Shown here one piece after another: positions 1 through 64,000 of a stretch of DNA of 64,000 nucleotides. A program made the translations under genes and the position numbers. Source of the stretch: a virus; the IMG/VR virus record IMGVR_UViG_3300025886_000006, positions 1 to 64,000 of that record. The stretch is one strand, 5' to 3'. Under the pieces are notes generated by a model, which was not told the origin of the DNA, searched no databases, and was given only the letters and a program-made list of their open reading frames with translations. Every line of letters starts with the position of its first letter. Within the stretch, counting starts at the first letter, position 1.

Positions 1-18
1 ACGGAAGGCTGCCTCGAT

Positions 19-64
19 ATAGTCCTATGTTGAAAAAAACTCTCAGATGAATAAGAGGGACTAT
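19..64 (+). ncRNA. 3' part of a structured intergenic RNA element
   Basis: ATAGTCC at 19-25 pairs with GGACTAT at 58-64. Directly inside, CTCT at 40-43 pairs with AGAG at 54-57, which stacks on the outer stem. The element lies just before the first gene, in the same position as the larger structured inserts found further along this strand. It may extend upstream of the window, so its full extent is unknown. Pairing was found by eye only. Confidence 0.4.
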
Positions 65-104
65 TATACCTATATCAAATATTAATCACCAAATACCTTG
101 AATT

Positions 105-293
105 ATGGAAGATTACACTTCTATGTCTGTAGAGGACATTAAACAGGAAATGACTAGACTTGAGAACGAAGTAGAGTTAAAGAAAGAAGCTCGTAGGAGT
201 AGTAAAGAAGAGCGAACTAAGCTTTATGAACTTGAGGAGATACTCAGGGACAGATATATTACTCATGTAGTAAATGAAGATCTTATATCATGA
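105..293 (+). CDS. Small hypothetical protein, charged helix
   Basis: A 62-residue protein of unknown function. It is rich in Glu, Lys and Arg and looks like one long amphipathic helix or short coiled coil (residues 8-50), with no membrane segment or catalytic motif. The stop codon overlaps the next start as ATGA, so the two genes are probably translationally coupled. The start is preceded by an AT-rich stretch rather than a Shine-Dalgarno sequence, as is usual for Bacteroidota and their phages. Confidence 0.75.
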   Translation: MEDYTSMSVEDIKQEMTRLENEVELKKEARRSSKEERTKLYELEEILRDRYITHVVNEDLIS

Positions 294-577
294 AAAAGTT
301 TGAAGATTTGCTACAATATGAAATCAACATGGCAATTGAAAATGTTGATGTACTACGAAGAGTGTGCAATGCACTCTGGGAAAGTTATGGGGAAACAAGT
401 GATGAAGGTTACTTAACTACTCATGAACAAAATCTTGAACGTCTAGCATTTGCACAACAACGTGTGACTAGACTTACTGATTTAGCTGCTCATTTTAAAG
501 AAGAGTGGGATAACATCAGAATGGACAATGCCACTGTGTACATGGAAATGGGCACATTAGCTTTTAGTCTAAACTAA
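290..577 (+). CDS. Hypothetical protein, mainly helical
   Basis: A 95-residue acidic, apparently all-helical protein of unknown function. It starts inside the stop codon of the preceding gene (ATGA), which suggests coupled translation. There is no membrane segment, cysteine cluster or recognisable motif. It is followed by a 121-nt spacer that is filled by a structured RNA element rather than by another gene. Confidence 0.75.
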   Translation: MKKFEDLLQYEINMAIENVDVLRRVCNALWESYGETSDEGYLTTHEQNLERLAFAQQRVTRLTDLAAHFKEEWDNIRMDNATVYMEMGTLAFSLN

Positions 578-586
578 TACATACAA

Positions 587-683
587 GGACTAAGTAGTAA
601 GAGCATAGCTGTTATGGTTATAATAAGTACAGGAATTATGTCTTGGAAATTTTAGCTGTAATGGCGCTCTTCACTACGCGTCC
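587..683 (+). ncRNA. Structured intergenic RNA element
   Basis: A closing stem joins the two ends of the spacer: GGAC (587-590) with GTCC (680-683), GTAGT (594-598) with ACTAC (673-677), and AAGAGC (599-604) with GCTCTT (666-671), with small internal loops. Inside are two near copies of TAGCTGTWATGG (about 606-617 and 653-664). The first can form CATA/TATG around a GCTGT loop. The element starts 10 nt after one stop codon and ends 16 nt before the next start. No known RNA family is recognised. Confidence 0.55.
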
Positions 684-698
684 ATAATACATACCATC

Positions 699-1064
699 AT
701 GATTACTCTGATTATAACAATTTACGTAGTTATCTGTCTACACATGACTTACAGATTAACATTTGAATTTAATGAGCATGTTGATAATACTATTAATTGG
801 CACCATCCTGTGCCATTTACTTTGTGGTTCTTAATTATACTTTTAGGCGTTAGTCTAGTTATATTTTCTATGATGTTTAAAAGACTTTTTAAGAATATTA
901 TTATGGTATATCTTGCTTATAAACTGCAGAAAAAATTAAAGGAAGTTATGGGAGAAACTTCTCCTGAAATGACAAAGCAATTGCAAGGAAGCTTAAGAAA
1001 ACTTACTTGGGATGTGTTTACTTCTTCTTACATTAGATTTCGTCCTAAAGACAGAAAATCTTAA
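699..1064 (+). CDS. Small membrane protein, two transmembrane segments
   Basis: A 121-residue protein with a hydrophobic N-terminal segment (about 2-22) and a second one (about 43-63), followed by a basic, helical tail of some 55 residues. It is probably an inner-membrane protein with a cytoplasmic basic C-terminus. The next gene (1081-1485) is also a membrane protein, so the two may act together. Early phage membrane proteins often affect host envelope physiology or superinfection, but nothing in the sequence assigns such a role here. Confidence 0.75.
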   Translation: MITLIITIYVVICLHMTYRLTFEFNEHVDNTINWHHPVPFTLWFLIILLGVSLVIFSMMFKRLFKNIIMVYLAYKLQKKLKEVMGETSPEMTKQLQGSLRKLTWDVFTSSYIRFRPKDRKS

Positions 1065-1080
1065 TCATTAAAAACTAGCC

Positions 1081-1485
1081 ATGACACATATATTTTACTT
1101 TTTTACTCTTTTTGCTTTAGCTTGGGAGTATAAAAACTTTACTGATCCATATGCAGTAAAGCGTTGGGCTGATTATGCTAAAAAGCATATGAAAAAAGAG
1201 AATGTAGAGAGCAGAAAGAAAGCTGGAGAAGAAATAATAGAAAGTAGTGTAGTTTTCTTTTTCCCTTTGAATCTTTTGTATATGTTCTGGGCATTTGTAG
1301 GATTATTCACTTCACAGTGGGCATTGTTTGCTGCATTATACCTATTATCTCTGATAAAGAGAAAAGATAGGTCAGCTACATATCGTCGTATTAACGGCTT
1401 TATTAGCTTTTGCATCCTAGTGTTTATAATACTAAACAAGTACCATTTTAAACTGGACTTGTGGTCCATGCTTACTAGCATGTAA
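1081..1485 (+). CDS. Small polytopic membrane protein
   Basis: A 134-residue protein with about four hydrophobic stretches (roughly 3-17, 55-73, 75-92 and 103-120). A positively charged loop (about 25-50) lies between the first two. No conserved motif is recognised. It follows another small membrane protein by 16 nt, suggesting an early two-gene membrane module. It is not an obvious holin, because it sits in the early arm while a lysis cassette is present in the late arm. Confidence 0.75.
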   Translation: MTHIFYFFTLFALAWEYKNFTDPYAVKRWADYAKKHMKKENVESRKKAGEEIIESSVVFFFPLNLLYMFWAFVGLFTSQWALFAALYLLSLIKRKDRSATYRRINGFISFCILVFIILNKYHFKLDLWSMLTSM

Positions 1486-1498
1486 TGCAGAAAATTTG

Positions 1499-1559
1499 CT
1501 GTAGTGCCTTCCCCCAAGAGAGTGAGAGAATTAAAGTTGAGTCACAATTGGCACTGCAG
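1499..1559 (+). ncRNA. Structured intergenic RNA element
   Basis: CTGTAGTGCC (1499-1508) pairs over ten positions (one G-U) with GGCACTGCAG (1550-1559), closing a loop of about 41 nt. The element lies 13 nt after one stop codon and 41 nt before the next start. It is the smallest of the closed inserts on this strand. It is not followed by a T-run, so a simple terminator is unlikely. Confidence 0.5.
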
Positions 1560-1600
1560 TTCATTTAAAGAAATAATCAAATTCTCCAACACCATTACAT

Positions 1601-2026
1601 ATGGATGAAAAAACTAAAAAAATATTCGAACGAGCTATAGTATCTGGGAACACTGAATTAGTGTCTAAAATGTTACTTAGCGATCTTCTTAAAAATGTTA
1701 CTAATGCATCTGATCCATTTAATGCACCTGGTCCACTAACAGAATATTTAGATGGCAAGAAAGAGTCTGTTTGGTCTAAACGTGTAGCCATGGATAAGTA
1801 TGATCCTCTAGAAGAGAAGCTTGCAGCTTCTAGGCTTTGTAAAAACCATGAAAGGGATATTAAAAGAGCCTTGACAGACTTTAGACTGTCCAAAGGTATG
1901 ATAACTCCTAAACTCTTTTCGTTTTTATTTTTGAATGAGATTGATGTTGACTTACGTATACTTCTTCATTCAGAATTTGTGAAACTTGTTGATGATATTA
2001 TTAGTAAGTCTAATGAGCTTAAATAG
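1601..2026 (+). CDS. Hypothetical protein
   Basis: A 141-residue soluble protein of unknown function. The N-terminal half looks helical and the middle (about 45-65) is Pro/Gly/Asn-containing. No motif, signal peptide or membrane helix is visible. Its end overlaps the start of the next gene by about 14 nt, which is typical of compact phage operons. It is preceded by a structured spacer. Confidence 0.7.
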   Translation: MDEKTKKIFERAIVSGNTELVSKMLLSDLLKNVTNASDPFNAPGPLTEYLDGKKESVWSKRVAMDKYDPLEEKLAASRLCKNHERDIKRALTDFRLSKGMITPKLFSFLFLNEIDVDLRILLHSEFVKLVDDIISKSNELK

Positions 2027-2372
2027 AAGAGAAAAAAGAGCCGCTGCAAGAGCAGAGAAGTTAGGAACTTTATTAAAGGACTCTCCTAAAATAGCAACAA
2101 AAGATTACAGTAATTTACGTGGAAACTTTGCTACTACTATAGAACACTGGATTACTAGATCAAGATTTAAGTATATCGAAAGATGTAAAAGGTCTATAAA
2201 AAAATCTAATCGTAGAAGAAAGAACAGAGTGAATAAAAGAGTCTTTGATAATCTTATCTTAAATGGACTGGTTATAAGTAGTAATATTGAGCATATTCAA
2301 GCTTTCTCTCTTTCTATTCCCCATGTACTAACTAAAGAATTTAAAGAAACACTTTATAGTTGGAAATTTTAA
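2013..2372 (+). CDS. Small, very basic hypothetical protein
   Basis: I place the start at the ATG at 2013, which overlaps the previous stop, rather than the more upstream ATG at 1986. The resulting 119-residue protein is strongly basic, with Arg/Lys clusters near residues 3-15 and 55-75, which suggests nucleic-acid binding. No fold is recognised. The gene directly precedes the large structured noncoding region at 2409-2986, so an RNA-binding role is conceivable but unproven. Confidence 0.6.
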   Translation: MSLNRREKRAAARAEKLGTLLKDSPKIATKDYSNLRGNFATTIEHWITRSRFKYIERCKRSIKKSNRRRKNRVNKRVFDNLILNGLVISSNIEHIQAFSLSIPHVLTKEFKETLYSWKF

Positions 2373-2408
2373 TACTAAATCAAATTAGAAAAATTCTTGC
2401 AAACGAAA

Positions 2409-2925
2409 AAGAAGTTGCAAAACTTCTTGGATAATACAATACGAGGTCACACGCAAGTGTTGAGGACTATTCTCGTGTTAAGGGGAACTGAAATCCTTTC
2501 AGCCCTAATATTGAAACTGTATAGTAATGTGCAGAATACTACTGGATGTATGCCATAAAGCCAGAATAATAGTATTGGAAGTTGGCAGCTTGACCATTTA
2601 TTTAGCCCACGCTAGAATGTAGGACGTAAAGCCCTTGTCTAGAGAGTAGGACGACATAAATGGTGCTAAAACTTTTAAATATTCAGGTGCATAGTATCAA
2701 ATAAAGTGGAGAGTGTGAGTACTCTATCGAGCCAGAAGCTCTTTCTACACATTTGATGTAATTAACCTTCAAAAGCCACAGGCAGAGATCCGAACTGCTA
2801 GATATTATGTGCCTTAGAATATTAGCTGTGCGTACATACTTTCAAGGGCCAGACGCTTAACCTGGATTCCTGAAAGTGTATGCATTGGCTAGATAGTAAT
2901 CTGTAGAACAGTAGGGCGTTCTACT
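2409..2925 (+). ncRNA. Large multi-hairpin noncoding RNA candidate (about 520-590 nt)
   Basis: The 640-nt gap at 2373-3012 has no convincing gene but a dense series of helices. AAGAAGTT/AACTTCTT (2409-2428) closes a GCAA loop. ACGAG/CTCGT (2441-2476) encloses ACAC-GCAA-GTGT. AGGG..CTGAAA/TTTCAG-CCCT spans 2481-2506. AATACTA-CTGG/CCAG..TAGTATT spans 2535-2576. ACCATTTAT/ATAAATGGT (2593-2664) encloses CTAGA/TCTAG. ATCAAAT/ATTTGAT (2696-2757) encloses two hairpins. A long stem spans 2834-2884, and GTAGAAC/GTTCTAC spans 2903-2924. The size and two GNRA loops recall large ornate phage RNAs such as ROOL or GOLLD, but I cannot match either. Transcription is probably rightward. Confidence 0.6.
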
Positions 2926-2940
2926 CATTTGTCAGAGTTT

Positions 2941-2986
2941 AGAGAGGGGGTTTTGAGGTGTCATGCCCTTTCGTTTCCCCCTCTTT
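2941..2986 (+). terminator. Terminator-like hairpin ending the large RNA region
   Basis: AGAGAGGGGG (2941-2950) can pair over ten positions (one G-U) with CCCCCTCTTT (2977-2986). The loop is about 26 nt and the T-run is short (TTTAT). It may be an intrinsic terminator or the closing 3' helix of the noncoding RNA. Confidence 0.5.
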
Positions 2987-3002
2987 ATCTCGCTTAACTA
3001 AA

Positions 3003-3010
3003 TACGTTTG
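3003..3010 (+). promoter_or_regulatory. Possible Bacteroidota -7 element (TACGTTTG)
   Basis: TACGTTTG fits the TAnnTTTG consensus and lies 2 nt before the ATG at 3013. No TTG is visible at the -33 distance, and transcription would start at or inside the gene, so this may be a chance match. Confidence 0.2.
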
Positions 3011-3012
3011 AA

Positions 3013-3348
3013 ATGAATAAATTTCATAATCATATTCACCTCGACGGAGGAACTGTCATTACTGCTGTAGGTGAATATAATGACCAAGCTATGTGCTTGG
3101 AAGTAGGAATGGCAGTATGTTCTAATAGAGATAATTGGAACAGAAGAAAAGGCAACATGATTGCCAAAGGAAGACTCGATAAAGGTAGACTTTTCGCAAG
3201 TATTCCAATGAAAGGTGAACCATCTGTAGAGATGTGGAAATCTTACATGCTCGAAACTAAAGTCAAAATCGCTGACCAAGTTGAGCAAGAGAATGTTACC
3301 CCCAAGAATTTAAGAGTGGCTCGAATTGTCGATGTTACTAAAGCATAA
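3013..3348 (+). CDS. Hypothetical protein, beta-rich
   Basis: A 111-residue soluble protein of unknown function. The pattern of alternating hydrophobic residues in the first 75 residues suggests a small beta-barrel or sandwich. A helical and charged C-terminus follows. No motif is recognised. It stands alone between two structured RNA inserts (2409-2986 and 3364-3443). Confidence 0.75.
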   Translation: MNKFHNHIHLDGGTVITAVGEYNDQAMCLEVGMAVCSNRDNWNRRKGNMIAKGRLDKGRLFASIPMKGEPSVEMWKSYMLETKVKIADQVEQENVTPKNLRVARIVDVTKA

Positions 3349-3363
3349 TTCATGGTGAATTGA

Positions 3364-3443
3364 AGAGCTGTAAGCTTACTTCTAAGATTACTCTGGTTCC
3401 CGCTGGTTCCTTTAGGGTGCTTAGGAGTTTTGCTTATGGCTTT
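3364..3443 (+). ncRNA. Structured intergenic RNA element
   Basis: AGCTGTAAGC (3366-3375) pairs over ten positions with GCTTATGGCT (3432-3441), extendable by two pairs. Inside, ACTTCTAAG (3378-3386) pairs with CTTAGGAGT (3420-3428). The apical region holds two copies of GGTTCC (about 3395 and 3405). The hairpin starts 15 nt after a stop codon and ends about 24 nt before the next start. The 9-mer TGAAGAGCT at its 5' side recurs in the element at 12679-12771. Confidence 0.55.
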
Positions 3444-3466
3444 ATTGTTAACATAATAACTTGAAA

Positions 3467-3766
3467 ATGACTCTTTTACAAGAAAAATTACCGTGGAATG
3501 ATAAAAATGTTATCAAATTTCACAGAGCAATGAAGATCATGAGTGATCTTTATCCTAAGCTCCCTAGGTTTACAACAAGAAAATTTAGAGGATCAAAGTC
3601 TTCCCATAATAATCTAAGTAAGATGTTTATCTGGCGTTCATTTGAGATACGCTGCGTGAATTTCTTTTTAAGATTACCGAAAGAAAACTTACAAAGTAAG
3701 TATTTCGACAGAAAAGAGAAGAGTTTTAATCCGAATGGTATGGAGTCAGAATCCCCAACCAGTTAG
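3467..3766 (+). CDS. Small basic hypothetical protein
   Basis: I use the ATG at 3467, preceded by an AT-rich run, instead of the TTG two codons upstream. The 99-residue protein is rich in Lys and Arg, with hydrophobic patches near residues 55-75, and may bind nucleic acid. No family is recognised. Its last codons (from 3759) form the 5' strand of the long closing stem of the next RNA element, so translation termination and RNA folding would compete here. Confidence 0.6.
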   Translation: MTLLQEKLPWNDKNVIKFHRAMKIMSDLYPKLPRFTTRKFRGSKSSHNNLSKMFIWRSFEIRCVNFFLRLPKENLQSKYFDRKEKSFNPNGMESESPTS

Positions 3767-3942
3767 TACCCTTAGTAATAAATACAACTAGCATTTGTCG
3801 TGCTAGGCCTGCCTTGCAATCAATAATCAGGTTGACACACCTTGCAGCTATGTGGGTTCCCCACAATAGTCATAGAAGTGAGAAACACAGAAGTAGTAAT
3901 AGATGGCATGCTACAAGGACTTTATTGCTTTGGGTTAACTGG
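3759..3942 (+). ncRNA. Structured RNA domain overlapping a stop codon
   Basis: CCAGTTA (3759-3765) plus ACCC (3768-3771) pair with GGGT (3932-3935) plus TAACTGG (3936-3942), an 11-bp stem with a two-base bulge that closes a 184-nt domain. Inside, CTAGCA/TGCTAG forms a hairpin near 3789-3807, TGTGGG-TTC-CCCACA forms one at about 3849-3863, and CACCTTGCAGC can pair imperfectly with GCTACAAGG. The upstream stop codon (3764-3766) lies within the closing stem. The next gene starts 19 nt after it. Confidence 0.55.
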
Positions 3943-3960
3943 TAAATTTAATTTAATCAT

Positions 3961-4714
3961 GGACGAAAGAAAAATAAAAAGAGCTGCTTCTCTCATTAGA
4001 GATGAAATAGCACCGAAAATCAAAAAAGGATACTTAGAAGAAGGTCCTAAATATGGAGGAGGAGTACATATGATTTATGTGACTCCTGCTGACATATTTG
4101 AAAAGAAACCTCAACTAGAATCTTTACTTACTAGTGCAGGACTTACAGAAAAGGTCAGAGTTATCAATGATTCAGAACTGAAAATCTTTATATGGAATAT
4201 GGATCCTCTAGTTGCAGGACATGTCCCAAAAGAGGTCATGAGGAATATGGTAGAAGATTTGATATCAATGAATAATTGGGAAAATAGTACTAGTGCCTTA
4301 ACTAGAATTGTTTCCAATATTCATAGCATGCCTGCTCCTGATCTAGGTAAAGCTCTTTGTACTATTCTAGCTAATCTTACTGGTGCAACTGCAGCTGATA
4401 GCATAGATTACATGGGATACGTATCTCATGCTTCTATGATTAGAGCAGATATATTGGAAAAAACTGATCCAGATATTAAGACAACAGAGCAGTTTTGGGA
4501 AAAATATTCTGATGTAAAATCACATCCTGCACATTTAGACTCACTTATTATTAAGTTTGAATCTAAAGAAGATGAAAAGCCTACTATGGTTTCTTATCTA
4601 ATTAACAATTTTAATGTGGATGCTGATATCCACGAGTATTCAGAAAAAGCTGAAGGGCATGTTAGGTCAGGTGACTTAGGAAACTTTTGGAAGCTTTACA
4701 AAATGAATCTTTAG
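3961..4714 (+). CDS. Hypothetical protein
   Basis: I choose the ATG at 3961 because an AT-rich leader precedes it and the in-frame extension upstream runs through the structured RNA. The 251-residue protein appears soluble and mixed alpha/beta, with a Gly-rich turn near residue 33. No motif is recognised. The adjacent downstream gene (4717-5331) follows within 3 nt, so the two are probably co-expressed. Confidence 0.75.
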
Positions 4715-4716
4715 AT

Positions 4717-5331
4717 ATGAAAAAAATACTTTTTGCAATGTTTCCTAAATTATTTGGAAAAGAACGAACAGAAATCAGAGAAGAGAAGATTTCTTCAGAT
4801 GAAGAGTTGAAAGACTTTTCAGAAAAAGCTGCTATATTTTCAAACAACTTTGAAGATTTAGTATCAGAAGCTGATAGAATCAAAATCAAAAACTTCAAGA
4901 AGGACATAGCTCCTGTAGTGTATAGTCATGATTCTAAAAGTTTACTTGATGCCCTTAATGTTGTAGAGGGCAGAGGTAAAGAACTACTTGATAATTATAG
5001 ATATGTAGTCAAAGAAGCTCAAGAAATAACTAAAGAGCCTTTATCTACTTCTACTAATCTTCAAATTATGGACGACATAAGTCAGTCTAGAGCAGAACTT
5101 TTGTGGCTTGTCTACAATGTAGCTTCTAATAATTTAGATACAAATTCTTCATTTCTAGACAGTTCTCTTGAAACTAAAAGTATGGTAGTTTCAGTTGGGC
5201 CTGATGGAAAGCCTAATGTTGAAGGAGAGGATTTTGATAAACTTCCTCCTCCTGTACAAGAAGCAATTCTAAAAATCCTTAAGAAAAGAGGAGGCATTGA
5301 AGGACTCGATGGCTTTGATTTCGGAGGATAA
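4717..5331 (+). CDS. Hypothetical protein with Gly-rich C-terminus
   Basis: The start at 4717 is chosen because it directly follows the previous stop and is preceded by AT-rich sequence. An upstream ATG at 4687 would overlap more. The 204-residue protein is acidic and mostly helical (residues 20-130) and ends in a short Gly/Asp/Phe-rich tail. That tail is reminiscent of acidic C-termini that recruit partners in DNA-binding proteins. No homology is recognised. Confidence 0.7.
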   Translation: MKKILFAMFPKLFGKERTEIREEKISSDEELKDFSEKAAIFSNNFEDLVSEADRIKIKNFKKDIAPVVYSHDSKSLLDALNVVEGRGKELLDNYRYVVKEAQEITKEPLSTSTNLQIMDDISQSRAELLWLVYNVASNNLDTNSSFLDSSLETKSMVVSVGPDGKPNVEGEDFDKLPPPVQEAILKILKKRGGIEGLDGFDFGG

Positions 5332-5411
5332 AAATAATTGAGGGTAAAGGGACGCCTTCAGTTCTATGTTAATTTGTTGTCCTATTTATTTAATTTAATT
5401 GTTTTTTTGTT

Positions 5412-5993
5412 ATGAAAAATAACACAACTTTTGCTGCCATTCTTTTGGCTGCTGGACCAGTCTTTATTCGTAAAGCTTGGGTAAATACCAATTCCAAGAA
5501 AGGGGATCAAGTTTCGATCCAAATGTTTCAAGTAATCAAGTCTTCTTCGGAAGGTCCTGGATTGATTGGAGCAATTTCTCAAGGAATTGAGGGTGCTGGA
5601 ACTCAAAAAGTTACTGCTATCCAAAGTGTTCGAAGAGACATTGCAGAGAAGGCCCTAGGTCACAACTTTGACAATGGAGATTTGGATTTCTCAAATGTTG
5701 GTGGAGGAACAGATCAGGCAGTGCCTGCTTCAATTCTTTTTGGCGACACTGAAGTGAATATTCAGGTAACTGAAAACTTCACTCCAAATGCGTTTGCTAA
5801 GAATCATGAGCCTAAAATGAATCCTTCTACGGAAGAGGTAGTTGAGGCTGTGAATCCTGCAACTGGACAGGCTTCGCCTGTATACCGTCACACAGAACTT
5901 GTGGCTGGTGATGCTAATCACAAATATGTGAGCACTGCATCTTCTTCAGTTGAAGCTACTGCTTCTTCTGCAATTGAAGAGGCAACTGCCTAA
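5412..5993 (+). CDS. Hypothetical protein of a separate, strongly terminated unit
   Basis: A 193-residue protein of unknown function. The first 120 residues look beta-rich, and the last 50 are Ala/Ser/Thr/Glu-rich and probably disordered. Codon choice is visibly richer in GCT, GGA and CTT-type codons than in its neighbours. The gene has its own 80-nt T-rich leader and is followed by two very strong terminators (6014-6044 and 6062-6126). This arrangement suggests an abundant product made from its own short transcript, for example a DNA-binding or decoy protein (inference). Confidence 0.75.
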   Translation: MKNNTTFAAILLAAGPVFIRKAWVNTNSKKGDQVSIQMFQVIKSSSEGPGLIGAISQGIEGAGTQKVTAIQSVRRDIAEKALGHNFDNGDLDFSNVGGGTDQAVPASILFGDTEVNIQVTENFTPNAFAKNHEPKMNPSTEEVVEAVNPATGQASPVYRHTELVAGDANHKYVSTASSSVEATASSAIEEATA

Positions 5994-6013
5994 GCATTCA
6001 GAGATTGAAATTA

Positions 6014-6044
6014 AGAGAGGGAGTCTTCGGATTCCCTCTTTTTC
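6014..6044 (+). terminator. Intrinsic terminator with TTCG tetraloop
   Basis: AGAGGGAGTC (16th to 25th base after 6000) pairs with GATTCCCTCT (6030-6039) around a TTCG tetraloop (6026-6029), followed by five Ts. This is a textbook Rho-independent terminator for the gene at 5412-5993. Confidence 0.9.
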
Positions 6045-6061
6045 CTTGAAAATAAAAATGT

Positions 6062-6126
6062 AAGACAGGCTGAAAATTAGAGAGAGGGTCTTTTGGTGAT
6101 TAGCCCTCTTCTCTGCCTGTCTTTTT
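6062..6126 (+). terminator. Second, bipartite intrinsic terminator
   Basis: AAGACAGGC (6062-6070) pairs with GCCTGTCTT (6115-6123). Inside, AGAGAGAGGG (6079-6088) pairs with CCCTCTTCTCT (6104-6114), and a T-run follows. It backs up the terminator 20 nt upstream. Confidence 0.85.
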
Positions 6127-6135
6127 AGAATTAAA

Positions 6136-6402
6136 ATGGAGAATAAATACATGGTCAAAGTAAAGTTAGATAGGAGTACAATAAATTTATTTTTTATGAA
6201 TGGGTATTATCTTTCTAAGTACTCTTCTGTACTTACAGATACTGTCTTTGTACAAACATTGATATATATGCTTATAAATAATCTTAAGATTTCTGCAACA
6301 CTTTTAATAGAAAATGTTAATAGACTTAATCCTCGTCAAGCAGAACATATCATTTCTGTTTTAGAAAACGAGATAAGTCTTAAGACTGCAAGTAATAACT
6401 AA
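6136..6402 (+). CDS. Small hypothetical protein
   Basis: An 88-residue protein of unknown function. A moderately hydrophobic central stretch (about 33-60) is more likely the core of a small helical fold than a membrane segment. It is the first gene after a double terminator, so it should have its own promoter in the short AT-rich spacer, but I see no clear TAnnTTTG match there. It is followed after 9 nt by the next gene. Confidence 0.7.
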   Translation: MENKYMVKVKLDRSTINLFFMNGYYLSKYSSVLTDTVFVQTLIYMLINNLKISATLLIENVNRLNPRQAEHIISVLENEISLKTASNN

Positions 6403-6411
6403 AAAAAGAAC

Positions 6412-6663
6412 ATGGTAGATGAAAAACAATGTTACAAATTTTTCAATCCTGAAGGCACTCTAATTGGAGTAGCTAAAACAAAAATAGGATGCATACTTTA
6501 CGCAAAAGAACAAGGATTAACGGGTTATTTCGTTCCCTTTATTCCAGATCCCCTTGGTCTATATTACATAGACAAGTGGTCCCAATGGTTAGACGATAAA
6601 ATACAAATCAATACAATTTCAAATGAAGTTAGAAGTAAAATTAGACACTCTGGTAGAACTTGA
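6412..6663 (+). CDS. Small hypothetical protein
   Basis: An 83-residue protein of unknown function. The first 60 residues have a pattern of short beta strands and aromatic residues. The C-terminal 14 codons overlap the start of the HTH regulator gene at 6623 in another frame. The pairing of a small protein with an overlapping HTH gene suggests co-expression. Confidence 0.7.
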   Translation: MVDEKQCYKFFNPEGTLIGVAKTKIGCILYAKEQGLTGYFVPFIPDPLGLYYIDKWSQWLDDKIQINTISNEVRSKIRHSGRT

Positions 6664-6946
6664 TAACAAGATCAAGAGTTTGACAAAGAAAAATGAGGAG
6701 CTGAAATCAAAAAAGGAAAAGTCTAGTTCTATTCCAAGAACAGTAGTAGCACTTCCCTCAAAGTATGATTTTAGAAATATGAGAGATTCTTTGGGTGAAA
6801 CTTACTCTGAAGTAGCAAGAAATTCAGGAGCTTCTTATAGTGCAGTTCGTCGTCTTGAGAATGGTGACTCTGTAGCTTATGGAAGTGTTATGAAAATTCA
6901 TAACTACTTGACTAAGAAAACTCTTAGAAAAAAAGTGACATCATAA
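6623..6946 (+). CDS. XRE-type helix-turn-helix regulator
   Basis: A 107-residue protein with an N-terminal charged coiled coil (about 1-40) and a C-terminal XRE/HTH_3 domain (about 52-98). The domain shows the expected pattern: a first helix with Met-Arg-Asp, a turn around Ser-Glu-Val-Ala, the recognition helix Ser-Tyr-Ser-Ala-Val-Arg-Arg, then the Glu-Asn-Gly signature. It is probably a dimeric DNA-binding repressor or activator of phage genes. It lies just upstream of the DNA polymerase gene, so control of the replication operon is plausible. The start overlaps the previous gene by 41 nt. Confidence 0.8.
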   Translation: MKLEVKLDTLVELDNKIKSLTKKNEELKSKKEKSSSIPRTVVALPSKYDFRNMRDSLGETYSEVARNSGASYSAVRRLENGDSVAYGSVMKIHNYLTKKTLRKKVTS

Positions 6947-6955
6947 ATCATTAGT

Positions 6956-8941
6956 ATGATTTACTTAGTTTCTAATCAAACACGAATTTTTGAAGATACA
7001 AGTATCTTACAAATATCTGTAGAAAGGAGTCTAGAAATTCTAGCTCCTTTTTCTCAGATAGAGTTTGATACTGAAACTACTGGGCTAGATGCTCATACTT
7101 GTAGGTTATTATCTATGCAGTTTGGGAATATTAATTTTCAAGTTGTTGTGGACTGTACTACTATTTCTCCCCTGAAATATAAAAAATTACTAGAGGATAA
7201 GTCAAAGACTTTCCTAATGCAGAATGCCAAGTTTGACTTGAAATTTCTGTACAGGTATATGATAGTTCCACATAATGTTTACGATACTATGCTAGGTGAG
7301 AGTGTTATTCACTCTGGCGACAGGTCTAAACGAAAGTCTCTTGACGTTATTACTGAGAGATATCTTGGTTTTAGATTAGATAAGACTGTTCGTGGTAGCA
7401 TTCACAAAGAAGGACTCTCAGAAAGAGTCATTAAGTATGCTGCTGATGATGTTAAATATCTTGGTGAAATTAAAAAACATCAAGATAAGATTCTCAAAGA
7501 AACTGGGATGACTTTGGCATTAGACTTAGATAATATGTACGTAAAAGTACTTGCTTATATAGAATACTGCGGTATGTATATGGATAGCGAGTCTTGGAAG
7601 TTCAAGTGTAAACTGGACATGAAGCATATGGATATCTGGGCAGGTTTACTTGACAGACATCTAAATTCTCTCTTTGATAAGAATCCTAAACTTAAGAAGT
7701 TTCAAAAAGTACAGTATAGTTTAGACTTATTTGGAGAAGAAGATAGAAAAGTTACCATTAACTGGTCTAGTCCTACTCAAGTACTTGATGTGCTGGGGTG
7801 TTTTGACATCAAGCCAGTTGTTATGGACAAGAAGACTAAGAAGATGAAATATTCTGTCGAGTCTGGTGTCCTAAAAAAGTACAAGAAAGAACTCGATAAA
7901 GCTTTAGGGAAAGATTTCCTTAGATTGTACCTGAAATACAAAGCATCGCAGAAGACAGTTACTACCTATGGTAAAAACTTCTTCAGTCATATTAATCCTA
8001 TCACTGGAAGAATACATACTAAGTTCAATCAATTGATGAACACAGGTAGATTATCTTCAGGTGGAAAGGATAGAGCTCTTAGAGTCGATTTCATAAACTT
8101 TCAGAACATTCCTAGGGGTAAGTATACTCGAGGTCGTTTCGTAGCTCAGAGGGCTTCTAATACGCTCGTATGTGCTGATTATAGCTCACAGGAAAGTGTC
8201 GTACTGACAAATCTATCAAATGAATCTAATCTTATTGAATTCTATACGAATGGAGAAGGAGACTTACATACTTTCGTTGCAAAGCTTCTTTACCCAGCCA
8301 TCAAGGACTGTACAGTTAAAGAAGTCAAGACAAAGCACTCAGAAAAGAGACAGACTGCAAAGTCTGCAAACTTCGCCCTTGCTTATGGGGGAGATGGATA
8401 CACTCTTAGTAAGAACCTTGATATACCTATTGCTGAAGGCAAGGAGATTTATAACAAGTACTTTGATGCCTTTCCTGGCCTTAAAGATTACTTTAATAAA
8501 TGTTCTGACGAAGCTTTACAGAAGGGCTATGTTGTATTATCGCCTGTAAGTGGTAGAAGAACTTATTTCCCTCAGCACGAAGAATACAAGACTCTTAAAA
8601 GCAAGAGACCTGCATTTGGTACTGAAGAAGGAAAGAAGCTTTTTAGAATGAAAGGCTCCATGACTAGAGACAGTATTAATTATCCAATACAGGGTACATC
8701 AGCTGAGATGACTAAACTAGCTCAAGTGTTGTTCTTTGATGAATTACGTAAGAGGGATTTATTATTTACTGTTCTAATACCTAATGTGGTACACGATGAA
8801 ATACTAATCGAGTGTCCTAAGAAAATTGCCCAAGAGATGTCAGATTTGTTACAAGAGTGTATGGAAAAAGCAGGACGTAAGTTCTGTAAGACTATACCTG
8901 TTGCTGCAGAACCTATGATTTCGTCAGCCTGGGAACATTAA
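6956..8941 (+). CDS. polA: Family A DNA polymerase with 3'-5' exonuclease
   Basis: This 661-residue protein is a replicative DNA polymerase of the PolA type. A DEDDy exonuclease domain occupies about residues 30-190, with Asp38/Glu40 in the ExoI motif, an Asn-Ala-Lys-Phe-Asp ExoII motif and Tyr-Ala-Ala-Asp-Asp as ExoIII. The polymerase domain has motif A with Asp408, the motif B O-helix (Arg then Lys, Asn-Phe, Tyr-Gly) and motif C His-Asp-Glu with Asp614. There is no 5'-nuclease domain, as is usual in phage replicases. Family A polymerases occur in one branch of crAss-like phages. It sits 10 nt behind the HTH gene and 12 nt before a DnaA-like gene. Confidence 0.97.
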   Translation: MIYLVSNQTRIFEDTSILQISVERSLEILAPFSQIEFDTETTGLDAHTCRLLSMQFGNINFQVVVDCTTISPLKYKKLLEDKSKTFLMQNAKFDLKFLYRYMIVPHNVYDTMLGESVIHSGDRSKRKSLDVITERYLGFRLDKTVRGSIHKEGLSERVIKYAADDVKYLGEIKKHQDKILKETGMTLALDLDNMYVKVLAYIEYCGMYMDSESWKFKCKLDMKHMDIWAGLLDRHLNSLFDKNPKLKKFQKVQYSLDLFGEEDRKVTINWSSPTQVLDVLGCFDIKPVVMDKKTKKMKYSVESGVLKKYKKELDKALGKDFLRLYLKYKASQKTVTTYGKNFFSHINPITGRIHTKFNQLMNTGRLSSGGKDRALRVDFINFQNIPRGKYTRGRFVAQRASNTLVCADYSSQESVVLTNLSNESNLIEFYTNGEGDLHTFVAKLLYPAIKDCTVKEVKTKHSEKRQTAKSANFALAYGGDGYTLSKNLDIPIAEGKEIYNKYFDAFPGLKDYFNKCSDEALQKGYVVLSPVSGRRTYFPQHEEYKTLKSKRPAFGTEEGKKLFRMKGSMTRDSINYPIQGTSAEMTKLAQVLFFDELRKRDLLFTVLIPNVVHDEILIECPKKIAQEMSDLLQECMEKAGRKFCKTIPVAAEPMISSAWEH

Positions 8942-8952
8942 AATCTTAATTC

Positions 8953-9573
8953 ATGAATAAAGTAAGAAAAATCACAATACAAGATATAGCGTATTACGTC
9001 TCTAATTATTTTGAGCTTAGCCAAGAAGAATTATTCGATGCAAATAGAAGACTTCAAGACCTAGTATATGCTAGGCAGATTTCCTTCTATTTGTTTCGTA
9101 AATACCTTGGACTAAGTCTTCCTAAAATAGGCAGAATGTTTGCACATGATAAAGCTGTAAATGAGCATTTAAGCCACTCTACTGTAATTCATGGTATAGC
9201 TTGTGTTCATAATGCTATGGAGCTAGATAGCAAAAATATGAGTCGTGATCCTGACTTATATGAGCCTGCAAACACTATAGAAAAGATAGTCAAAGAGCAT
9301 CTCACTGGTGCTGTAGAGATTGATTTATTTAAGCTTAGGAAAATTAATCTTATGAGAGATAATATTCTTTCTAGGTTAATGGATCCAGGCACAAAGGAAT
9401 TATTGATCAGTGCTGACAATCTTTGGGAAGAAAGACATGAGATAATTCATGAGCTCAAAAGAATGAATAAACGACGTGAATTACTTGATTCTCGCAGAGA
9501 AGAGTTAGAGTGTCAACTAAAAGAAGTTTATGGGGAATCTGATACAGAAGGAACAAATAAACTGGCTCCTTAA
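8953..9573 (+). CDS. DnaA domain IV-like origin-binding protein without AAA+
   Basis: Residues about 15-90 of this 206-residue protein match the DNA-binding domain IV of bacterial DnaA. The Ala-Arg-Gln-Ile and Tyr-Leu basic helix, the Gly-Leu-Ser-Leu-Pro-Lys-Ile-Gly turn, and a His-Ser-Thr-Val-Ile-His signature helix are all present. A short insertion precedes the signature. The AAA+ domain of DnaA is absent. Instead, residues 95-206 form an unknown helical region with a likely coiled coil at 150-195. It directly follows the DNA polymerase and probably marks or melts a phage origin, or occupies host DnaA boxes (inference). Confidence 0.9.
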   Translation: MNKVRKITIQDIAYYVSNYFELSQEELFDANRRLQDLVYARQISFYLFRKYLGLSLPKIGRMFAHDKAVNEHLSHSTVIHGIACVHNAMELDSKNMSRDPDLYEPANTIEKIVKEHLTGAVEIDLFKLRKINLMRDNILSRLMDPGTKELLISADNLWEERHEIIHELKRMNKRRELLDSRREELECQLKEVYGESDTEGTNKLAP

Positions 9574-9778
9574 TGGTACAGTTTATTATCGTATTACCAC
9601 TAAGTATAAAGGTACTTTTATAACTTTTGATTACAATGGAATAAATAACACTGTTAAAATTCATAAAGTTGGCAGTAAAGCATACTATATTAATAAGCAT
9701 ATTCCTCTAGTGCAGTTTGACAATTCTTTTCAAGAAGAAGTGAGGCGTGCAATTTCTTGTAAAAATGAAAATAACTAA
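9530..9778 (+). CDS. Small hypothetical protein
   Basis: An 82-residue protein, beta-rich in its first 60 residues and of unknown function. Its start overlaps the DnaA-like gene by 44 nt in a different frame, and its end overlaps the next gene by 14 nt. Such tight overlaps support co-expression with the replication operon. Confidence 0.7.
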   Translation: MGNLIQKEQINWLLNGTVYYRITTKYKGTFITFDYNGINNTVKIHKVGSKAYYINKHIPLVQFDNSFQEEVRRAISCKNENN

Positions 9779-10073
9779 AGAAGATTTCAGGATGTTGCTT
9801 AATAAATCCCTAAGTGTTGCGAGAGATCCTAAAACAGGATTATTACGTATAAATACTAGAGTAAAAGTTAAGTATAGTATTGTAACTGCAAAATCTGGAG
9901 ATTTTCCAGGAATAGGAATTAATCTAGATATGCAAAGTTTTGCTGGTAAATACGTAACTATTTCTTCCATAATACCTCATCATCAAGTTTCTAATTATTA
10001 CAAAATATTAGAAGATCATAGTGCGAATGCTTGGATAGAAACTATGTTTGAAATAAACGAATATTTTACTTAA
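9765..10073 (+). CDS. Hypothetical protein
   Basis: A 102-residue soluble protein of unknown function. I use the ATG at 9765, followed by Lys-Ile-Thr-Lys, rather than the one at 9747, because it gives a modest overlap with the previous gene. The protein abuts the next start (10074) directly after its stop. No motif is visible. Confidence 0.7.
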   Translation: MKITKEDFRMLLNKSLSVARDPKTGLLRINTRVKVKYSIVTAKSGDFPGIGINLDMQSFAGKYVTISSIIPHHQVSNYYKILEDHSANAWIETMFEINEYFT

Positions 10074-10289
10074 ATGACTGAGAAAAAAGAGTTTGTTGTT
10101 CGTAGATTTCAATCTGGAACTGAGATGGCTATGTTCTTAGCTGACGAAAATAATTTTACTGACTTATCTAGAGATTATCCTGGGGGCAAAAGTAGAATGG
10201 ACGTAAAGAACAAATGCATTCTTATGCAGATGGAGCCAAAAGTTAAAAAAGAAGTAAATGATGAGTCTACTAGAAAAAAATCTTCATGA
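10074..10289 (+). CDS. Small charged hypothetical protein
   Basis: A 71-residue, highly charged protein with a Lys-rich C-terminal tail and no recognisable domain. It abuts the previous stop codon and overlaps the next gene by about 30 nt. It lies within the run of small genes between polymerase and helicase. Confidence 0.65.
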   Translation: MTEKKEFVVRRFQSGTEMAMFLADENNFTDLSRDYPGGKSRMDVKNKCILMQMEPKVKKEVNDESTRKKSS

Positions 10290-10506
10290 TATTTTTGAGA
10301 GAGAGTGGAATAAGCAAAGAATATTTCGCTTATTCAACAAAAGTATGAATAGCTTTAAAGTAGATCCTAAAAGCAAAATTTGGAATTATGAAATCCACAA
10401 AAGAATTAATAAGATTGGGCCTTATGGGTCTACTTTTTTGCATGTTGATGGCTACGGTAATACTACCTGGATGTCAGCCAAAACACCATCTACACAAAAG
10501 AAGTAA
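10258..10506 (+). CDS. Small hypothetical protein overlapping a lipoprotein gene
   Basis: An 82-residue basic protein of unknown function. Two adjacent ATG codons are possible starts (10258 or 10261). Its last 119 nt are shared in another reading frame with the signal peptide of the lipoprotein gene at 10388. It has no membrane segment, so this is not a classic embedded spanin pair. Confidence 0.6.
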   Translation: MMSLLEKNLHDIFEREWNKQRIFRLFNKSMNSFKVDPKSKIWNYEIHKRINKIGPYGSTFLHVDGYGNTTWMSAKTPSTQKK

Positions 10507-10672
10507 CCTAAATGAAACAACAAAAGTTTTTGAAAGAGCTGACAGTTTGTTAAGAAGGGGCTTTATGGAATACACTGTGATATACGATACTAGTACTTTT
10601 ACTATTATAGTGCCTATAAGTAAAAATTCTGAAATAACTAAAACAAAAAGTAATGCCCAAAAAATGGACTGA
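10388..10672 (+). CDS. Small lipoprotein
   Basis: A 94-residue protein with a clear type II signal peptide: a short basic N-terminus (Lys-Ser-Thr-Lys), a hydrophobic core (about 9-27), and a lipobox Leu-Pro-Gly-Cys with Cys29 as the lipidation site. The mature part is about 65 residues, soluble and charged. It should be anchored in the periplasm or outer membrane. Lipoproteins made early by phages can block receptors or DNA entry of a second phage, as with T5 Llp, and that is a reasonable hypothesis here. The gene starts within the preceding gene. Confidence 0.75.
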   Translation: MKSTKELIRLGLMGLLFCMLMATVILPGCQPKHHLHKRSNLNETTKVFERADSLLRRGFMEYTVIYDTSTFTIIVPISKNSEITKTKSNAQKMD

Positions 10673-10913
10673 TAATTTTAAAGATTATACAACTACAGAT
10701 GTGGATGATGTTTCTAATGCTGAAAAGCCTGATCATTATGAAGAGTTAGGAAAAATTGACATCTACGATGTAGCTTTAGCTTGGAATTTAAATATGCTTG
10801 AAGGTAATATTCTCAAGTATGTAGTGCGAAAAAAAGGACAAGACAGGCTGAAAGATTTGCAGAAAGCAAAACTCACTCTTGAAAGACTAATCGAAGAAGA
10901 ACGTAAATTTTAA
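10653..10913 (+). CDS. DUF3310-family protein
   Basis: This 86-residue protein matches the phage DUF3310 family. After a variable N-terminus comes Pro-Asp-His-Tyr, then a central hydrophobic segment leading to Gly-Asn-Ile-Leu-Lys-Tyr-Val-Val-Arg. It ends with Asp-Leu-Gln-Lys-Ala and a final helix. The family is widespread in phages next to replication genes, and its function is unknown or described only loosely as nucleotide-kinase-like. It overlaps the lipoprotein gene by 20 nt and is followed by the SF2 helicase after 4 nt. Confidence 0.85.
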   Translation: MPKKWTDNFKDYTTTDVDDVSNAEKPDHYEELGKIDIYDVALAWNLNMLEGNILKYVVRKKGQDRLKDLQKAKLTLERLIEEERKF

Positions 10914-10917
10914 TATT

Positions 10918-12426
10918 ATGAAGGAAAATATTCCAGTAACATCAGACATAACTGAAGCATGTCTAAAAAATAGCTGGAATTTACTTCCAGAATATGTTAA
11001 AGAAAAACTAGGAGGAAAACTTGAAGATTCTTCGGAATCTAATCCTAGAAAAAAGGATCTGTCTTTTAAGTTGGCTTCTCAATTTGTAGATTTAAAACTC
11101 AAAGACAAGAATTTAGCTAGGAAGATACTCACAGAAAATACTGTTAGTTTATTTTTTAGTGGTATGAAAAATATTACTGTTCTTAAATATGCTACAGGAG
11201 TAGGTAAAAGTCTTATGGCTATAGCTTGCTTAGAGAGATATTTATTTTATGCAAAAAATGTTAGTTCTAGAATACTTATAGTATGCAAGGAAACTAACCA
11301 TATCCAAAATTGGAAAAATCTTATGTTAGAACATGGGATATCTACTGATAGATATGATTTTTGCTGTTATCCTAGCATAGGTAAGTATGCTGCTCATGAC
11401 TTTATTATTTTAGATGAATGTCATGCAGTAACTGCTAACTATTTAAGTAAGTTCAAAGTACATCCTGAATCTACTAAAAAGATCATAGGACTTACTGCAA
11501 CTCTTCCTGCAGAGAAAGAATTATTACTTAAAAAGTTCTTTGAGAAGCAAATTAAAGGCGCTCTTCCAAGTATTTATCAGGCTATAAAACTTGACATGAA
11601 GCAAGCTATACAGATAGGAATTCTCCCAGAACCGAGAATAAATATCCATAGAATCTTCTTAGAAGAGCTTGACGATGTAAGTATATTATTACCAGTACAT
11701 TATCCTTCTTATCCAGGCTCTGGTGATGGCCCAAATACTACTTTGACGCTAAATTTTGATGTATCTGACGAATCTGCCAAAACTATTAATTTAGTAGGTA
11801 GTGGAAATACGATAAAGCTTGCTAGCATTGCTAAACTTGGCTGTGTGGATAAGCCAGTTAAAGTAAGACTTAATATGTCTGCTAAAGCTTGGTATAAGAT
11901 ATTAGATGCTAAAGTAGAAAAACTAAAAGATTCCTACGACATAACAGGGTCTAAAGGAGTAAAAAATTTATGGCTACAAGCAGCATCTGAAAGAAAAAGA
12001 ACAATAACAAGCTTTAAGACAAAACAAGCTCGCCTAATCAGAGAGCACTACAAGAATAGTAGAAGTATTACATTTTGTGGTAGTATAAAACAAGCAGAAG
12101 AAATAGCTCATGAGATGACTCCTATTACTAGCAAAACTAGTAAAGCAATTAGGAAGCAACTTATTGAGGATTTCAATGCTATGAAGTCAAATGAGCTAAT
12201 ATCTGTAAAAATGCTTAGAGAAGGTATGAACCTTAAAAAGATATCTGTAGGAAACATCGTACAGTTAGATAGTAGTACATTGAGCTTTATACAAATGTTG
12301 GGAAGATCATTTCGTTCTGAACTGCCTATAGTTAACATTTTTGTCGTCATGGGAACAAGAGACGAAGATTATCTAGAAGGGGTTATAGACGAAATCCCAA
12401 GAAAATTTATTCATTATGTCAACTAA
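10918..12426 (+). CDS. Superfamily 2 helicase (UvsW/DEAD-like)
   Basis: This 502-residue ATPase has a complete SF2 motor. The Walker A is Ala-Thr-Gly-Val-Gly-Lys97-Ser, the Walker B is Asp166-Glu-Cys-His, and motif III is Gly-Leu-Thr-Ala-Thr. A second RecA-like domain has a motif VI-like Gln-Met-Leu-Gly-Arg-Ser-Phe-Arg near residue 460. Between the two RecA domains (about 240-330) lies an extra beta-rich insert. The protein probably remodels forks or drives branch migration during replication and recombination. The N-terminal 80 residues are unassigned. It overlaps the next small gene by 11 nt. Confidence 0.92.
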   Translation: MKENIPVTSDITEACLKNSWNLLPEYVKEKLGGKLEDSSESNPRKKDLSFKLASQFVDLKLKDKNLARKILTENTVSLFFSGMKNITVLKYATGVGKSLMAIACLERYLFYAKNVSSRILIVCKETNHIQNWKNLMLEHGISTDRYDFCCYPSIGKYAAHDFIILDECHAVTANYLSKFKVHPESTKKIIGLTATLPAEKELLLKKFFEKQIKGALPSIYQAIKLDMKQAIQIGILPEPRINIHRIFLEELDDVSILLPVHYPSYPGSGDGPNTTLTLNFDVSDESAKTINLVGSGNTIKLASIAKLGCVDKPVKVRLNMSAKAWYKILDAKVEKLKDSYDITGSKGVKNLWLQAASERKRTITSFKTKQARLIREHYKNSRSITFCGSIKQAEEIAHEMTPITSKTSKAIRKQLIEDFNAMKSNELISVKMLREGMNLKKISVGNIVQLDSSTLSFIQMLGRSFRSELPIVNIFVVMGTRDEDYLEGVIDEIPRKFIHYVN

Positions 12427-12622
12427 GCAATCAAAGAAGACTAAGAAAATTAGAAAGACCGAACCTTTAAGTAGGATGGAAGAATTCTATGAAGACTCTA
12501 CTTCGAGAGCTATTGACTTTTACGGTAGTCATGAGGAAAGTAATAAAGTATCCGATGGAAAGGAAATACAACAAAAAGAAAGTTTGGATTCATTTCCAAG
12601 CAGAGACCTACTCTTTGATTAG
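12416..12622 (+). CDS. Small charged hypothetical protein
   Basis: A 68-residue protein with a Lys-rich N-terminus (residues 3-14) and an acidic C-terminal half, probably largely disordered. The ATG overlaps the end of the helicase gene. The function is unknown. It overlaps another candidate small gene at 12531, and only one of the two may be real. Confidence 0.5.
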   Translation: MSTKQSKKTKKIRKTEPLSRMEEFYEDSTSRAIDFYGSHEESNKVSDGKEIQQKESLDSFPSRDLLFD

Positions 12623-12677
12623 CTACAGCAAAGTCAAGACAGGTCTATTCAAAGTGAACAATTCTGAATTATCATAA
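12531..12677 (+). CDS. Possible small protein before an RNA element
   Basis: A 48-residue reading frame with a beta-strand-like, aromatic-containing second half that reads like real protein. It overlaps 12416-12622 in another frame but also fills the 55 nt that the other frame leaves empty, and it ends directly before the structured RNA at 12679. An upstream in-frame ATG at 12489 would give 62 residues. Confidence 0.4.
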   Translation: MRKVIKYPMERKYNKKKVWIHFQAETYSLISYSKVKTGLFKVNNSELS

Positions 12678-12678
12678 C

Positions 12679-12771
12679 ATACTATTTTATACTAAGAACA
12701 ACACGGCAGATGTGTAAGGGCTGAAGAGCTCTTATGCATTACCCAGTGTTGATACGATGAAAAAATAGTAT
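12679..12771 (+). ncRNA. Three-helix structured RNA element before the GroES-like gene
   Basis: ATACTATTTT (12679-12688) pairs perfectly with AAAATAGTAT (12762-12771). Inside, CAACAC (12699-12704) pairs with GTGTTG (12746-12751). The apex is a 13-bp hairpin: ATGTGTAAG-GGCT (12710-12722), GAAG loop, AGCT-CTTATGCAT (12727-12739). The element starts 1 nt after one stop codon and ends 26 nt before the GroES-like start. No T-run follows, so it is not a simple terminator. It may be a 5'UTR regulator. Confidence 0.6.
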
Positions 12772-12797
12772 AAATACAAACTTTAAACCTGAAAATT

Positions 12798-13079
12798 ATG
12801 AGTGAAGTTACCTTTAAGCCCAATCAAGGAAGATGTTTGATTCTTCCTGATGAAGCAGAAAAGAAGACAGAAAGTGGTATTATCATACCTGACTCAGCTA
12901 ATACAGATAAGCCTATTACAGGAGTTATTGTAGCTGATGGACTATATGATGATGGATTCTTTAATGAATTTAGTATAGGAGACAGAGTGGGCTATCCACA
13001 GCATGCTGTTATTGACTATAAAATTGATGGAGTCAAATATGCCTTAGTGCGTCACGCACTTATTGACGGCACTATGTAA
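12798..13079 (+). CDS. GroES-like co-chaperonin
   Basis: This 93-residue protein has the length and layout of Cpn10. An N-terminal strand carries the Pro-Asn-Gln-Gly-Arg-Cys-Leu-Ile segment, followed by Thr-Glu-Ser-Gly-Ile-Ile-Ile-Pro before the mobile-loop position. A Gly-Asp-Arg-Val-Gly-Tyr turn precedes a final Asp-Gly-Val-Lys-Tyr-Ala-Leu-Val strand. It would cap host GroEL, as T4 gp31 does, to fold phage proteins such as the capsid protein. No GroEL gene is seen in the window. It is preceded by a structured RNA. Confidence 0.85.
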   Translation: MSEVTFKPNQGRCLILPDEAEKKTESGIIIPDSANTDKPITGVIVADGLYDDGFFNEFSIGDRVGYPQHAVIDYKIDGVKYALVRHALIDGTM

Positions 13080-13087
13080 TTGTAGTT

Positions 13088-13243
13088 ATGGAAGAGCGCG
13101 ATTTAGTAATGTACAAAGGAATAGAGGCAGTTATTGTCCATAAATATAGTAATGGAAGTTTATACACTATTAAGTATGAACAAAAGGGTAATACCTACAG
13201 CCGTACTGTGTTTGGGAACAAATTAGCCCCTATTAAAAAGTAA
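13088..13243 (+). CDS. Small hypothetical protein (51 residues)
   Basis: A 51-residue reading frame, ATG at 13088 and TAA at 13241-13243, starting 8 nt after the GroES-like gene. It looks like a small SH3-like or Tudor-like beta barrel: alternating hydrophobics, a Gly-Ser-Leu-Tyr-Thr-Ile turn, and a basic C-terminus. The function is unknown. It fills what would otherwise be a gap. Confidence 0.65.
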   Translation: MEERDLVMYKGIEAVIVHKYSNGSLYTIKYEQKGNTYSRTVFGNKLAPIKK

Positions 13244-13272
13244 GAAAACTAGACATAATTCGTTGTTTTTTC

Positions 13273-13280
13273 GTATATTT
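13273..13280 (+). promoter_or_regulatory. Possible Bacteroidota -7 element (TATATTTG)
   Basis: TATATTTG matches TAnnTTTG and lies in a short intergenic spacer 13 nt before the ATG at 13294. No TTG stands 17-20 nt upstream. It could drive the helicase-loader/helicase genes. Confidence 0.3.
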
Positions 13281-13293
13281 GTCAACGAAGTTG

Positions 13294-13869
13294 ATGAGAA
13301 TAGAAGTAGATATAAATTCTCAACTTCCACCCAAATTTTACATAGTTCTTAAGTTACTTTATCTGAGAAAGTTCAGAGAGTGTGAGAAATTTATGCGAGA
13401 TAGATTTCCTATAGAAAATCCTATAGAGTATCTCTGGCATAAGTCTTACGTGTTGAACGACCCCGCAAGTAAACCTGTGGATGTCATTTTAGATAAAGCT
13501 AAAGTAGCAAAAGAACTAGGCATTGTTGAGGAAGTTGAGACTTGGATTGACGATTATCGTCAGTTATTCAAGAAGTCAGGGAGATCTGGAGTGATGGGAA
13601 GTAGAAAGGCATGCGTAGTCAAGATGAGAAGATTCTTGGAAGAGTATGATTATTCTAAGGACATCATTCTTTCAGCTACTGAAAGGTATATTAATACCCA
13701 AGCAGTTGGTGGATTTATGTTTTTGCAACAAGCAGATAACTTTATTCATAAAGAGATCACTGAACAAGGCAAAAAAGTGCCTACTAGCAGACTAGAATCG
13801 TTCTGTGAGGAGGTTACAGAATTGCCAGACACTAATGGAACTGTAGGACATGGAAAAGAATTTGTCTAA
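13294..13869 (+). CDS. Hypothetical protein next to DnaB-like helicase
   Basis: I use the ATG at 13294, because the TTG upstream at 13279 overlaps a promoter-like element. The 191-residue protein is helical, with a basic middle (about 85-105) and a segment around Tyr-Ile-Asn-Thr-Gln. It overlaps the DnaB-like helicase gene by 20 nt. That position and the general look are what one would expect for a helicase loader or replisome organiser, but I see no decisive motif. Confidence 0.7.
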   Translation: MRIEVDINSQLPPKFYIVLKLLYLRKFRECEKFMRDRFPIENPIEYLWHKSYVLNDPASKPVDVILDKAKVAKELGIVEEVETWIDDYRQLFKKSGRSGVMGSRKACVVKMRRFLEEYDYSKDIILSATERYINTQAVGGFMFLQQADNFIHKEITEQGKKVPTSRLESFCEEVTELPDTNGTVGHGKEFV

Positions 13870-14797
13870 GCCATTACCAATAATACACGTAGCAGCGGCA
13901 GCTACTGATGAACTGAACTACATTAAGGGCAGGAAAGCAGGTAGAATTAAGTCGCTGAAAACTAGTCTAACGAAGTTTGATTCTGCTGGAATCAATGGGT
14001 TAGAGTGGGGTAGTATTTATACTATTGCTGGAATGTCTGGCAGTGGTAAAACTACATTTGTTAATCAGCTAGAAGAAGAGTTTTTTAAGTATAACCCAAG
14101 AGAAGATTTTCTAACCTTAAATTTCAACTTTGAAATGAAAGCTAGAAGACTTATTGGAAGAAAGTTTTCTCAAGGACTTGGAAAAACAGTTAAGCAAATC
14201 TATTCTGCTGATGAAAGCCCTCTTGATATTACAGACCATGAAGTGTCTCAAGCAGAATCTATAGCTAAGTCTTTATCGACTCAGCCTATATTCTATGTAG
14301 ATACTACAGGTAATGTGGAAGAGATGAGAGCTACGATTATGAAAATGCATAAGTTATATCCTGAAAAGAAGATATTAGTGACTCTAGACCACACTGTATT
14401 AGTGAAGAAACTAGGGACACAAACTGCAACTGATAAGCTCTATGAGCTGTTGGCTATGTTTAACGAATGCAAGAAGATAATCACCTCATCTTATATTGTC
14501 CTTAGTCAACTTAACAGGGAGATTGAAGCAACAGACAGGCGAACAGTACCAAAGTTGCACTATCCTATCAAACAAGATTTGTTTGGTGGAGATGCGTGTT
14601 ATATGTTTTCTGATGTCGTAGCTGTTATTCATAATCCTTATAGGTCTTTTGACATACTAGAATACGGAACTACTAAGTATCCTTGTAGAGACAAGATATT
14701 TATACACTATCTCAAGTGCAGAGATGGTCAGCCGTTTATAGCTGTCATGAAGGATAACCTTAAACATAACAAAATAGAGGAGGAAACAGTAATATGA
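13850..14797 (+). CDS. DnaB-like replicative helicase (RecA-fold)
   Basis: This 315-residue protein has a RecA-type ATPase core. A Gly-Leu-Glu-Trp-Gly entry strand leads into the Walker A Gly-Met-Ser-Gly-Ser-Gly-Lys67-Thr, with a Phe-Glu-Met-Lys motif after strand 2 and a Leu-Asp-His Walker B. A Ser-Gln-Leu-Asn-Arg sensor is typical of DnaB. The N-terminal primase-binding domain of full-length DnaB is missing, so it resembles minimal phage helicases. It would unwind the fork ahead of the PolA-type polymerase. It ends in an ATGA overlap with the next gene. Confidence 0.88.
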   Translation: MEKNLSKPLPIIHVAAAATDELNYIKGRKAGRIKSLKTSLTKFDSAGINGLEWGSIYTIAGMSGSGKTTFVNQLEEEFFKYNPREDFLTLNFNFEMKARRLIGRKFSQGLGKTVKQIYSADESPLDITDHEVSQAESIAKSLSTQPIFYVDTTGNVEEMRATIMKMHKLYPEKKILVTLDHTVLVKKLGTQTATDKLYELLAMFNECKKIITSSYIVLSQLNREIEATDRRTVPKLHYPIKQDLFGGDACYMFSDVVAVIHNPYRSFDILEYGTTKYPCRDKIFIHYLKCRDGQPFIAVMKDNLKHNKIEEETVI

Positions 14798-15243
14798 AAG
14801 ATTATTACATACACAAAGTCAAAAAGACTTTTAGAGGTATGGTTGATGTAAGAAGTAATTTGGCAACAAAAGCAGTACAGGAAAATAAATCTGTAAAAGT
14901 TATACTGCATGGAGCTATTATGACCCTTACTCCAGCCCAATTGAGATCGCCTTTAAGTATTTCAAAAAAAGAATGGGTAAGTATGTACGATAAGGATGAG
15001 AATGGTAATCCTCAATCGTATAAACTTCTCAGTTATTCATGGAAACCTGATCTTGAAAAAGGAGAAGTAATTGAAGAGAAATCTCCAGAGACTTTAGACG
15101 ACGTAGTTCAGGAAATGTTAGAGGCTACTTTGTTAGGAGTGACTAGATATGCCAGTACTAAAGATATTGAGCATCTCAATCAAGCTAGCAAGCATATTCA
15201 GTCTTTGATAAACCATGAATTAGGTAATAATCGTAAACCTTAA
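14794..15243 (+). CDS. Hypothetical protein in replication operon
   Basis: A 149-residue protein, beta-rich in residues 1-85 and helical in 105-143. Its function is unknown. The start overlaps the helicase stop as ATGA, and the Sak4-like gene follows after 17 nt, so it belongs to the replication/recombination set. Confidence 0.75.
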   Translation: MKDYYIHKVKKTFRGMVDVRSNLATKAVQENKSVKVILHGAIMTLTPAQLRSPLSISKKEWVSMYDKDENGNPQSYKLLSYSWKPDLEKGEVIEEKSPETLDDVVQEMLEATLLGVTRYASTKDIEHLNQASKHIQSLINHELGNNRKP

Positions 15244-15260
15244 ATAGTTAATTTGTTTAT

Positions 15261-15935
15261 ATGGCTAAATTAGTCTTTGTTGTTGGAAAGAGTGGACATG
15301 GAAAGTCTACGTCTATGATGAATCTCAACCCTGAGAGCACTGTCATTATTAATAGTGATAGTAAAGATCTTCCTTTCCCTGGAGCACATAAGAAGTATAC
15401 AGAAGATGAAAACATCTTCCATACATCTAATGTACCAGAGATTGTAAAGGTTCTTCAAAAGGCAAACTCTAATCCAAAAGTTAAAAGTGTAGTACTAGAC
15501 ACTTGGTCTAGAACTATGACTGATGCCGTTATGGATCCTAAATTCAGAGCCAATTCTGGTTATGAAAAATGGGCTACATATTCTGGTAATCAGTATGATC
15601 TTATTGGCATTGTCAATAAGAATATGAGAAAGGATATAATTGTGTACTTTATGGCGCATCCTGAAATCATCTTCGACGAAATGGGTCGACAGGTGTACAG
15701 AGTGCAGACTCAAGGTAAGCAGTTAGATGCTTTCGTACCTGAGAGTTTCTCCACCGTCGTTCTCTACACTGAAGTAGTAGATAATCCTGGCAAAGTGCCT
15801 GATTTTCACTTCAGAACAGTTACTAGAGGTAACGATACTTGTAAAGCTCCTTTGGGTATGTTTGATAAAGATCTGATTCCTAATGATCTCAAGATTGTGG
15901 AAGGAGCTATTAGGAAATATACAGGTATTGAGTAA
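15261..15935 (+). CDS. Sak4-like RecA-fold ATPase (recombinase type)
   Basis: This 224-residue ATPase has a Walker A near the N-terminus (Gly-Lys-Ser-Gly-His-Gly-Lys15-Ser) and a Val-Leu-Asp-Thr-Trp Walker B near residue 80. This is the pattern of the phage AAA_24/Sak4 family of single-strand annealing ATPases. Such proteins work with a dedicated ssDNA-binding protein. The next two genes are candidates for that partner. The short AT-rich leader (TTAATTTGTTTAT) before the ATG is similar to the one before 16552, suggesting equal expression. Confidence 0.85.
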   Translation: MAKLVFVVGKSGHGKSTSMMNLNPESTVIINSDSKDLPFPGAHKKYTEDENIFHTSNVPEIVKVLQKANSNPKVKSVVLDTWSRTMTDAVMDPKFRANSGYEKWATYSGNQYDLIGIVNKNMRKDIIVYFMAHPEIIFDEMGRQVYRVQTQGKQLDAFVPESFSTVVLYTEVVDNPGKVPDFHFRTVTRGNDTCKAPLGMFDKDLIPNDLKIVEGAIRKYTGIE

Positions 15936-15947
15936 TTTTAATTAGAG

Positions 15948-16520
15948 ATGATGTTAGAGAGTAGTGAGATTAGAGAAGCGGTGTTTGGAATCCCTAACGC
16001 TAGAGGAGTAATTACTGGCAAGTATCCTACGATACCAGTGCTGACAATTACAGCTCAAGTGAAGAAAGGAACCTCTGCGTCTTTTATCTTTAATGACAAG
16101 GCTGTCCAGGACTTAGACCTAGTACCTGGAGTGTCTAGTGTTTCGTTTGCTTTTGAGGACGATACTATCTTAGTTGGTAACACCACAGAGGTTATCAAAG
16201 AGGATAATTCCCAAAAGAAGCTTACGAAAAACAAACCGTACAAAATTCGTAACAAATCACTCAGAAGCTACATAGCTCGAGTATTTGGCGAAAAGTACAA
16301 CTTCAACGAGGACGTAGAATTTGTTTTAGAATTAGGCGAACGTAAAGTTGGAGGACAGGTTGTAAAAACTGCTGAATTAGTAGAGATGAATGAGTATAAC
16401 AGTCGTCAGACTGAAAGTACTTCCCCTGAAATGGAAGAAACTTATACTCAGTACAATGACAATGAAGTTGTTGATTCTACTATGAATGCAGAAGAAACAC
16501 TTGAGGAAGCTCAAGCGTAA
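15948..16520 (+). CDS. Hypothetical protein with acidic tail
   Basis: A 190-residue protein with a beta-rich body (about 15-130) and a long acidic, disordered C-terminus (about 140-190). This layout, and the position between a Sak4-like ATPase and a likely ssDNA-binding protein, suggest a DNA-metabolism accessory factor. I recognise no family. Two adjacent ATG codons (15948, 15951) are both possible starts. Confidence 0.75.
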   Translation: MMLESSEIREAVFGIPNARGVITGKYPTIPVLTITAQVKKGTSASFIFNDKAVQDLDLVPGVSSVSFAFEDDTILVGNTTEVIKEDNSQKKLTKNKPYKIRNKSLRSYIARVFGEKYNFNEDVEFVLELGERKVGGQVVKTAELVEMNEYNSRQTESTSPEMEETYTQYNDNEVVDSTMNAEETLEEAQA

Positions 16521-16551
16521 TTGTTGATTTGTTAATTTAATTTTTGTTTAT

Positions 16552-17208
16552 ATGAGTATGACAATTGATCTAAATGATCAATCTTTAGACGCTAAGTCTG
16601 GATCTGATACACCTATTTTTAATAATGGTAAAGCAGGTCGAGTTAGTGTTACCTGCAGCGTGCAGAAAAGACAACCAAACGAAGCTGATAATCAGCCTAA
16701 CTGGAAGTTTTATATGCGTGATGCAAACGGAGCTGAAATCTCTGAAGGTTTTTACTACCAAACTGACCCTGAAAAAACTTGGGCTCTTACCAAGCAGATG
16801 AAGTCTTTGCGTCACATTGCTAAGTGTTATCTAGGTGAAGACTATGTCTTTCCTAGTTACGAAAGTGCAATTGAGATGCTGGATAACATCATGAGTCAAG
16901 TGGGTGGAGTATGTAACGGCAAAGCAATGCGCGTTTTCGTTAACTACGGAACCTCTGGAAATGAAGACAAAGGAATCAAAGCTAAACCTAGCAGATTCCT
17001 TAAGCTTAGAAATTTTACTCCTTTTATCGAGAACGCTTCTCGTGTAACTGAGGATAACTCTAAGTTGACAGACTCTGGAATCGAGATACTCGAACGTCCA
17101 CAGATGGATGAAACCTCTGGGACTGCAGTTGATATGTCAGCTTCTTTTGGAAACACAGGCAGTGAAACCACTGTTAATGCTCCAACTGAGGACTGGAAAG
17201 TCGACTAA
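16552..17208 (+). CDS. Probable single-stranded DNA-binding protein
   Basis: A 218-residue protein with beta-strand-rich regions (about 20-165), many exposed aromatic and basic residues, and an acidic, low-complexity tail that ends in Asp-Trp-Lys-Val-Asp. The body and tail layout is typical of phage ssDNA-binding proteins. Its position, with Sak4-like ATPase and helicase upstream and primase downstream, fits. I do not recognise a specific SSB family, so the call rests on layout and context. A structured RNA begins immediately after its stop codon. Confidence 0.6.
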   Translation: MSMTIDLNDQSLDAKSGSDTPIFNNGKAGRVSVTCSVQKRQPNEADNQPNWKFYMRDANGAEISEGFYYQTDPEKTWALTKQMKSLRHIAKCYLGEDYVFPSYESAIEMLDNIMSQVGGVCNGKAMRVFVNYGTSGNEDKGIKAKPSRFLKLRNFTPFIENASRVTEDNSKLTDSGIEILERPQMDETSGTAVDMSASFGNTGSETTVNAPTEDWKVD

Positions 17209-17510
17209 GAGCAGAATTGCTCGCTTGCTGTAGAGGGATGGTTATCACTGTGCCTCGTCCCCTGAAAGGATGGAGGCATAAATAACTACCTTTACGGTAG
17301 GCAAAAAAAGTAGTTTATCTTCAACCAAGTCGTATGGGAAGGTAAATTTCAAAGATGGAGGAAAGCGGCTGTTATACCTTCATACCAACATAAGTGCTGA
17401 GTAGTTACTGGATGGAGATAGCTGTAAAGTCTCTAGAGCTCTCACCACCATCAGTCTTAATGAAGGCTGATAGTGAGAGAGTTCTAAGCCCAGTAACTAC
17501 TTTGGCACTT
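17209..17510 (+). ncRNA. Multi-helix structured RNA before the primase gene
   Basis: The 318-nt gap starts as a hairpin right after the stop codon (GAGCA/TGCTC, 17209-17222). GCCTC..TCC/GGA..GAGGC follows at 17252-17277. At 17284-17315 there are two mutually exclusive stems, CTACC/GGTAG versus AACTAC/GTAGTT. GTATG..AAGGTA pairs with TACCTT-CATAC (17332-17385). The last domain is closed by AAGTGC plus AGTAGTTACTGG (17392-17411) pairing with CCAGTAACTACT plus GCACTT (17490-17510). It contains a strong inner hairpin, CTCTCAC/GTGAGAG with ATCAG/CTGAT. A T-run follows the last stem. Confidence 0.65.
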
Positions 17511-17526
17511 TTTTATTTCATAACTA

Positions 17527-18575
17527 TGGCAATAAACTTAAACAAACTAGAGGATTATCCTTTGGCAACGAAAGAGCTTGTTTTAGAGCGTTTCGACTCT
17601 TATCAGATCTTCAGGTATTACTTAGGAGATTTCGAGCCAGGAAGGGCCTTTATATCGCCTCTGAGAAGAGAATCAAAAAAAAGTTTTAATGTCTATTTTA
17701 ATTCTGACAAGAATCAACTTTATTACATAGACTTTACTATGGACATACATGGTGATGTCTTTGACTTTGTGATGAAGAAATTTTCATACAATTCTATAGC
17801 AGATGCTATAGCTCATGTATGTTTGGATTTTGGAATACAAGACCTGAAATATAAAAATAAAGGCTCAGTTGAAATGACTAGGTCTGACCATAAGATACTA
17901 CAAGCAACACTCCCTAAAAAAATGTCTATTAAGATACCTAAAAAGGTACTTAGTATAACCAAGAGAGAGTGGAATAAAAGTGACGCAGCTTATTGGTACC
18001 CTTTTGGAATTAGTAGGGATACTTTAGACTTTTTTAGAGTTGTCCCTATTAAACATTATTTTATAAACAATAATGTTTATGGAGCAGATATTCTGTCGTA
18101 TGCATATCGTGAATACAAAGATGGTGTACTTACCATAAAAGTTTACCAACCTCATTCTGTGTATAGAAAGTGGATTAGTGGAACTCAATATGACGTATGG
18201 CAAGGATGGAGTCAACTTCCTAGAGAGGGTGATATGGTAATACTTACTAAGTCTTTAAAAGATGTTATGAGTATTAGGGAAGTTACTGGGATACCTGCAG
18301 TTAGTTTACAAGGTGAAACAGTTAACCCAAAGAGAAATGTTATTGCTGAACTTCGTAAGAGGTTTAAGCATGTTATTGTTTTTTATGACAATGACATTAG
18401 TAAAGAGAAGAATTGGGGGCAAATAGCAGCAAAGAAACTTTGTGATGAATTTGGGCTACCTTCTATTGTTATTCCTGCTAGACATCATTGTAAAGACTTT
18501 TCTGATCTTGTAAGATATATAGGAAGAAAGGAAGCAAAGCAAATATTAATTAATCAAATCAGTTCAGTAAAATGA
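17527..18575 (+). CDS. DnaG-like primase (Toprim domain)
   Basis: The start is taken at the ATG at 17527, because the frame upstream runs through the structured RNA. The 349-residue protein has an N-terminal part resembling the fold after a primase zinc finger but without the CHC2 cysteines. A Toprim domain lies at about 225-320, with Val-Ile-Leu-Thr-Lys-Ser-Leu-Lys-Asp in place of the usual Glu-Gly motif, and Phe-Tyr-Asp-Asn-Asp as the DxD motif. It probably makes RNA primers with the DnaB-like helicase. It overlaps the MoxR-type gene by 4 nt. Confidence 0.8.
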
Positions 18576-19714
18576 GTAAAAATTCGACGAGGGAAATTAC
18601 AACCTCAATGATTGGAAAAGAAGACTTGTTTAAGTCTTTAGCAGTTGCTAACGCAATAGGTGCGCCTATTTTGTTAGTTGGAGATCCAGGTGTTGGCAAG
18701 ACTAAAGCAGTCTTGGAATATGCTGCTAGCATGTATAAAAAAGAAGATGGAACTCCTGACCATGAGAAAATTATGGAAAAGACTTTCATTTTAGAGACTG
18801 ACGAGGGGACTCGTAGTGCTGAAGTGAAAGGACGAGTAAACATCAAAAAGCTTATCCAAGATGAGACCTTTGAAATGCTGTCTCCTATTGTTGACTCTGA
18901 GTTTGTAGTCATCAATGAGGTAGATAAAGCATCTGCTGCTGTAAGAAACAGCTTGCTTGGTGTTATGAATGAGAAAATTCTCTTCAATGGCCAAGAAAAG
19001 GTTGACTGTAAGTGGAAAGTTTTTGTTGCAACTTGCAATGAGATTCCAAAAGACGAAGAAGGAAATCCATTTTGGGATAGATTTCTTATCAAGATTCGTG
19101 TGAACAGAGTTCTACGCGAGCAGCTTGAGAAATACTATGCTGATGGAGAGAGAAAGTACGAGAAAGTCGTAATGTTTTCTTATCCTGAAACACAGATGGA
19201 TCTAGACAAAGTTCGTCTCAATGACGAGTCTGTCAAGAAATTTCTTCATGAATTCTATACGAATCTCTCAGATAGAACTTTGACTTTCGTACCTACGCTT
19301 GCAAGAGCAATTTCTGCTGTGTATGGCATGACTTCAAACCAAGCACTTGTAAAGACTGCTACATGGTTAATTGGAGAAAAAGAAGCAGGAAACTTTGGTA
19401 AACGTATTGTTAATCCTGTTGTCAATCAGATTATCTCTGATATTGACATGATGCGAGGGATGACAAACAGCGTTATCATGAATGAAAGCATTCGTAATAT
19501 CAACGAAGCTGTGGCTAAAGGTAAAGCTGATGGTCACATAACTTCATCTGATATGGATGAAATCATTCACTCTGTAAATAGTCCTATTCATGGCAAACAT
19601 CCTAAGGCAGCTGAATTCAAGTTTATGTCTGTTGGAGCTGATTTTAGTGGAGCAGAAAACGCTGTATTAGAAGAAGCAGAAGAAAGCATTGGTGAATCAG
19701 ATTGGTTTAACTAA
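18572..19714 (+). CDS. MoxR-type AAA+ ATPase (pair 1)
   Basis: This 380-residue AAA+ protein has Walker A Gly37-Asp-Pro-Gly-Val-Gly-Lys43-Thr and a Walker B strand ending in Asn-Glu-Val-Asp, in which the canonical DE is shifted to NE. An Asn-Glu sensor-1 region (Ala-Thr-Cys-Asn-Glu) and a conserved Asp-Arg-Phe follow. Length and motifs fit MoxR/RavA-like ATPases. These form hexamers and work with a VWA-domain partner to insert metals or remodel complexes. The VWA gene follows with a 1-nt overlap. The target in phage infection is unknown. Confidence 0.88.
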   Translation: MSKNSTREITTSMIGKEDLFKSLAVANAIGAPILLVGDPGVGKTKAVLEYAASMYKKEDGTPDHEKIMEKTFILETDEGTRSAEVKGRVNIKKLIQDETFEMLSPIVDSEFVVINEVDKASAAVRNSLLGVMNEKILFNGQEKVDCKWKVFVATCNEIPKDEEGNPFWDRFLIKIRVNRVLREQLEKYYADGERKYEKVVMFSYPETQMDLDKVRLNDESVKKFLHEFYTNLSDRTLTFVPTLARAISAVYGMTSNQALVKTATWLIGEKEAGNFGKRIVNPVVNQIISDIDMMRGMTNSVIMNESIRNINEAVAKGKADGHITSSDMDEIIHSVNSPIHGKHPKAAEFKFMSVGADFSGAENAVLEEAEESIGESDWFN

Positions 19715-21150
19715 TGTCTCAATTAACAGAATACAAAACTTCTTGGGTAACTGAGAACGATGGTTTTCACGATTGGGACTTGATTTCACCTCATATTGAC
19801 AGAAGAGACTCTGCTGTCCTTTGTAGGTATGTCAAAGATTTTTCTTTTAATAGAATTAGAGAAGAAGAAAAAAGGCAAGTTACAGAGGAAGAGAGTGCTA
19901 TGATAGAGAATTTCGCAGATAACTTTATTAGAGATATCTACAGTCTTTATGTCAACCCATCATCTAAGACTAAGTTCAAAGAAGACATCACTGGGAACGA
20001 AATGAAACAAGAGTTACTTCAGGACATCTATAACTATTATGTTAAGATTCCTTCTGAAGGCAACACTATGTATTCAGGAGTTCTTACTGGTTATATCACT
20101 TCTGAGATTCTTAAGCTTATGAAACAACATGCTGACAAGCAAGATAATCCTGGACAATGCATGCAGGACATGGCGTCTTTTATGCAAGGTGGAGGACAAG
20201 GTGATGGTTCAGCAGGTGAGCAAGCTTTGAAAGAAGCTTTGAAAGATAAAGTAAAACTTCAAGATGTAGCATCCAAAGCTTCTCAAAAAGCTACGGAGCA
20301 AATTCAAGACTTGGAAGGTTCTGGTATGTCTGACGCTATGGCAAATAGTGATGACAGTCAACAGAAGAAAAGTCGAGGAGTTGGTACAGTAATGCAAGAA
20401 TTAGCAGATCTTATGCAAATGAGAGATGCTATTTCTGCACTGTCTGTAGCTAGAGGTCAGATTGCTGACTCTTTAGAGAAAATCTTGAAGTATAGTTATT
20501 CTTATTTTTCGAGGAGTTCCAAAGTGGAAGAATACGATCTATTGGATGCAGAGGAATTAGACCAACTTGATGGTCTAGAGAATCTTCTTCCAATCTTAAA
20601 GAAGGTCAGCATTGCTAACATCACTTCTTTAGAATACAAACCTTTAGGAAAGGTAGATTTTTATATTGACTGTTCTGGCAGTATGAGTAGAAATACTAAT
20701 ACTGATAGGGGCAGAAGATTAGGAGATTTTATCATTGCTAAAGGTCTAGCAATTAATCTAATGCGCTTGAATCTTTCAAGAGAAATTAGATTCTTTGCAA
20801 GTCACTTATTCCCAGACATAATTACTGACGCTGTCAGTTTGATGAAATGGAATCATTCTGGAGGTACCAGTATCGACACTGTAATAGAAGAAATAAACAA
20901 TACAGGAATGAACAGCATTGTCTTAACTGACGCATGTTGTCCTATTAATGTTTACTCTTCTAAATGTTTCTTTATATGTATCAATATGGCTCTTGGAGCT
21001 AGTGGATACTATAGAAGCGCAGGAGATGCTGCAGCTATAGAAGCAAAATTCTATGACAACGGACAAGTATTTGGTTATCAACCATCTACTGGCGAAGTCA
21101 AATTAGCACTTAATAGAGCACACTGCGAAGAGATAGTGAAACGTCGTTAA
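19714..21150 (+). CDS. VWA-domain protein, MoxR partner (pair 1)
   Basis: This 478-residue protein has a C-terminal von Willebrand A domain (about 310-470). It has a complete MIDAS: Asp319-Cys-Ser-Gly-Ser, a Thr in Ser-Gly-Gly-Thr-Ser, and an Asp in Leu-Thr-Asp-Ala. The N-terminal 300 residues are helical, with a Gln/Gly-rich linker near 145-165. It resembles CoxE/ViaA-type proteins that pair with MoxR ATPases, and it overlaps its ATPase gene by 1 nt. It is likely cytoplasmic, since no signal peptide is seen. Confidence 0.85.
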   Translation: MSQLTEYKTSWVTENDGFHDWDLISPHIDRRDSAVLCRYVKDFSFNRIREEEKRQVTEEESAMIENFADNFIRDIYSLYVNPSSKTKFKEDITGNEMKQELLQDIYNYYVKIPSEGNTMYSGVLTGYITSEILKLMKQHADKQDNPGQCMQDMASFMQGGGQGDGSAGEQALKEALKDKVKLQDVASKASQKATEQIQDLEGSGMSDAMANSDDSQQKKSRGVGTVMQELADLMQMRDAISALSVARGQIADSLEKILKYSYSYFSRSSKVEEYDLLDAEELDQLDGLENLLPILKKVSIANITSLEYKPLGKVDFYIDCSGSMSRNTNTDRGRRLGDFIIAKGLAINLMRLNLSREIRFFASHLFPDIITDAVSLMKWNHSGGTSIDTVIEEINNTGMNSIVLTDACCPINVYSSKCFFICINMALGASGYYRSAGDAAAIEAKFYDNGQVFGYQPSTGEVKLALNRAHCEEIVKRR

Positions 21151-21154
21151 GTGT

Positions 21155-21162
21155 TATATTTG
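21155..21162 (+). promoter_or_regulatory. Possible Bacteroidota -7 element (TATATTTG)
   Basis: TATATTTG, matching TAnnTTTG, lies directly after the VWA gene stop and 3 nt before the ATG of the RusA-like gene, so a transcript from here would be nearly leaderless. No TTG is found at the -33 position. It is weak evidence by itself. Confidence 0.3.
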
Positions 21163-21165
21163 TGT

Positions 21166-21684
21166 ATGGAAAAAGAACTACTGTCCGTTACAATGGACAA
21201 GTTTCCCACACACGTACCTTTAAACAAGAAACGAAGTAAATGGATGAAGATTGGTTTTAACCGTATATACTCAGGCATGAATTTCCACTTAAGAAATTTA
21301 GTGGTGTCCCACATGCACGAGTACATCAGCAGTTGTATACCTGCTGGGGTTAAACCTCTTCGTCCAGGTCTTCGTTGTAAGTTAATTGTCAAAGTTCCTA
21401 AAAATTTTGGCAACATCAGAAGAGTGAAAGGAAAGTTATCGTGGAAGAAACCACCTAAAGATCATCGTCCTAATTGGGACCTTGAGAATCTAGCTAACAT
21501 ATGGATTAAGTGCATTAATGATACGTTAGTTGGCAGGGAGGTTATACCTGACGATACTGTGGGAGTGATAAGTGGCATTAGCTATGAATTTGTTGAATGT
21601 GAGGAGTTCGAAGATAGAGAACTCGTCTATAAAATTTATGAGCATGTCAATGATGAAAAGAGTTCTCGACAAAATGATGTTTGA
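21166..21684 (+). CDS. rusA: RusA-like Holliday junction resolvase
   Basis: I use the ATG at 21166 rather than a GTG at 21151. The 172-residue protein carries the RusA signature in its last third: Asn-Trp-Asp-Leu-Glu-Asn-Leu, then Asn-Asp-Thr-Leu, then Ile-Pro-Asp-Asp. These acidic residues form the metal-binding site of this endonuclease family. The family usually has 120-140 residues, and here the N-terminal 40 are extra. It would resolve branched replication intermediates before packaging. It follows the VWA gene closely and precedes an exonuclease gene. Confidence 0.85.
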   Translation: MEKELLSVTMDKFPTHVPLNKKRSKWMKIGFNRIYSGMNFHLRNLVVSHMHEYISSCIPAGVKPLRPGLRCKLIVKVPKNFGNIRRVKGKLSWKKPPKDHRPNWDLENLANIWIKCINDTLVGREVIPDDTVGVISGISYEFVECEEFEDRELVYKIYEHVNDEKSSRQNDV

Positions 21685-21874
21685 GAACATGACAGAAGAC
21701 CAAGCTATGAGAGCTGTGGGCTTCGAAGTAAATAAAACTAGGAATGAGAAAAGTGCTGACAAAAGAAAGCGAGATCAGAAAAGTGGTGGAGAAGAGACTT
21801 CTTCAAGCAAAAGAGTATCGCAAAAACGTAGGAGTAAACCAAAGTCGCCTCAAGAAGTTGAGGATTCATCCTAG
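21653..21874 (+). CDS. Possible small overlapping protein
   Basis: A 73-residue reading frame that overlaps the RusA-like gene by 32 nt and the exonuclease gene by about 130 nt. The first 30 residues look protein-like (Thr-Glu-Asp-Gln-Ala-Met-Arg-Ala-Val-Gly), and the rest is a Lys/Arg/Ser-rich run. It could be a real small gene, or only its beginning may matter if the exonuclease is made by frameshifting. Doubtful. Confidence 0.3.
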   Translation: MKRVLDKMMFENMTEDQAMRAVGFEVNKTRNEKSADKRKRDQKSGGEETSSSKRVSQKRRSKPKSPQEVEDSS

Positions 21875-22925
21875 ATATTATAAGAATTATTCGAATACTA
21901 TAGAGATACCATCTATTATCCCTGAACATTATGTGTTTGGAAGTCTATTAGACTTTTGGGTAGTAGATTGTTTTGAAGTAGATGACGAACAACTCTTAAA
22001 GGCTCTTATGGAGTATGAATATGTTGAGTATAATGAGCTGCTCAACGGTCCCATACCAAAAGAGAATACTGTGCCTAGAAAATTACTAGATGAACTGTTT
22101 GCAGAAAACTATGTTAATGGAGACTTAAAAGACTCCAGTCAATATACAGACGCAGACTGGATCAATTATCTAGCTAGGAAAAAGGCATACGGTAATCTTA
22201 AAGACCTAACCAAGTTACAAAAGATTAAACCTTATCTTGGTTATTTCGATTTTATAACTGCAAATAGCGATAGTAGGATCATAACTCCAAAAGAAGTTTC
22301 ACGAGCTCTTGAAATGCGAAGGTTGATATTTACAACTGGACCTTTTAAGATTATGATAGATGATCTAGATGTTAATATTTTTCCAAAAACAATACTGGAA
22401 CATACTACTCCAGGAGGAACAAAATGCAAGGCAGAATTAGACTTTTTATTAACAAGTGTTAGTAAAGGTTCTTGCAAAGTGTTGGACTTTAAAACTACTT
22501 ACGAATACGAAAGTAATTTTAAGACACAGTTCTGGAAAAATGAGTACGCATTTCAATCTGCTTTTTACTCTTGGATACTTGTATCTATATTAGACGTAAA
22601 GGGAAAAAGCATTACGACAAGAGAAGTTAAGGAAGAAGAGTATCTTGTGATAGGTACTTATTCTAACATTGACTCTCCTGAATTTTTGGTCGCTAGCAAA
22701 AAACATGGAACTAATGGGTACAAATGTGCTCCTACATTATTTTCTGTGTCTGATAAAGTTAATCGTGAGCTTATAGGTTATGATCCTATGCGTGAAAGAT
22801 TGGCTAGTCGTGGTTATAAATCTGTAATTGAGTCTATCGAGGACTTGGAATATCATAACGCCTTAGGGAGTTTTGATGAACCAGCTGAGGTACTTAGGTC
22901 AGGTAAAATAACTATTCATAACTAG
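21744..22925 (+). CDS. PD-(D/E)XK exonuclease (lambda exo/RecB-like)
   Basis: This 393-residue protein has the PD-(D/E)XK nuclease core. An N-terminal Ser-Arg-Leu-Lys-Lys-Leu..Pro-Arg-Tyr-Tyr segment is typical of Cas4/RecB-type exonucleases. It is followed by a His-Tyr-Val-Phe-Gly-Ser-Leu helix, Glu-Leu-Asp233, Asp248-Phe-Lys250, and a downstream Gln-Ser-Ala-Phe-Tyr motif IV helix. It probably produces single-stranded ends for the Sak4-like annealing system. It sits between the RusA-like resolvase and a gene of unknown function. Confidence 0.85.
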   Translation: MRKVLTKESEIRKVVEKRLLQAKEYRKNVGVNQSRLKKLRIHPRYYKNYSNTIEIPSIIPEHYVFGSLLDFWVVDCFEVDDEQLLKALMEYEYVEYNELLNGPIPKENTVPRKLLDELFAENYVNGDLKDSSQYTDADWINYLARKKAYGNLKDLTKLQKIKPYLGYFDFITANSDSRIITPKEVSRALEMRRLIFTTGPFKIMIDDLDVNIFPKTILEHTTPGGTKCKAELDFLLTSVSKGSCKVLDFKTTYEYESNFKTQFWKNEYAFQSAFYSWILVSILDVKGKSITTREVKEEEYLVIGTYSNIDSPEFLVASKKHGTNGYKCAPTLFSVSDKVNRELIGYDPMRERLASRGYKSVIESIEDLEYHNALGSFDEPAEVLRSGKITIHN

Positions 22926-22926
22926 T

Positions 22927-23613
22927 ATGAACCAAATACATAAAGTAGCAATTAGTAAAAGAAAGTTTAATATGACATCAGACTTTGTTATGCCTCTATT
23001 GGGAATACCTGTAGATGTATTTAAGTGCAAAGTCAAAGACTCTTTTCAAAGAGTAGTCTTATCGAACCGATTTTACCAAGCATATATCTACGATGATATA
23101 GTTGATTCGTTTAGAGAAAAATGCGTCTTTGTGGTGTATCACCAAATGCAAGACGTAGAGTTTTCAGCTTTCGAGAATACTTTGAAATCGTACCCTAACT
23201 TTTTAGCTAATTATGATATTGGAGATAGCGCATTTGGTTGTGCTGTATTCAAGATACCTCAAGAACATGAAGCTGATTATGAGGCTTACCTTAAAGGTAA
23301 GTGGAGTAATTATAGCGAGAGTGCTCGAGCTAAGTGTATAGAGAACAGATTTACTGATTCCAAAACTTCCCAAATCATTGGACAAATATTTAGTCGCAGT
23401 GAAGTCTTAAGAGAAGGCTGGGAAAATAAGATGGACATCAAACTTCCAGAAAATGCTGAAGTTTGGTCTAGTCCTAATCTTACTCCCTCTGAAGAGAAAG
23501 ATACTGAAGGAAAATTTAAATCTGAAATTCTAGACAATAGAGTAAGGGATTTACTAACTCCAATTGGAGTAAAACCATTAGCAGAAGATGAAACGAATAA
23601 AGACAGATCTTAA
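22927..23613 (+). CDS. Hypothetical protein
   Basis: A 228-residue protein of unknown function with a mixed alpha/beta pattern in residues 1-130 and a charged, probably flexible C-terminal third. It starts 1 nt after the exonuclease stop and overlaps the uracil-DNA glycosylase gene by 26 nt, so it is part of the DNA-metabolism operon. Confidence 0.75.
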   Translation: MNQIHKVAISKRKFNMTSDFVMPLLGIPVDVFKCKVKDSFQRVVLSNRFYQAYIYDDIVDSFREKCVFVVYHQMQDVEFSAFENTLKSYPNFLANYDIGDSAFGCAVFKIPQEHEADYEAYLKGKWSNYSESARAKCIENRFTDSKTSQIIGQIFSRSEVLREGWENKMDIKLPENAEVWSSPNLTPSEEKDTEGKFKSEILDNRVRDLLTPIGVKPLAEDETNKDRS

Positions 23614-24370
23614 CTTTTGGCGTAAACAATTAGGTAAAGGGTGGGCTGATGAAGTCTACCCTTTATTGATTAAAGACGCTAATTATTTAGGTAGCGGTAT
23701 GACATATGCTGATTACTTGATATCAAATATAGAAGCAGATAATAGCAATAACATTACTATGTCTGAACCTTCTATGGGTGTTATCTTTAAGGCTTTTCGT
23801 CTAACTCCTTATGGTAGTTTAAAAGTACTTGTCTTTGGACAAGATCCAGACCACAATGGTTTGGCGAATGGACTTGCATTTGGTAATATAGAAAACGATC
23901 CTAAAGATCCAGACTATATACCAACTGCAGTTAGTTCGAATCTTAGAAAAATAGAAGAAGTGGTTGTGGATATGTATAATGATGGAGACGATGATGCATT
24001 TATTCCTTTCGACTATACTTTGGAGTCGTGGGCTAAGCAAGGGGTTTTACTTCTTAATGCTGCTTTAACTATAGTAGGAAGTCAACCTAACAGTAGAGCA
24101 GATTTATGGAAACCTTTTACTGATGCAATTGTAAAGACTATTCATGATTACGATACTGGTGTAGTTATTATGTTATGGGGAAAAAGAGCTAATGCTTATG
24201 CAGATAAGTTTGGCATTATAACTCCTCATCATGTACTTACTTCAGAGCATCCTGCCCAAGCCCACAGGCAGAATAGAAAGTGGCTATGTAGTAATTTTCA
24301 AGAAGGTAATAACCTTTTATTATCAATGAATAGAGAGACCGTGCAATGGGCAATGGTATCTCTAAAATAA
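23588..24370 (+). CDS. Family 1 uracil-DNA glycosylase with altered active-site motif
   Basis: The 260-residue protein aligns over its length with UNG: a Gly-Gln-Asp86-Pro water-activating loop, Leu-Leu-Leu-Asn for base recognition, a Leu-Trp-Gly strand, and a His-His-Val-Leu..His-Pro leucine-loop region. Two differences are clear. The Tyr of the GQDPYH motif is Asp88, and the HPSPLS loop is His-Pro-Ala-Gln-Ala-His. The Tyr normally excludes thymine, so substrate choice may differ. An acidic insert (Asp-Gly-Asp-Asp-Asp) lies near residue 135. UDGs are common in crAss-like phages. Confidence 0.85.
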   Translation: MKRIKTDLNFWRKQLGKGWADEVYPLLIKDANYLGSGMTYADYLISNIEADNSNNITMSEPSMGVIFKAFRLTPYGSLKVLVFGQDPDHNGLANGLAFGNIENDPKDPDYIPTAVSSNLRKIEEVVVDMYNDGDDDAFIPFDYTLESWAKQGVLLLNAALTIVGSQPNSRADLWKPFTDAIVKTIHDYDTGVVIMLWGKRANAYADKFGIITPHHVLTSEHPAQAHRQNRKWLCSNFQEGNNLLLSMNRETVQWAMVSLK

Positions 24371-24380
24371 TACACTAAAT

Positions 24381-25163
24381 ATGAGCAATACAGTAAGTAA
24401 AGCATCAATAACAGACGATGCGACAGCCCTAGAAGCAGGAGTAGTACATGAACAAGGAGAAAAGGAAGTAGATTTTAGAATTTCAGAAGCTGATATAAAT
24501 GAGCTATCATTAGATCAAATTAGTGAAAGACTTACTACTATTCCTATGGTAGAAAAAGTAGGAGTTCCTGTCTTTAACTTTCATAAAATTCCTGAAGTTT
24601 TGTTGGCTAATAGGATTCCGTTTATCAAGACATACAATAGAGAAATGTTTAATGTAATTCTTCCTTATGTGGAGACATATGCTAAGCGCCTATACTCTGA
24701 TAATATAGTAAATAAAGGCATTGTGAAAGTGTTTTCAGGTATTGGGTTAGATTACCCTAAAGAACACTCACAAGAAGTCTTTGATCAGACTAAAGATTTT
24801 CTTGGGCTGTATAAAATCGCAAATGCTGAAGGACTCGACAAAGGTCAAGAAGACTATCTAAATAAATTCATCTCTGCTCTAAACAAAGAACAAGAAGAAG
24901 GAAGTCCTTTAGGCCAGCTAATCCAAAACCTTTTACCTACTAGTACAGGAATTGATGACTGGTCTGCTATGAAAGATTCTGCGAATGAATTAATGGATAT
25001 GGTCATTTCTACTATGCAATTTGTTGTGCCAAAAATTAAAGAGGAAGGAAGTAATCTTACCATGAATTACGATGATCCTGCTCTTACTGTAGGCATGTTT
25101 ATCTCTAATAGTAAACGTAAGTTTGCTTACTATGTAGTTGATCATGAAGCAAAGGGCCAATAA
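24381..25163 (+). CDS. Hypothetical protein ending a transcription unit
   Basis: A 260-residue acidic, mostly helical protein of unknown function. The first 50 residues look disordered and Glu-rich. The last gene before a strong terminator (25194-25231), it closes the operon that includes the exonuclease and UDG. No signal peptide or membrane helix is seen. Confidence 0.75.
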   Translation: MSNTVSKASITDDATALEAGVVHEQGEKEVDFRISEADINELSLDQISERLTTIPMVEKVGVPVFNFHKIPEVLLANRIPFIKTYNREMFNVILPYVETYAKRLYSDNIVNKGIVKVFSGIGLDYPKEHSQEVFDQTKDFLGLYKIANAEGLDKGQEDYLNKFISALNKEQEEGSPLGQLIQNLLPTSTGIDDWSAMKDSANELMDMVISTMQFVVPKIKEEGSNLTMNYDDPALTVGMFISNSKRKFAYYVVDHEAKGQ

Positions 25164-25193
25164 GTGGTGGAACCATCACAAGATTGAAATAAA

Positions 25194-25231
25194 AAGAATA
25201 GTTCTCGATATGGGAGCTATTCTTCTTTTTT
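25194..25231 (+). terminator. Intrinsic terminator
   Basis: AAGAATAG (25194-25201) pairs with CTATTCTT (25217-25224), continued inward by TTCTC/GGGAG around a five-base loop, and is followed by six Ts. It separates the UDG operon from the second AAA/VWA operon. Confidence 0.9.
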
Positions 25232-25270
25232 ATATACTGAGTTTATTAATACACTTTATTTTCTTTTACG

Positions 25271-25495
25271 ATGGCTGATGTAAAATTATACAAGAATTCT
25301 GAGGGAATAGATTGCTATAAACTCAAACATCCTGATTTCGGTATTGTCTATTTCCAACAAAGATTTATGACAAGGAGACAGCAGGAGATGCTAATACAGC
25401 TTGCTAAAGTACAGAAAGCTGTAAATGAAGAGCCTGACGATCAACAGTTAGGTAAAATAATCAGAAACTTAATTAACAATAATGAACAAAAATAA
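25271..25495 (+). CDS. Small hypothetical protein heading the second AAA/VWA operon
   Basis: A 74-residue protein of unknown function. The N-terminal half is beta-rich and the C-terminal half helical. It is the first gene after the terminator and overlaps the following AAA+ gene by 14 nt, suggesting that it belongs to the same complex or regulates it. The AT-rich spacer before it should hold a promoter, but no consensus match is clear. Confidence 0.7.
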   Translation: MADVKLYKNSEGIDCYKLKHPDFGIVYFQQRFMTRRQQEMLIQLAKVQKAVNEEPDDQQLGKIIRNLINNNEQK

Positions 25496-26903
25496 CTTAA
25501 TTGAGAAAGAAAACCAGATAAAGCTCCTTTTTGGAAATTCTTATGAAATTGGAGGGCTCGCTATTTCTATTTCTAAAAATGTCAAAGGACCTGGGGGCAT
25601 TTCTAGTAATGTTTCAAGCGCAGCTAGATTTGTAAGATCTTTTTTGAAAGATTTTACTGGAGATGATATCTCTCATTCTAGTATTGAGGATAGACTGGAT
25701 AAGCATCCTTCTTTGACTCAGAGCATACGACATTTTTCTAGCGCAGGAAGAACTTTTGTTTCTATGTCTTCTTATATAGATTCTTGTAGACTATGTCTAG
25801 ATAGACGTCCTTACAGCACAACAGAGAAATGGGTTAATTCTCTTATGAATGAGCTAGCAATGATTGTTAATCTTGACAGTACTGCAATAACTTGGAACGG
25901 TGGTTCATTAAAAGAAACTGCTAGAGAGTCTTTAGTGAATACGCTAATAGATAAAACGTCTGGAGCTACAGAAGGGAAAGAAACTATTTCAGAAGTAGTT
26001 GATTTTCCTAAATTGGAGAAACTTAGAGAAACGTATCACAAAGCTCACAAGAGCGATACGAAAGAACTAAGTGGATTATTCATTCCTAGTGAGTCAAAAG
26101 ATTTTCATATTGACCCAGACACGTCAAATATACTAAGTTACTTAGTATGTGAAGCGCTTGAAGAAGGTAAGCCTAGCAATGTTATGCTTACAGGACCTCA
26201 AGGTTGTGGTAAAACTGAGCTTGCTATGCAGTTTGCAGCAAGGATGGGTCTACCCCTTTTGAAAATGAATTGCTCAATGGTACGAGAGCCTAGAGATTGG
26301 TTTGGTTATAAAACAGTGGAAGATGGTGAAATCAAATGGGTGAAAGCTCAATTTGCAGAAGCCGTCAGCAAAGGAGACGTTGTCATCCTTCTTGACGAAA
26401 TTAACAGAACGTCACCCCCTGTACTGAACTCTCTCTTCCCCCTGTTAGATGATACTGGATTTTCATTTATTGAAGAAACTAAAGACACTCTTGAAAGAGC
26501 GCCTAGAACTTTCTTCTTTGCTACTGCCAACATTGGTAAGCAGTTTAGTGGAACATTTGGTAATCTTGATGATGCATTGAATGACAGATTCTCTGTTAGA
26601 CTTGAAGTCGACTTTCTCTCTGAAACAGAAGAAGTTAAGGTCGTTGGAAAACGAACTGGACTAGCTAGTGCTGACAGTAAGAAGCTAGTACGTGTCGCTA
26701 AGAAAGTTCGAGAAGCTGCCGCTAAAGGCACCATTAAGAATTTCATCAGTACAAGGACCGTAATCAAAACAGCTGCCTTATATAAGTCTATGGGGACTAG
26801 TTGCTTTGAATACACTCTGTTACCTCTTTTCGATAAGAAAGGTGGAGCTGAGTCTGACAGGACTCAAGTTAAGCAGATCATCCAAAGTCAATTTCCATCC
26901 TGA
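25482..26903 (+). CDS. MoxR/CobS-type AAA+ ATPase (pair 2)
   Basis: This 473-residue protein has an unassigned N-terminal region (1-200) and a C-terminal AAA+ domain. The Walker A is Gly238-Pro-Gln-Gly-Cys-Gly-Lys244-Thr, the Walker B is Leu-Leu-Asp-Glu, and the Ala-Thr-Ala-Asn sensor 1 and Asp-Arg-Phe arginine-finger region are present. The motifs are closer to canonical than in the first pair. It overlaps the VWA gene by 1 nt (TGATG). CobS/CbbQ/MoxR proteins of this kind drive conformational change with a VWA partner. Confidence 0.88.
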   Translation: MNKNNLIEKENQIKLLFGNSYEIGGLAISISKNVKGPGGISSNVSSAARFVRSFLKDFTGDDISHSSIEDRLDKHPSLTQSIRHFSSAGRTFVSMSSYIDSCRLCLDRRPYSTTEKWVNSLMNELAMIVNLDSTAITWNGGSLKETARESLVNTLIDKTSGATEGKETISEVVDFPKLEKLRETYHKAHKSDTKELSGLFIPSESKDFHIDPDTSNILSYLVCEALEEGKPSNVMLTGPQGCGKTELAMQFAARMGLPLLKMNCSMVREPRDWFGYKTVEDGEIKWVKAQFAEAVSKGDVVILLDEINRTSPPVLNSLFPLLDDTGFSFIEETKDTLERAPRTFFFATANIGKQFSGTFGNLDDALNDRFSVRLEVDFLSETEEVKVVGKRTGLASADSKKLVRVAKKVREAAAKGTIKNFISTRTVIKTAALYKSMGTSCFEYTLLPLFDKKGGAESDRTQVKQIIQSQFPS

Positions 26904-29281
26904 TGAGAAAGAATTGGTGGGATAAGTACGCTATAGAAGAAGATGAAGAATTTAATGATGACGTTATAGGAAAGGACAAGGAAGCTAAGAAAAGTGATGT
27001 TGAATCCAACAGCCATCTTAGTCACTTGGACGATGACGATGACGATCATTATAAGTCTTCATATAGAAGCTCTAGTCGATATAGATCCTCGTATTCGAGA
27101 TCTTCTGGATATGGTAGGGGGCTAGTCTCCTACAAATCTAAGAAAAAGACTAATAAATGGTCTGGTAGTAGTTTTTGGTATGGAGAGGGCGGTTCGTCCT
27201 CTTCGTACTATTCTTATAGCAGTGTCAAAGATAAAGGAGATTCTAAAGATGTTCTTAAAAATGTTGACAATACTATAGCTACTATGAAGAGCATCGTTAA
27301 AGACATGTCTAGGATGCTAAGTACTTATGACGGTAGTCTGCAACTCAAGATTGTAGATCACAAGATTAATGACTTTGTGCCTTATCATGTTACATCTGAC
27401 GATGGCTCTTACGTACCTGTAGATCCTGAAAGAATGCATAAAAATTCTTCAGGATTTTCAGATTTATCATATGTACAAGAATTAGATTTTTACATTGGGC
27501 AAGTTTTATTGTCTGGTGGAATAAAGAAATTCTTGGAACAAGAGGATTCTAGTATTCTAGAATTTATGGTAAAGACACAAGAAACTCCAGCACAAGGACG
27601 TTCAGTTCGTGATGTAGGAATTTTAAACCTTATGTCAGCTAAGGCTGCTAACTTTACTAAGCAGTATTTGAAAGAGGAGTATCCTGGATTCTTAAACTAC
27701 TTAGAGTACAGACAGTCTTTGATTTTTTCAGAAGAATTAGTTCAGATGTTATCTACTGAGCTTTATAATTCTGGTCAGACAGGTTCAGACTTTAATAAAG
27801 AACAACAAGCATTTTTGTTTACTACTTTATTAGCTGCAGAGATACACTCTATGAGGTCTGGTCTAGATTTAGAGATAGGTTCTGCGACTATGCTGAATTC
27901 TAGACTTGGCGAAAGTAACCTATCTTACTCAGATCTTATGAACGAAGCTCGAGATATTCTAAGCGAAGGTGGTCCAAAAATGACTCAGAATCTTTCTGAC
28001 TTTATGGACATTCATTGGCCTGAGAGTAAAGACCAGATGAATCAACAAGCTCAAGCTAAATGTAATGCAGATGTATCTAACGATTCTGATGGTCAGTCTA
28101 ACCTTCCTATTAAAGGAGATGAAACCTTATCTGAAAAGATAGTTGGAGAAGGAGAAGGGCAAGAAAGTGAACTTGGAGACAAGGTTCCTGAAGCTACTAC
28201 TTCTATAATGTCTGATTTGATGAAGGGAGTTCCTATTGAAGAAGTTATGAGTAAAAAGTATCACTTAACTGTTTCTGGGAATATTAAACCTTATTTCTTT
28301 GAGTCTTGTGAAGCATTAGAACGTGGATTACCCATGACTGGAGTTAAGGTTGATACAAGCCATTATTGTCTTAGATATGGCAAAAGACTTAATAGTATTC
28401 ATGATGGAACTTTACATTATTCTGAGATAGTTAGTACAGAAAAGAGCTTAATTTCTCAATTAGAAGATGAGCTAGATTTTTCTAGGGATAAAAACAGATT
28501 TGTTGATGTCCATGGAATGAGATCTGGTGACTTGGACGAAGGGAGTTTTCATAAGTTAATTTCTGGAACTAACGAAGATACCATCTTTTCTCAGAGGGAA
28601 CTTTTTGAAGTTCCTAATGTGGAGTTTTCTATTATTGTAGACCAGTCTGGTAGTATGTGTGGAGAAGGAGAAGAATTAGCTCGTAAAGTCGCAGTGTGTA
28701 TGGCTGAGGCTGTGTTAGCTAATTCAGGTGTTGAACTTAATGTGTTTGGCTTTACTGCTGATCATATTAGTGAAATACGTAAGCCTGAATTTAGTGATTG
28801 GGATAACATGGACGATTACAAGACTTCTTCTGAGACTTGGAAAATTTTCTCTAGCACTACTGATCCTGAAGTTAAGAAAAATCTTCTTGGAAACATTTGT
28901 GCTCTTGGAGGTAATTATGATTCTTATTCTATTAAAGGTGTGGGCGAATACTTAAAGTATTTACATCCTACTGAAGCTAGGAGAAGAATAGTACTAGTTA
29001 TTTCTGATGGTTATCCATGTGAGTCTCAGTTAGAAGGTAGAAGTTCCTTACATCAAGTAGGAGACAAGGTTAATTACTTGAGAGATGATTTAGGTTTTGA
29101 CGTCTATGGTATTTGCATATTTGGTGGATGGGGAGACGATGCTGGTGAAACGATGTATGGCAAAGGAAACTTTGTGACATTAGATTATAAGCAGTCTAGT
29201 TCTCAAAAATTAGGTATGGTACTGTCTAAAATAGTCAGTAAGATTATAGAAGACGAATCTAAGTACGCTGATTTGAATTAG
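26903..29281 (+). CDS. CobT-like VWA protein with low-complexity N-terminus (pair 2)
   Basis: This 792-residue protein has a C-terminal VWA domain (about 570-785). Its MIDAS is Asp580-Gln-Ser-Gly-Ser, its Gly-Gly-Asn-Tyr-Asp segment is typical of CobT where other VWAs have Thr, and Val-Ile-Ser-Asp-Gly follows. Residues about 30-115 are an Asp run followed by Ser/Tyr/Arg/Gly-rich low-complexity sequence of prion-like type. The middle is helical with an acidic linker near 390-440. It ends the operon at a terminator. Confidence 0.85.
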   Translation: MRKNWWDKYAIEEDEEFNDDVIGKDKEAKKSDVESNSHLSHLDDDDDDHYKSSYRSSSRYRSSYSRSSGYGRGLVSYKSKKKTNKWSGSSFWYGEGGSSSSYYSYSSVKDKGDSKDVLKNVDNTIATMKSIVKDMSRMLSTYDGSLQLKIVDHKINDFVPYHVTSDDGSYVPVDPERMHKNSSGFSDLSYVQELDFYIGQVLLSGGIKKFLEQEDSSILEFMVKTQETPAQGRSVRDVGILNLMSAKAANFTKQYLKEEYPGFLNYLEYRQSLIFSEELVQMLSTELYNSGQTGSDFNKEQQAFLFTTLLAAEIHSMRSGLDLEIGSATMLNSRLGESNLSYSDLMNEARDILSEGGPKMTQNLSDFMDIHWPESKDQMNQQAQAKCNADVSNDSDGQSNLPIKGDETLSEKIVGEGEGQESELGDKVPEATTSIMSDLMKGVPIEEVMSKKYHLTVSGNIKPYFFESCEALERGLPMTGVKVDTSHYCLRYGKRLNSIHDGTLHYSEIVSTEKSLISQLEDELDFSRDKNRFVDVHGMRSGDLDEGSFHKLISGTNEDTIFSQRELFEVPNVEFSIIVDQSGSMCGEGEELARKVAVCMAEAVLANSGVELNVFGFTADHISEIRKPEFSDWDNMDDYKTSSETWKIFSSTTDPEVKKNLLGNICALGGNYDSYSIKGVGEYLKYLHPTEARRRIVLVISDGYPCESQLEGRSSLHQVGDKVNYLRDDLGFDVYGICIFGGWGDDAGETMYGKGNFVTLDYKQSSSQKLGMVLSKIVSKIIEDESKYADLN

Positions 29282-29287
29282 TAATGT

Positions 29288-29315
29288 GGGAGGGAGGAAA
29301 CTCTCTCCCTTTTTT
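29288..29315 (+). terminator. Intrinsic terminator with GAAA tetraloop
   Basis: GGGAGGGAG (29288-29296) pairs with CTCTCTCCC (29301-29309; one G-U) around GAAA and is followed by six Ts. It lies directly after the VWA gene and before the ATG at 29325. Confidence 0.92.
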
Positions 29316-29324
29316 ATTTTCACT

Positions 29325-30008
29325 ATGAAAGAATTAAAAGAAAAAGAAGAAGGATATAGTGTATCTGATACACTAGGATTATTTAACTCTGCATTTAGAT
29401 TTATGGTAAATGTAGGCTCAACTCCAGAAGGATTAGAAGTAATAATGGGCAGTAACCTTGCTCATAAAGCTGCTAGGCAGTTGTATTATACTATTCCTGA
29501 ATATGAAGTATCTGTTATGGATGCTTCGAGTCTAAAAAAACATAATAAGATTTTTAAAAAAGATATCACTTCTGATGTCATTTTGAAAAAAGGCAGCTTT
29601 TCTCTAATAACTTACAAAGGGGGCCTTAGTACGGATGATATGGGAGGAGAAGATTTTTTAAAAGATAAATTTGGAGTAACTGACCAATCAATAGTTAAAG
29701 TTTCTTTAGATGCTGAGTACCATAATGGAGGCTTATTTGGAAAATACTCTAACTGTTTCTGGGAATTTAATGCTGCTATTGATTTAGTTAATTTGTCTGA
29801 TGATCTAAAAGTCTGTGAGGAAAAATCTCTTACTCGTTTATCAGGCCAATTTGATGCAGAAGCTTATAGAGAATTACATTACTCTATGAATATTGGACTG
29901 CATGAAGACTACAAAGCAGATTTAATCTGTGGTAGAGATAGACTCATACGATTCTACAAAGAATCTGAAAGGAGAAAAGTAGATAGTATGTTGAATATGA
30001 AGAATTAG
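29325..30008 (+). CDS. Hypothetical protein, last rightward gene
   Basis: The ATG at 29325 is used, because the frame upstream runs through a terminator. The 227-residue protein looks soluble and mixed alpha/beta, and I recognise no family. Its TAG stop (30006-30008) overlaps the TAA stop of the leftward giant gene, so the two arms converge without any spacer. It stands between a terminator and the convergence point, suggesting separate expression. Confidence 0.7.
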   Translation: MKELKEKEEGYSVSDTLGLFNSAFRFMVNVGSTPEGLEVIMGSNLAHKAARQLYYTIPEYEVSVMDASSLKKHNKIFKKDITSDVILKKGSFSLITYKGGLSTDDMGGEDFLKDKFGVTDQSIVKVSLDAEYHNGGLFGKYSNCFWEFNAAIDLVNLSDDLKVCEEKSLTRLSGQFDAEAYRELHYSMNIGLHEDYKADLICGRDRLIRFYKESERRKVDSMLNMKN

Positions 30009-33000
30009 TCTTCTTCCATCCAATAAGGGATTTGTCTTATACCAGGTCCAAAGGAGAGAACTTCTTCTAATGGTGTGGCATCTTCCATTAGTTGTTCATC
30101 CATAGTAATAACTCCAGCTGCTTGTTTGGATGTTTCTGCTAATGTACTCCATATATTTTCAAAAAGGCCTACAGCAGGTATAGGTGACCTTACTAGGTCA
30201 GTAAATGAAGCAGGGTTATGATAGAAAGATATTTCATCGTATGCCCTATTTAGATGCGTAAGCAGCTTGGCTTTGACGTATTTCTCTTCTGGAGAATCAT
30301 CATCGTCAGGCTGCACCATCGTAAGAACTCCTATAACAAAGGTTAAAGATATCCTTAGCTCTGAGATAGTGGCTTTGATGTTTTCGATATGCAGTTCTAC
30401 GAATTCGTCTTCAGACATCTCACTTGCTAATGAAGGATTCTTTTCAATAGCTTGCATATAAAGTTCTTTACCTCTTGCTTCAGCATTAGAGCCTAGTCCT
30501 GTGACTAGGTAAGCTAAGTTTCTAGGAATAGTTTTGAAAGTCAGTTGTTTCCACATAGAGCTGTAACGTCCTTTCTCCCAAGTTTTTAAATCTTGATTAT
30601 ATGTAAGACCTCCAAAACGTTCTTGAGCTGTCCTTGGAATCCAAGATCTAAAATGTCCTAAGATTTTACCAAATAAGAATAGCTTATATCTAGAAGTTTC
30701 TTGTCTGGAACTGAGTCCTAAAATTCGTTCTGCTAGAGCATGAGTCATAGCTCTCATCTCCATATAGGCCGTAGACTTTCTAGGCATTAGGTCTTCTATG
30801 GTCTTTCCCTCATTAAGCATGTCTATAATAGACTTGCCCTCGCCTTTTAGTTTTACTACTTGGCCGTTATCATTAATAGTATGAGATTGCATTAAAGACA
30901 GCTGAATAGTCGACTGTATTGCTTCATCTCCTTTGTGCTGACCTAAGAACCAATGATTGTTTTTTAAGTTACGTACTCCTCCTGTAGCTGATAAGTTTTT
31001 AATCCTATCTTCTAGGAACTGCTCTCCTACTATATCAAGGTGCTTAAGCGCCTCTCCTGCTACTTTCGAATTTGAAGTCAGCATACGAACAGAGTTAAAT
31101 AAATGCTTTTTATTGAAGAATCTACCTCTGGAACCTTGTATGAATAGATTCATTCCTCCCCCCATAAAGTTAGCAATAATCGACACAGTGTTGAACGACA
31201 ACGTATAGATACTAAACATTCTCATTCCTTGCGAGACAGCCCTGTCTACAGAGAATTCTTTATCTATTTCATCATATACGTAGTCCCCTGTTTTAGGGTC
31301 CACAACATATTTCCCATCTTTATCTTTACGACGAATTTTAGCTTTCTTAGAGAAAGTAAATTCTTTTCCTTTACGAGTTATTCCGTACAGTTCTGCATTC
31401 ACAAAATCATCAAATACCTCAAGGGTGTCTGCTGATGTAAGCTTCTTTAAGAAGGTATTACTTAAGCTCTTCATGACTGGGGCACCGTCAGACTTAGTCT
31501 GTATCTGCTTACTGTCAGCTAGAGTTCTACGTAACATTTTGACTGAGTTGTCAATGTTATTCATGTTCTCGTAGTTGTATGCCATACGTCCGTACATAGC
31601 CAGTACTTTACCTAAGTCATATGATTTACGTTCTGCTGTTTCTACTTGTCTAGTAGTATAGTCAGGTGAAGTAGATAAATCATAAGAATAAAACAACGGC
31701 ACAGTATGCTTAGGGTTTCCATCCACGTCTAAATGATTCTCTCCTGCTCTTGAATTATAAGTGATTTTGTCCATTACACTGTAGGACATGTTTGATCTGT
31801 TAATATCAGAGAAACTAGTACCTTCAAAGATGCTCTCTACTAAATTCTTTTCTATATTAGGAATAGAGTACTCACGCATATTGACTGGTAGGTCTTTGGT
31901 AAGCTCTTTCATTTTTCCAGTAAAGAACTTATAGAACTCTAGTGCTGGAGCATTCTCAGATAAATTGAGAGTATTGTATCCTTCTGAGCTCCATTCTTCC
32001 TTAGGACTTAAGAATCTGTTTTTCTTATTAAGTAGAGCTCTAGGATTAGATTTTCCTGCCAATACAGGCTTATGAGTTGCCTCGAATTCTGCTATTTTCT
32101 TATTCTGAATAGCAGTGTTGGCTTTAGTATCTGAGCTATACGTGTAGTTCTTGATGATTTTCTTGACTTCTTCGAACCTAGCTGTATAACTTGCTTCATC
32201 AAATACTGTATTATCAGCTACCCATGTATAGTTTTTACTAGCCAGAGCAGCATCTCTTTTAGTAAAGTATTCAGGATTCCAACGTCTGAGTAATCTACCT
32301 GTACGTCGTCCAGACTCTTTGTCAAGCAAGATATCAAACATATCTATGCCTGATAATCCTCGAGCTTTGGCCCATTCCTTAAGAGGCTTCATCTTGTCCT
32401 CTATTTCCACCATTAAATTTTCTGTACGAAACTTAGTGTCCTCTTTGGACTTTCTAATAAGCTTGTACAATATCTGCATCATTTTGTTCTGCATCTGAGA
32501 GAGCTGTCCAAAGTTCTTTTGCCAGAATCCCATCTCTTTATATTCGAAGAGTTCAGCTTCGCTACTGCTCTCGACTTGGTTTTCTGAAGCAAGAGTAACT
32601 GCCACTTTCTTTCTGAGTCCTTCTAGTTTATTAGAAAGGTTAAGTGCTTCTTTTTGCACTACGTCAATGTCTTTAAGATCTTTCTCAGATAACAATTTAG
32701 CACTCTCATCAAATGCAAGATTCTGAAGTGATTGGTAGAACTTAACTAAATCTTGTGATTCTTGAATTTCTTCAACTGTTGAGTTGATATTATCTAAACT
32801 GAAATCTGAATCTAATAAATCTTTTACTCTCTTTAAGTCTGCTTTAGCTTGGTCAAGCAAATCAGCTAGAGATTTTTTGTTTCTAATAGTTCTAATAGAT
32901 TTGGCAATCTGTTTGATTCTTTCATTTCTACTAGAGACATCATCAGAGTCTTTGTTCTTAGAGATACTATCTTGAATAGTCTGGAGCTCTTCTAGTAAAT

Positions 33001-34519
33001 CATCAAGTACTTCGTTGCCTGTAGTTTCGCTACTGATAGGTACTGGGTCCAAGTATTCTTTGTCTGCTGCAGCAACTACTTCTCCTGACTCTTTTCTAGA
33101 GTAAGACCCCATAGCTACTCCCTTAAGTCTCCAATCTTTAATCTGGTCGTTCTCATCTTTAATGATGTCCATATTAAGCTGAATAGGAATAACTCTGACT
33201 TTTCCAAAGTTAGCTTCTCCTAATTGTTTGGTAATCAGTTGCTTGTATCCTTCTAGCTGAGCTTCGTAGTTTTTCTGCTTGAAATAAGGCAAAGTACCTG
33301 CGTCTTTAGTAGACTGAGATATGTCTTGTGCTTTCCAGTCAAAGATCTCTATTTGTCCATTTGGAAGTACAGCCACTAAATCGACACTTCCTGCTTCTTT
33401 AGTCACAGGGTCAAATACACGTAGTTCAGGAATAAACTTAGTATTAGGAGGAAACTGTCGTATGAAATCTTTAGCGTATCTCTTTAGTCTATTATGAGTT
33501 GGTAGTCCTATTTGTTTAATATCAGCATCATAACTAACACTGTTATCTCCATTGAACTCTACTTTAATAATATTCTCTAGAGCTTGGTGAACATTAGTAC
33601 CATGCTTAGATACTTTTTCTCCCTTTAATTTCTGAGTATCAGTAAGTCTGCCTGCATCCACCTTACTGCCTCTATCAGACACTGTCTTGACAGACTTTAC
33701 TTCGTTTCCGTCAGAATCTATGTAGTAGTAATCATGAACTTCATGCGAATCATCTTCCTCTAGTCTTGTGTTGTTATGAGTCCTTAAAAGGCTATCTTCC
33801 ACCCATTTTTGATCAGCGAAGTACTTATATCCTTTATAATCACCCTCACGAGCTATTTTAAGCGTCTCTAGAAGACTTTCATCAGTGATGTGGTCTTCCA
33901 GGTCATATGCTAATTTTGAAGCGTTTATTTGGCCTAATTTTGAGAAGCCCTCTTTTTTAACTGAGTTCCATGCATTAGCAATAAGTCTCTGTCTTGACTC
34001 GTCAGGATAGCGCAGACCTTCCAGAGCTTGTTGTTTAAATAACTCAGCTGCATAGAAGTATTTACGTTGAGGTGAAGGCATTTCAGGCTGAAATTCTTCG
34101 TATCCATTTAGCTTCTCTATGTTTTTAATTAAAGAACTAAGAACTGGATTACCTTTAGCAGCCATGGTGACTAGTCTTATAGCATTGCTAGGCAGTTTCT
34201 TAGATGGGTCTTTGGTGTAATCTAAGAGAGAGAATAAGTCTTTTACTTTGTTTTCGCCTTCTACTAATTCAGAGAATTCGCCATCAATCTTTCTCTTTTC
34301 TAGTTCTATAGATACAGTACGTCCTACATCAAATGCAGGAGCTTTGTCTACCTCTGTGCTGTCCGCACTAGGACCTTCTTCTTCAGGTTCAGTATAGATA
34401 GGAATCTCTTGTGCATTTCTATAAAAGATTTGCATAGCGAGGTCTTCGCCATATTTATCTTCTAGGGCTTTATAAGCACTATAGTGTGGATCTGAAGGTG
34501 ATGGACAGGCTAATGGCAT
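30005..34519 (-). CDS. Giant virion protein with PD-(D/E)XK nuclease domain
   Basis: This 1504-residue protein is the last of the late leftward series. After a Pro/Glu-rich N-terminus, a PD-(D/E)XK nuclease core lies near residues 310-400: Pro-Glu-Leu-Arg-Val, Gly-Ser-Val-Asp380, and Phe-Asp394-Trp-Lys396. Long coiled coils fill about 500-680. The C-terminal half is mixed helical with one hydrophobic stretch (about 1410-1428). crAss-like phages encode such a protein beside the virion RNA polymerase, and it is thought to travel in the capsid. It starts 1 nt after the polymerase gene. Confidence 0.85.
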   Translation of the reverse strand: MPLACPSPSDPHYSAYKALEDKYGEDLAMQIFYRNAQEIPIYTEPEEEGPSADSTEVDKAPAFDVGRTVSIELEKRKIDGEFSELVEGENKVKDLFSLLDYTKDPSKKLPSNAIRLVTMAAKGNPVLSSLIKNIEKLNGYEEFQPEMPSPQRKYFYAAELFKQQALEGLRYPDESRQRLIANAWNSVKKEGFSKLGQINASKLAYDLEDHITDESLLETLKIAREGDYKGYKYFADQKWVEDSLLRTHNNTRLEEDDSHEVHDYYYIDSDGNEVKSVKTVSDRGSKVDAGRLTDTQKLKGEKVSKHGTNVHQALENIIKVEFNGDNSVSYDADIKQIGLPTHNRLKRYAKDFIRQFPPNTKFIPELRVFDPVTKEAGSVDLVAVLPNGQIEIFDWKAQDISQSTKDAGTLPYFKQKNYEAQLEGYKQLITKQLGEANFGKVRVIPIQLNMDIIKDENDQIKDWRLKGVAMGSYSRKESGEVVAAADKEYLDPVPISSETTGNEVLDDLLEELQTIQDSISKNKDSDDVSSRNERIKQIAKSIRTIRNKKSLADLLDQAKADLKRVKDLLDSDFSLDNINSTVEEIQESQDLVKFYQSLQNLAFDESAKLLSEKDLKDIDVVQKEALNLSNKLEGLRKKVAVTLASENQVESSSEAELFEYKEMGFWQKNFGQLSQMQNKMMQILYKLIRKSKEDTKFRTENLMVEIEDKMKPLKEWAKARGLSGIDMFDILLDKESGRRTGRLLRRWNPEYFTKRDAALASKNYTWVADNTVFDEASYTARFEEVKKIIKNYTYSSDTKANTAIQNKKIAEFEATHKPVLAGKSNPRALLNKKNRFLSPKEEWSSEGYNTLNLSENAPALEFYKFFTGKMKELTKDLPVNMREYSIPNIEKNLVESIFEGTSFSDINRSNMSYSVMDKITYNSRAGENHLDVDGNPKHTVPLFYSYDLSTSPDYTTRQVETAERKSYDLGKVLAMYGRMAYNYENMNNIDNSVKMLRRTLADSKQIQTKSDGAPVMKSLSNTFLKKLTSADTLEVFDDFVNAELYGITRKGKEFTFSKKAKIRRKDKDGKYVVDPKTGDYVYDEIDKEFSVDRAVSQGMRMFSIYTLSFNTVSIIANFMGGGMNLFIQGSRGRFFNKKHLFNSVRMLTSNSKVAGEALKHLDIVGEQFLEDRIKNLSATGGVRNLKNNHWFLGQHKGDEAIQSTIQLSLMQSHTINDNGQVVKLKGEGKSIIDMLNEGKTIEDLMPRKSTAYMEMRAMTHALAERILGLSSRQETSRYKLFLFGKILGHFRSWIPRTAQERFGGLTYNQDLKTWEKGRYSSMWKQLTFKTIPRNLAYLVTGLGSNAEARGKELYMQAIEKNPSLASEMSEDEFVELHIENIKATISELRISLTFVIGVLTMVQPDDDDSPEEKYVKAKLLTHLNRAYDEISFYHNPASFTDLVRSPIPAVGLFENIWSTLAETSKQAAGVITMDEQLMEDATPLEEVLSFGPGIRQIPYWMEED

Positions 34520-34520
34520 A

Positions 34521-37500
34521 TTATAATACTTTACACATATCTAAAGCTTCTTCCATAGTAGTATACGTGCTTTTAGATAGAGGTGTGAATGAATCTTTTT
34601 CTACATTGTTTTCTGAGAAGGCACTAGCTTTTAGCCTAGGATAATACTCTTTACTTCTGAGTCCATCTCCTAATCTGCTCACTTCTGCATATACTACTGT
34701 GCCATCTGTCTTGATTTTGGTCTTTGCAAATATCCTAAATTTTCCTGTAGGAATCTTAGCTCTATGCATAGCCAATCTTAATTCTTGCTTTTCTGTTCTA
34801 TTTTTAGCTGCTTTGAGTCTAGGATCTTCTTGCCAGTACTTGACGTAAGGGAAACTTCTATGCTGTGAATTAGCTCTACCTGGTCTGATAATTACTTGAC
34901 CTCCTATAATAGGACTAGAGTATCCTCCCATTTCGCTTTTTACATCTTTTAGTCTAGGAGCTACGTCGTCATCTTGGAAGTTGTTACGATAAAACTGATC
35001 CATATAGTCAGTGACTAGTTCTCCATCTACCTTTCCTCCTGGTAGAGTGGCTTTGCCTATACCTTCCATTGCTATGTCTGCGTAGAACTCGAAAGGAATA
35101 TTGTCTAAGTAGCTTAGGTGAGAGGAGTTAAGACCTGACTGCAGCATACCAAAGTATACAAGTTCTTTAGCAATAGGTACTCCCATGTATAACAACTCTC
35201 TAAAGTCTTCTGTTATAGTATCAGAATCATAGTTGTTCATTAAGTTATTGAATAACTGGATGTTATCAGTCATTGCTCTAGGCTCGTCGACTATAAATCT
35301 CAGATTCTGTAAGAAACTATTAGTTCTAAAGAAGTCCTTATGCTTGTTAGCTTCTACAAACTTAGCTACTTTCTTGGTGAAGCTCTTTTCTCCTTTACCA
35401 AACAGTTTAGTCACATAAGAACTCAGTCTAGAACCTTCTTCTGTATAAGCGTTAGAATACAGGTAAACTATAAAGTCATTAGTAAATTTGTTGAGCGTAT
35501 TGCCGATAGTAGTTTTTCCTTTCTTACTTGCAATAAGTGGAGCAGCTACTAATTCAAGTGCTTCTTGGAATTGAGGAGATTCAGTAATGTAATAGTCTTT
35601 GTATAATTCTCTAGTAAGCTCAGCTCCTTCATAAAAGGACTTCAAAAGAGTATCACTGAATAACTTAGAGTATCCTTCTAGATGGAAATCTTCTTTATCG
35701 TTAATTTCCTCTCCTTCGAATTCAAAGGCCTTTCTCATAAGCATCTTGGCAACCTTGCTTTCAGGTAAACTCTTAGGTACTGCAGTATCCTGAGTAGTGG
35801 ACTGAATAACATCAGATAGTTGACTACCAAGTTTCTCGTATCTTAAGAAGTCTGCTAATGCTTTGACTTGGTCCATACTAGCTTGCGCCTCATTCATTGA
35901 GAAGTCGCCATAGTGATTGGCTATGTTGGATATCATTCCTTCATCAGAAAGCTCTCGCTTCTCTACAGAATCAGGCATTCTAATTACATCAGAGCTAGCA
36001 TCGTAAGAGACTCCTGATACTGAGTATTCAGACAACAAGTCTTTAATAAGATTAGATTTAGACTTACCTGTTCTAGATGCTTTAGCGTATTCTGATTTAG
36101 ATAATTCAGACTGCATAATATATTGCTCTACGATAGGCTGATTAAAGAACAGTCCTACTGTTTCAATAGGCACTCCTCTTCTGACCAAATACAGGAAGGT
36201 ACTCTCTACAGCTGGTAAAGCATTAAAGTATAGAATCCATGGATCTTTAGACACATCCACATAACCATTTACGATTTGTTTAATGGTATCAGATATCTTA
36301 GTTTTTCCAGAGAAGTCTGTTTCTTTGCTAATTTCAAAGTAATTCTTCATTCCTTTGAATCCTAGTCTAGCGATGTCTGCTTTCTTAACCTGCACCCCTA
36401 CTTGTTGGAATAGATTAGTAGAAGTAGCATGAAGAGCAGCTTGTCCAATACCAGCTTTTCCTGCTTGATACGATCTACCTACTTTCAAATTATTCATCCA
36501 ATCTAAGAGTCCTAAAAGACTTTTCTCTGATTGTTTTTTCTTATATGAGCTGAGCTCAAATTCTGTAAGAGTAGGAGTTCCATTTTTGACTTTTACCTCA
36601 CCACCTGATTTTAGGTAGCTCATCTTATAACTAGTCGGCATTACGTCTCCTGCATCTACAGGGGTGATTAGTTCTGAGAAATTCTCAGGAGAAGTAATAA
36701 TCTGTAAACTAGCTTCGATGTTATCATTATGTGCTTCTTGAAGAGTAGTAGGATCAGAGCTGGCTTCGATATATTCTAATCTGTAATTTATGTTCTTGAC
36801 TTCTCTACTTTTGTTTTCTCTATTATAGGATACTACAGCATCTTTTACGTCTCTGTAGAAGTTAGCTGAGTCTTCTCCAAATCCTTTCTCACTAATCCAA
36901 TCTTCTAGATCACCAAACTCTCCTTTACCTGAGGTAAGAGAAAACTTATTAAGATCTGAGATCATGCCTTCTAATTGCTCATCAGAAAGGCCTGCGATAG
37001 TTTCTTGTTGTGCTTCAGTTAAATTTCCTTTTACTTTAAAGAATGTTCTAATATCAGATTTCTCTGCTCTAGTAAGTTCTCTAGTAACTGAGAAGGAGCT
37101 TGAAATAAGATTTAACTTATCAATATCGAAGTCACTACCAGACTTAGTAGTCAAACCAGTGGGAACAATGATTACCTCGGCAGATTCAGCAGGTAAGAAC
37201 TCAGCTATCTCATATGCCTCAATAGAAGGCAAGGCTTGGGTAGGAATACGATATCCTACACCTTGGAGCATTCTGATGTCGATTCCTAACTTAGACTGTA
37301 ATTCTACATTGTATCTGTCGTTAAGTATATCTTGTATAAGATTATTAAATACGTCTAGTCCTCCTAGATATTCTACGTACTCTTCTAGTGCTTTAGGTAG
37401 TGCTACCTTAACTTGCATAGGAAGAGTTTCTTCTAATTTTCCTTTACGATAAAACTTCAAGTCATCGCTTGCTATAATTCTATCATTCTTGAACTCACGA

Positions 37501-40500
37501 TTTGTGACCTCAAGTCCTGTACCTGCTGCTTGAATTCTAGGACCACCTGGAACAGAATACTTGATTACAGAGTTCTTCACAAGAGACATTAGAATTCTCT
37601 CGATACTGCCTTTAGTAGGCAGAGACTCTAGTGGATATCTCAGCTTTTTAAAGCTTTCTTCCTCTGCATCAGTAATAAGCTGAATGCTGTCGATTAAGTT
37701 TCTAGTAGCACCTTTGTCTTGAGCAGCGCTCAATAATATCTCTCTGATATTAACATCGTTTTGTGACACGTAGACGTCGCCTTGTTTTTCAAAGCCTAAT
37801 CGTCTCAGTAGCTTACTAGTTTCTAGTTTAATGATATTATCAATACTCTTGTCATATCTGGCAACTACTTCTTTAGTAACTCCTTGAGATTTACTTGACA
37901 TACCTGTACCTCTAGAATAAAAGCTCATTGCTTTAGCTGCCCCATTAGAGAATAATCCTTGTTTGATAATCTTTCTAATCTGAGATCCAGCTTTACCTTT
38001 ATCTTTTACCTTAGGAGAGATATCTACTTGAATACCTAAGTGTCTGTAATCTAGGTCCATAGTACTGACTCCGTCCATATCAGAAGCATCTTGAGTGTCA
38101 CTGTAGAATGAGAACGGAGTTCCATCTGACTGCAGTTCTCCGCCTACTTTAACTCCTGATTCAAATACTGCTATTCCAATCTGACGCTCTGACATTTGTT
38201 CTCTTAACTTATCTAGCTTACTGCCTGGTTTAACTACTGTAGGCAAGATAGGCATCAAGGAGAACTTAAGGTATACAGGAGAATAAATTCTTTCTTCTGG
38301 CACAGAATTATAGAACTCTTTACCTAGCTTGGGTCCGAAATACTGAGGCTTGATAGGCTGAAAGTAGAATACTTCTTCTTTTGTTAGTTTCTCGCCTGCT
38401 ATTAGTTTTTTGTAGGCAGCTTCGTGCTTTGGATACCATTGACCTGCTCTCCACATTAGCTCACGATACTCATCTAGTGTAATGTAACCTTGAGCATCTG
38501 CCTCGTTGATATTATTGTAGTTGTCTGTGTACTCTTTAGCTAATCTTTTGCCGTATACCTTTTCAAATGCATCATAGTACTCATCTAGATTAGGCAGGCT
38601 AGAATTAATATCTTGCAGCATAAGAGCATTGAATCTACCATCAGCTACTTTGCCGTCTTTTCTAGGCATCCACTTATTAAGGAACTTGTTAGTTCTCTCT
38701 TCTGTACTAGGAAGTCTCTTAGTACCTGTTGCTCCTGGAGTACGCTTAAACATATCGCCAAGGTTCTTGTAGGCAAGTGGGTCACCAATAAGTACTTTAG
38801 TGGTTTCAATTCTTTGAATGATATCGTTAATAGTAAACAAGCTCATAACATCATGAAGCTCTTCCTCAGTCATCTTCATTGGATCATTGACCAAGTCAGT
38901 GCTGAAGTTCATTGATAAACCTTTGAACTCATAACGTACACCTCTCTTATTAAGAAGTCCAGTCTCCTGCATGTACTTGATGTAGTCATCTCTCTTAGTG
39001 TTCAAGTATCTTTCAATGTTAGCTACAGTACTACGTCTGTTTATGACGGTGCTCATAGTAATAGCTCCCGATACAACTCCTTCAAAATCCTTCTTAGATA
39101 TGAATTCTTCAATCAAGTAACTGTAACCATTCTTAAGGTCAGTGTTCTTTCCATAGAACTGAGTGCTTTTGCCTACTCCTTGGTCCATGGATAACTTGAT
39201 TCTGTTTAGTTCATCTGTCAAGTACCCTTTGAAGATATTAACAGTAGCAGGAGATACTCCATGCGCTTTACGAATGTTCTGAGGAACTACAAAGTGTTTC
39301 TTAGTACCTGTCTTCCCAATCTTAAATGAGAACTCTAGTGTTTTGTCTGCTGCCCTTATATAAGGATAGTTACCTTGTAATACAGAGTTGAAGCTAACCC
39401 ATGCTTTGTCGACCTCAGATAGGTCAGCATGTGATTGTCCTTTGTTACCTGCGCCTTGAGTGGCCCCAGTAATAACTGATAGTTTGAAAGGCACTCCTGT
39501 TCTATTACCAGACTTATCAAAAAGCAGTCCACCAGGTTTCAGTAGTTGAGAATTTTTGGTGTAGACGTTGTCTAGATGTGGATGCTTCTCGAATAGTTTA
39601 GTCAGAGTTTGTGCTTTGTCGATTTCTCTTACCATAATAGAATGGTAGTTATGTAGGGTCATCGAATATCTTTTCTTTCCATCTGGACCAACAAACATCA
39701 GTTCAGTATGATTGGTAGAGTTATCAATCTCTTGCTCAAGGAGTAGAGCCATGTTTCTGCTCTCGTCTTGGAAAATACGATCAAGTGGTACATGACCATC
39801 TTCGTCTTTATACTCGAGCATCCACTCTACTAGTTCTAATTTGGTTGCTCTACCAGTTGGTTTCATTGAAAAAGTAATACCTACTTCTTCAAGCATCTTA
39901 AGTTTGTGCTCTTTAGTAAGTCCACCTTTCTTAGGCTTCAGTTTTCTTAACTCGTTGAGGTTGATGCTAGGTACTCCTCTGAATTTAGTAAGTACCTTGC
40001 TATTACCTGAATAGGCAATGTTCAATGCATTAGCATGCCAGTTGGACATTACTTTTTTCTCTAGTGCTGTACTAGTAGGATTAGAAGAATAGATATTGCC
40101 TTCATCTTCTAAGTGGTAAGTGGCGTAATCCCATTTAGCTCTATCGAATGTTTCTCTGAACTGTTCACGCACTCTTTCGTGTGCTATGTTCTTCTCGGCA
40201 TTCTTAGATTCTGGGACTGATAGATAACTAATCAAGTCATTAAGACTAGGAATAGTATCTGTATGTCTTTGAAGCTCAGCTATCATTTCTTCATACGAGT
40301 CGAAGTTCTCTAGTTTATTAGCAATAAAATTGAATACTCCTTTAGAACTTACTGCCCTAGGTAGGCCTGCTTGATCTCGTACTATTTCTCCAGTAGGGAC
40401 GCCTAAATCTTGGTCGGTGTATCTTTCAGGTAAACTAGCAATAAGAAGTTTAATAGTGTTAGCACCGTAATCCCTGATACTAGTTTCGTTAGCATTACGG

Positions 40501-41927
40501 TCAAAAGTAAAGTCTGTTGACTGTGCTGCATCTGACTCTTCGTCTTCTTTTGATACGTCGACGATATCATCAGTACCTTCTATGTTGTCTATATTAATGT
40601 CTCCTTTGACTACGTTGAACTTAATATGTAGTCCGTATCTAGAAAGAAGTTTGCTATGTTCGTTGATGATTCCTTGAGCTACCTTAGGGTTGCCCATTTG
40701 TTCCCAAAGCTCTATAAGTCCATCAGCTTTTTGATAAAGGAATTCTGCGTAATCTTCGGCCGAAACTGCTGCTTCGTCTTCATAACGTACAGCTTGATTT
40801 TTAATATCTCTACGAAGTTCGTGATAGGTATGTCTATACATCTTAACTATCTCTAAAGAACTCATATTAATAAAGTCTTCGATAGTTATTGCATCTTCAT
40901 GTTTTCTATTAAACAAGCTTCCAAACAGTTTTACATTAAAGCCTTCTGCTAGAGCAGATACTGAAGTGATAGAACGAGATGGGTTGACATTCTTAGCAAA
41001 GTGCCCTGTATTAATCTTTTCATAGAACTGATCAATAGTTCCTCTGTCTATTGACAGTACTTGTCTAATAAAATCTAAGAACTTCTTAAACCATGTTCGA
41101 GTGTCTTTTTTAGCTTTTACTGGTCCTCCCATAACATAAGACCTAAAGTCTTCTGCCATTTGCTCTTCATAATAAAGATCTTCTATCTCATCTTCTGATA
41201 GTGTTCCGTGTAGACTAGCCAGTACTGCGAGATCCTTTTCAGATGGCGCATCAAAAGTCTCTCTAGCTTCAGAGTACATCTTGACCATTTCACTAGGCCC
41301 AGCATATAATCTAAATGCGGCATGGAATGCTTCGTGATAAGCTGTTCCTTCTTTGGCAATATCAGATAATAGTATCTTACCTGAGTTAGAGAACTGTCCA
41401 AAAGCTTTACCTGCAATTAATCCAGCTACTTTTTCTACTGGCACCATAGGAAGGTTTTCGCCTAACCATTTTTTAGCTTCGTTGTAATTCTCTTGGGTGT
41501 ATCCTCGATTAGTATCTGCTATAGTAAGGAAGGGGTTTCCTTTTTTAGTAGTCTTTAAGTAATAGCTGCCACTAGAAGCCTTTTTAAGCTCTATGAGGTT
41601 AGTACCTAGATTGTATCTATTGACGGCCTTACGCGCCTCCATATAGGCTTGTGGAGATATAAATCCTTGTTGGTTAGCCTCAACGAATTTAAGGATTCGC
41701 GCCTTTGCTTGTCCTGGAGTCTCTCTTAAGTAAGGAACAACGTCTCCAACTAGTGGCTCTCCATTGACGTCTTTGTTGACGTACCTAGGTGAGTTTGAAT
41801 TATGTACAGCTTTCGAGTATAGTCTAAGGGCAATGGACTGTTCTCTCGTATTATTAAGTAGGTCTAGGAACAACTTAGAAGGTTGTCCATTAGGTGCTTT
41901 TGGTATTTCAGTTATTCCACAATGCAT
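34521..41927 (-). CDS. Giant virion RNA polymerase with zincin protease domain
   Basis: A 2468-residue protein. The catalytic loop Asp1599-Phe-Asp1601-Ile-Asp1603 lies within Gly-Ser-Asp-Phe-Asp-Ile-Asp-Lys. It is the metal-binding signature of the crAss-like virion RNA polymerase (phi14:2 gp66), a relative of eukaryotic RNAi polymerases with two double-psi barrels. Near the N-terminus a metalloprotease motif His198-Glu199-Ala-Phe-His202 is followed by Glu-Glu-Gln-Met-Ala-Glu-Asp-Phe, a plausible third zinc ligand. The enzyme would enter the cell with the DNA and transcribe early genes. It starts in a TAATG overlap with the previous gene. Confidence 0.93.
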   Translation of the reverse strand: MHCGITEIPKAPNGQPSKLFLDLLNNTREQSIALRLYSKAVHNSNSPRYVNKDVNGEPLVGDVVPYLRETPGQAKARILKFVEANQQGFISPQAYMEARKAVNRYNLGTNLIELKKASSGSYYLKTTKKGNPFLTIADTNRGYTQENYNEAKKWLGENLPMVPVEKVAGLIAGKAFGQFSNSGKILLSDIAKEGTAYHEAFHAAFRLYAGPSEMVKMYSEARETFDAPSEKDLAVLASLHGTLSEDEIEDLYYEEQMAEDFRSYVMGGPVKAKKDTRTWFKKFLDFIRQVLSIDRGTIDQFYEKINTGHFAKNVNPSRSITSVSALAEGFNVKLFGSLFNRKHEDAITIEDFINMSSLEIVKMYRHTYHELRRDIKNQAVRYEDEAAVSAEDYAEFLYQKADGLIELWEQMGNPKVAQGIINEHSKLLSRYGLHIKFNVVKGDINIDNIEGTDDIVDVSKEDEESDAAQSTDFTFDRNANETSIRDYGANTIKLLIASLPERYTDQDLGVPTGEIVRDQAGLPRAVSSKGVFNFIANKLENFDSYEEMIAELQRHTDTIPSLNDLISYLSVPESKNAEKNIAHERVREQFRETFDRAKWDYATYHLEDEGNIYSSNPTSTALEKKVMSNWHANALNIAYSGNSKVLTKFRGVPSINLNELRKLKPKKGGLTKEHKLKMLEEVGITFSMKPTGRATKLELVEWMLEYKDEDGHVPLDRIFQDESRNMALLLEQEIDNSTNHTELMFVGPDGKKRYSMTLHNYHSIMVREIDKAQTLTKLFEKHPHLDNVYTKNSQLLKPGGLLFDKSGNRTGVPFKLSVITGATQGAGNKGQSHADLSEVDKAWVSFNSVLQGNYPYIRAADKTLEFSFKIGKTGTKKHFVVPQNIRKAHGVSPATVNIFKGYLTDELNRIKLSMDQGVGKSTQFYGKNTDLKNGYSYLIEEFISKKDFEGVVSGAITMSTVINRRSTVANIERYLNTKRDDYIKYMQETGLLNKRGVRYEFKGLSMNFSTDLVNDPMKMTEEELHDVMSLFTINDIIQRIETTKVLIGDPLAYKNLGDMFKRTPGATGTKRLPSTEERTNKFLNKWMPRKDGKVADGRFNALMLQDINSSLPNLDEYYDAFEKVYGKRLAKEYTDNYNNINEADAQGYITLDEYRELMWRAGQWYPKHEAAYKKLIAGEKLTKEEVFYFQPIKPQYFGPKLGKEFYNSVPEERIYSPVYLKFSLMPILPTVVKPGSKLDKLREQMSERQIGIAVFESGVKVGGELQSDGTPFSFYSDTQDASDMDGVSTMDLDYRHLGIQVDISPKVKDKGKAGSQIRKIIKQGLFSNGAAKAMSFYSRGTGMSSKSQGVTKEVVARYDKSIDNIIKLETSKLLRRLGFEKQGDVYVSQNDVNIREILLSAAQDKGATRNLIDSIQLITDAEEESFKKLRYPLESLPTKGSIERILMSLVKNSVIKYSVPGGPRIQAAGTGLEVTNREFKNDRIIASDDLKFYRKGKLEETLPMQVKVALPKALEEYVEYLGGLDVFNNLIQDILNDRYNVELQSKLGIDIRMLQGVGYRIPTQALPSIEAYEIAEFLPAESAEVIIVPTGLTTKSGSDFDIDKLNLISSSFSVTRELTRAEKSDIRTFFKVKGNLTEAQQETIAGLSDEQLEGMISDLNKFSLTSGKGEFGDLEDWISEKGFGEDSANFYRDVKDAVVSYNRENKSREVKNINYRLEYIEASSDPTTLQEAHNDNIEASLQIITSPENFSELITPVDAGDVMPTSYKMSYLKSGGEVKVKNGTPTLTEFELSSYKKKQSEKSLLGLLDWMNNLKVGRSYQAGKAGIGQAALHATSTNLFQQVGVQVKKADIARLGFKGMKNYFEISKETDFSGKTKISDTIKQIVNGYVDVSKDPWILYFNALPAVESTFLYLVRRGVPIETVGLFFNQPIVEQYIMQSELSKSEYAKASRTGKSKSNLIKDLLSEYSVSGVSYDASSDVIRMPDSVEKRELSDEGMISNIANHYGDFSMNEAQASMDQVKALADFLRYEKLGSQLSDVIQSTTQDTAVPKSLPESKVAKMLMRKAFEFEGEEINDKEDFHLEGYSKLFSDTLLKSFYEGAELTRELYKDYYITESPQFQEALELVAAPLIASKKGKTTIGNTLNKFTNDFIVYLYSNAYTEEGSRLSSYVTKLFGKGEKSFTKKVAKFVEANKHKDFFRTNSFLQNLRFIVDEPRAMTDNIQLFNNLMNNYDSDTITEDFRELLYMGVPIAKELVYFGMLQSGLNSSHLSYLDNIPFEFYADIAMEGIGKATLPGGKVDGELVTDYMDQFYRNNFQDDDVAPRLKDVKSEMGGYSSPIIGGQVIIRPGRANSQHRSFPYVKYWQEDPRLKAAKNRTEKQELRLAMHRAKIPTGKFRIFAKTKIKTDGTVVYAEVSRLGDGLRSKEYYPRLKASAFSENNVEKDSFTPLSKSTYTTMEEALDMCKVL

Positions 41928-44900
41928 TACTCACACTTAAATTTGATTCTTCCTGTGTTGATTAGCTCTCTTAATCCAGCACGTTCTTCGCTGTTTATTC
42001 CCTTCATATAATCTGTAACTGTAGTTCCCAGGTCACCTTCAAAGGTACTAAAATCTGCCAAACTGAACGGGCCATCATCGTTCTCGTCCAGATCTCTAGC
42101 TGACTTACGTCTAGGAACTAGACCACCTTTCTTTTTCTTAGTAGCCTCTTCCTCTTTCTTCTTAGTTCTAGGAATTAATCCACCTTTCTTCTTAACTGGC
42201 TTAACAGGCTTCTTTTCAAACTCCATATCTTTAGCTTGTACAGCTTTAGGAGTAGATACAGTTGCACCTGCAGCATCAAAGATTGGATAAACACTCTTTA
42301 ATTGATTAGAGGCAGTATCTTTTTCATCGAAGCGCTCTATGTTACTAAGTAGGGGTACGTCTTCCGTAGGTCTAGAAATAGACTTAGAGCCTAAGAGATA
42401 TTCAGCATAGCTATCCCACTCTTGGAACCTAACTTCTCCTGATTTAGGATTGATGTTAGTTACTTGACTGAATGCTTCGTCCATTCTGATTTTTTCTGTA
42501 CCTAGGATGTTGTGATACTTTTGTTGAGTTAAGAAACTTAAAATAACGTCTTTGTTTTCTGATAGTCCCTTCTTAGTTGCTGGAATTACAACGTCTCCTA
42601 AGATTAATTTCTTTTTCTTGTATATAACTCCAAAGCTTAAAGGATTATTCTCATCTATAGTAGAGTATACTAATTGCTCGAGTAGGCCTCCTTCACCTTT
42701 CTTTTTAGACTTATAGAATATAGGATAAGACTTTTTGCTTACAGGATCAATAAGTTCTTTACTTCCTGCTGCCCATGCTGCTAGCATATCATAAACTAGA
42801 CTAGCTTCAATATCATTAAGATTTCTATTCTTAAGTGGGAAAAGATTACCTCGAGATTTTAAGTACACAAGACCCTTCTTAACCTTCTTACCTTCAAACT
42901 CTTCACGATTGGCTACCCATACTTCAGTGCCTTTTTCATCAAGTATCTCTGCAGAGAACGTGTCTATAGGAGCTCTCCATGTGTCATTAAAATTCATGAT
43001 CCCATTTGACTGGTCAGAGATTCTAACATTCTTAGGCGCTCCTGAAATAGCTCGAGAAATTGCATCTGCTCTGAAGTCATAGAAGTTTTGCATGATGTCA
43101 ATCAGCTCTTCTTCTGAAATATCATCTATATCATTATACTTTTCTTTAAGAGTAGCCCTGTCTTTCATAGATGAGGAATATACTCCTCCTAAAAAAGAGT
43201 ACTCTTCTAAACTAGGCAATGATGAGAAGATAGCATTGTAATGTCCTGCTTCTTCTAATGGCATACCATCTAGTCCTACTGGTTGTTGATTTGCATCAGT
43301 ATATACTCCTCTAATATTAGCAGACTGTGGATCACTAGACTCAAAAGTCTCTATTTCATCTAAACTGAAGTATTCAGGATGAGAGTCAGGAGTAACGAAC
43401 ATAATTCTAAAGTCTTCCAAATCATAAAGTTCATTGAACTTAAAGAATCTCTGCTGACTAGGGTCAGAGTTAATACGCTCTGTGTCTCGCATGTAATGAA
43501 GGCCAGTCAATCTATGAAATTGAGTCTTCAATAAGCTAGGCTTAGCTGACTCACGTCCTACGTTGTCTGCCTTAATTCCTTCCTCTGTACTAATAGGCTC
43601 TTCTCCAAATGTATTGGATTTAGAAAGAGTTCCCTTAGTTTCTGCGTCAGCTTTTTCTGTGCTGACTTCTTCCTTTTCTTTTACTTTGAGTTCCTCGTTG
43701 AGCTCACTAGAGATAGCATCTCGCCTCTGCTCTAGGTATTCTTGTGTATCTTTTAGATTGTCTAACAGCTTCTCTTCTGCTATTAAGTCCCCTATTTTTT
43801 CTTGTAGAGCTTCTATGCTTGATGGGTTAGCCATCTCTCCTGCAGTTGCCATCAGAATTTCTAACTGCTGCTCTAATACTGCTAGAGGAGCTACAGGTAA
43901 TTGCTTAAATGCATCATCAAGATTATCCTTGAAATACTGTAGTCTATCACGCTCTCTTACTAAGCTGCCTAGTTCAATCTTAGCAGTTTCCAACATTGCT
44001 TTGAGCTTCTTAGAGCGAGGCTTCTCTTCTGATTTCTCATGTAGGTCCTCAGTAACTCTTTCTAGCTTAGCGATATCTCCATCTAGTTCAGAAAGACGTT
44101 GGTCCATGTCAGCATTCTGATTATCTAAGATAGACTGTCGTTTGTTCTCAAAGCTGTCAATCTTGGCATCTATGTCTGCTTGGACTTCCTCAATAGAAAG
44201 TAAGTCTGGATAAAACTGTGAATCTACGTTCTCTGTATCCTGGTCAAGAGTTCTGATAGTGCTTTCTACTGTATCTATGTCAGCGTTTAGTTTAGAGATC
44301 TCGTGCTCTAAGGATTTCATCCTAGTAGCAGTTCTGGCTTCTACGAGAGCAAGCTGAGATACTTTAGGAGCAAGTATGTCTATTTTATTTAAGACAGCAT
44401 CCTGAATATCTTCGATGCCATACTCATCCTTAAGCTCTTTAACTATTTCTTTGTGCTTATTAGTTCTGGATCCTTTGAATTTAATTTCACCTTTACTATT
44501 AACATATGCTCTTTTAGTAAGGTCTCTAAGTAGACTAAGTTCATGCTGCATAGCAGTAAGCTCGCTTACTCCTTCATGGGCTAGAGTAACTTGCTCGAGT
44601 ACGCTCTCAGCTGCTGAGCGCTGAATTTTAAGACGGGTGTAGTTAATTTCTTCAGCTACTGTTCTGGCTATATCTAGTCTAGATCCATTTTCTAAAGTAA
44701 CTTCTCTATTGTCTCCTACTGTAAATGACTGAGCAGTTCCCTCTTCATCATAGAGTTTTTCTATATCACCTTCTCTGAATCTATACTCTTTATTAGTAAA
44801 CTCTGTTTTAGTGTCTACAGTTTCAAATGGAGTCTCAAATGGCTTCTGAGCTACAGTCTTACCTTCTTTCTTATAGTGTACCCAAATCTTATTACCTTCA

Positions 44901-47641
44901 GGTCTTGGAGCACCTTCAGCAATACCTGCCCAGTTCTCCACTTTTTCTTCGTAGTCCACTTCTTTGTGTTCCACTTCACCTACTTTGTTCTCATAAGACC
45001 ATATGTCTGTCTTGGGTCCTTTCTTAACTTGTTCTTGAGAAACGAATACAGAACTGACAAACCTGTCTCCTTTACCTGTTGTATGATTAACATACACTTC
45101 GCCATTACGAGCACCTCTTGCTAGTTCTATTTCAAACTTCTTAGCTTCTAATTGCTCAGCAAATACTGCTTGATTAATTTGTCTGGAGTCAATGCCTTTA
45201 AGTGATAAGTCATTATATGCAGCTATGGACTGCTCTCGTCTAACGTTAACAGACATCAAATCATTAAGCAGATTTACTACTTTGTCTACCTTATCTGGCA
45301 ACAGACTCTCTTCGTCTACTTGCTTGATAGTAGCTACTATTTTCTTGAAGTCTTTAGCGAACTTAGGAGAGATTCTTCCTGACTCTGTTTTACGTTGTTC
45401 TTGGATGTCATCAATGATAGTATCTAAATCCTCAGTAGAAAGTCCTAGAACTCCTGAAGCTTTCTCTTGTACTTTCTTAAGTAACTTCTTTAATCTAGGA
45501 TTACGAGTAAGCTTAGTTCTCTTGGACCAGTTAGCACTTTGTCTGATAGTCTCATCCAACTGTTCTTTAGTTTCCTCAACGTAGTCTTCTGCGTCTAGGT
45601 TACCTTCAAAGTCGATTAGCCCTTTAGACAATTCAGATAGTTCTTTAGACATCTTACTTATACGCTCATCCATTCCATTGAATGCTGCTGCGTTATAAGC
45701 AATAATCTCTCTTCCTATCTCTGCTCTATGATTGTAGTCTTTAATTTTTTGTAGTTGCTCTTTGTTAGTAAGAGACTTCACTAGGCCTGCTGGCTCTTCA
45801 AGTGGAAAAGCTGCTTCAGCATTACGCTTTACTTCAGTGTAAGTATCTATCTGTTCAACTACGTCTTTGATGATATCTTCTTTAGACTTAGGTAGAGGCT
45901 TGTTCATGTCATAGCCGAACTGTTCTTTGAACTCTTCGTCTGTTAACTCTTCGGCTAGCTTAATTTTTTCTTTGAGTAGTTCTGTACCTCCTACTTCGTC
46001 AGCATGACGTACCATCTCATACAGAGATTGGAACTGTGCAGTACGATATGCTTCTTCGTCACCTGCTTCCAGGGCAACATTCATATCTTGGAGAGCTTTG
46101 TGGGCCCTGTTGTTGTGCTTAACTGTTTCGTCTACTTTGTCTTTGATCTCTCCTGACTGAACAGCTTCTTTAAAGAAGTCTTTATTTAATACTTTGTCAG
46201 CAAACTGTTGGGCGCCTTCTCGTTCTTGATCAACTGGATCTTTAAACTTGTTAGCTGCATTCTGTACAGAGTGGGAGATTCCCCCAACTAAGAAACCAAT
46301 AAGAGCAGACTCTTGTCCTTCTTTAGAACCTAGAGCTTTCTGTCCTCCTTTAATCATAGAGTCTAATATGCCTGAACTCTCGGGGCTATTAAAGTATTTA
46401 CCCATGTAATAGTCTTGAGACCCTAGGTTAGATGCAAACTGTCCTAGTTCTTGCCCAGCCTCTGCAGTAGAACCTGCTATATAAGGATAGGCTTTGCGAC
46501 CTGCTTTAAGTACTTTGCCTTCTCTTGCTAGTCTGAAGCCATCCTTAGCGTCTTTGACTAAGTGCTTCATTAGATTCTTTCTACCTTCACGATAACCTGT
46601 GCCAAGCATCTTACCAAATTGAATGTAATTGGTCATCCCTACGATTCCCATGTTCATTCCAAAGTTCACGTTAGCTGCAGCAGTAGACTGATCTTCAATC
46701 TCTTGAATGACTTCGTTGGATACCTCTTCTAGATTTTTCAAGCCATGTTCTTCCATGTACTTGTTAAGAGCATGAGACATAAACTCGTGCTTAGTTTCTC
46801 GAGCTTCGACACTTGATTCAGCTAAAGACATTGTAAGAGTACCATCTAGATATCTTAATGCTTGACCTGCTTTAGCAGTTCCTGCAGCTTTAGACGTCTT
46901 GTTTAATACGCTTCCAGCATTCATAGACTTTCTGGCAAGCTCTGAAATTACTTTTGTGTCTTTTACGTATTTAGCTGTTTTAGCTAATCTAGTCAGGCCT
47001 GCTACTCTAGCAGTAGTTCCTATCATACCTGAACCACCTGTCAAGAACATAGTAGCTACTGAACCTAATGAATAACCAAGACCATTGGCTACTTTGTCTG
47101 CCCAGAAATTAACTGTAGCTAAGTTCTCTCCTAAGCTGGCAGCTTGCTCTTTGTTGGTATAATAGTTAGGTAACTCTTCTCTAGCCCACTCATTCATAGA
47201 GTCTACAGCTTTACCTATGTAGTTGTCATAGTAAGAACCTCCACTAAGCATTTCAGTAAGACCTGCTGCTACGCCTATTGTATTTTCTGCAACAGCTCCA
47301 GTAAAGGTAATTCCCATCTTAGCTAGACCATTGACTACTTTCTCACCTGAGCTTTGGTTATACGCTCTGATGTCATCTATGTCTTCTTCCCAAGGATTAA
47401 TGCCTCCTGTCTTAGGAGTGTATTTAGAATAGTCTATTCCTGATCCTGACCTAGTAGGTATAGTAAGACCTTGTCTAACTGTTGTAGTCAAGTTTTCTTG
47501 AAGACTAGTTCCTTGGATGCCTGGAATGTCATCTAAAGATAAACTCTCTGATTTAGGAGCACCTTCTAATCCTGAAGTAGGCTCTATAGAAGTTTGCTCT
47601 ATGTCTGGAATAGAGTCTAAAGAAATTGGATCTTTCGCCAT
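41927..47641 (-). CDS. Giant virion/ejection protein, coiled-coil rich
   Basis: A 1904-residue protein preceding the polymerase gene. The N-terminal 450 residues contain several Gly/Ala-rich, weakly hydrophobic segments (about 115-135, 185-215, 330-350, 445-465) that could insert into membranes. Residues 480-1400 are dominated by coiled coils. Near 1790-1840 a Lys-rich segment holds two copies of Lys-Lys-Gly-Gly-Leu-x-Pro-Arg. No enzyme motif is seen. By position it corresponds to cargo proteins ejected by crAss-like phages, perhaps forming a trans-envelope channel or a scaffold for the polymerase. Confidence 0.8.
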   Translation of the reverse strand: MAKDPISLDSIPDIEQTSIEPTSGLEGAPKSESLSLDDIPGIQGTSLQENLTTTVRQGLTIPTRSGSGIDYSKYTPKTGGINPWEEDIDDIRAYNQSSGEKVVNGLAKMGITFTGAVAENTIGVAAGLTEMLSGGSYYDNYIGKAVDSMNEWAREELPNYYTNKEQAASLGENLATVNFWADKVANGLGYSLGSVATMFLTGGSGMIGTTARVAGLTRLAKTAKYVKDTKVISELARKSMNAGSVLNKTSKAAGTAKAGQALRYLDGTLTMSLAESSVEARETKHEFMSHALNKYMEEHGLKNLEEVSNEVIQEIEDQSTAAANVNFGMNMGIVGMTNYIQFGKMLGTGYREGRKNLMKHLVKDAKDGFRLAREGKVLKAGRKAYPYIAGSTAEAGQELGQFASNLGSQDYYMGKYFNSPESSGILDSMIKGGQKALGSKEGQESALIGFLVGGISHSVQNAANKFKDPVDQEREGAQQFADKVLNKDFFKEAVQSGEIKDKVDETVKHNNRAHKALQDMNVALEAGDEEAYRTAQFQSLYEMVRHADEVGGTELLKEKIKLAEELTDEEFKEQFGYDMNKPLPKSKEDIIKDVVEQIDTYTEVKRNAEAAFPLEEPAGLVKSLTNKEQLQKIKDYNHRAEIGREIIAYNAAAFNGMDERISKMSKELSELSKGLIDFEGNLDAEDYVEETKEQLDETIRQSANWSKRTKLTRNPRLKKLLKKVQEKASGVLGLSTEDLDTIIDDIQEQRKTESGRISPKFAKDFKKIVATIKQVDEESLLPDKVDKVVNLLNDLMSVNVRREQSIAAYNDLSLKGIDSRQINQAVFAEQLEAKKFEIELARGARNGEVYVNHTTGKGDRFVSSVFVSQEQVKKGPKTDIWSYENKVGEVEHKEVDYEEKVENWAGIAEGAPRPEGNKIWVHYKKEGKTVAQKPFETPFETVDTKTEFTNKEYRFREGDIEKLYDEEGTAQSFTVGDNREVTLENGSRLDIARTVAEEINYTRLKIQRSAAESVLEQVTLAHEGVSELTAMQHELSLLRDLTKRAYVNSKGEIKFKGSRTNKHKEIVKELKDEYGIEDIQDAVLNKIDILAPKVSQLALVEARTATRMKSLEHEISKLNADIDTVESTIRTLDQDTENVDSQFYPDLLSIEEVQADIDAKIDSFENKRQSILDNQNADMDQRLSELDGDIAKLERVTEDLHEKSEEKPRSKKLKAMLETAKIELGSLVRERDRLQYFKDNLDDAFKQLPVAPLAVLEQQLEILMATAGEMANPSSIEALQEKIGDLIAEEKLLDNLKDTQEYLEQRRDAISSELNEELKVKEKEEVSTEKADAETKGTLSKSNTFGEEPISTEEGIKADNVGRESAKPSLLKTQFHRLTGLHYMRDTERINSDPSQQRFFKFNELYDLEDFRIMFVTPDSHPEYFSLDEIETFESSDPQSANIRGVYTDANQQPVGLDGMPLEEAGHYNAIFSSLPSLEEYSFLGGVYSSSMKDRATLKEKYNDIDDISEEELIDIMQNFYDFRADAISRAISGAPKNVRISDQSNGIMNFNDTWRAPIDTFSAEILDEKGTEVWVANREEFEGKKVKKGLVYLKSRGNLFPLKNRNLNDIEASLVYDMLAAWAAGSKELIDPVSKKSYPIFYKSKKKGEGGLLEQLVYSTIDENNPLSFGVIYKKKKLILGDVVIPATKKGLSENKDVILSFLTQQKYHNILGTEKIRMDEAFSQVTNINPKSGEVRFQEWDSYAEYLLGSKSISRPTEDVPLLSNIERFDEKDTASNQLKSVYPIFDAAGATVSTPKAVQAKDMEFEKKPVKPVKKKGGLIPRTKKKEEEATKKKKGGLVPRRKSARDLDENDDGPFSLADFSTFEGDLGTTVTDYMKGINSEERAGLRELINTGRIKFKCE

Positions 47642-47643
47642 TC

Positions 47644-50568
47644 TTATTGAGTTATTTCTAATGCTGTTCCGAAGTCTTTAACTCTCAGTAAATCTAGAAG
47701 AGAAGCTTTAGAACTTCCTGGCACTTCTACCATTTGTCCTGTACTAGTATTTTTTATCTTCATAGTATACTGTTTAGCTTTTTCATCATACTCCATAGTA
47801 ATTTTAGCATTAGAACTATTAACTAATCTAGCAGCTGCTATACTTCCTATATCGTCTGCAGGAATGTTTTCAGGATTCCCGTACATATCTTTAAGGTTAG
47901 GAGTAATGTTACTTGGAGTAAACGTAGTTTTAATAGTAGAATACCTAGTTTCTGCTTTGAGTTCTTCAAGAATACTTGCTCCCAATATATTCTGTTGTAC
48001 TTCTCCTGTAACTGGATTCTTTTTAGTCCAATGAGTGTCTCCTAGTAAGAACACACTTGCGTCAGCTCCTACTTGAGTAGGTAGTCCATTAGCTTGTTCG
48101 AATTTATCTATAGATAAGATAGTAGTATGTTTCTTCTCATCGTCATCAGCTTCAGTCCAAGTAATCTCCATTGTAGGTTTTCCAAACAAAGGAGAGCTCA
48201 TATAAGCTACTTCTTTAACTTCTCCGTTTGCAATCTTATCTGCTATCTCGAGACCTTTACCTTCCTCAAGTTGTCTGCCTTCAGGATCTACAAACAAAGA
48301 CATTCCATCTTGTCCTACTACTTTGACATTTTTGTTGGTAATCATACCAGGAAGGTTGTCTTTGATCTTATTTTTAACTCCAGAATTAGCAGGCAAAGTA
48401 TACCTAATAGTCTCAGCATCGTATCCCTTAGCGTACTCTTTCTGTTTAATATCGTTGTACACTTTAGCAGACTCAGCATACCCATTATATTGTTCAAGTA
48501 ATCTTTGTCCTGTTTTTTGATTTTTTTCAAAGAAAGTATTAAAGTCTTGTCCTTGACCATATTTTTTATGTAAGGCTAACATAGTAGCTTGTATAGGAGT
48601 ACCTACGTTCTGTGAAGTGTTCTGATTTGGAATAGCTTGAGCCAAAGTAGCTATTTCATCAGTAAGAGCTACTGTGTGACCGTTAATGGTGCCAGGAGAA
48701 GTCATATTCTCAAGCTCTTTGATTTTTTTATAGTCTTTAGGATGACTCTTTTCAAGTAGTCCCATTGCTCTCTCTTCGATTCTACTTTTGATATCAGTAG
48801 CATGCGTAATAGAGTTATCACTATATCTTGGATCGAATACAGCGTTAGGGTCTGACCTCATTTCTTTATTCTTCTTTTCCAAACTAGTGATCATCTGACC
48901 GACTCCTTCTGGAGTAGAGTTAGCCATAATAGCTATACCATCTCCTACATCTACTCCAATGTTTGCAGGAGGTTGGTTGATCCAGTTTTCATACTGTACT
49001 TTAGCTCTATCAATAGCTACTTGGTCTTTTACAGTATAGAGTTTTCGTTTAACTTCTTTAGTCTGAGCCATAAGTCCAGCAGAAGTAGAGGTGCCTTCTA
49101 GGATCTCACTGATTCTAGAGTTTCTGATGTTCCCTTGAATAAACTCTCTAGCTCCATCTTCAGTAGCTAAATCATAACTTGAATTACTAGTCATGTTGTC
49201 AAAGTCTGACTTGGCTTGCGCTACGCCTAACTTTCCTGCCAACTCTTTGGATACGTCATCTCCTAGAGCGTCTCTCATTTTAGGAGTGCCTAGTTTATTT
49301 GCAGCTTTTCTATATTCACCTGCAGCAATCAGTTCACTGGCTTCTGCTCCTCCTGGTATGCCTTTATACTGTAACTGTAAAATAGCGTCTTGTGCTCCTA
49401 TAGGAAGTTGTTCCCATTGTTCTTGTCCTCCTGCCATAGACATAGCCTTGGGCAAGTAGTGTTCGTTCATAGCTAAGTCATAAGCTTTTTTGGCTTGTTC
49501 TTTAGATAAATTAATATTAGCTTCTTCTACAGCCTTACGATTAGCAGACGTAGGATTGCTAGCATAGTTGTCAAGTATTTGACGTTGTTCTTTAGTAACG
49601 CTTCCTGATTCAGCCAACCAATCAGCCCACTCAGGTTGGGCTTTTAAATTAAACCCATATCCTAAAGACACTGTTCCATTAGCAGCACTTGGACTAGCAC
49701 TAAATGCTACGTTACGTTCTGGGCTAGTTTCCATCCCATTAAGTATAAGACCTAGCTCAGCGTCTTCTATTTGCTTCGCTTGTTGTTGAACTCTGGGGAG
49801 ATATTCCTTGCTTCCAGTATTCTGTATCATTTGTTGTTTATCTCTGAATACTTGAATATCAGCTTGTTGTTCTATCCAAGGTCTATGTGTTTCAGACTTA
49901 GCTAGATACTGCATTACAGAGTCTTTGATAACATCAAATCTTTTTTCTTTTGTAGTAGTAGCTATTTTTTGATATACATGTTCAGGAGCTCCTTGTTCTT
50001 GGAACCAACCTGAAATTTGTTCGTCACTCCAACTTCCCATCTTGTCTGCGAAATTTAGAGCATCTTTTTCTAGGTCGTTGTAGTGAGCTGTGTCTTTTAA
50101 TTGAATCTGTCCAGAGGCATGTCCTTTGTAACCTGCTAGATTCATTTGACGCATAGAGTCATAGTCGCTCTGTCTAATCTTTCCTGAATCTAGAGAGCTT
50201 TGTTGTCTTTTGTCCCAATCAGCCCAACGAGCATAATTACCTTCAATCTCACTAAGAGGTCCTCGTGTTTTACTTTGATGGTACTTTTGAGATAGACCAT
50301 AAATAGACTGAGCAGCTTGAGAGTTGATACCATGTTTATTTATCTGATCAATTACTTCAGTTCTTTCATTTTCAAACTCTGATATAAACTTGTCTCTATC
50401 TCCTTCATCTTTAGAAAGAGCACTAGCCTCGAAAAGCATTCCTTGAGCAGCTGATACTGATTTATCATGTTGTGCTTGTTTAGCAATGGGCACAGTTAAT
50501 AAGTCTCTTAAGTTATCAGGATTAACTGTTCCATATACTTGTCGTCTTGAAAATCGTCCAAAGCTCAT
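47644..50568 (-). CDS. Cargo protein with lysozyme-like domain
   Basis: A 974-residue protein, helical in the first 280 residues. At about 285-430 it has a lysozyme-like region: a catalytic-type Glu near Met-Glu-Thr-Ser-Pro-Glu, a Leu-Gly-Tyr-Gly-Phe-Asn segment, and a following helical part with Leu-Gln-Leu-Gln-Tyr-Lys-Gly. This resembles the pesticin/T4 lysozyme superfamily. The remainder has beta-rich regions. It lies between two other late proteins of the ejection set and would open the peptidoglycan during DNA entry (inference). Confidence 0.75.
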   Translation of the reverse strand: MSFGRFSRRQVYGTVNPDNLRDLLTVPIAKQAQHDKSVSAAQGMLFEASALSKDEGDRDKFISEFENERTEVIDQINKHGINSQAAQSIYGLSQKYHQSKTRGPLSEIEGNYARWADWDKRQQSSLDSGKIRQSDYDSMRQMNLAGYKGHASGQIQLKDTAHYNDLEKDALNFADKMGSWSDEQISGWFQEQGAPEHVYQKIATTTKEKRFDVIKDSVMQYLAKSETHRPWIEQQADIQVFRDKQQMIQNTGSKEYLPRVQQQAKQIEDAELGLILNGMETSPERNVAFSASPSAANGTVSLGYGFNLKAQPEWADWLAESGSVTKEQRQILDNYASNPTSANRKAVEEANINLSKEQAKKAYDLAMNEHYLPKAMSMAGGQEQWEQLPIGAQDAILQLQYKGIPGGAEASELIAAGEYRKAANKLGTPKMRDALGDDVSKELAGKLGVAQAKSDFDNMTSNSSYDLATEDGAREFIQGNIRNSRISEILEGTSTSAGLMAQTKEVKRKLYTVKDQVAIDRAKVQYENWINQPPANIGVDVGDGIAIMANSTPEGVGQMITSLEKKNKEMRSDPNAVFDPRYSDNSITHATDIKSRIEERAMGLLEKSHPKDYKKIKELENMTSPGTINGHTVALTDEIATLAQAIPNQNTSQNVGTPIQATMLALHKKYGQGQDFNTFFEKNQKTGQRLLEQYNGYAESAKVYNDIKQKEYAKGYDAETIRYTLPANSGVKNKIKDNLPGMITNKNVKVVGQDGMSLFVDPEGRQLEEGKGLEIADKIANGEVKEVAYMSSPLFGKPTMEITWTEADDDEKKHTTILSIDKFEQANGLPTQVGADASVFLLGDTHWTKKNPVTGEVQQNILGASILEELKAETRYSTIKTTFTPSNITPNLKDMYGNPENIPADDIGSIAAARLVNSSNAKITMEYDEKAKQYTMKIKNTSTGQMVEVPGSSKASLLDLLRVKDFGTALEITQ

Positions 50569-50580
50569 ATTATAACTATT

Positions 50581-52497
50581 TTATTTGCCTTCAGTAGGAA
50601 GATAATTTCCAAAGATGTCATAGTTTGTGGCACTGTTTGCCATTTTTTCCCTATCCATCTGAGTAGCTGCTCCTCCTACACTGTTTCCTAAAGCAGCAAT
50701 TTGGTCCATCATAGCAGCAGTATATACTTGATCGTCTGCATCATTCATGTTAGCAGTGCTCATTCGCATACGTTCATTACCTTGTGATTGAGCAAAGTTA
50801 AGTGCTTGTGCTCTAGCTAATTCTCTAGAGTCTGCTTCGTCTGCTCCTATTTGAAATCTAGCTAGGTTACTTGCAGTACTATTTTGTACATTTTGTAACA
50901 TTTTGTAGAAAGAACTCCCAGATCCACTAGCAGCATCTCTAACACCTAATCGTGCAGCACCTGCTTGATCTTCTACATCTCGCCTATGTTGCTCTCTGTT
51001 TACTAAGTTAGGTTCAAAGTCTATATCTGTAGTAAACATATCTAAGTCCTTAACAATAGGCTTGTTTCTACTTAAGTAACCTAAATTGGCAGCATTAGCA
51101 AATGCTCCTGCATATCTTGCTGGATTACTTTTTTCTGCTTCAGTATTTGAACCAGACTGCTCAGCTCTTTTTAATGCTGCTTTATCGTCAGCATTCTCCG
51201 TAAAAGCATTAGCAAATGGCTCTGCTAAACCATCATAATAGTCTCCTACAACACTATCAACATTTGGCACAGCTAGAGCAGGTTCAGCATCTATAGGTTC
51301 ATTAAGATCGAATGCAGTAGAAGCACTGTTAGCAGACTTGCCATCTACATAGTGTTTATCAGGAATAGAAGATGACCTAGCATTTCTTACGCGTGAACTA
51401 GAAAATACAGCTGCTTCTGCTTCTGGACTAAGATAAGCTTTGTTGTATTGATTAGGTTGTGTAGCCTGTATACCTTCACTTGATCCAGGAAATTCTCCCC
51501 ACATATAAGGATTAGTTTCTTCCATACCAAGTGGTCCACCTTTAGCAAATAGCTGGGCAGAAGGCCCACCTGAGGGAGTAGGGGCTTCGGAGGGAAGTGG
51601 TGAGCCTTCGCCAGCTGAGAGATTTGTTAACAGAGTAGATAATTTCTTTGACTTATAAGCTTCTTGTGCTTCAGTAAGGTTTGCTATTTCTTTCTCAATA
51701 GCTCTCTCACTAATAGAATCGTTTTTACGTTCTACTTTATTGTACTTCTTGTCAATCTTTTTTGAGTAATCAGAGAATGTAGTTCCTGCATACTTTTCAG
51801 GAATGTTAAATTCTTTTGCTAGTCTCTTGTTAATTTTAAGTCTGTCAGAGAATACATAACCTTGTGCTTGTGTCTCTCCTTCTTCTACAAATTGTTCACT
51901 TCCTAGTTCAATACCTCCATTAGGATTAGCTTCATGAGAGCCTCCTTCTGTGAACTCAGTAAGTTGTCCACCTTCTGCAAAGCTTGTAGCAGATGCTATG
52001 TCTATATCTCCCAGTGCTTTAGACGCTAATCCTGCAGCTGAGTTTAACACTTGCTGTGCGCCAGGATCCATATTGACAGCTCCTGATTGAGAAGCGTGTT
52101 GAGATACTCCATCACCTACATCAGTTTGGTCAATAGCTGTTTGAGCAGCTTTTAATACTGTGCCTGAGCCAGGTAACAAAGCATTTGCAACTACTGGAGC
52201 TGCTGCTTCTGTTACTCCAGATACTCCTTTAGCTACGCCCTTAATTCCTTTGCCTATCTTAGTAGTAGATCTTGTGTCTAGTCCGTCTATATTATCACCA
52301 AGCATTTCTGATACAGAGTCCATACCTAGTGCTCCTGTAATAGGAGCAGTTACTAAATCTAAACCTCCAAGAGCGACATCTTTTGTTGTTTGAAGAACTT
52401 TAGAGTTACGTACTTTACTATTAACTTTATCTTTAGCTTGCTTTAGAAAATCTCCAAACTTTAAATATTTGCCGTTTTTTTGTTTATAGTATCCCAT
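50581..52497 (-). CDS. Virion cargo/internal protein
   Basis: A 638-residue protein with a basic N-terminus (1-40), Gly/Ala-rich amphipathic stretches (about 42-60 and 85-120), and a long Ala/Ser/Asn/Gln-rich C-terminal part (about 480-638). This composition is typical of internal virion proteins. It follows the nozzle gene, as the first cargo gene does in crAss-like phages. A consensus promoter (52502-52530) sits directly upstream, placing the transcription start at or next to the ATG, so the mRNA may be leaderless. Confidence 0.75.
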   Translation of the reverse strand: MGYYKQKNGKYLKFGDFLKQAKDKVNSKVRNSKVLQTTKDVALGGLDLVTAPITGALGMDSVSEMLGDNIDGLDTRSTTKIGKGIKGVAKGVSGVTEAAAPVVANALLPGSGTVLKAAQTAIDQTDVGDGVSQHASQSGAVNMDPGAQQVLNSAAGLASKALGDIDIASATSFAEGGQLTEFTEGGSHEANPNGGIELGSEQFVEEGETQAQGYVFSDRLKINKRLAKEFNIPEKYAGTTFSDYSKKIDKKYNKVERKNDSISERAIEKEIANLTEAQEAYKSKKLSTLLTNLSAGEGSPLPSEAPTPSGGPSAQLFAKGGPLGMEETNPYMWGEFPGSSEGIQATQPNQYNKAYLSPEAEAAVFSSSRVRNARSSSIPDKHYVDGKSANSASTAFDLNEPIDAEPALAVPNVDSVVGDYYDGLAEPFANAFTENADDKAALKRAEQSGSNTEAEKSNPARYAGAFANAANLGYLSRNKPIVKDLDMFTTDIDFEPNLVNREQHRRDVEDQAGAARLGVRDAASGSGSSFYKMLQNVQNSTASNLARFQIGADEADSRELARAQALNFAQSQGNERMRMSTANMNDADDQVYTAAMMDQIAALGNSVGGAATQMDREKMANSATNYDIFGNYLPTEGK

Positions 52498-52501
52498 GTT
52501 A

Positions 52502-52530
52502 CAAAGGTAAAGTTTTTAGTATTAAAACAA
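52502..52530 (-). promoter_or_regulatory. Bacteroidota sigma-A promoter, TTG-N18-TACCTTTG
   Basis: Read leftward, TTG (52530-52528) is followed after exactly 18 nt by TACCTTTG (52509-52502), matching the Bacteroidota consensus TTG-N17-19-TAnnTTTG. Transcription should start about 5 nt further, essentially at the ATG at 52497. It would drive the cargo and RNA polymerase genes. Confidence 0.8.
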
Positions 52531-55500
52531 GCTGAAACTATAGCTATAGACTAAGTCATGAAGTACGAACCTATAGTTGTAACTTCCAGAATAAATGCTA
52601 TTGTCGATATCAAATCTTAAGAAACTCCACTCGTTAGTTATCCTTTGAGAGGTTCTCCTAGACAAAGTATCCCTTCCTACATTTATTCTCCATTTCCTTT
52701 GGTGCTTGTGAGTTCTGCGATTGCCTGTAGTAAGAGACACTGTTCCTGTATCTTGATTGGCATTCCACATTCTATAACTTTTAAAGTTTCCATTTTCATA
52801 AGTTGCGCCAGCTCCATCATATACCTCAAGTCTATATTCTAGATTATAGAATTGCTTGTTATGCATAGGATCAGAATTGACTAAGTAAGTAATATAAGAG
52901 TCAAAGTCAGTACCGTAGTAGTTACCGTGCCCTGGTCCCTTATTATGCATCCACAATCCATATTGTCTAGTAGGTGTTGCAGATTCATTTCCTGTAGAGA
53001 AGAATATTCGTTGGTCAGAGTAATATAGCCCAGGTCTATAATCATGGAAAGATACAAAACTTTGAGTTATCTCATTATAAGATAAAGTAAAGCTCTTATC
53101 AGTAGAACTCCATGTAGAGGACTTTTCTCCTACAGTCTCAGTATGATAGTCAGAGAAGACTGTCATGTAAATATTATAAGTATTAGGGTCGTATCCCATA
53201 ACAACGCCTTGTTGATCAAGAGTAGAGCCTACAGTAACTGAGTGTTCAGAGATACGTTCTCTTAAGATGTTGAATGCTCCTTTGGCGTCAGAGATAGTCT
53301 GGTGACCACTGCCTGACATTACTACTAGCTTCATATCATCTACGTCTAAGAAGTATACGTTGTTACGTCCTTTGCATGCTCCAAACCTGTGAGAAGTTCC
53401 GTTCTTATTAGACATTACTATGTAGCCTTGTAAAACAGCACCAGTTCCTAATACTACTTCACCTGCTGTTGTAGAAATTGCAGCATTAGGACTTACGATC
53501 CATACACCGCATCCATATGATTGAGTGACGTACAACTTGTCTTGAACCCTATAAAGCCCTGAGATCGCTCCTAAAGGCCCATCAGCGAACTTTCTGTTAT
53601 TCACTTTGAACTGACACCAGTTGTCTAGTAGTTCATTAGGTACTTTAGAATCAGAATAACTAGTGACATTATCGAAAGTAGTAATCTCATTTAATTGAAA
53701 AGCTCTAGGGAAGGATCTTCGATAGTCCATCTCTCTGTGATAAACTTCGTTATATACGTGATAGTCATCGTAATCCATCTCAAAGCTAGCTAAGATGTTA
53801 GCTGACTTATCTGCACGTAGGTCCATGTTCATTGTGGACTCTAGAGGAACACTAATCCATTCTGAGTAAGTGAGAGGTTTATAGTCTTCATCGTTAGCTA
53901 TCGCTGTTCCTTTTTTATAAGTAATAGTGATGTTAGGAGCATTAGGTTGTTCTGGATCCATTGTTCCTGAAGTTTCCCAAATGACTCTGTTAAATCTAAA
54001 CTGATTAATAAACGTATCACCGTTACGTACAGTAGTAGCATGAGAAGATTTAGTGATAGGAACATATGTTCCTGCATCTATGTATGCAGTACCTTGACGA
54101 TTATCATAATACCAGCCTCCATATCTATTAGCATTTTTTCTTATAATTTCTCCTACTGGATATCTAGCTGTTGTGCCACTAGAAGCTCTAGCTGAAGCTG
54201 AAATAAGACCTGCTGTAAAGTTGTCTGAAGAACCACCTCCAGTAAATGCTCTACCTATTATACATCTAATATGTTTAGCTACTACGTCTTTACGTTCGTC
54301 TTTTTTTCCAAAGAATCCTGCATTACCTGCATGGTCTCTTATCTCAATTCTGTTGTGGTACTCTTCATCGTCAGTGGAATTGACATCAATATCAACTCCC
54401 ATTTCATTTGTCTCTACTATCTTAATATCTGATAAGTCTGCAGACTCTAACAATGTGCTAGTAGTAGATGCAGTAAGTTCTGAGGACAGTGTTGACATAA
54501 ATTGAGATATGGCTCTGTGTCTGTTTCCAAACTTAGAGTTTCCTCCTTCTATGACAGTGTCGTCTAAGGTACCTGAAATGGAACCTCCAAATCTAATAAG
54601 AGGTCTATTAGTATTACCTATGTCATCTGTACTATATGTTGTTCCTGAAGAAGCTGGTTCACCTGTAGATCCACCATCGTAACCAAGTAGCTTAGTTCTA
54701 CAAGCAGACATTTCAGCATGTCCTAGGTACCTAATTCTACAATCAGTAGAAAAGCTAAGATCTCCAAATAAGGCTTCAGGGGAATACATATTAAAGTAGT
54801 CAAACCTTTGAATGTAATTTCCCAACTCCATATCAGCATAGATATTATTATTAGCAGTAGAGCCGCTTATAGTTCCCCCATTTACTAGATCTATACCATG
54901 GAAATTCCAGTTAGTGTATATACCTGGAGTTGTTCCTGATAGAATATTTTCTCGCAGTGTAATCATAGGAGAAAGCACATCTGCAAAATCTGTAATCCCT
55001 ACTCCCTTGTGGTATAGAATAGGATTAGCAACGCCTTGCGTTAGTATGCTTTTATCTGCATCTTCTCGTTTAGCTCTTACTACTCTTAAGCCTTTGACAT
55101 TAGAAGGTAAGCCTCCTAGGTTAGCAAAAGTAAATTTAGGATACACTGCAATAGGATAAGACCCAGCCATTAGGTCATAGTTTCTTTCGTCTTTTCCGTT
55201 GTAGCGTTCTATTGATGGACATCTAAAATCTCCTATCCATTTAGTTTCTATAGTGTTTCCTCTGTCGTCATAAAACTCTACACCAAATCTATAGTACTCA
55301 TTAGATTTATATGTTCTAAATTGATGAGCTTTGGAAGTCTTGTATACATCTCTGGATAAAGTTTTTTCTGCCCATTCTAAAGTCACATTAATTCCTTCTG
55401 CTCCTAATGTAGTTCCATCTGATTGGTTTCGTGCTTTTCTTATATCACTGGCTAGCCAAGTAGATGCGTTACCTGCAGACCAATAATCTGTAGGAGTTGC

Positions 55501-56949
55501 TGAGTAAGTACCTGCTATTGTTTGTGAGGTAGGCACTTGCCATATACCCACAGCATCATGATCGTCTGGGACGTTGTAGCCTGTGACTACTACTCCATCT
55601 TCTCTATCTATTTGGAAAGCATTATTTACTCTATAAGATGTACCAGTTCTATCAGTTATCCATGTATGAGTTATTCCATCTGGATAACAATATGCTCTAG
55701 TATCGTAGTCTATAGTGGTAGCAGTTTCATCTACGTTGGCTATAAATAATCTGTCTTCGTATACTTCTAGAGTATTAGGATAGTATAATGTTCCTCCTAT
55801 TTCTTCTAACTCAGAAACAGAGCTAGCTGCTATAGTACTTCCTGAATCTACAAACTCATATACAGTGTCATCTGTAATAGGAGTATCTGCAACCATGCTT
55901 ACTTTAGGAGTATTGGTAAGATTGTCATAGGATATTCTATATACTCTTAAGTAATCAAAGCGAGTATCTATTGCAGATATCTTAAGCTTGATAGAGTTTC
56001 CATCTTTTTTCTCAGGCTTAAGCCCTCTTTCTTGATTAACTGCAGCAGCTCCAAAACTATAAGGAGCTAGATTAGTCTGTACGCCATTCTTATTATAGTA
56101 ATGAAAAGTGTACTGATGTATTCCTGATGGCAAAGTTCCTCCAGGTATAGAACCTTCTATACCAATTTGTACAAAATCTACTTTAGGTATATGATCAAGA
56201 TTAGTAGCAAACTCATTATGTGGAGAGTCTGTTCCAAAATTGAGCATACGTAGAGGATTGCGTTTTCCATCTACCCAGTATACTTTTTGTATTTTATCTG
56301 ATTCGTATCCAGGAACTGCCTGAATAGGATTAGACTGAGAGAAGTTTAGGTCTCCAGTCCATACTAATGTAAGAGTAGGACTTAGTTCTTCATCATATGT
56401 AAGGGTCCATACAGCATCCCAGGATCCATTAGTAGAGAATATAACTGAAATATCTCGTACTGCAGTTAGTCCTATGATTTCATGATTGGTACAGTAACCT
56501 GATAGTCCTGTAGTAATTCCTAAGTCATCAAGAGTTACTGCAGTGTCTATGTATGAATACTGTATAACATCAGAAGCGAAGGTAGTGGAATTAAAACTCC
56601 AACTAGTTAATAAAGTATTATACGTAGTAACTATTCTACCTACATGATTAGGAGGAAGAGAAGTTTCAGTAAATATAGTATTAGGATTGGCAGCAGTCCA
56701 AGCAGCGTTATCTCTAAAAGTACTGTCCGTAGTATGACTAATATGTATATTAGGAAGAGTAGAAAATATAGCTTTGTTTCCTTGCTCATTTTGTACTACT
56801 AATTGTCCAGTGTCTTGATTGAAGGCAATAGTAACATTATTAGCCTCATAATAGAACCCAGCTCTTTTAGGATCTGACTTAGCCATATCCTGATTCATAC
56901 CAGCACTTGCTTGTACTGCTAACTTCATATTTCTAGAATCTCCAGCCAT
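52522..56949 (-). CDS. Tail nozzle (muzzle)-type protein
   Basis: A 1475-residue, beta-rich protein with many Gly, Asn, Thr and aromatic residues and no membrane segment. Its length, composition and position after the tail-tubular gene correspond to the muzzle/nozzle protein of crAss-like phages and to P22 gp10 or T7 gp12. These form the hexameric tip of the short tail. The repeated short strand patterns suggest beta-propeller-like modules. The start overlaps the end of the preceding gene by 1 nt. Confidence 0.75.
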   Translation of the reverse strand: MAGDSRNMKLAVQASAGMNQDMAKSDPKRAGFYYEANNVTIAFNQDTGQLVVQNEQGNKAIFSTLPNIHISHTTDSTFRDNAAWTAANPNTIFTETSLPPNHVGRIVTTYNTLLTSWSFNSTTFASDVIQYSYIDTAVTLDDLGITTGLSGYCTNHEIIGLTAVRDISVIFSTNGSWDAVWTLTYDEELSPTLTLVWTGDLNFSQSNPIQAVPGYESDKIQKVYWVDGKRNPLRMLNFGTDSPHNEFATNLDHIPKVDFVQIGIEGSIPGGTLPSGIHQYTFHYYNKNGVQTNLAPYSFGAAAVNQERGLKPEKKDGNSIKLKISAIDTRFDYLRVYRISYDNLTNTPKVSMVADTPITDDTVYEFVDSGSTIAASSVSELEEIGGTLYYPNTLEVYEDRLFIANVDETATTIDYDTRAYCYPDGITHTWITDRTGTSYRVNNAFQIDREDGVVVTGYNVPDDHDAVGIWQVPTSQTIAGTYSATPTDYWSAGNASTWLASDIRKARNQSDGTTLGAEGINVTLEWAEKTLSRDVYKTSKAHQFRTYKSNEYYRFGVEFYDDRGNTIETKWIGDFRCPSIERYNGKDERNYDLMAGSYPIAVYPKFTFANLGGLPSNVKGLRVVRAKREDADKSILTQGVANPILYHKGVGITDFADVLSPMITLRENILSGTTPGIYTNWNFHGIDLVNGGTISGSTANNNIYADMELGNYIQRFDYFNMYSPEALFGDLSFSTDCRIRYLGHAEMSACRTKLLGYDGGSTGEPASSGTTYSTDDIGNTNRPLIRFGGSISGTLDDTVIEGGNSKFGNRHRAISQFMSTLSSELTASTTSTLLESADLSDIKIVETNEMGVDIDVNSTDDEEYHNRIEIRDHAGNAGFFGKKDERKDVVAKHIRCIIGRAFTGGGSSDNFTAGLISASARASSGTTARYPVGEIIRKNANRYGGWYYDNRQGTAYIDAGTYVPITKSSHATTVRNGDTFINQFRFNRVIWETSGTMDPEQPNAPNITITYKKGTAIANDEDYKPLTYSEWISVPLESTMNMDLRADKSANILASFEMDYDDYHVYNEVYHREMDYRRSFPRAFQLNEITTFDNVTSYSDSKVPNELLDNWCQFKVNNRKFADGPLGAISGLYRVQDKLYVTQSYGCGVWIVSPNAAISTTAGEVVLGTGAVLQGYIVMSNKNGTSHRFGACKGRNNVYFLDVDDMKLVVMSGSGHQTISDAKGAFNILRERISEHSVTVGSTLDQQGVVMGYDPNTYNIYMTVFSDYHTETVGEKSSTWSSTDKSFTLSYNEITQSFVSFHDYRPGLYYSDQRIFFSTGNESATPTRQYGLWMHNKGPGHGNYYGTDFDSYITYLVNSDPMHNKQFYNLEYRLEVYDGAGATYENGNFKSYRMWNANQDTGTVSLTTGNRRTHKHQRKWRINVGRDTLSRRTSQRITNEWSFLRFDIDNSIYSGSYNYRFVLHDLVYSYSFSLF

Positions 56950-57791
56950 TATCTATAGTAGTTAAATCTACGTTCAGGTGTTTGGAAGTTTGCATAAAAA
57001 CCTCCATGATGATTAATATTTTTGATTGATCTGGTATGATTGTTCTGAAAGCTTTGCTCTTGGTCAATGCTTAAGATTCTCATATCATTAGCTGCTTGAG
57101 CTACGTACCAGTCTCTGTCTCTTTCAATTAATTGGAACTTCCTATCTGAGAGATTATCTTGGAGCAATAGTATCATTGCTATTCTGTAAGCTACCTCATA
57201 GGTGCATGCTTTGATCCAGCTGCCATGATCAGGAATCTGAGGGAATCCATCATCGTCTACAGGGATAGCTAAGTAGGACATCTCACAGCATCCTGTCTCA
57301 AAATTAGTGAAGATGAAGTTATCGTTGACAGTATATGTGTACTCAGATACAGACATAAAGTCTACGTCGCAACAATGGTATCTAGTATGGAAGGTATCAG
57401 AGGCATACAACATTGGAACAAGACTAGTCTGATTAGTGAGGCCATTCACTACTGCATACTGAGTTCCTCCTGTTGTTGAGAATGTTTCTCCTGCATCTAT
57501 TACTGCGTTCTCCATAAAGAAAGTGCTGGGCACATTTCCTAATATTGTATCGTTATCTACTCGCTTAGCTGTTTGGACAATGCTGTGCAAGTCGCAAGGC
57601 AACTGTCCTCGTCCATTAGTAATAGTAATAACATCTATCTTTTGCTTAAGGACGTCAGGAATATTAAGTATCGACATAAGATCTCCAATCCATTCAAGTG
57701 CGTCTGAATGGTCTAGGTCGTAGTTGAACTTAAAGTCTGAATAGACTCTCTCAATGACTCTTTTATAACTTATGTATTTACCGTTGTACAT
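56949..57791 (-). CDS. Tail tubular/ring adaptor protein (P22 gp4/T7 gp11-like)
   Basis: A 280-residue protein. The N-terminal helices, with Leu-Glu-Trp-Ile-Gly, a Leu-Pro-Cys-Asp-Leu turn, a beta-rich centre and a C-terminal helical part with Tyr-Glu-Val-Ala-Tyr-Arg, follow the general plan of tail-tubular proteins. These form a 12-fold ring between portal and nozzle. It overlaps the IHF-like gene by 14 nt. Assignment rests on pattern and gene order. Confidence 0.65.
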   Translation of the reverse strand: MYNGKYISYKRVIERVYSDFKFNYDLDHSDALEWIGDLMSILNIPDVLKQKIDVITITNGRGQLPCDLHSIVQTAKRVDNDTILGNVPSTFFMENAVIDAGETFSTTGGTQYAVVNGLTNQTSLVPMLYASDTFHTRYHCCDVDFMSVSEYTYTVNDNFIFTNFETGCCEMSYLAIPVDDDGFPQIPDHGSWIKACTYEVAYRIAMILLLQDNLSDRKFQLIERDRDWYVAQAANDMRILSIDQEQSFQNNHTRSIKNINHHGGFYANFQTPERRFNYYR

Positions 57792-58320
57792 CTTCGTAAA
57801 AGTCTACTTTAATATTGGGGTCCTTTATACAGTTTGCCAAGAACCTTTTATGGCCTCTAGTAGGAGTGAACTTATATCCATTCTTACCTTTTAATGCGTA
57901 TGTACCTTTAGTCCAGATTACTCGAGCAATAAATCCACCAGTATGTTCATTAGTGTGCATAACTGTAGGTTTGTTTTTAATCAACTTAAGTTCTGCCATA
58001 GTCTTACCTGGATAAGTTTCAGCCCAAAGTTTTTTAGTCTCGTAGTAATTAATAGGCATATGCATTTTCTTTAGTTCACCATCTTCTATAAATGGTGTTC
58101 TTTTTCTTTTAACTACTTTTAAGTATCCTAGGTAAGGCATCTGTATCTTACCATTATCAAGAATCATTGCTTCTTGGAATACTCGTTCATTAATTTCTTC
58201 ACAGACTTCTCTGCAAAGTTTGTATGAGTACTTAGAGTTAATCTCTTTGTTATGATCATACGCATTTCTGAATTTAAAATCAGAGTTATTCTTTCCTACT
58301 GTCCTCTTAATTAACTCCAT
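57778..58320 (-). CDS. IHF/HU-like virion protein
   Basis: A 180-residue basic protein. Residues about 32-75 fit the HU/IHF core: two helices ending in Glu-Arg-Val-Phe, then Gly-Lys-Ile-Gln-Met-Pro-Tyr-Leu-Gly-Tyr-Leu-Lys-Val in place of the usual Gly-x-Val-x-Leu-Pro-x-Leu-Gly-x-Phe segment. The rest is unassigned and rich in Lys and aromatic residues. IHF-like genes are a marker of the structural cluster in crAss-like phages, where such folds occur in collar proteins. It sits 3 nt after the ring gene. Confidence 0.65.
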   Translation of the reverse strand: MELIKRTVGKNNSDFKFRNAYDHNKEINSKYSYKLCREVCEEINERVFQEAMILDNGKIQMPYLGYLKVVKRKRTPFIEDGELKKMHMPINYYETKKLWAETYPGKTMAELKLIKNKPTVMHTNEHTGGFIARVIWTKGTYALKGKNGYKFTPTRGHKRFLANCIKDPNIKVDFYEDVQR

Positions 58321-58323
58321 CTA

Positions 58324-59028
58324 TTATTGTATCTTTGGTTGTGAAACAACGTCACGTTGCTTAGCATCGTTGTCTTCGTCCATTGGTATACTCTCTTGTC
58401 TTAGTAATTGTTGTATGATTTGCTCTTTCATGTATGTCCACATCCAATCGTTAATTGGATATTCTGAATCAGGAGTCCAGCATACTAAGTCACTACAAGT
58501 TCTAAATGATCCTGCAGCAGTTGGATCTTCAAATACTCCTCGTATGTTTAAGTACTCTATTTGCATAAAGTCCTCAGTCTTAGAATATAGATACATACGG
58601 TTGTTTAGATAGAATGCAAAGATTCTACCTTGGTTAAATCTTCCATTACCTGCGAAGGGCACTCTCTGATAAGGAATCAAGGAAATAGGAGCTTTGATTT
58701 TATTCGTAGCTCCTACCCTTGTAAAACCTGAAGAGTTATGGTATTCTATTGGTTTTGGCAAGTCTACAGCAGTACGTAATACTTTGCAACCAGCCTCTAC
58801 AATATCTGAGCAGCAATCTGCTGCATCTTTAAGTTCCATAGCTATGCAGCCTAAGTCTTGAGTTACGTCCTCAGAAATGCTTCTGTTCTTATTGTATTCA
58901 TTACGAATCCACAAGGCACGTTGCTCAGCGATTAGTCTAGTGATCAAACGTCTATCGACTTCTGAGTCATCACTATTAATACGAAGAGCTTCTTCTATTT
59001 CTGATTGTAAGTCTGTTAGGCTGGCCAT
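58324..59028 (-). CDS. Tail ring/collar protein
   Basis: A 234-residue protein with an N-terminal helical region (1-60) that includes an Arg-rich helix, a Cys-rich turn (Asp-Cys-Cys-Ser-Asp) near 72, a beta-rich centre, and a helical C-terminus. It lies directly upstream of the IHF-like and tail-tubular genes, the position of ring proteins in crAss-like phages. No enzymatic motif is present. The family call is by context. Confidence 0.6.
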   Translation of the reverse strand: MASLTDLQSEIEEALRINSDDSEVDRRLITRLIAEQRALWIRNEYNKNRSISEDVTQDLGCIAMELKDAADCCSDIVEAGCKVLRTAVDLPKPIEYHNSSGFTRVGATNKIKAPISLIPYQRVPFAGNGRFNQGRIFAFYLNNRMYLYSKTEDFMQIEYLNIRGVFEDPTAAGSFRTCSDLVCWTPDSEYPINDWMWTYMKEQIIQQLLRQESIPMDEDNDAKQRDVVSQPKIQ

Positions 59029-59031
59029 ATT

Positions 59032-59991
59032 TTATTTACTTAGTGGTCTAGTGTTACAAGTCCCATGAGATCTTCTCATTTTTCCAATAGACTTGCAGTC
59101 TGTGCACCTAAATGCTTCGTAGACTGCTGAGTTAGTATAGTACGACTTCTTTTCTGAGAAGTCTAAATTAGTTCCTTGACACGATGGGCAGTGATCATCA
59201 TCATCTAGGATATACATTCCTAGGTTTGGATGAGGTGCTATCCAAGGTCGTATCTTTAAGTACAGTTCTTCAAGTATCTCGATGTCTTGAATATTGTATT
59301 CTTCCATCTTATTCATGGCGTCCATGTCTCCTTTAAGACATCGTCTCCACATCTCGAATCCTTCATGCTGCAATTTGGGAGTTAGACCAAGCTGCTTATT
59401 GATGTAATCTAGTTTATGACTAGCGAACTTAAACTTCTTTTTAGTGGCCTTAAGAGTATCAATACTTGCATAAGGCATAGGAGGCATAAGTTCATTCAAT
59501 ATGAATCGCATGTTTAAGAACTTGATATCATACTTGTCACCATTGTGAGCAATTACAATATCTGCTTCATTTAGAAGATGCCAAATCTCTCTAGTAATTC
59601 TAGAGTCATCCTCAGCAAGAACTTCTTTCTGAGTTAGTTTTCCTGACATAATCTCGTCTTCAAATAACCACTTTGCTGACCAAGTGAGCATAAACATATG
59701 ATCTCTTTCTAGCATATGTAGGCCTGGTTCCATCCAAGCTGACCATACACTAGCAGTCATTGGAGCAGTCTCTATATCAAAGACTAATATTTTAGCAGGT
59801 CTATCAGTCGAAGGCATGATACCTTTTGACCTTAACCTAGCTTCTGTTAATGCCTCTGCGACCATCTCGATGTCTTCTCCACTTACACCTAGTCTCAGAG
59901 CTAACCTAGTTGCTCCCTCTTTTAAATAACCGCTTTTTTCAACTAGGAAATCCATTACCATTTCCTTCGTCCACTTTTTATTTTCTGCCAT
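59032..59991 (-). CDS. DEDD 3'-5' exonuclease with C-terminal zinc ribbon
   Basis: The ATG at 59991 is used, because an upstream start would overlap the HNH gene. The 319-residue protein has an N-terminal helical region (1-60) and an RNase H-fold exonuclease: Phe-Asp-Ile-Glu-Thr, Ala-His-Asn-Gly-Asp-Lys-Tyr-Asp and Tyr-Asn-Ile-Gln-Asp-Ile. It ends in a zinc ribbon with Cys-Pro-Ser-Cys and Cys-Thr-Asp-Cys. Such proteins trim DNA or RNA. Its location among virion genes is unusual. It follows the HNH gene with a 1-nt gap. Confidence 0.85.
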   Translation of the reverse strand: MAENKKWTKEMVMDFLVEKSGYLKEGATRLALRLGVSGEDIEMVAEALTEARLRSKGIMPSTDRPAKILVFDIETAPMTASVWSAWMEPGLHMLERDHMFMLTWSAKWLFEDEIMSGKLTQKEVLAEDDSRITREIWHLLNEADIVIAHNGDKYDIKFLNMRFILNELMPPMPYASIDTLKATKKKFKFASHKLDYINKQLGLTPKLQHEGFEMWRRCLKGDMDAMNKMEEYNIQDIEILEELYLKIRPWIAPHPNLGMYILDDDDHCPSCQGTNLDFSEKKSYYTNSAVYEAFRCTDCKSIGKMRRSHGTCNTRPLSK

Positions 59992-59992
59992 A

Positions 59993-60520
59993 TTAGTTAT
60001 TATAATGCTTCCAGACAAAACCATAAGCTGTTTTCTGTCTTTTATTACAAACAGCTACAATGTTTTTGGCTTTGGGGTTACTGTTGTAGAAAGACTCTGC
60101 TTCCTTAATAGTATTCCAAACTTTTAGTAAGTTCTGGTTCAAATCAAATTGGGAAACTTTTCTTGCTCTGTAACTATATTTGCCTGTAGGTTTTACATGC
60201 ATTTTGTTAGCTTTAGAGATTTTGTTTTTCCACTCTTTAGATTTGGAATGACTGCATTCTTTACTCTTAAAGAATTTGATCATATTACAGTTGCAACAAA
60301 GCACCTGGAACTCATAGTCGCTCTGGAAGTTATGTCTAAGTAATTGCTTATATAAGGCCACACCTTTCTTCCCTCCTGATTTTCTATGTTTAGCTCCATC
60401 ACTGTTAACATGGTCGAGACAAAGAGCTTGTATATCATTATAGCCACATCCTTTACATTCAGGTACACCTGAAGAGGAGTAATGACTCATAACTTTATAT
60501 TTAACCTCTTTGTCAGTCAT
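59993..60520 (-). CDS. HNH homing endonuclease with NUMOD1-like domain
   Basis: A 175-residue protein with an N-terminal HNH-type nuclease: Cys-Lys-Gly-Cys and Cys-Cys-Asn-Cys zinc pairs, and Leu-Asp-His as the catalytic His motif. The C-terminal part (about 122-173) is a NUMOD1-like DNA-binding domain with Phe-Asp-Leu-Asn-Gln, Ile-Lys-Glu-Ala-Glu and Tyr-Gly-Phe-Val-Trp. This is a free-standing mobile gene inserted between the holin-like and exonuclease genes. No intron boundary is evident. Compared with its neighbours it is Lys/Asn-rich. Confidence 0.88.
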   Translation of the reverse strand: MTDKEVKYKVMSHYSSSGVPECKGCGYNDIQALCLDHVNSDGAKHRKSGGKKGVALYKQLLRHNFQSDYEFQVLCCNCNMIKFFKSKECSHSKSKEWKNKISKANKMHVKPTGKYSYRARKVSQFDLNQNLLKVWNTIKEAESFYNSNPKAKNIVAVCNKRQKTAYGFVWKHYNN

Positions 60521-60529
60521 AGCTAGTTA

Positions 60530-61054
60530 CTACTTGCGGTCCATAGATTCCTTCACAGCCTTAGCAGCTTCAATGGTCTCTTTAACCTTGATCTGGTCTG
60601 CCTTATCTTTGCTCCCTTTAGAGCTTCCGAAGAAAAATTGAATCACTTGAATTAGGCCTGTGGCTACCAAAGCTCCAATAGCCATATCGACTATTGATCT
60701 GTTTGCTTCTGGAATCTCAACGAACATTAACATACCTATCAGTATAAATGTGGCTGCAGCTAGGCCCAATGCAAAGATATAAATAAAACGTTTACTAAAC
60801 TTATCTTCTTGCTGTAGTGCTGCTACTTGCATATCCCTAGCTGACTGGGTGTCTTCTAGATATGCTTTTTCTATGTCTGCTTCTAATTGCTTAGACTCTT
60901 GTTGAATCTTATGATCTAGCTCTTTGAGTTTTAGTTTGAACTCGGCCTTCTCTTCTTTTGTTTGTATAAACTGGTCAGCTACATCAGCGACATTTTTTAT
61001 AATGCCTCCACCTGCTCCACCAAGAAAGTCTCCTATTTTGTTGAATATGCTCAT
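60530..61054 (-). CDS. Putative holin
   Basis: A 174-residue protein with a Gly-rich N-terminus, a charged coiled-coil segment (about 30-80), two transmembrane helices (about 87-110 and 122-142), and a charged tail. This resembles the GTA/phage holin families with 2-3 transmembrane segments. It overlaps the stop codon of the endopeptidase gene by 4 nt, forming a holin-endolysin cassette. It would make the membrane lesion for lysis. Confidence 0.7.
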   Translation of the reverse strand: MSIFNKIGDFLGGAGGGIIKNVADVADQFIQTKEEKAEFKLKLKELDHKIQQESKQLEADIEKAYLEDTQSARDMQVAALQQEDKFSKRFIYIFALGLAAATFILIGMLMFVEIPEANRSIVDMAIGALVATGLIQVIQFFFGSSKGSKDKADQIKVKETIEAAKAVKESMDRK

Positions 61055-61509
61055 TGTCCGTAGTATTTATATTTTGTTCTGCCGTTAACTTTGTAGGCTA
61101 CTAATGTCTCTTTTCTATTAACGCCCTTACTGTAACTTACATGAATCCAAGCTGGTTCGTCTTCATCTCCAAATTCCCAAATAAGTTGATCATATTCTAA
61201 GTTATTGTAGATAAAACTGAACAGTTCGGCATTCTTTTTTCCTGGAGGTACTTTAAGATCTAATGCTTCTCCTTTACTGTGTTGAGAAGCGCTAGCTCCT
61301 CCAATGCGTTTATTAAGTGCTCCTGATCTATATCCAGAAGACACCCTAATAGGAAATCCTAATGCTTCCCTAGCAGGTTGAAATACCTTTTCAGCAATAC
61401 GACGTAACGCTTTCAGATGTGCTTCACTAGGCATATTAGATATACCATGTTTAATAGCCGTCTGACTATACGTCACTTCAGCCAAGCTTAAGTTTTTTGA
61501 TAGTTTCAT
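61051..61509 (-). CDS. M15-family peptidase endolysin
   Basis: A 152-residue zinc peptidase of the M15_3 type (D,D-/L-Ala-D-Glu carboxypeptidase or endopeptidase). The metal ligands are His77 and Asp84 in Ser-Gln-His-Ser-Lys-Gly-Glu-Ala-Leu-Asp, and His123 in Trp-Ile-His. A Ser-Ser-Gly-Tyr-Arg-Ser motif lies upstream. It has no signal peptide, so release depends on the adjacent holin. It is overlapped at its start by a small gene (61478-61609). Confidence 0.9.
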   Translation of the reverse strand: MKLSKNLSLAEVTYSQTAIKHGISNMPSEAHLKALRRIAEKVFQPAREALGFPIRVSSGYRSGALNKRIGGASASQHSKGEALDLKVPPGKKNAELFSFIYNNLEYDQLIWEFGDEDEPAWIHVSYSKGVNRKETLVAYKVNGRTKYKYYGQ

Positions 61510-61609
61510 GTGATATTTCTTTTGGTTTTAGGTCCCTTATTTTTAGAAGATAACAAACTCTTGCTACTTTCTTTTTAAGTTTTTCCATGTCTATACTCTG
61601 CTCTTTCAT
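61478..61609 (-). CDS. Small 43-residue protein in the lysis cassette
   Basis: A 43-residue, Lys-rich reading frame starting at the ATG 61609, which overlaps the stop of the preceding membrane protein gene as ATGA. It ends with TGA at 61480-61478, inside the endolysin gene. It fills the otherwise empty 96-nt gap and may be a lysis regulator or simply couple translation. A short helix with a Cys-Tyr-Leu-Leu centre is visible. Confidence 0.55.
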   Translation of the reverse strand: MKEQSIDMEKLKKKVARVCYLLKIRDLKPKEISHETIKKLKLG

Positions 61610-62025
61610 TTTGATAAATTATCAAGTAAACGATCTACTAATTTATCCATCAAGGCCTTCAGTTCAGACATTTCCTTTTCTATATTATTTATTCTTTGGG
61701 TCTTTTTTATGTCTTGAGTTTTAAGACTCTCCATCTCAGTATGAAGTTTTTCCATACGAGCGTTGATTTCTACTTTAACTTTCTCGAAATATTCTTTATT
61801 AAGTTTCTGGGCTTCAGATAGTCTAGCTATAGATACAGACTGTTCTACATCTACGTCTGTGTGGCTTCCTGCTGATACAACACGTGTAGACTCTTTTTCT
61901 TTTTTTCCTGTAAAGGCTTCTATGACTCCTATTTTAGTAGCAAGCCAGACTAAGAAGATTAATATGATGCCTCCTAATAGGAGTTCCCAAGGATGGGTGA
62001 TGGCATAATCCAGTAATGTTTCCAT
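61606..62025 (-). CDS. Membrane-anchored coiled-coil protein (lysis accessory)
   Basis: A 139-residue protein with one N-terminal transmembrane helix (about 13-32), a short linker, and a long coiled coil (about 65-137). This resembles phage spanins of the inner-membrane type or holin partners. The position upstream of the endolysin and holin-like genes supports a role in lysis. A promoter-like palindrome (62060-62074) precedes it. Confidence 0.7.
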   Translation of the reverse strand: METLLDYAITHPWELLLGGIILIFLVWLATKIGVIEAFTGKKEKESTRVVSAGSHTDVDVEQSVSIARLSEAQKLNKEYFEKVKVEINARMEKLHTEMESLKTQDIKKTQRINNIEKEMSELKALMDKLVDRLLDNLSK

Positions 62026-62059
62026 TAGGTGGAGAGTATTTTAGTGTTAATTAATGGCC

Positions 62060-62074
62060 ATCTTTGCAAAGATA
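62060..62074 (-). promoter_or_regulatory. Promoter-like TATCTTTG within a 14-bp palindrome
   Basis: The perfect palindrome ATCTTTGCAAAGAT (62060-62073) contains, on the minus strand, TATCTTTG (62074-62067), a full TAnnTTTG match 42 nt before the ATG of the lysis gene at 62025. No TTG lies at the -33 spacing, so an activator binding the palindrome is possible. Confidence 0.5.
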
Positions 62075-62092
62075 TAATTTTATTTGACATCT

Positions 62093-62296
62093 TTATACTA
62101 GTGGTACTTCTTTTATATCTGAGACAGTTATAATTTCTACGGTCACTCCCTTAGCCTCTATCTCTTCTTGCCAAGCTTTACTTAAGTACCAGCCAGTACG
62201 TTCATCAGTAAGAGTACAAGGTATTGGTACTACGTTCATTCCTGTTGTAGCCGTAAATGGTGCTACCTCTGTTGTAAAAAATATCAGTTTTTTCAT
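62093..62296 (-). CDS. Small hypothetical protein
   Basis: A 67-residue protein of unknown function between the receptor-type gene and the lysis cassette. It may be exported or may be a small beta-rich accessory protein. The N-terminal Lys-Lys-Leu-Ile-Phe-Phe is too short for a confident signal peptide. It starts 11 nt after the preceding gene and ends before the promoter-like palindrome. Confidence 0.65.
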   Translation of the reverse strand: MKKLIFFTTEVAPFTATTGMNVVPIPCTLTDERTGWYLSKAWQEEIEAKGVTVEIITVSDIKEVPLV

Positions 62297-62307
62297 TGTT
62301 GTTTGTT

Positions 62308-64000
62308 TTAATCTCTATAAACCCAATAGTCTCCTGAGAAGTTTGTAAGTGTTCCATTATTATTGTTACCACTAAAATCGTAAGCTACTGCATCAGCATC
62401 CTCACCGTTAAGAGGCCACCAAAATTCAGGGTCAAAAGAGAATATCTCATACGGACTTAGAAGGGGGTTTTCATAAAAAGAAAGGGCTTCTGCGGCAGTC
62501 GCTTCGTTTGATGAGTCTAATGATAGGTTTGACAATGTTCCGTCGAAAGCATAAGCTGCGGAGGAAGGATAATAACCTATTCGCTGAAACAAAATTGTTG
62601 TGGGAGTCCAATACGACCCTGAAGTAGACTCTACCCCGTCAACATAACATTTGACATTATTACTTGTATCTCTAGTAATGACAAGTGCGTGCCATGTATC
62701 TAACGCCATTGTAGGTACTGTCCATGAAAAATCAGTGGCTCCTGAGCTAAACCGCATTCTAATAGTTGTAGCGTCTTTTAACTGAATAAAATCAAAGGCA
62801 GTTGTATCTGAGAGTATTATTCCAGCACCTACTGTTGGTGCGAACTCTGGCACTTTGAACCAACAAGCTATTGTAAAATTGGTGGCAGCAGATGACCAAG
62901 GACTTATAGTTATAGCATCATCCGAACCATCGAATAGTAAAGCATTCCTTCTTATAGAACCTTTGAAAGCTGTTCCAGTGAAGTTAGTCATCGTACCATT
63001 ACCCGACTCGTCTAATACTGTGGTAGTGGATGTGAACTCATTGAAGTCGTAGTATAAGCTAGGGCTTGCTATTACTGTTGTTGGGTCTGCGCCTAGACCT
63101 AAGTTGTATAAAGAAGTTACTTCGGCTGCTGAAGCTGCTGTGCCTGCCCACACACTTAAACTGTCTAAGTCTCCGTTGAACCAAGATACAGAACCGCCAG
63201 CATACTTACCCAACTGGTCTATTGTTAAGTGAGATTGTGTTATCGTTTGCTGCCCCGTAGAACTCTCAATCCCATCGACATATACTCTGGCTTTATTTGC
63301 GGCATCGACAACTATCACTAAATGATGCCAAGCATTTGCCAATATGGATGTTCCTATTGTAAAATTCGCTGACCCAGCAAGATACAATCTAATGTTAGTT
63401 GCTGAGGTTTGTCTTAATGATATGTTTGTAGTTGTCGAGTTACCGAAAACAGTACCTGTATCAGCGTCTGGTGACTTATACCAACAGCTAATTGTAGATA
63501 AGCCACTCGTTAGGTCTAAGGCTGAGTCTAATAATATGTAATCATCCGTACCATCAAAAGAAAGGTAGTTCTCGAAGTTGTATCGTGTTCCGTAGTAGGT
63601 TCCAGTGAAGTTGGTGCGAGCTCCTATATTACCATTGCCTGAGCTGTCCGCACAAGCCACTCCTGAAATTTCATCAAGCTTCCAGTATCCCTGTAAGTTT
63701 GCACTAGACTCATATCCTCCTGCGTTAATGGCTGGGCTTGCGCCTGCACCTTCATTGTAAAGGTCTATTACCTCGTAAGGCATTAGGGCTTTATCCCAGA
63801 ACATTATTTCATCTAATGCCCCGTCAAAATGATTTTGAGTCCCTGCACCACTTACCTTACATCCTATAGTTGTGGCAATGGCATTCGTAAGAGTCTCGCT
63901 AACCGCAGCTACACTACCAGATACCTCAAACTGACCATCTAAATATATGTACCCTGTGGTTCTATCAGTAATAAATACTACATGATGCCACTCATTATCT
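62308..64000 (-). CDS. LamG-domain tail fibre/receptor-binding protein (5' end outside window)
   Basis: The frame stays open to the right edge, so the start lies beyond position 64000. At least 564 residues are visible. Three or more concanavalin A-like LamG modules can be counted, each with Trp-Lys-Leu-Asp or Tyr-Asp-Phe, Asp-Glu/Ser-Ser-Gly-Asn-Gly, Phe-Asp-Gly, Cys-Trp-Tyr/Phe-Lys, Trp-His and Val-Asp-Gly landmarks. Such modules bind glycans. Position upstream of the lysis genes and codon use (more CG-containing codons than elsewhere) suggest a host-range protein exchanged between phages. Confidence 0.85.
   Translation of the reverse strand, partial: DNEWHHVVFITDRTTGYIYLDGQFEVSGSVAAVSETLTNAIATTIGCKVSGAGTQNHFDGALDEIMFWDKALMPYEVIDLYNEGAGASPAINAGGYESSANLQGYWKLDEISGVACADSSGNGNIGARTNFTGTYYGTRYNFENYLSFDGTDDYILLDSALDLTSGLSTISCWYKSPDADTGTVFGNSTTTNISLRQTSATNIRLYLAGSANFTIGTSILANAWHHLVIVVDAANKARVYVDGIESSTGQQTITQSHLTIDQLGKYAGGSVSWFNGDLDSLSVWAGTAASAAEVTSLYNLGLGADPTTVIASPSLYYDFNEFTSTTTVLDESGNGTMTNFTGTAFKGSIRRNALLFDGSDDAITISPWSSAATNFTIACWFKVPEFAPTVGAGIILSDTTAFDFIQLKDATTIRMRFSSGATDFSWTVPTMALDTWHALVITRDTSNNVKCYVDGVESTSGSYWTPTTILFQRIGYYPSSAAYAFDGTLSNLSLDSSNEATAAEALSFYENPLLSPYEIFSFDPEFWWPLNGEDADAVAYDFSGNNNNGTLTNFSGDYWVYRD

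Follow-up and report, generated by a model that had tools for sequence, protein, structure and literature searches.

The phage and its early gene cluster

The window, which is the 64,000-nucleotide stretch of DNA analysed here, belongs to a virus contig of 92,226 bp. The plus strand carries early and replication genes from about position 85,034, across the contig end, to 30,008, and the minus strand carries the structural genes together with giant RNA-polymerase-type genes. The capsid protein matches those of crAss-like phages only (30–33% identity in the best rows), namely phages of Bacteroides, Flavobacterium and Cellulophaga, which agrees with the Bacteroidota-type host assumed in a first-pass annotation of this DNA. 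Both features by which membership in the Crassvirales was judged, a crAss-type capsid protein and a two-arm genome layout, are present. The capsid matches and the occurrence of crAss001 among the PolA matches indicate a deep-branching Crassvirales phage. On the plus strand between 4000 and 29300 of the window, coding windows fold clearly better than their own shuffles and in this exceed late-strand windows.

Within the early cluster, positions 2373–3012 lie between the stop codon of an upstream ORF and the start codon of a small early gene. The product of this gene has no database relatives, and among the proteins neighbouring the stretch, the one at 5412 is the sole exception to the same result. 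The main features of the locus, and the further gene-free structured stretches found on the same strand, are as follows.

Up to 2372: ORF upstream of the stretch, its stop codon ending at 2372
2395–2995, plus strand: candidate large structured noncoding RNA, proposed from six-frame noncoding character, ensemble entropy and pair probabilities
3013–3348, plus strand: small early gene of 111 aa downstream of the stretch, with its ATG at 3013
17209–17515, plus strand: second gene-free structured stretch of the window, preceding a primase-like gene
Genome 87180–87970 (L083:3180–3970), plus strand: gene-free structured stretch of about 790 nt in the early cluster
Genome 90673–91588 (L083:6672–7588), plus strand: gene-free structured stretch of about 916 nt in the early cluster
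Genome 91041–91180 (L083:7041–7180), plus strand: junction module within the 916-nt stretch

The first-pass annotation had described 2373–3012 as the longest gene-free stretch. This holds within the window but not genome-wide, where the stretches of about 916 and 790 nt exceed it. Its gene-free character is well founded. Hexamer scores, trained on genes of the same phage, range from -0.23 to -0.37 across all six frames, whereas neighbouring small genes outside the training set have in-frame scores of -0.07 to +0.24, with about -0.2 to -0.8 for their other frames. Every frame of the stretch contains 9 to 18 stops. The candidate RNA is delimited at its putative 5' end by the upstream stop codon and at its putative 3' end by the end of the last strong hairpin.

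Predicted fold of 2373–3012

The folding energy of the stretch reaches z -4.9 on the plus strand and -2.3 on the minus strand (150 shuffles; -6.25 on the plus strand with 20 shuffles). However, 8 of the 78 other 640-nt windows of the same phage fold as deeply or more deeply; about five of these are purely coding windows of the early strand, and some overlap other noncoding stretches. Taken alone, the folding energy is thus unexceptional for this phage. The size and helix density from which a resemblance to the ROOL and GOLLD RNAs had been proposed carry little weight in this case, since strong folding is general in the early-strand mRNA of this phage.

The distinguishing trait is clearly a well-defined ensemble on the plus strand only. 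Ensemble entropy is 0.468 bits/nt on the plus strand, below 61 of 62 coding windows of the same phage (minimum 0.461) and below all 40 shuffles of the stretch (mean 1.08, minimum 0.729). The minus strand, with 0.898 bits/nt, is ordinary. It is likely that 2373–3012 is both noncoding and structured on the plus strand.

The minimum free energy (MFE) fold of the plus strand consists of about ten consecutive hairpins or domains and a weak closing helix, most helices having a pair probability (p) above 0.85. All of the following elements lie on this strand.

2400–2405 with 3005–3010: long-range closing helix of 6 bp, p 0.84, weak and possibly due to chance
2409–2428: hairpin 1, 8 bp with a GCAA tetraloop, p 0.93
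2438–2479: hairpin 2, with a GCAA tetraloop at 2453–2456; outer stem p 0.94, inner stem p 0.91
2482–2506: hairpin 3, p 0.63–0.91
2517–2534: hairpin 4, p 0.99
2535–2576: hairpin 5, p 0.86–0.95
2577–2676: domain 6, main stem p 0.97
2679–2822: domain 7, branched, 144 nt, with a 20-bp closing helix, p 0.97–0.99
2823–2891: hairpin 8, long, p 0.76–1.0, z -3.8 when taken alone
2892–2933: hairpin 9, p 0.61–0.98
2935–2991: terminal hairpin 10, 11 bp G/C-rich plus 3 bp, p 0.98, z -4.8 when taken alone

Most of the structural description in the first-pass annotation is recovered in this fold with high pair probability: the succession of about ten helices, the two GCAA tetraloops (2417–2420 and 2453–2456) and the terminal G/C-rich stem (11 bp, 2940–2950/2977–2987, p 0.98). 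The multi-branched domain that it placed at 2696–2757 is not, since its closing pairs have p 0 and the ensemble prefers the larger branched domain 2679–2822. Domain 6 holds the near-repeat CTAGAATGTAGGACG / CTAGAGAGTAGGACG (repeat D3). The 3' side of the closing helix adjoins the start codon at 3013. Terminal hairpin 10 is a possible transcript 3' end, and the U tract following 2991 is weak.

Searches for relatives and the surrounding noncoding elements

Rfam yields no match in the window at the gathering score and, at E ≤ 10, only chance-level matches in 2300–3100, none of them credible. No Rfam intron family matches in the window at the gathering score, and the group II intron model RF01998 gives nothing above its cut-off. 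ARAGORN and Rfam detect neither tRNA nor tmRNA in the window; no tRNA gene is called in the window, L082 or L083, as expected from the earlier remark that the stretch is not near tRNA genes. The same annotation recognised no sequence match to ROOL or GOLLD, and the covariance-model searches that it had proposed are likewise negative in this phage. The ROOL model (RF03087, gathering score 99.1 bits) has no match here at E ≤ 10 and no credible one in 27 related records. The GOLLD model (RF02032, representing the conserved 3' domain) also has none in this phage at E ≤ 10, a negative that is informative because the same search found a full-length divergent match in a crAss-like relative.

A blastn comparison of the stretch with 50,697 phage records, 30 related contigs and about 200 loci revealed no homolog; a 26-nt match in L200 runs antisense to an ORF and was dismissed as chance. 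An exact 28-mer scan gave no relative, and no paralog of the stretch occurs in its own genome. A single-sequence covariance model of domain 7 (2668–2828), run on 2.2 Mb, recovered only itself and one match with E = 7. Closest to this phage among the collected sequences are fragments of the same virus, L002 and L084, and contigs with a 55–60% identical capsid protein or terminase; in a search for closer phages via these two proteins and bacterial genome contigs, the nearest were at this 55–60% level and lack the stretch. Since the collections lack close relatives of this phage, the failure to find a homolog is no proof that the stretch is unique. It does mean that there is neither covariation nor conservation to draw on for 2373–3012, which counts against a large RNA. 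The suggestion of a new large RNA class is thereby left unsupported, since a class takes at least two members, and neither blastn nor the covariance model nor the 28-mer scan supplied a second.

The other gene-free structured stretches provide context. The stretch at 17209–17515 is noncoding by hexamer score, has a fold z of -7.8 (-8.7 with 150 shuffles) and an entropy of 0.272, and ends in a long hairpin followed by TTTTTT. It is a candidate compact RNA or attenuator, statistically stronger than 2373–3012. Relatives too have gene-free stretches in the early cluster, counted after leaving out gaps that proved to be open frames. One such stretch, in the early region of the crAss-like relative G002 (IMGVR_UViG_3300030101_004594), contains the following element.

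G002:61241–61680 (L208:1501–1940), minus strand: GOLLD-like RNA, a full-length divergent match of 52 bits (E 3e-14), below the gathering score of 150 bits

The proposed likeness to ROOL and GOLLD gains context from this RNA. More generally, the gene-free structured stretches in this phage and its relatives favour an RNA reading of 2373–3012.

The junction module in the 916-nt stretch consists of a helix P1 (ACUCUCA/UGAGAGU), a mini-hairpin (CC-AAGCA-GG), a variable arm of about 20–180 nt and a hairpin (CAAGG-NUNGCAA-CCUUG); in DNA the layout is ACTCTCA-TCC-AAGCA-GG-[variable arm]-CAAGG-NTNGCAA-CCTTG-TGAGAGT. At least 119 IMG/VR stretches (L085–L203 and others) contain an exact match to a pattern covering its 3' half. 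Among 97 distinct copies, one arm occurs in different outer contexts and one outer context with different arms, which marks the junction as a shuffled module. In 23 distinct cores, 7 of 14 pairs change on both sides, across all three helices, and the compensatory signal amounts to 18 cells against 3.4 in shuffles, collapsing once partners are slid; the copies were, however, picked with pairing required (at least 6/7 and at least 4/5 pairs) and with the loop motifs also required, a choice biased towards structure. In the 19 loci tested, the module has no Rfam match; annotated phage records yielded no copy of it, and the literature text searched does not contain its sequence.

Several further elements were observed in related phages. 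In G002, a variant of the junction module lies about 770 nt upstream of the GOLLD-like RNA, with an NPNA micropeptide further upstream. Micropeptides of this type (19–25 aa, pattern like GVVTxxxWxxNPNA or NTNA) are conserved in about 20 crAss-like loci, for example at L003:3483–3551, L034:153–221, L296:6488–6547 and L208 minus 174–242. They are located upstream of a large gene-free stretch, often with a small hairpin directly after them; none was found in the present phage. The cultured Cellulophaga phage phi14:2 (NC_021806) has a 1.7-kb stretch (L299:2905–4601) in which the early ORFs lost their annotation in 2020. It includes a tmRNA predicted by ARAGORN at 4031–4500 (46 bits in Rfam, just under gathering) and a gene-free 600-nt part, which has a piece of about 110 nt in common with the 145-kb Cellulophaga phages phi4:1 and phi17:2. 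By eye, tRNA-like sequences whose anticodon or variable region is enlarged by additional nucleotides can be seen in L296 (about 9780–10146) and L025 (4402–6170); ARAGORN called no tRNA on L025.

Interpretation and comparison with known large RNAs

Location in the early cluster, absence of genes, restriction to one strand, the strong terminal hairpin and the definedness of the fold together fit a stable structured RNA made early. The main reading, with a probability of roughly 0.5, is that 2395–2995 (plus strand) specifies a single functional molecule, a large, structured noncoding RNA some 600 nt long. It would be transcribed early in infection together with the early/replication gene cluster, and its transcript would end at or near the hairpin 2935–2991. 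The folded RNA would then act in its own right, probably in trans, and not as an mRNA leader. A role as a scaffold, as a decoy or in assembly, proposed by analogy with the ornate phage RNAs ROOL and GOLLD, is plausible but unproven, and the stability of the RNA and any assembly or partner are likewise putative. Against a large RNA of this kind count the early-strand coding windows of similar folding energy and the absence of the junction module from 2373–3012, and against a stand-alone RNA the finding of no clear promoter and no strong intrinsic terminator in 2373–3012.

Its position directly upstream of the ATG at 3013 would also suit a long cis-acting leader, that is, a 5' untranslated region controlling this gene through attenuation or a hidden start region. 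The closing helix (p 0.84) lies 3–8 nt before the start codon, the terminator-like G/C hairpin stands 20 nt upstream of the gene, and 17209–17515 is similarly placed before a primase-like gene and ends in a hairpin and U tract. Nevertheless, a leader of 600 nt would be very long, six base pairs could pair by chance, only a weak U tract follows 2991 and nothing points to the 3013 gene needing such control. A leader is a less likely but live rival. A patchwork in which small, independent elements such as terminators, processing hairpins and small RNAs were joined by recombination, with no single large RNA, is a rival of similarly low probability. Such an origin is suggested by the mostly consecutive, local hairpins, each stable alone, and by the recombination of modular noncoding pieces in these phages, as seen in the junction arms and contexts. 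It accords poorly with domain 7, a 144-nt branched unit under a 20-bp helix; the internal near-repeats and the low entropy of the whole stretch favour one molecule, and the modules found elsewhere are all absent from it.

The lack of conservation found and the coding-like folding energy would even allow a spacer or a decayed sequence that does nothing as an RNA, or else a DNA element, for example a replication origin. This is very improbable, given a fold definedness specific to one strand and the otherwise tight packing of phage early regions; a DNA element is further opposed by the absence of a skew switch, iterons or tandem repeats. A replication origin at 2373–3012 was rejected, as neither a skew change nor iterons are present.

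The large structured RNA at 2395–2995 is, then, a good but unproven candidate phage RNA. A tentative and rather doubtful extension is that it may represent a large ornate phage RNA of a new class, seen here for the first time. CrAss-like phages would then maintain several large RNAs, unrelated to one another, in a noncoding part of the early gene cluster that is reserved for them and recombines rapidly. If crAss-like phages each carry several large RNAs in a fixed gene neighbourhood, the function of large phage RNAs becomes testable in cultured systems such as phi14:2 and the Bacteroides crAss phages, crAss-like phages being abundant and partly culturable. The conserved junction and the conserved micropeptide offer ready handles for comparative work, which the orphan stretch itself lacks. 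The neighbourhood of 2373–3012 is more interesting than the stretch itself.

The best reading of 2395–2995 is that it would work like ROOL and GOLLD while belonging to neither. To our knowledge, the structures of these large phage RNAs have been solved and no function is known for them. ROOL is a homo-octameric RNA cage and is often located near tRNA islands. It is encoded by phages and prophages, measures about 570–660 nt, has many helices and encodes no protein, and both ROOL and GOLLD form RNA-only cages (PMC12286853). The stretch shares with ROOL the phage origin, a similar size, the many helices and the lack of a protein; it differs in having no match to the ROOL model and no tRNA island. 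With GOLLD it has in common that it would be a large phage RNA, and a divergent GOLLD-like RNA occurs in the early region of the relative G002, whereas this phage has no GOLLD match. The tmRNA (RF00023) predicted in phi14:2 is also a structured RNA from the early region of a member of the Crassvirales, but the stretch has no tRNA-like end, T arm, or ARAGORN or Rfam call. The crAss-like junction element at genome 91041–91180, although not a part of 2373–3012, shares with it the phage, the strand, the gene cluster and a structured, noncoding character.
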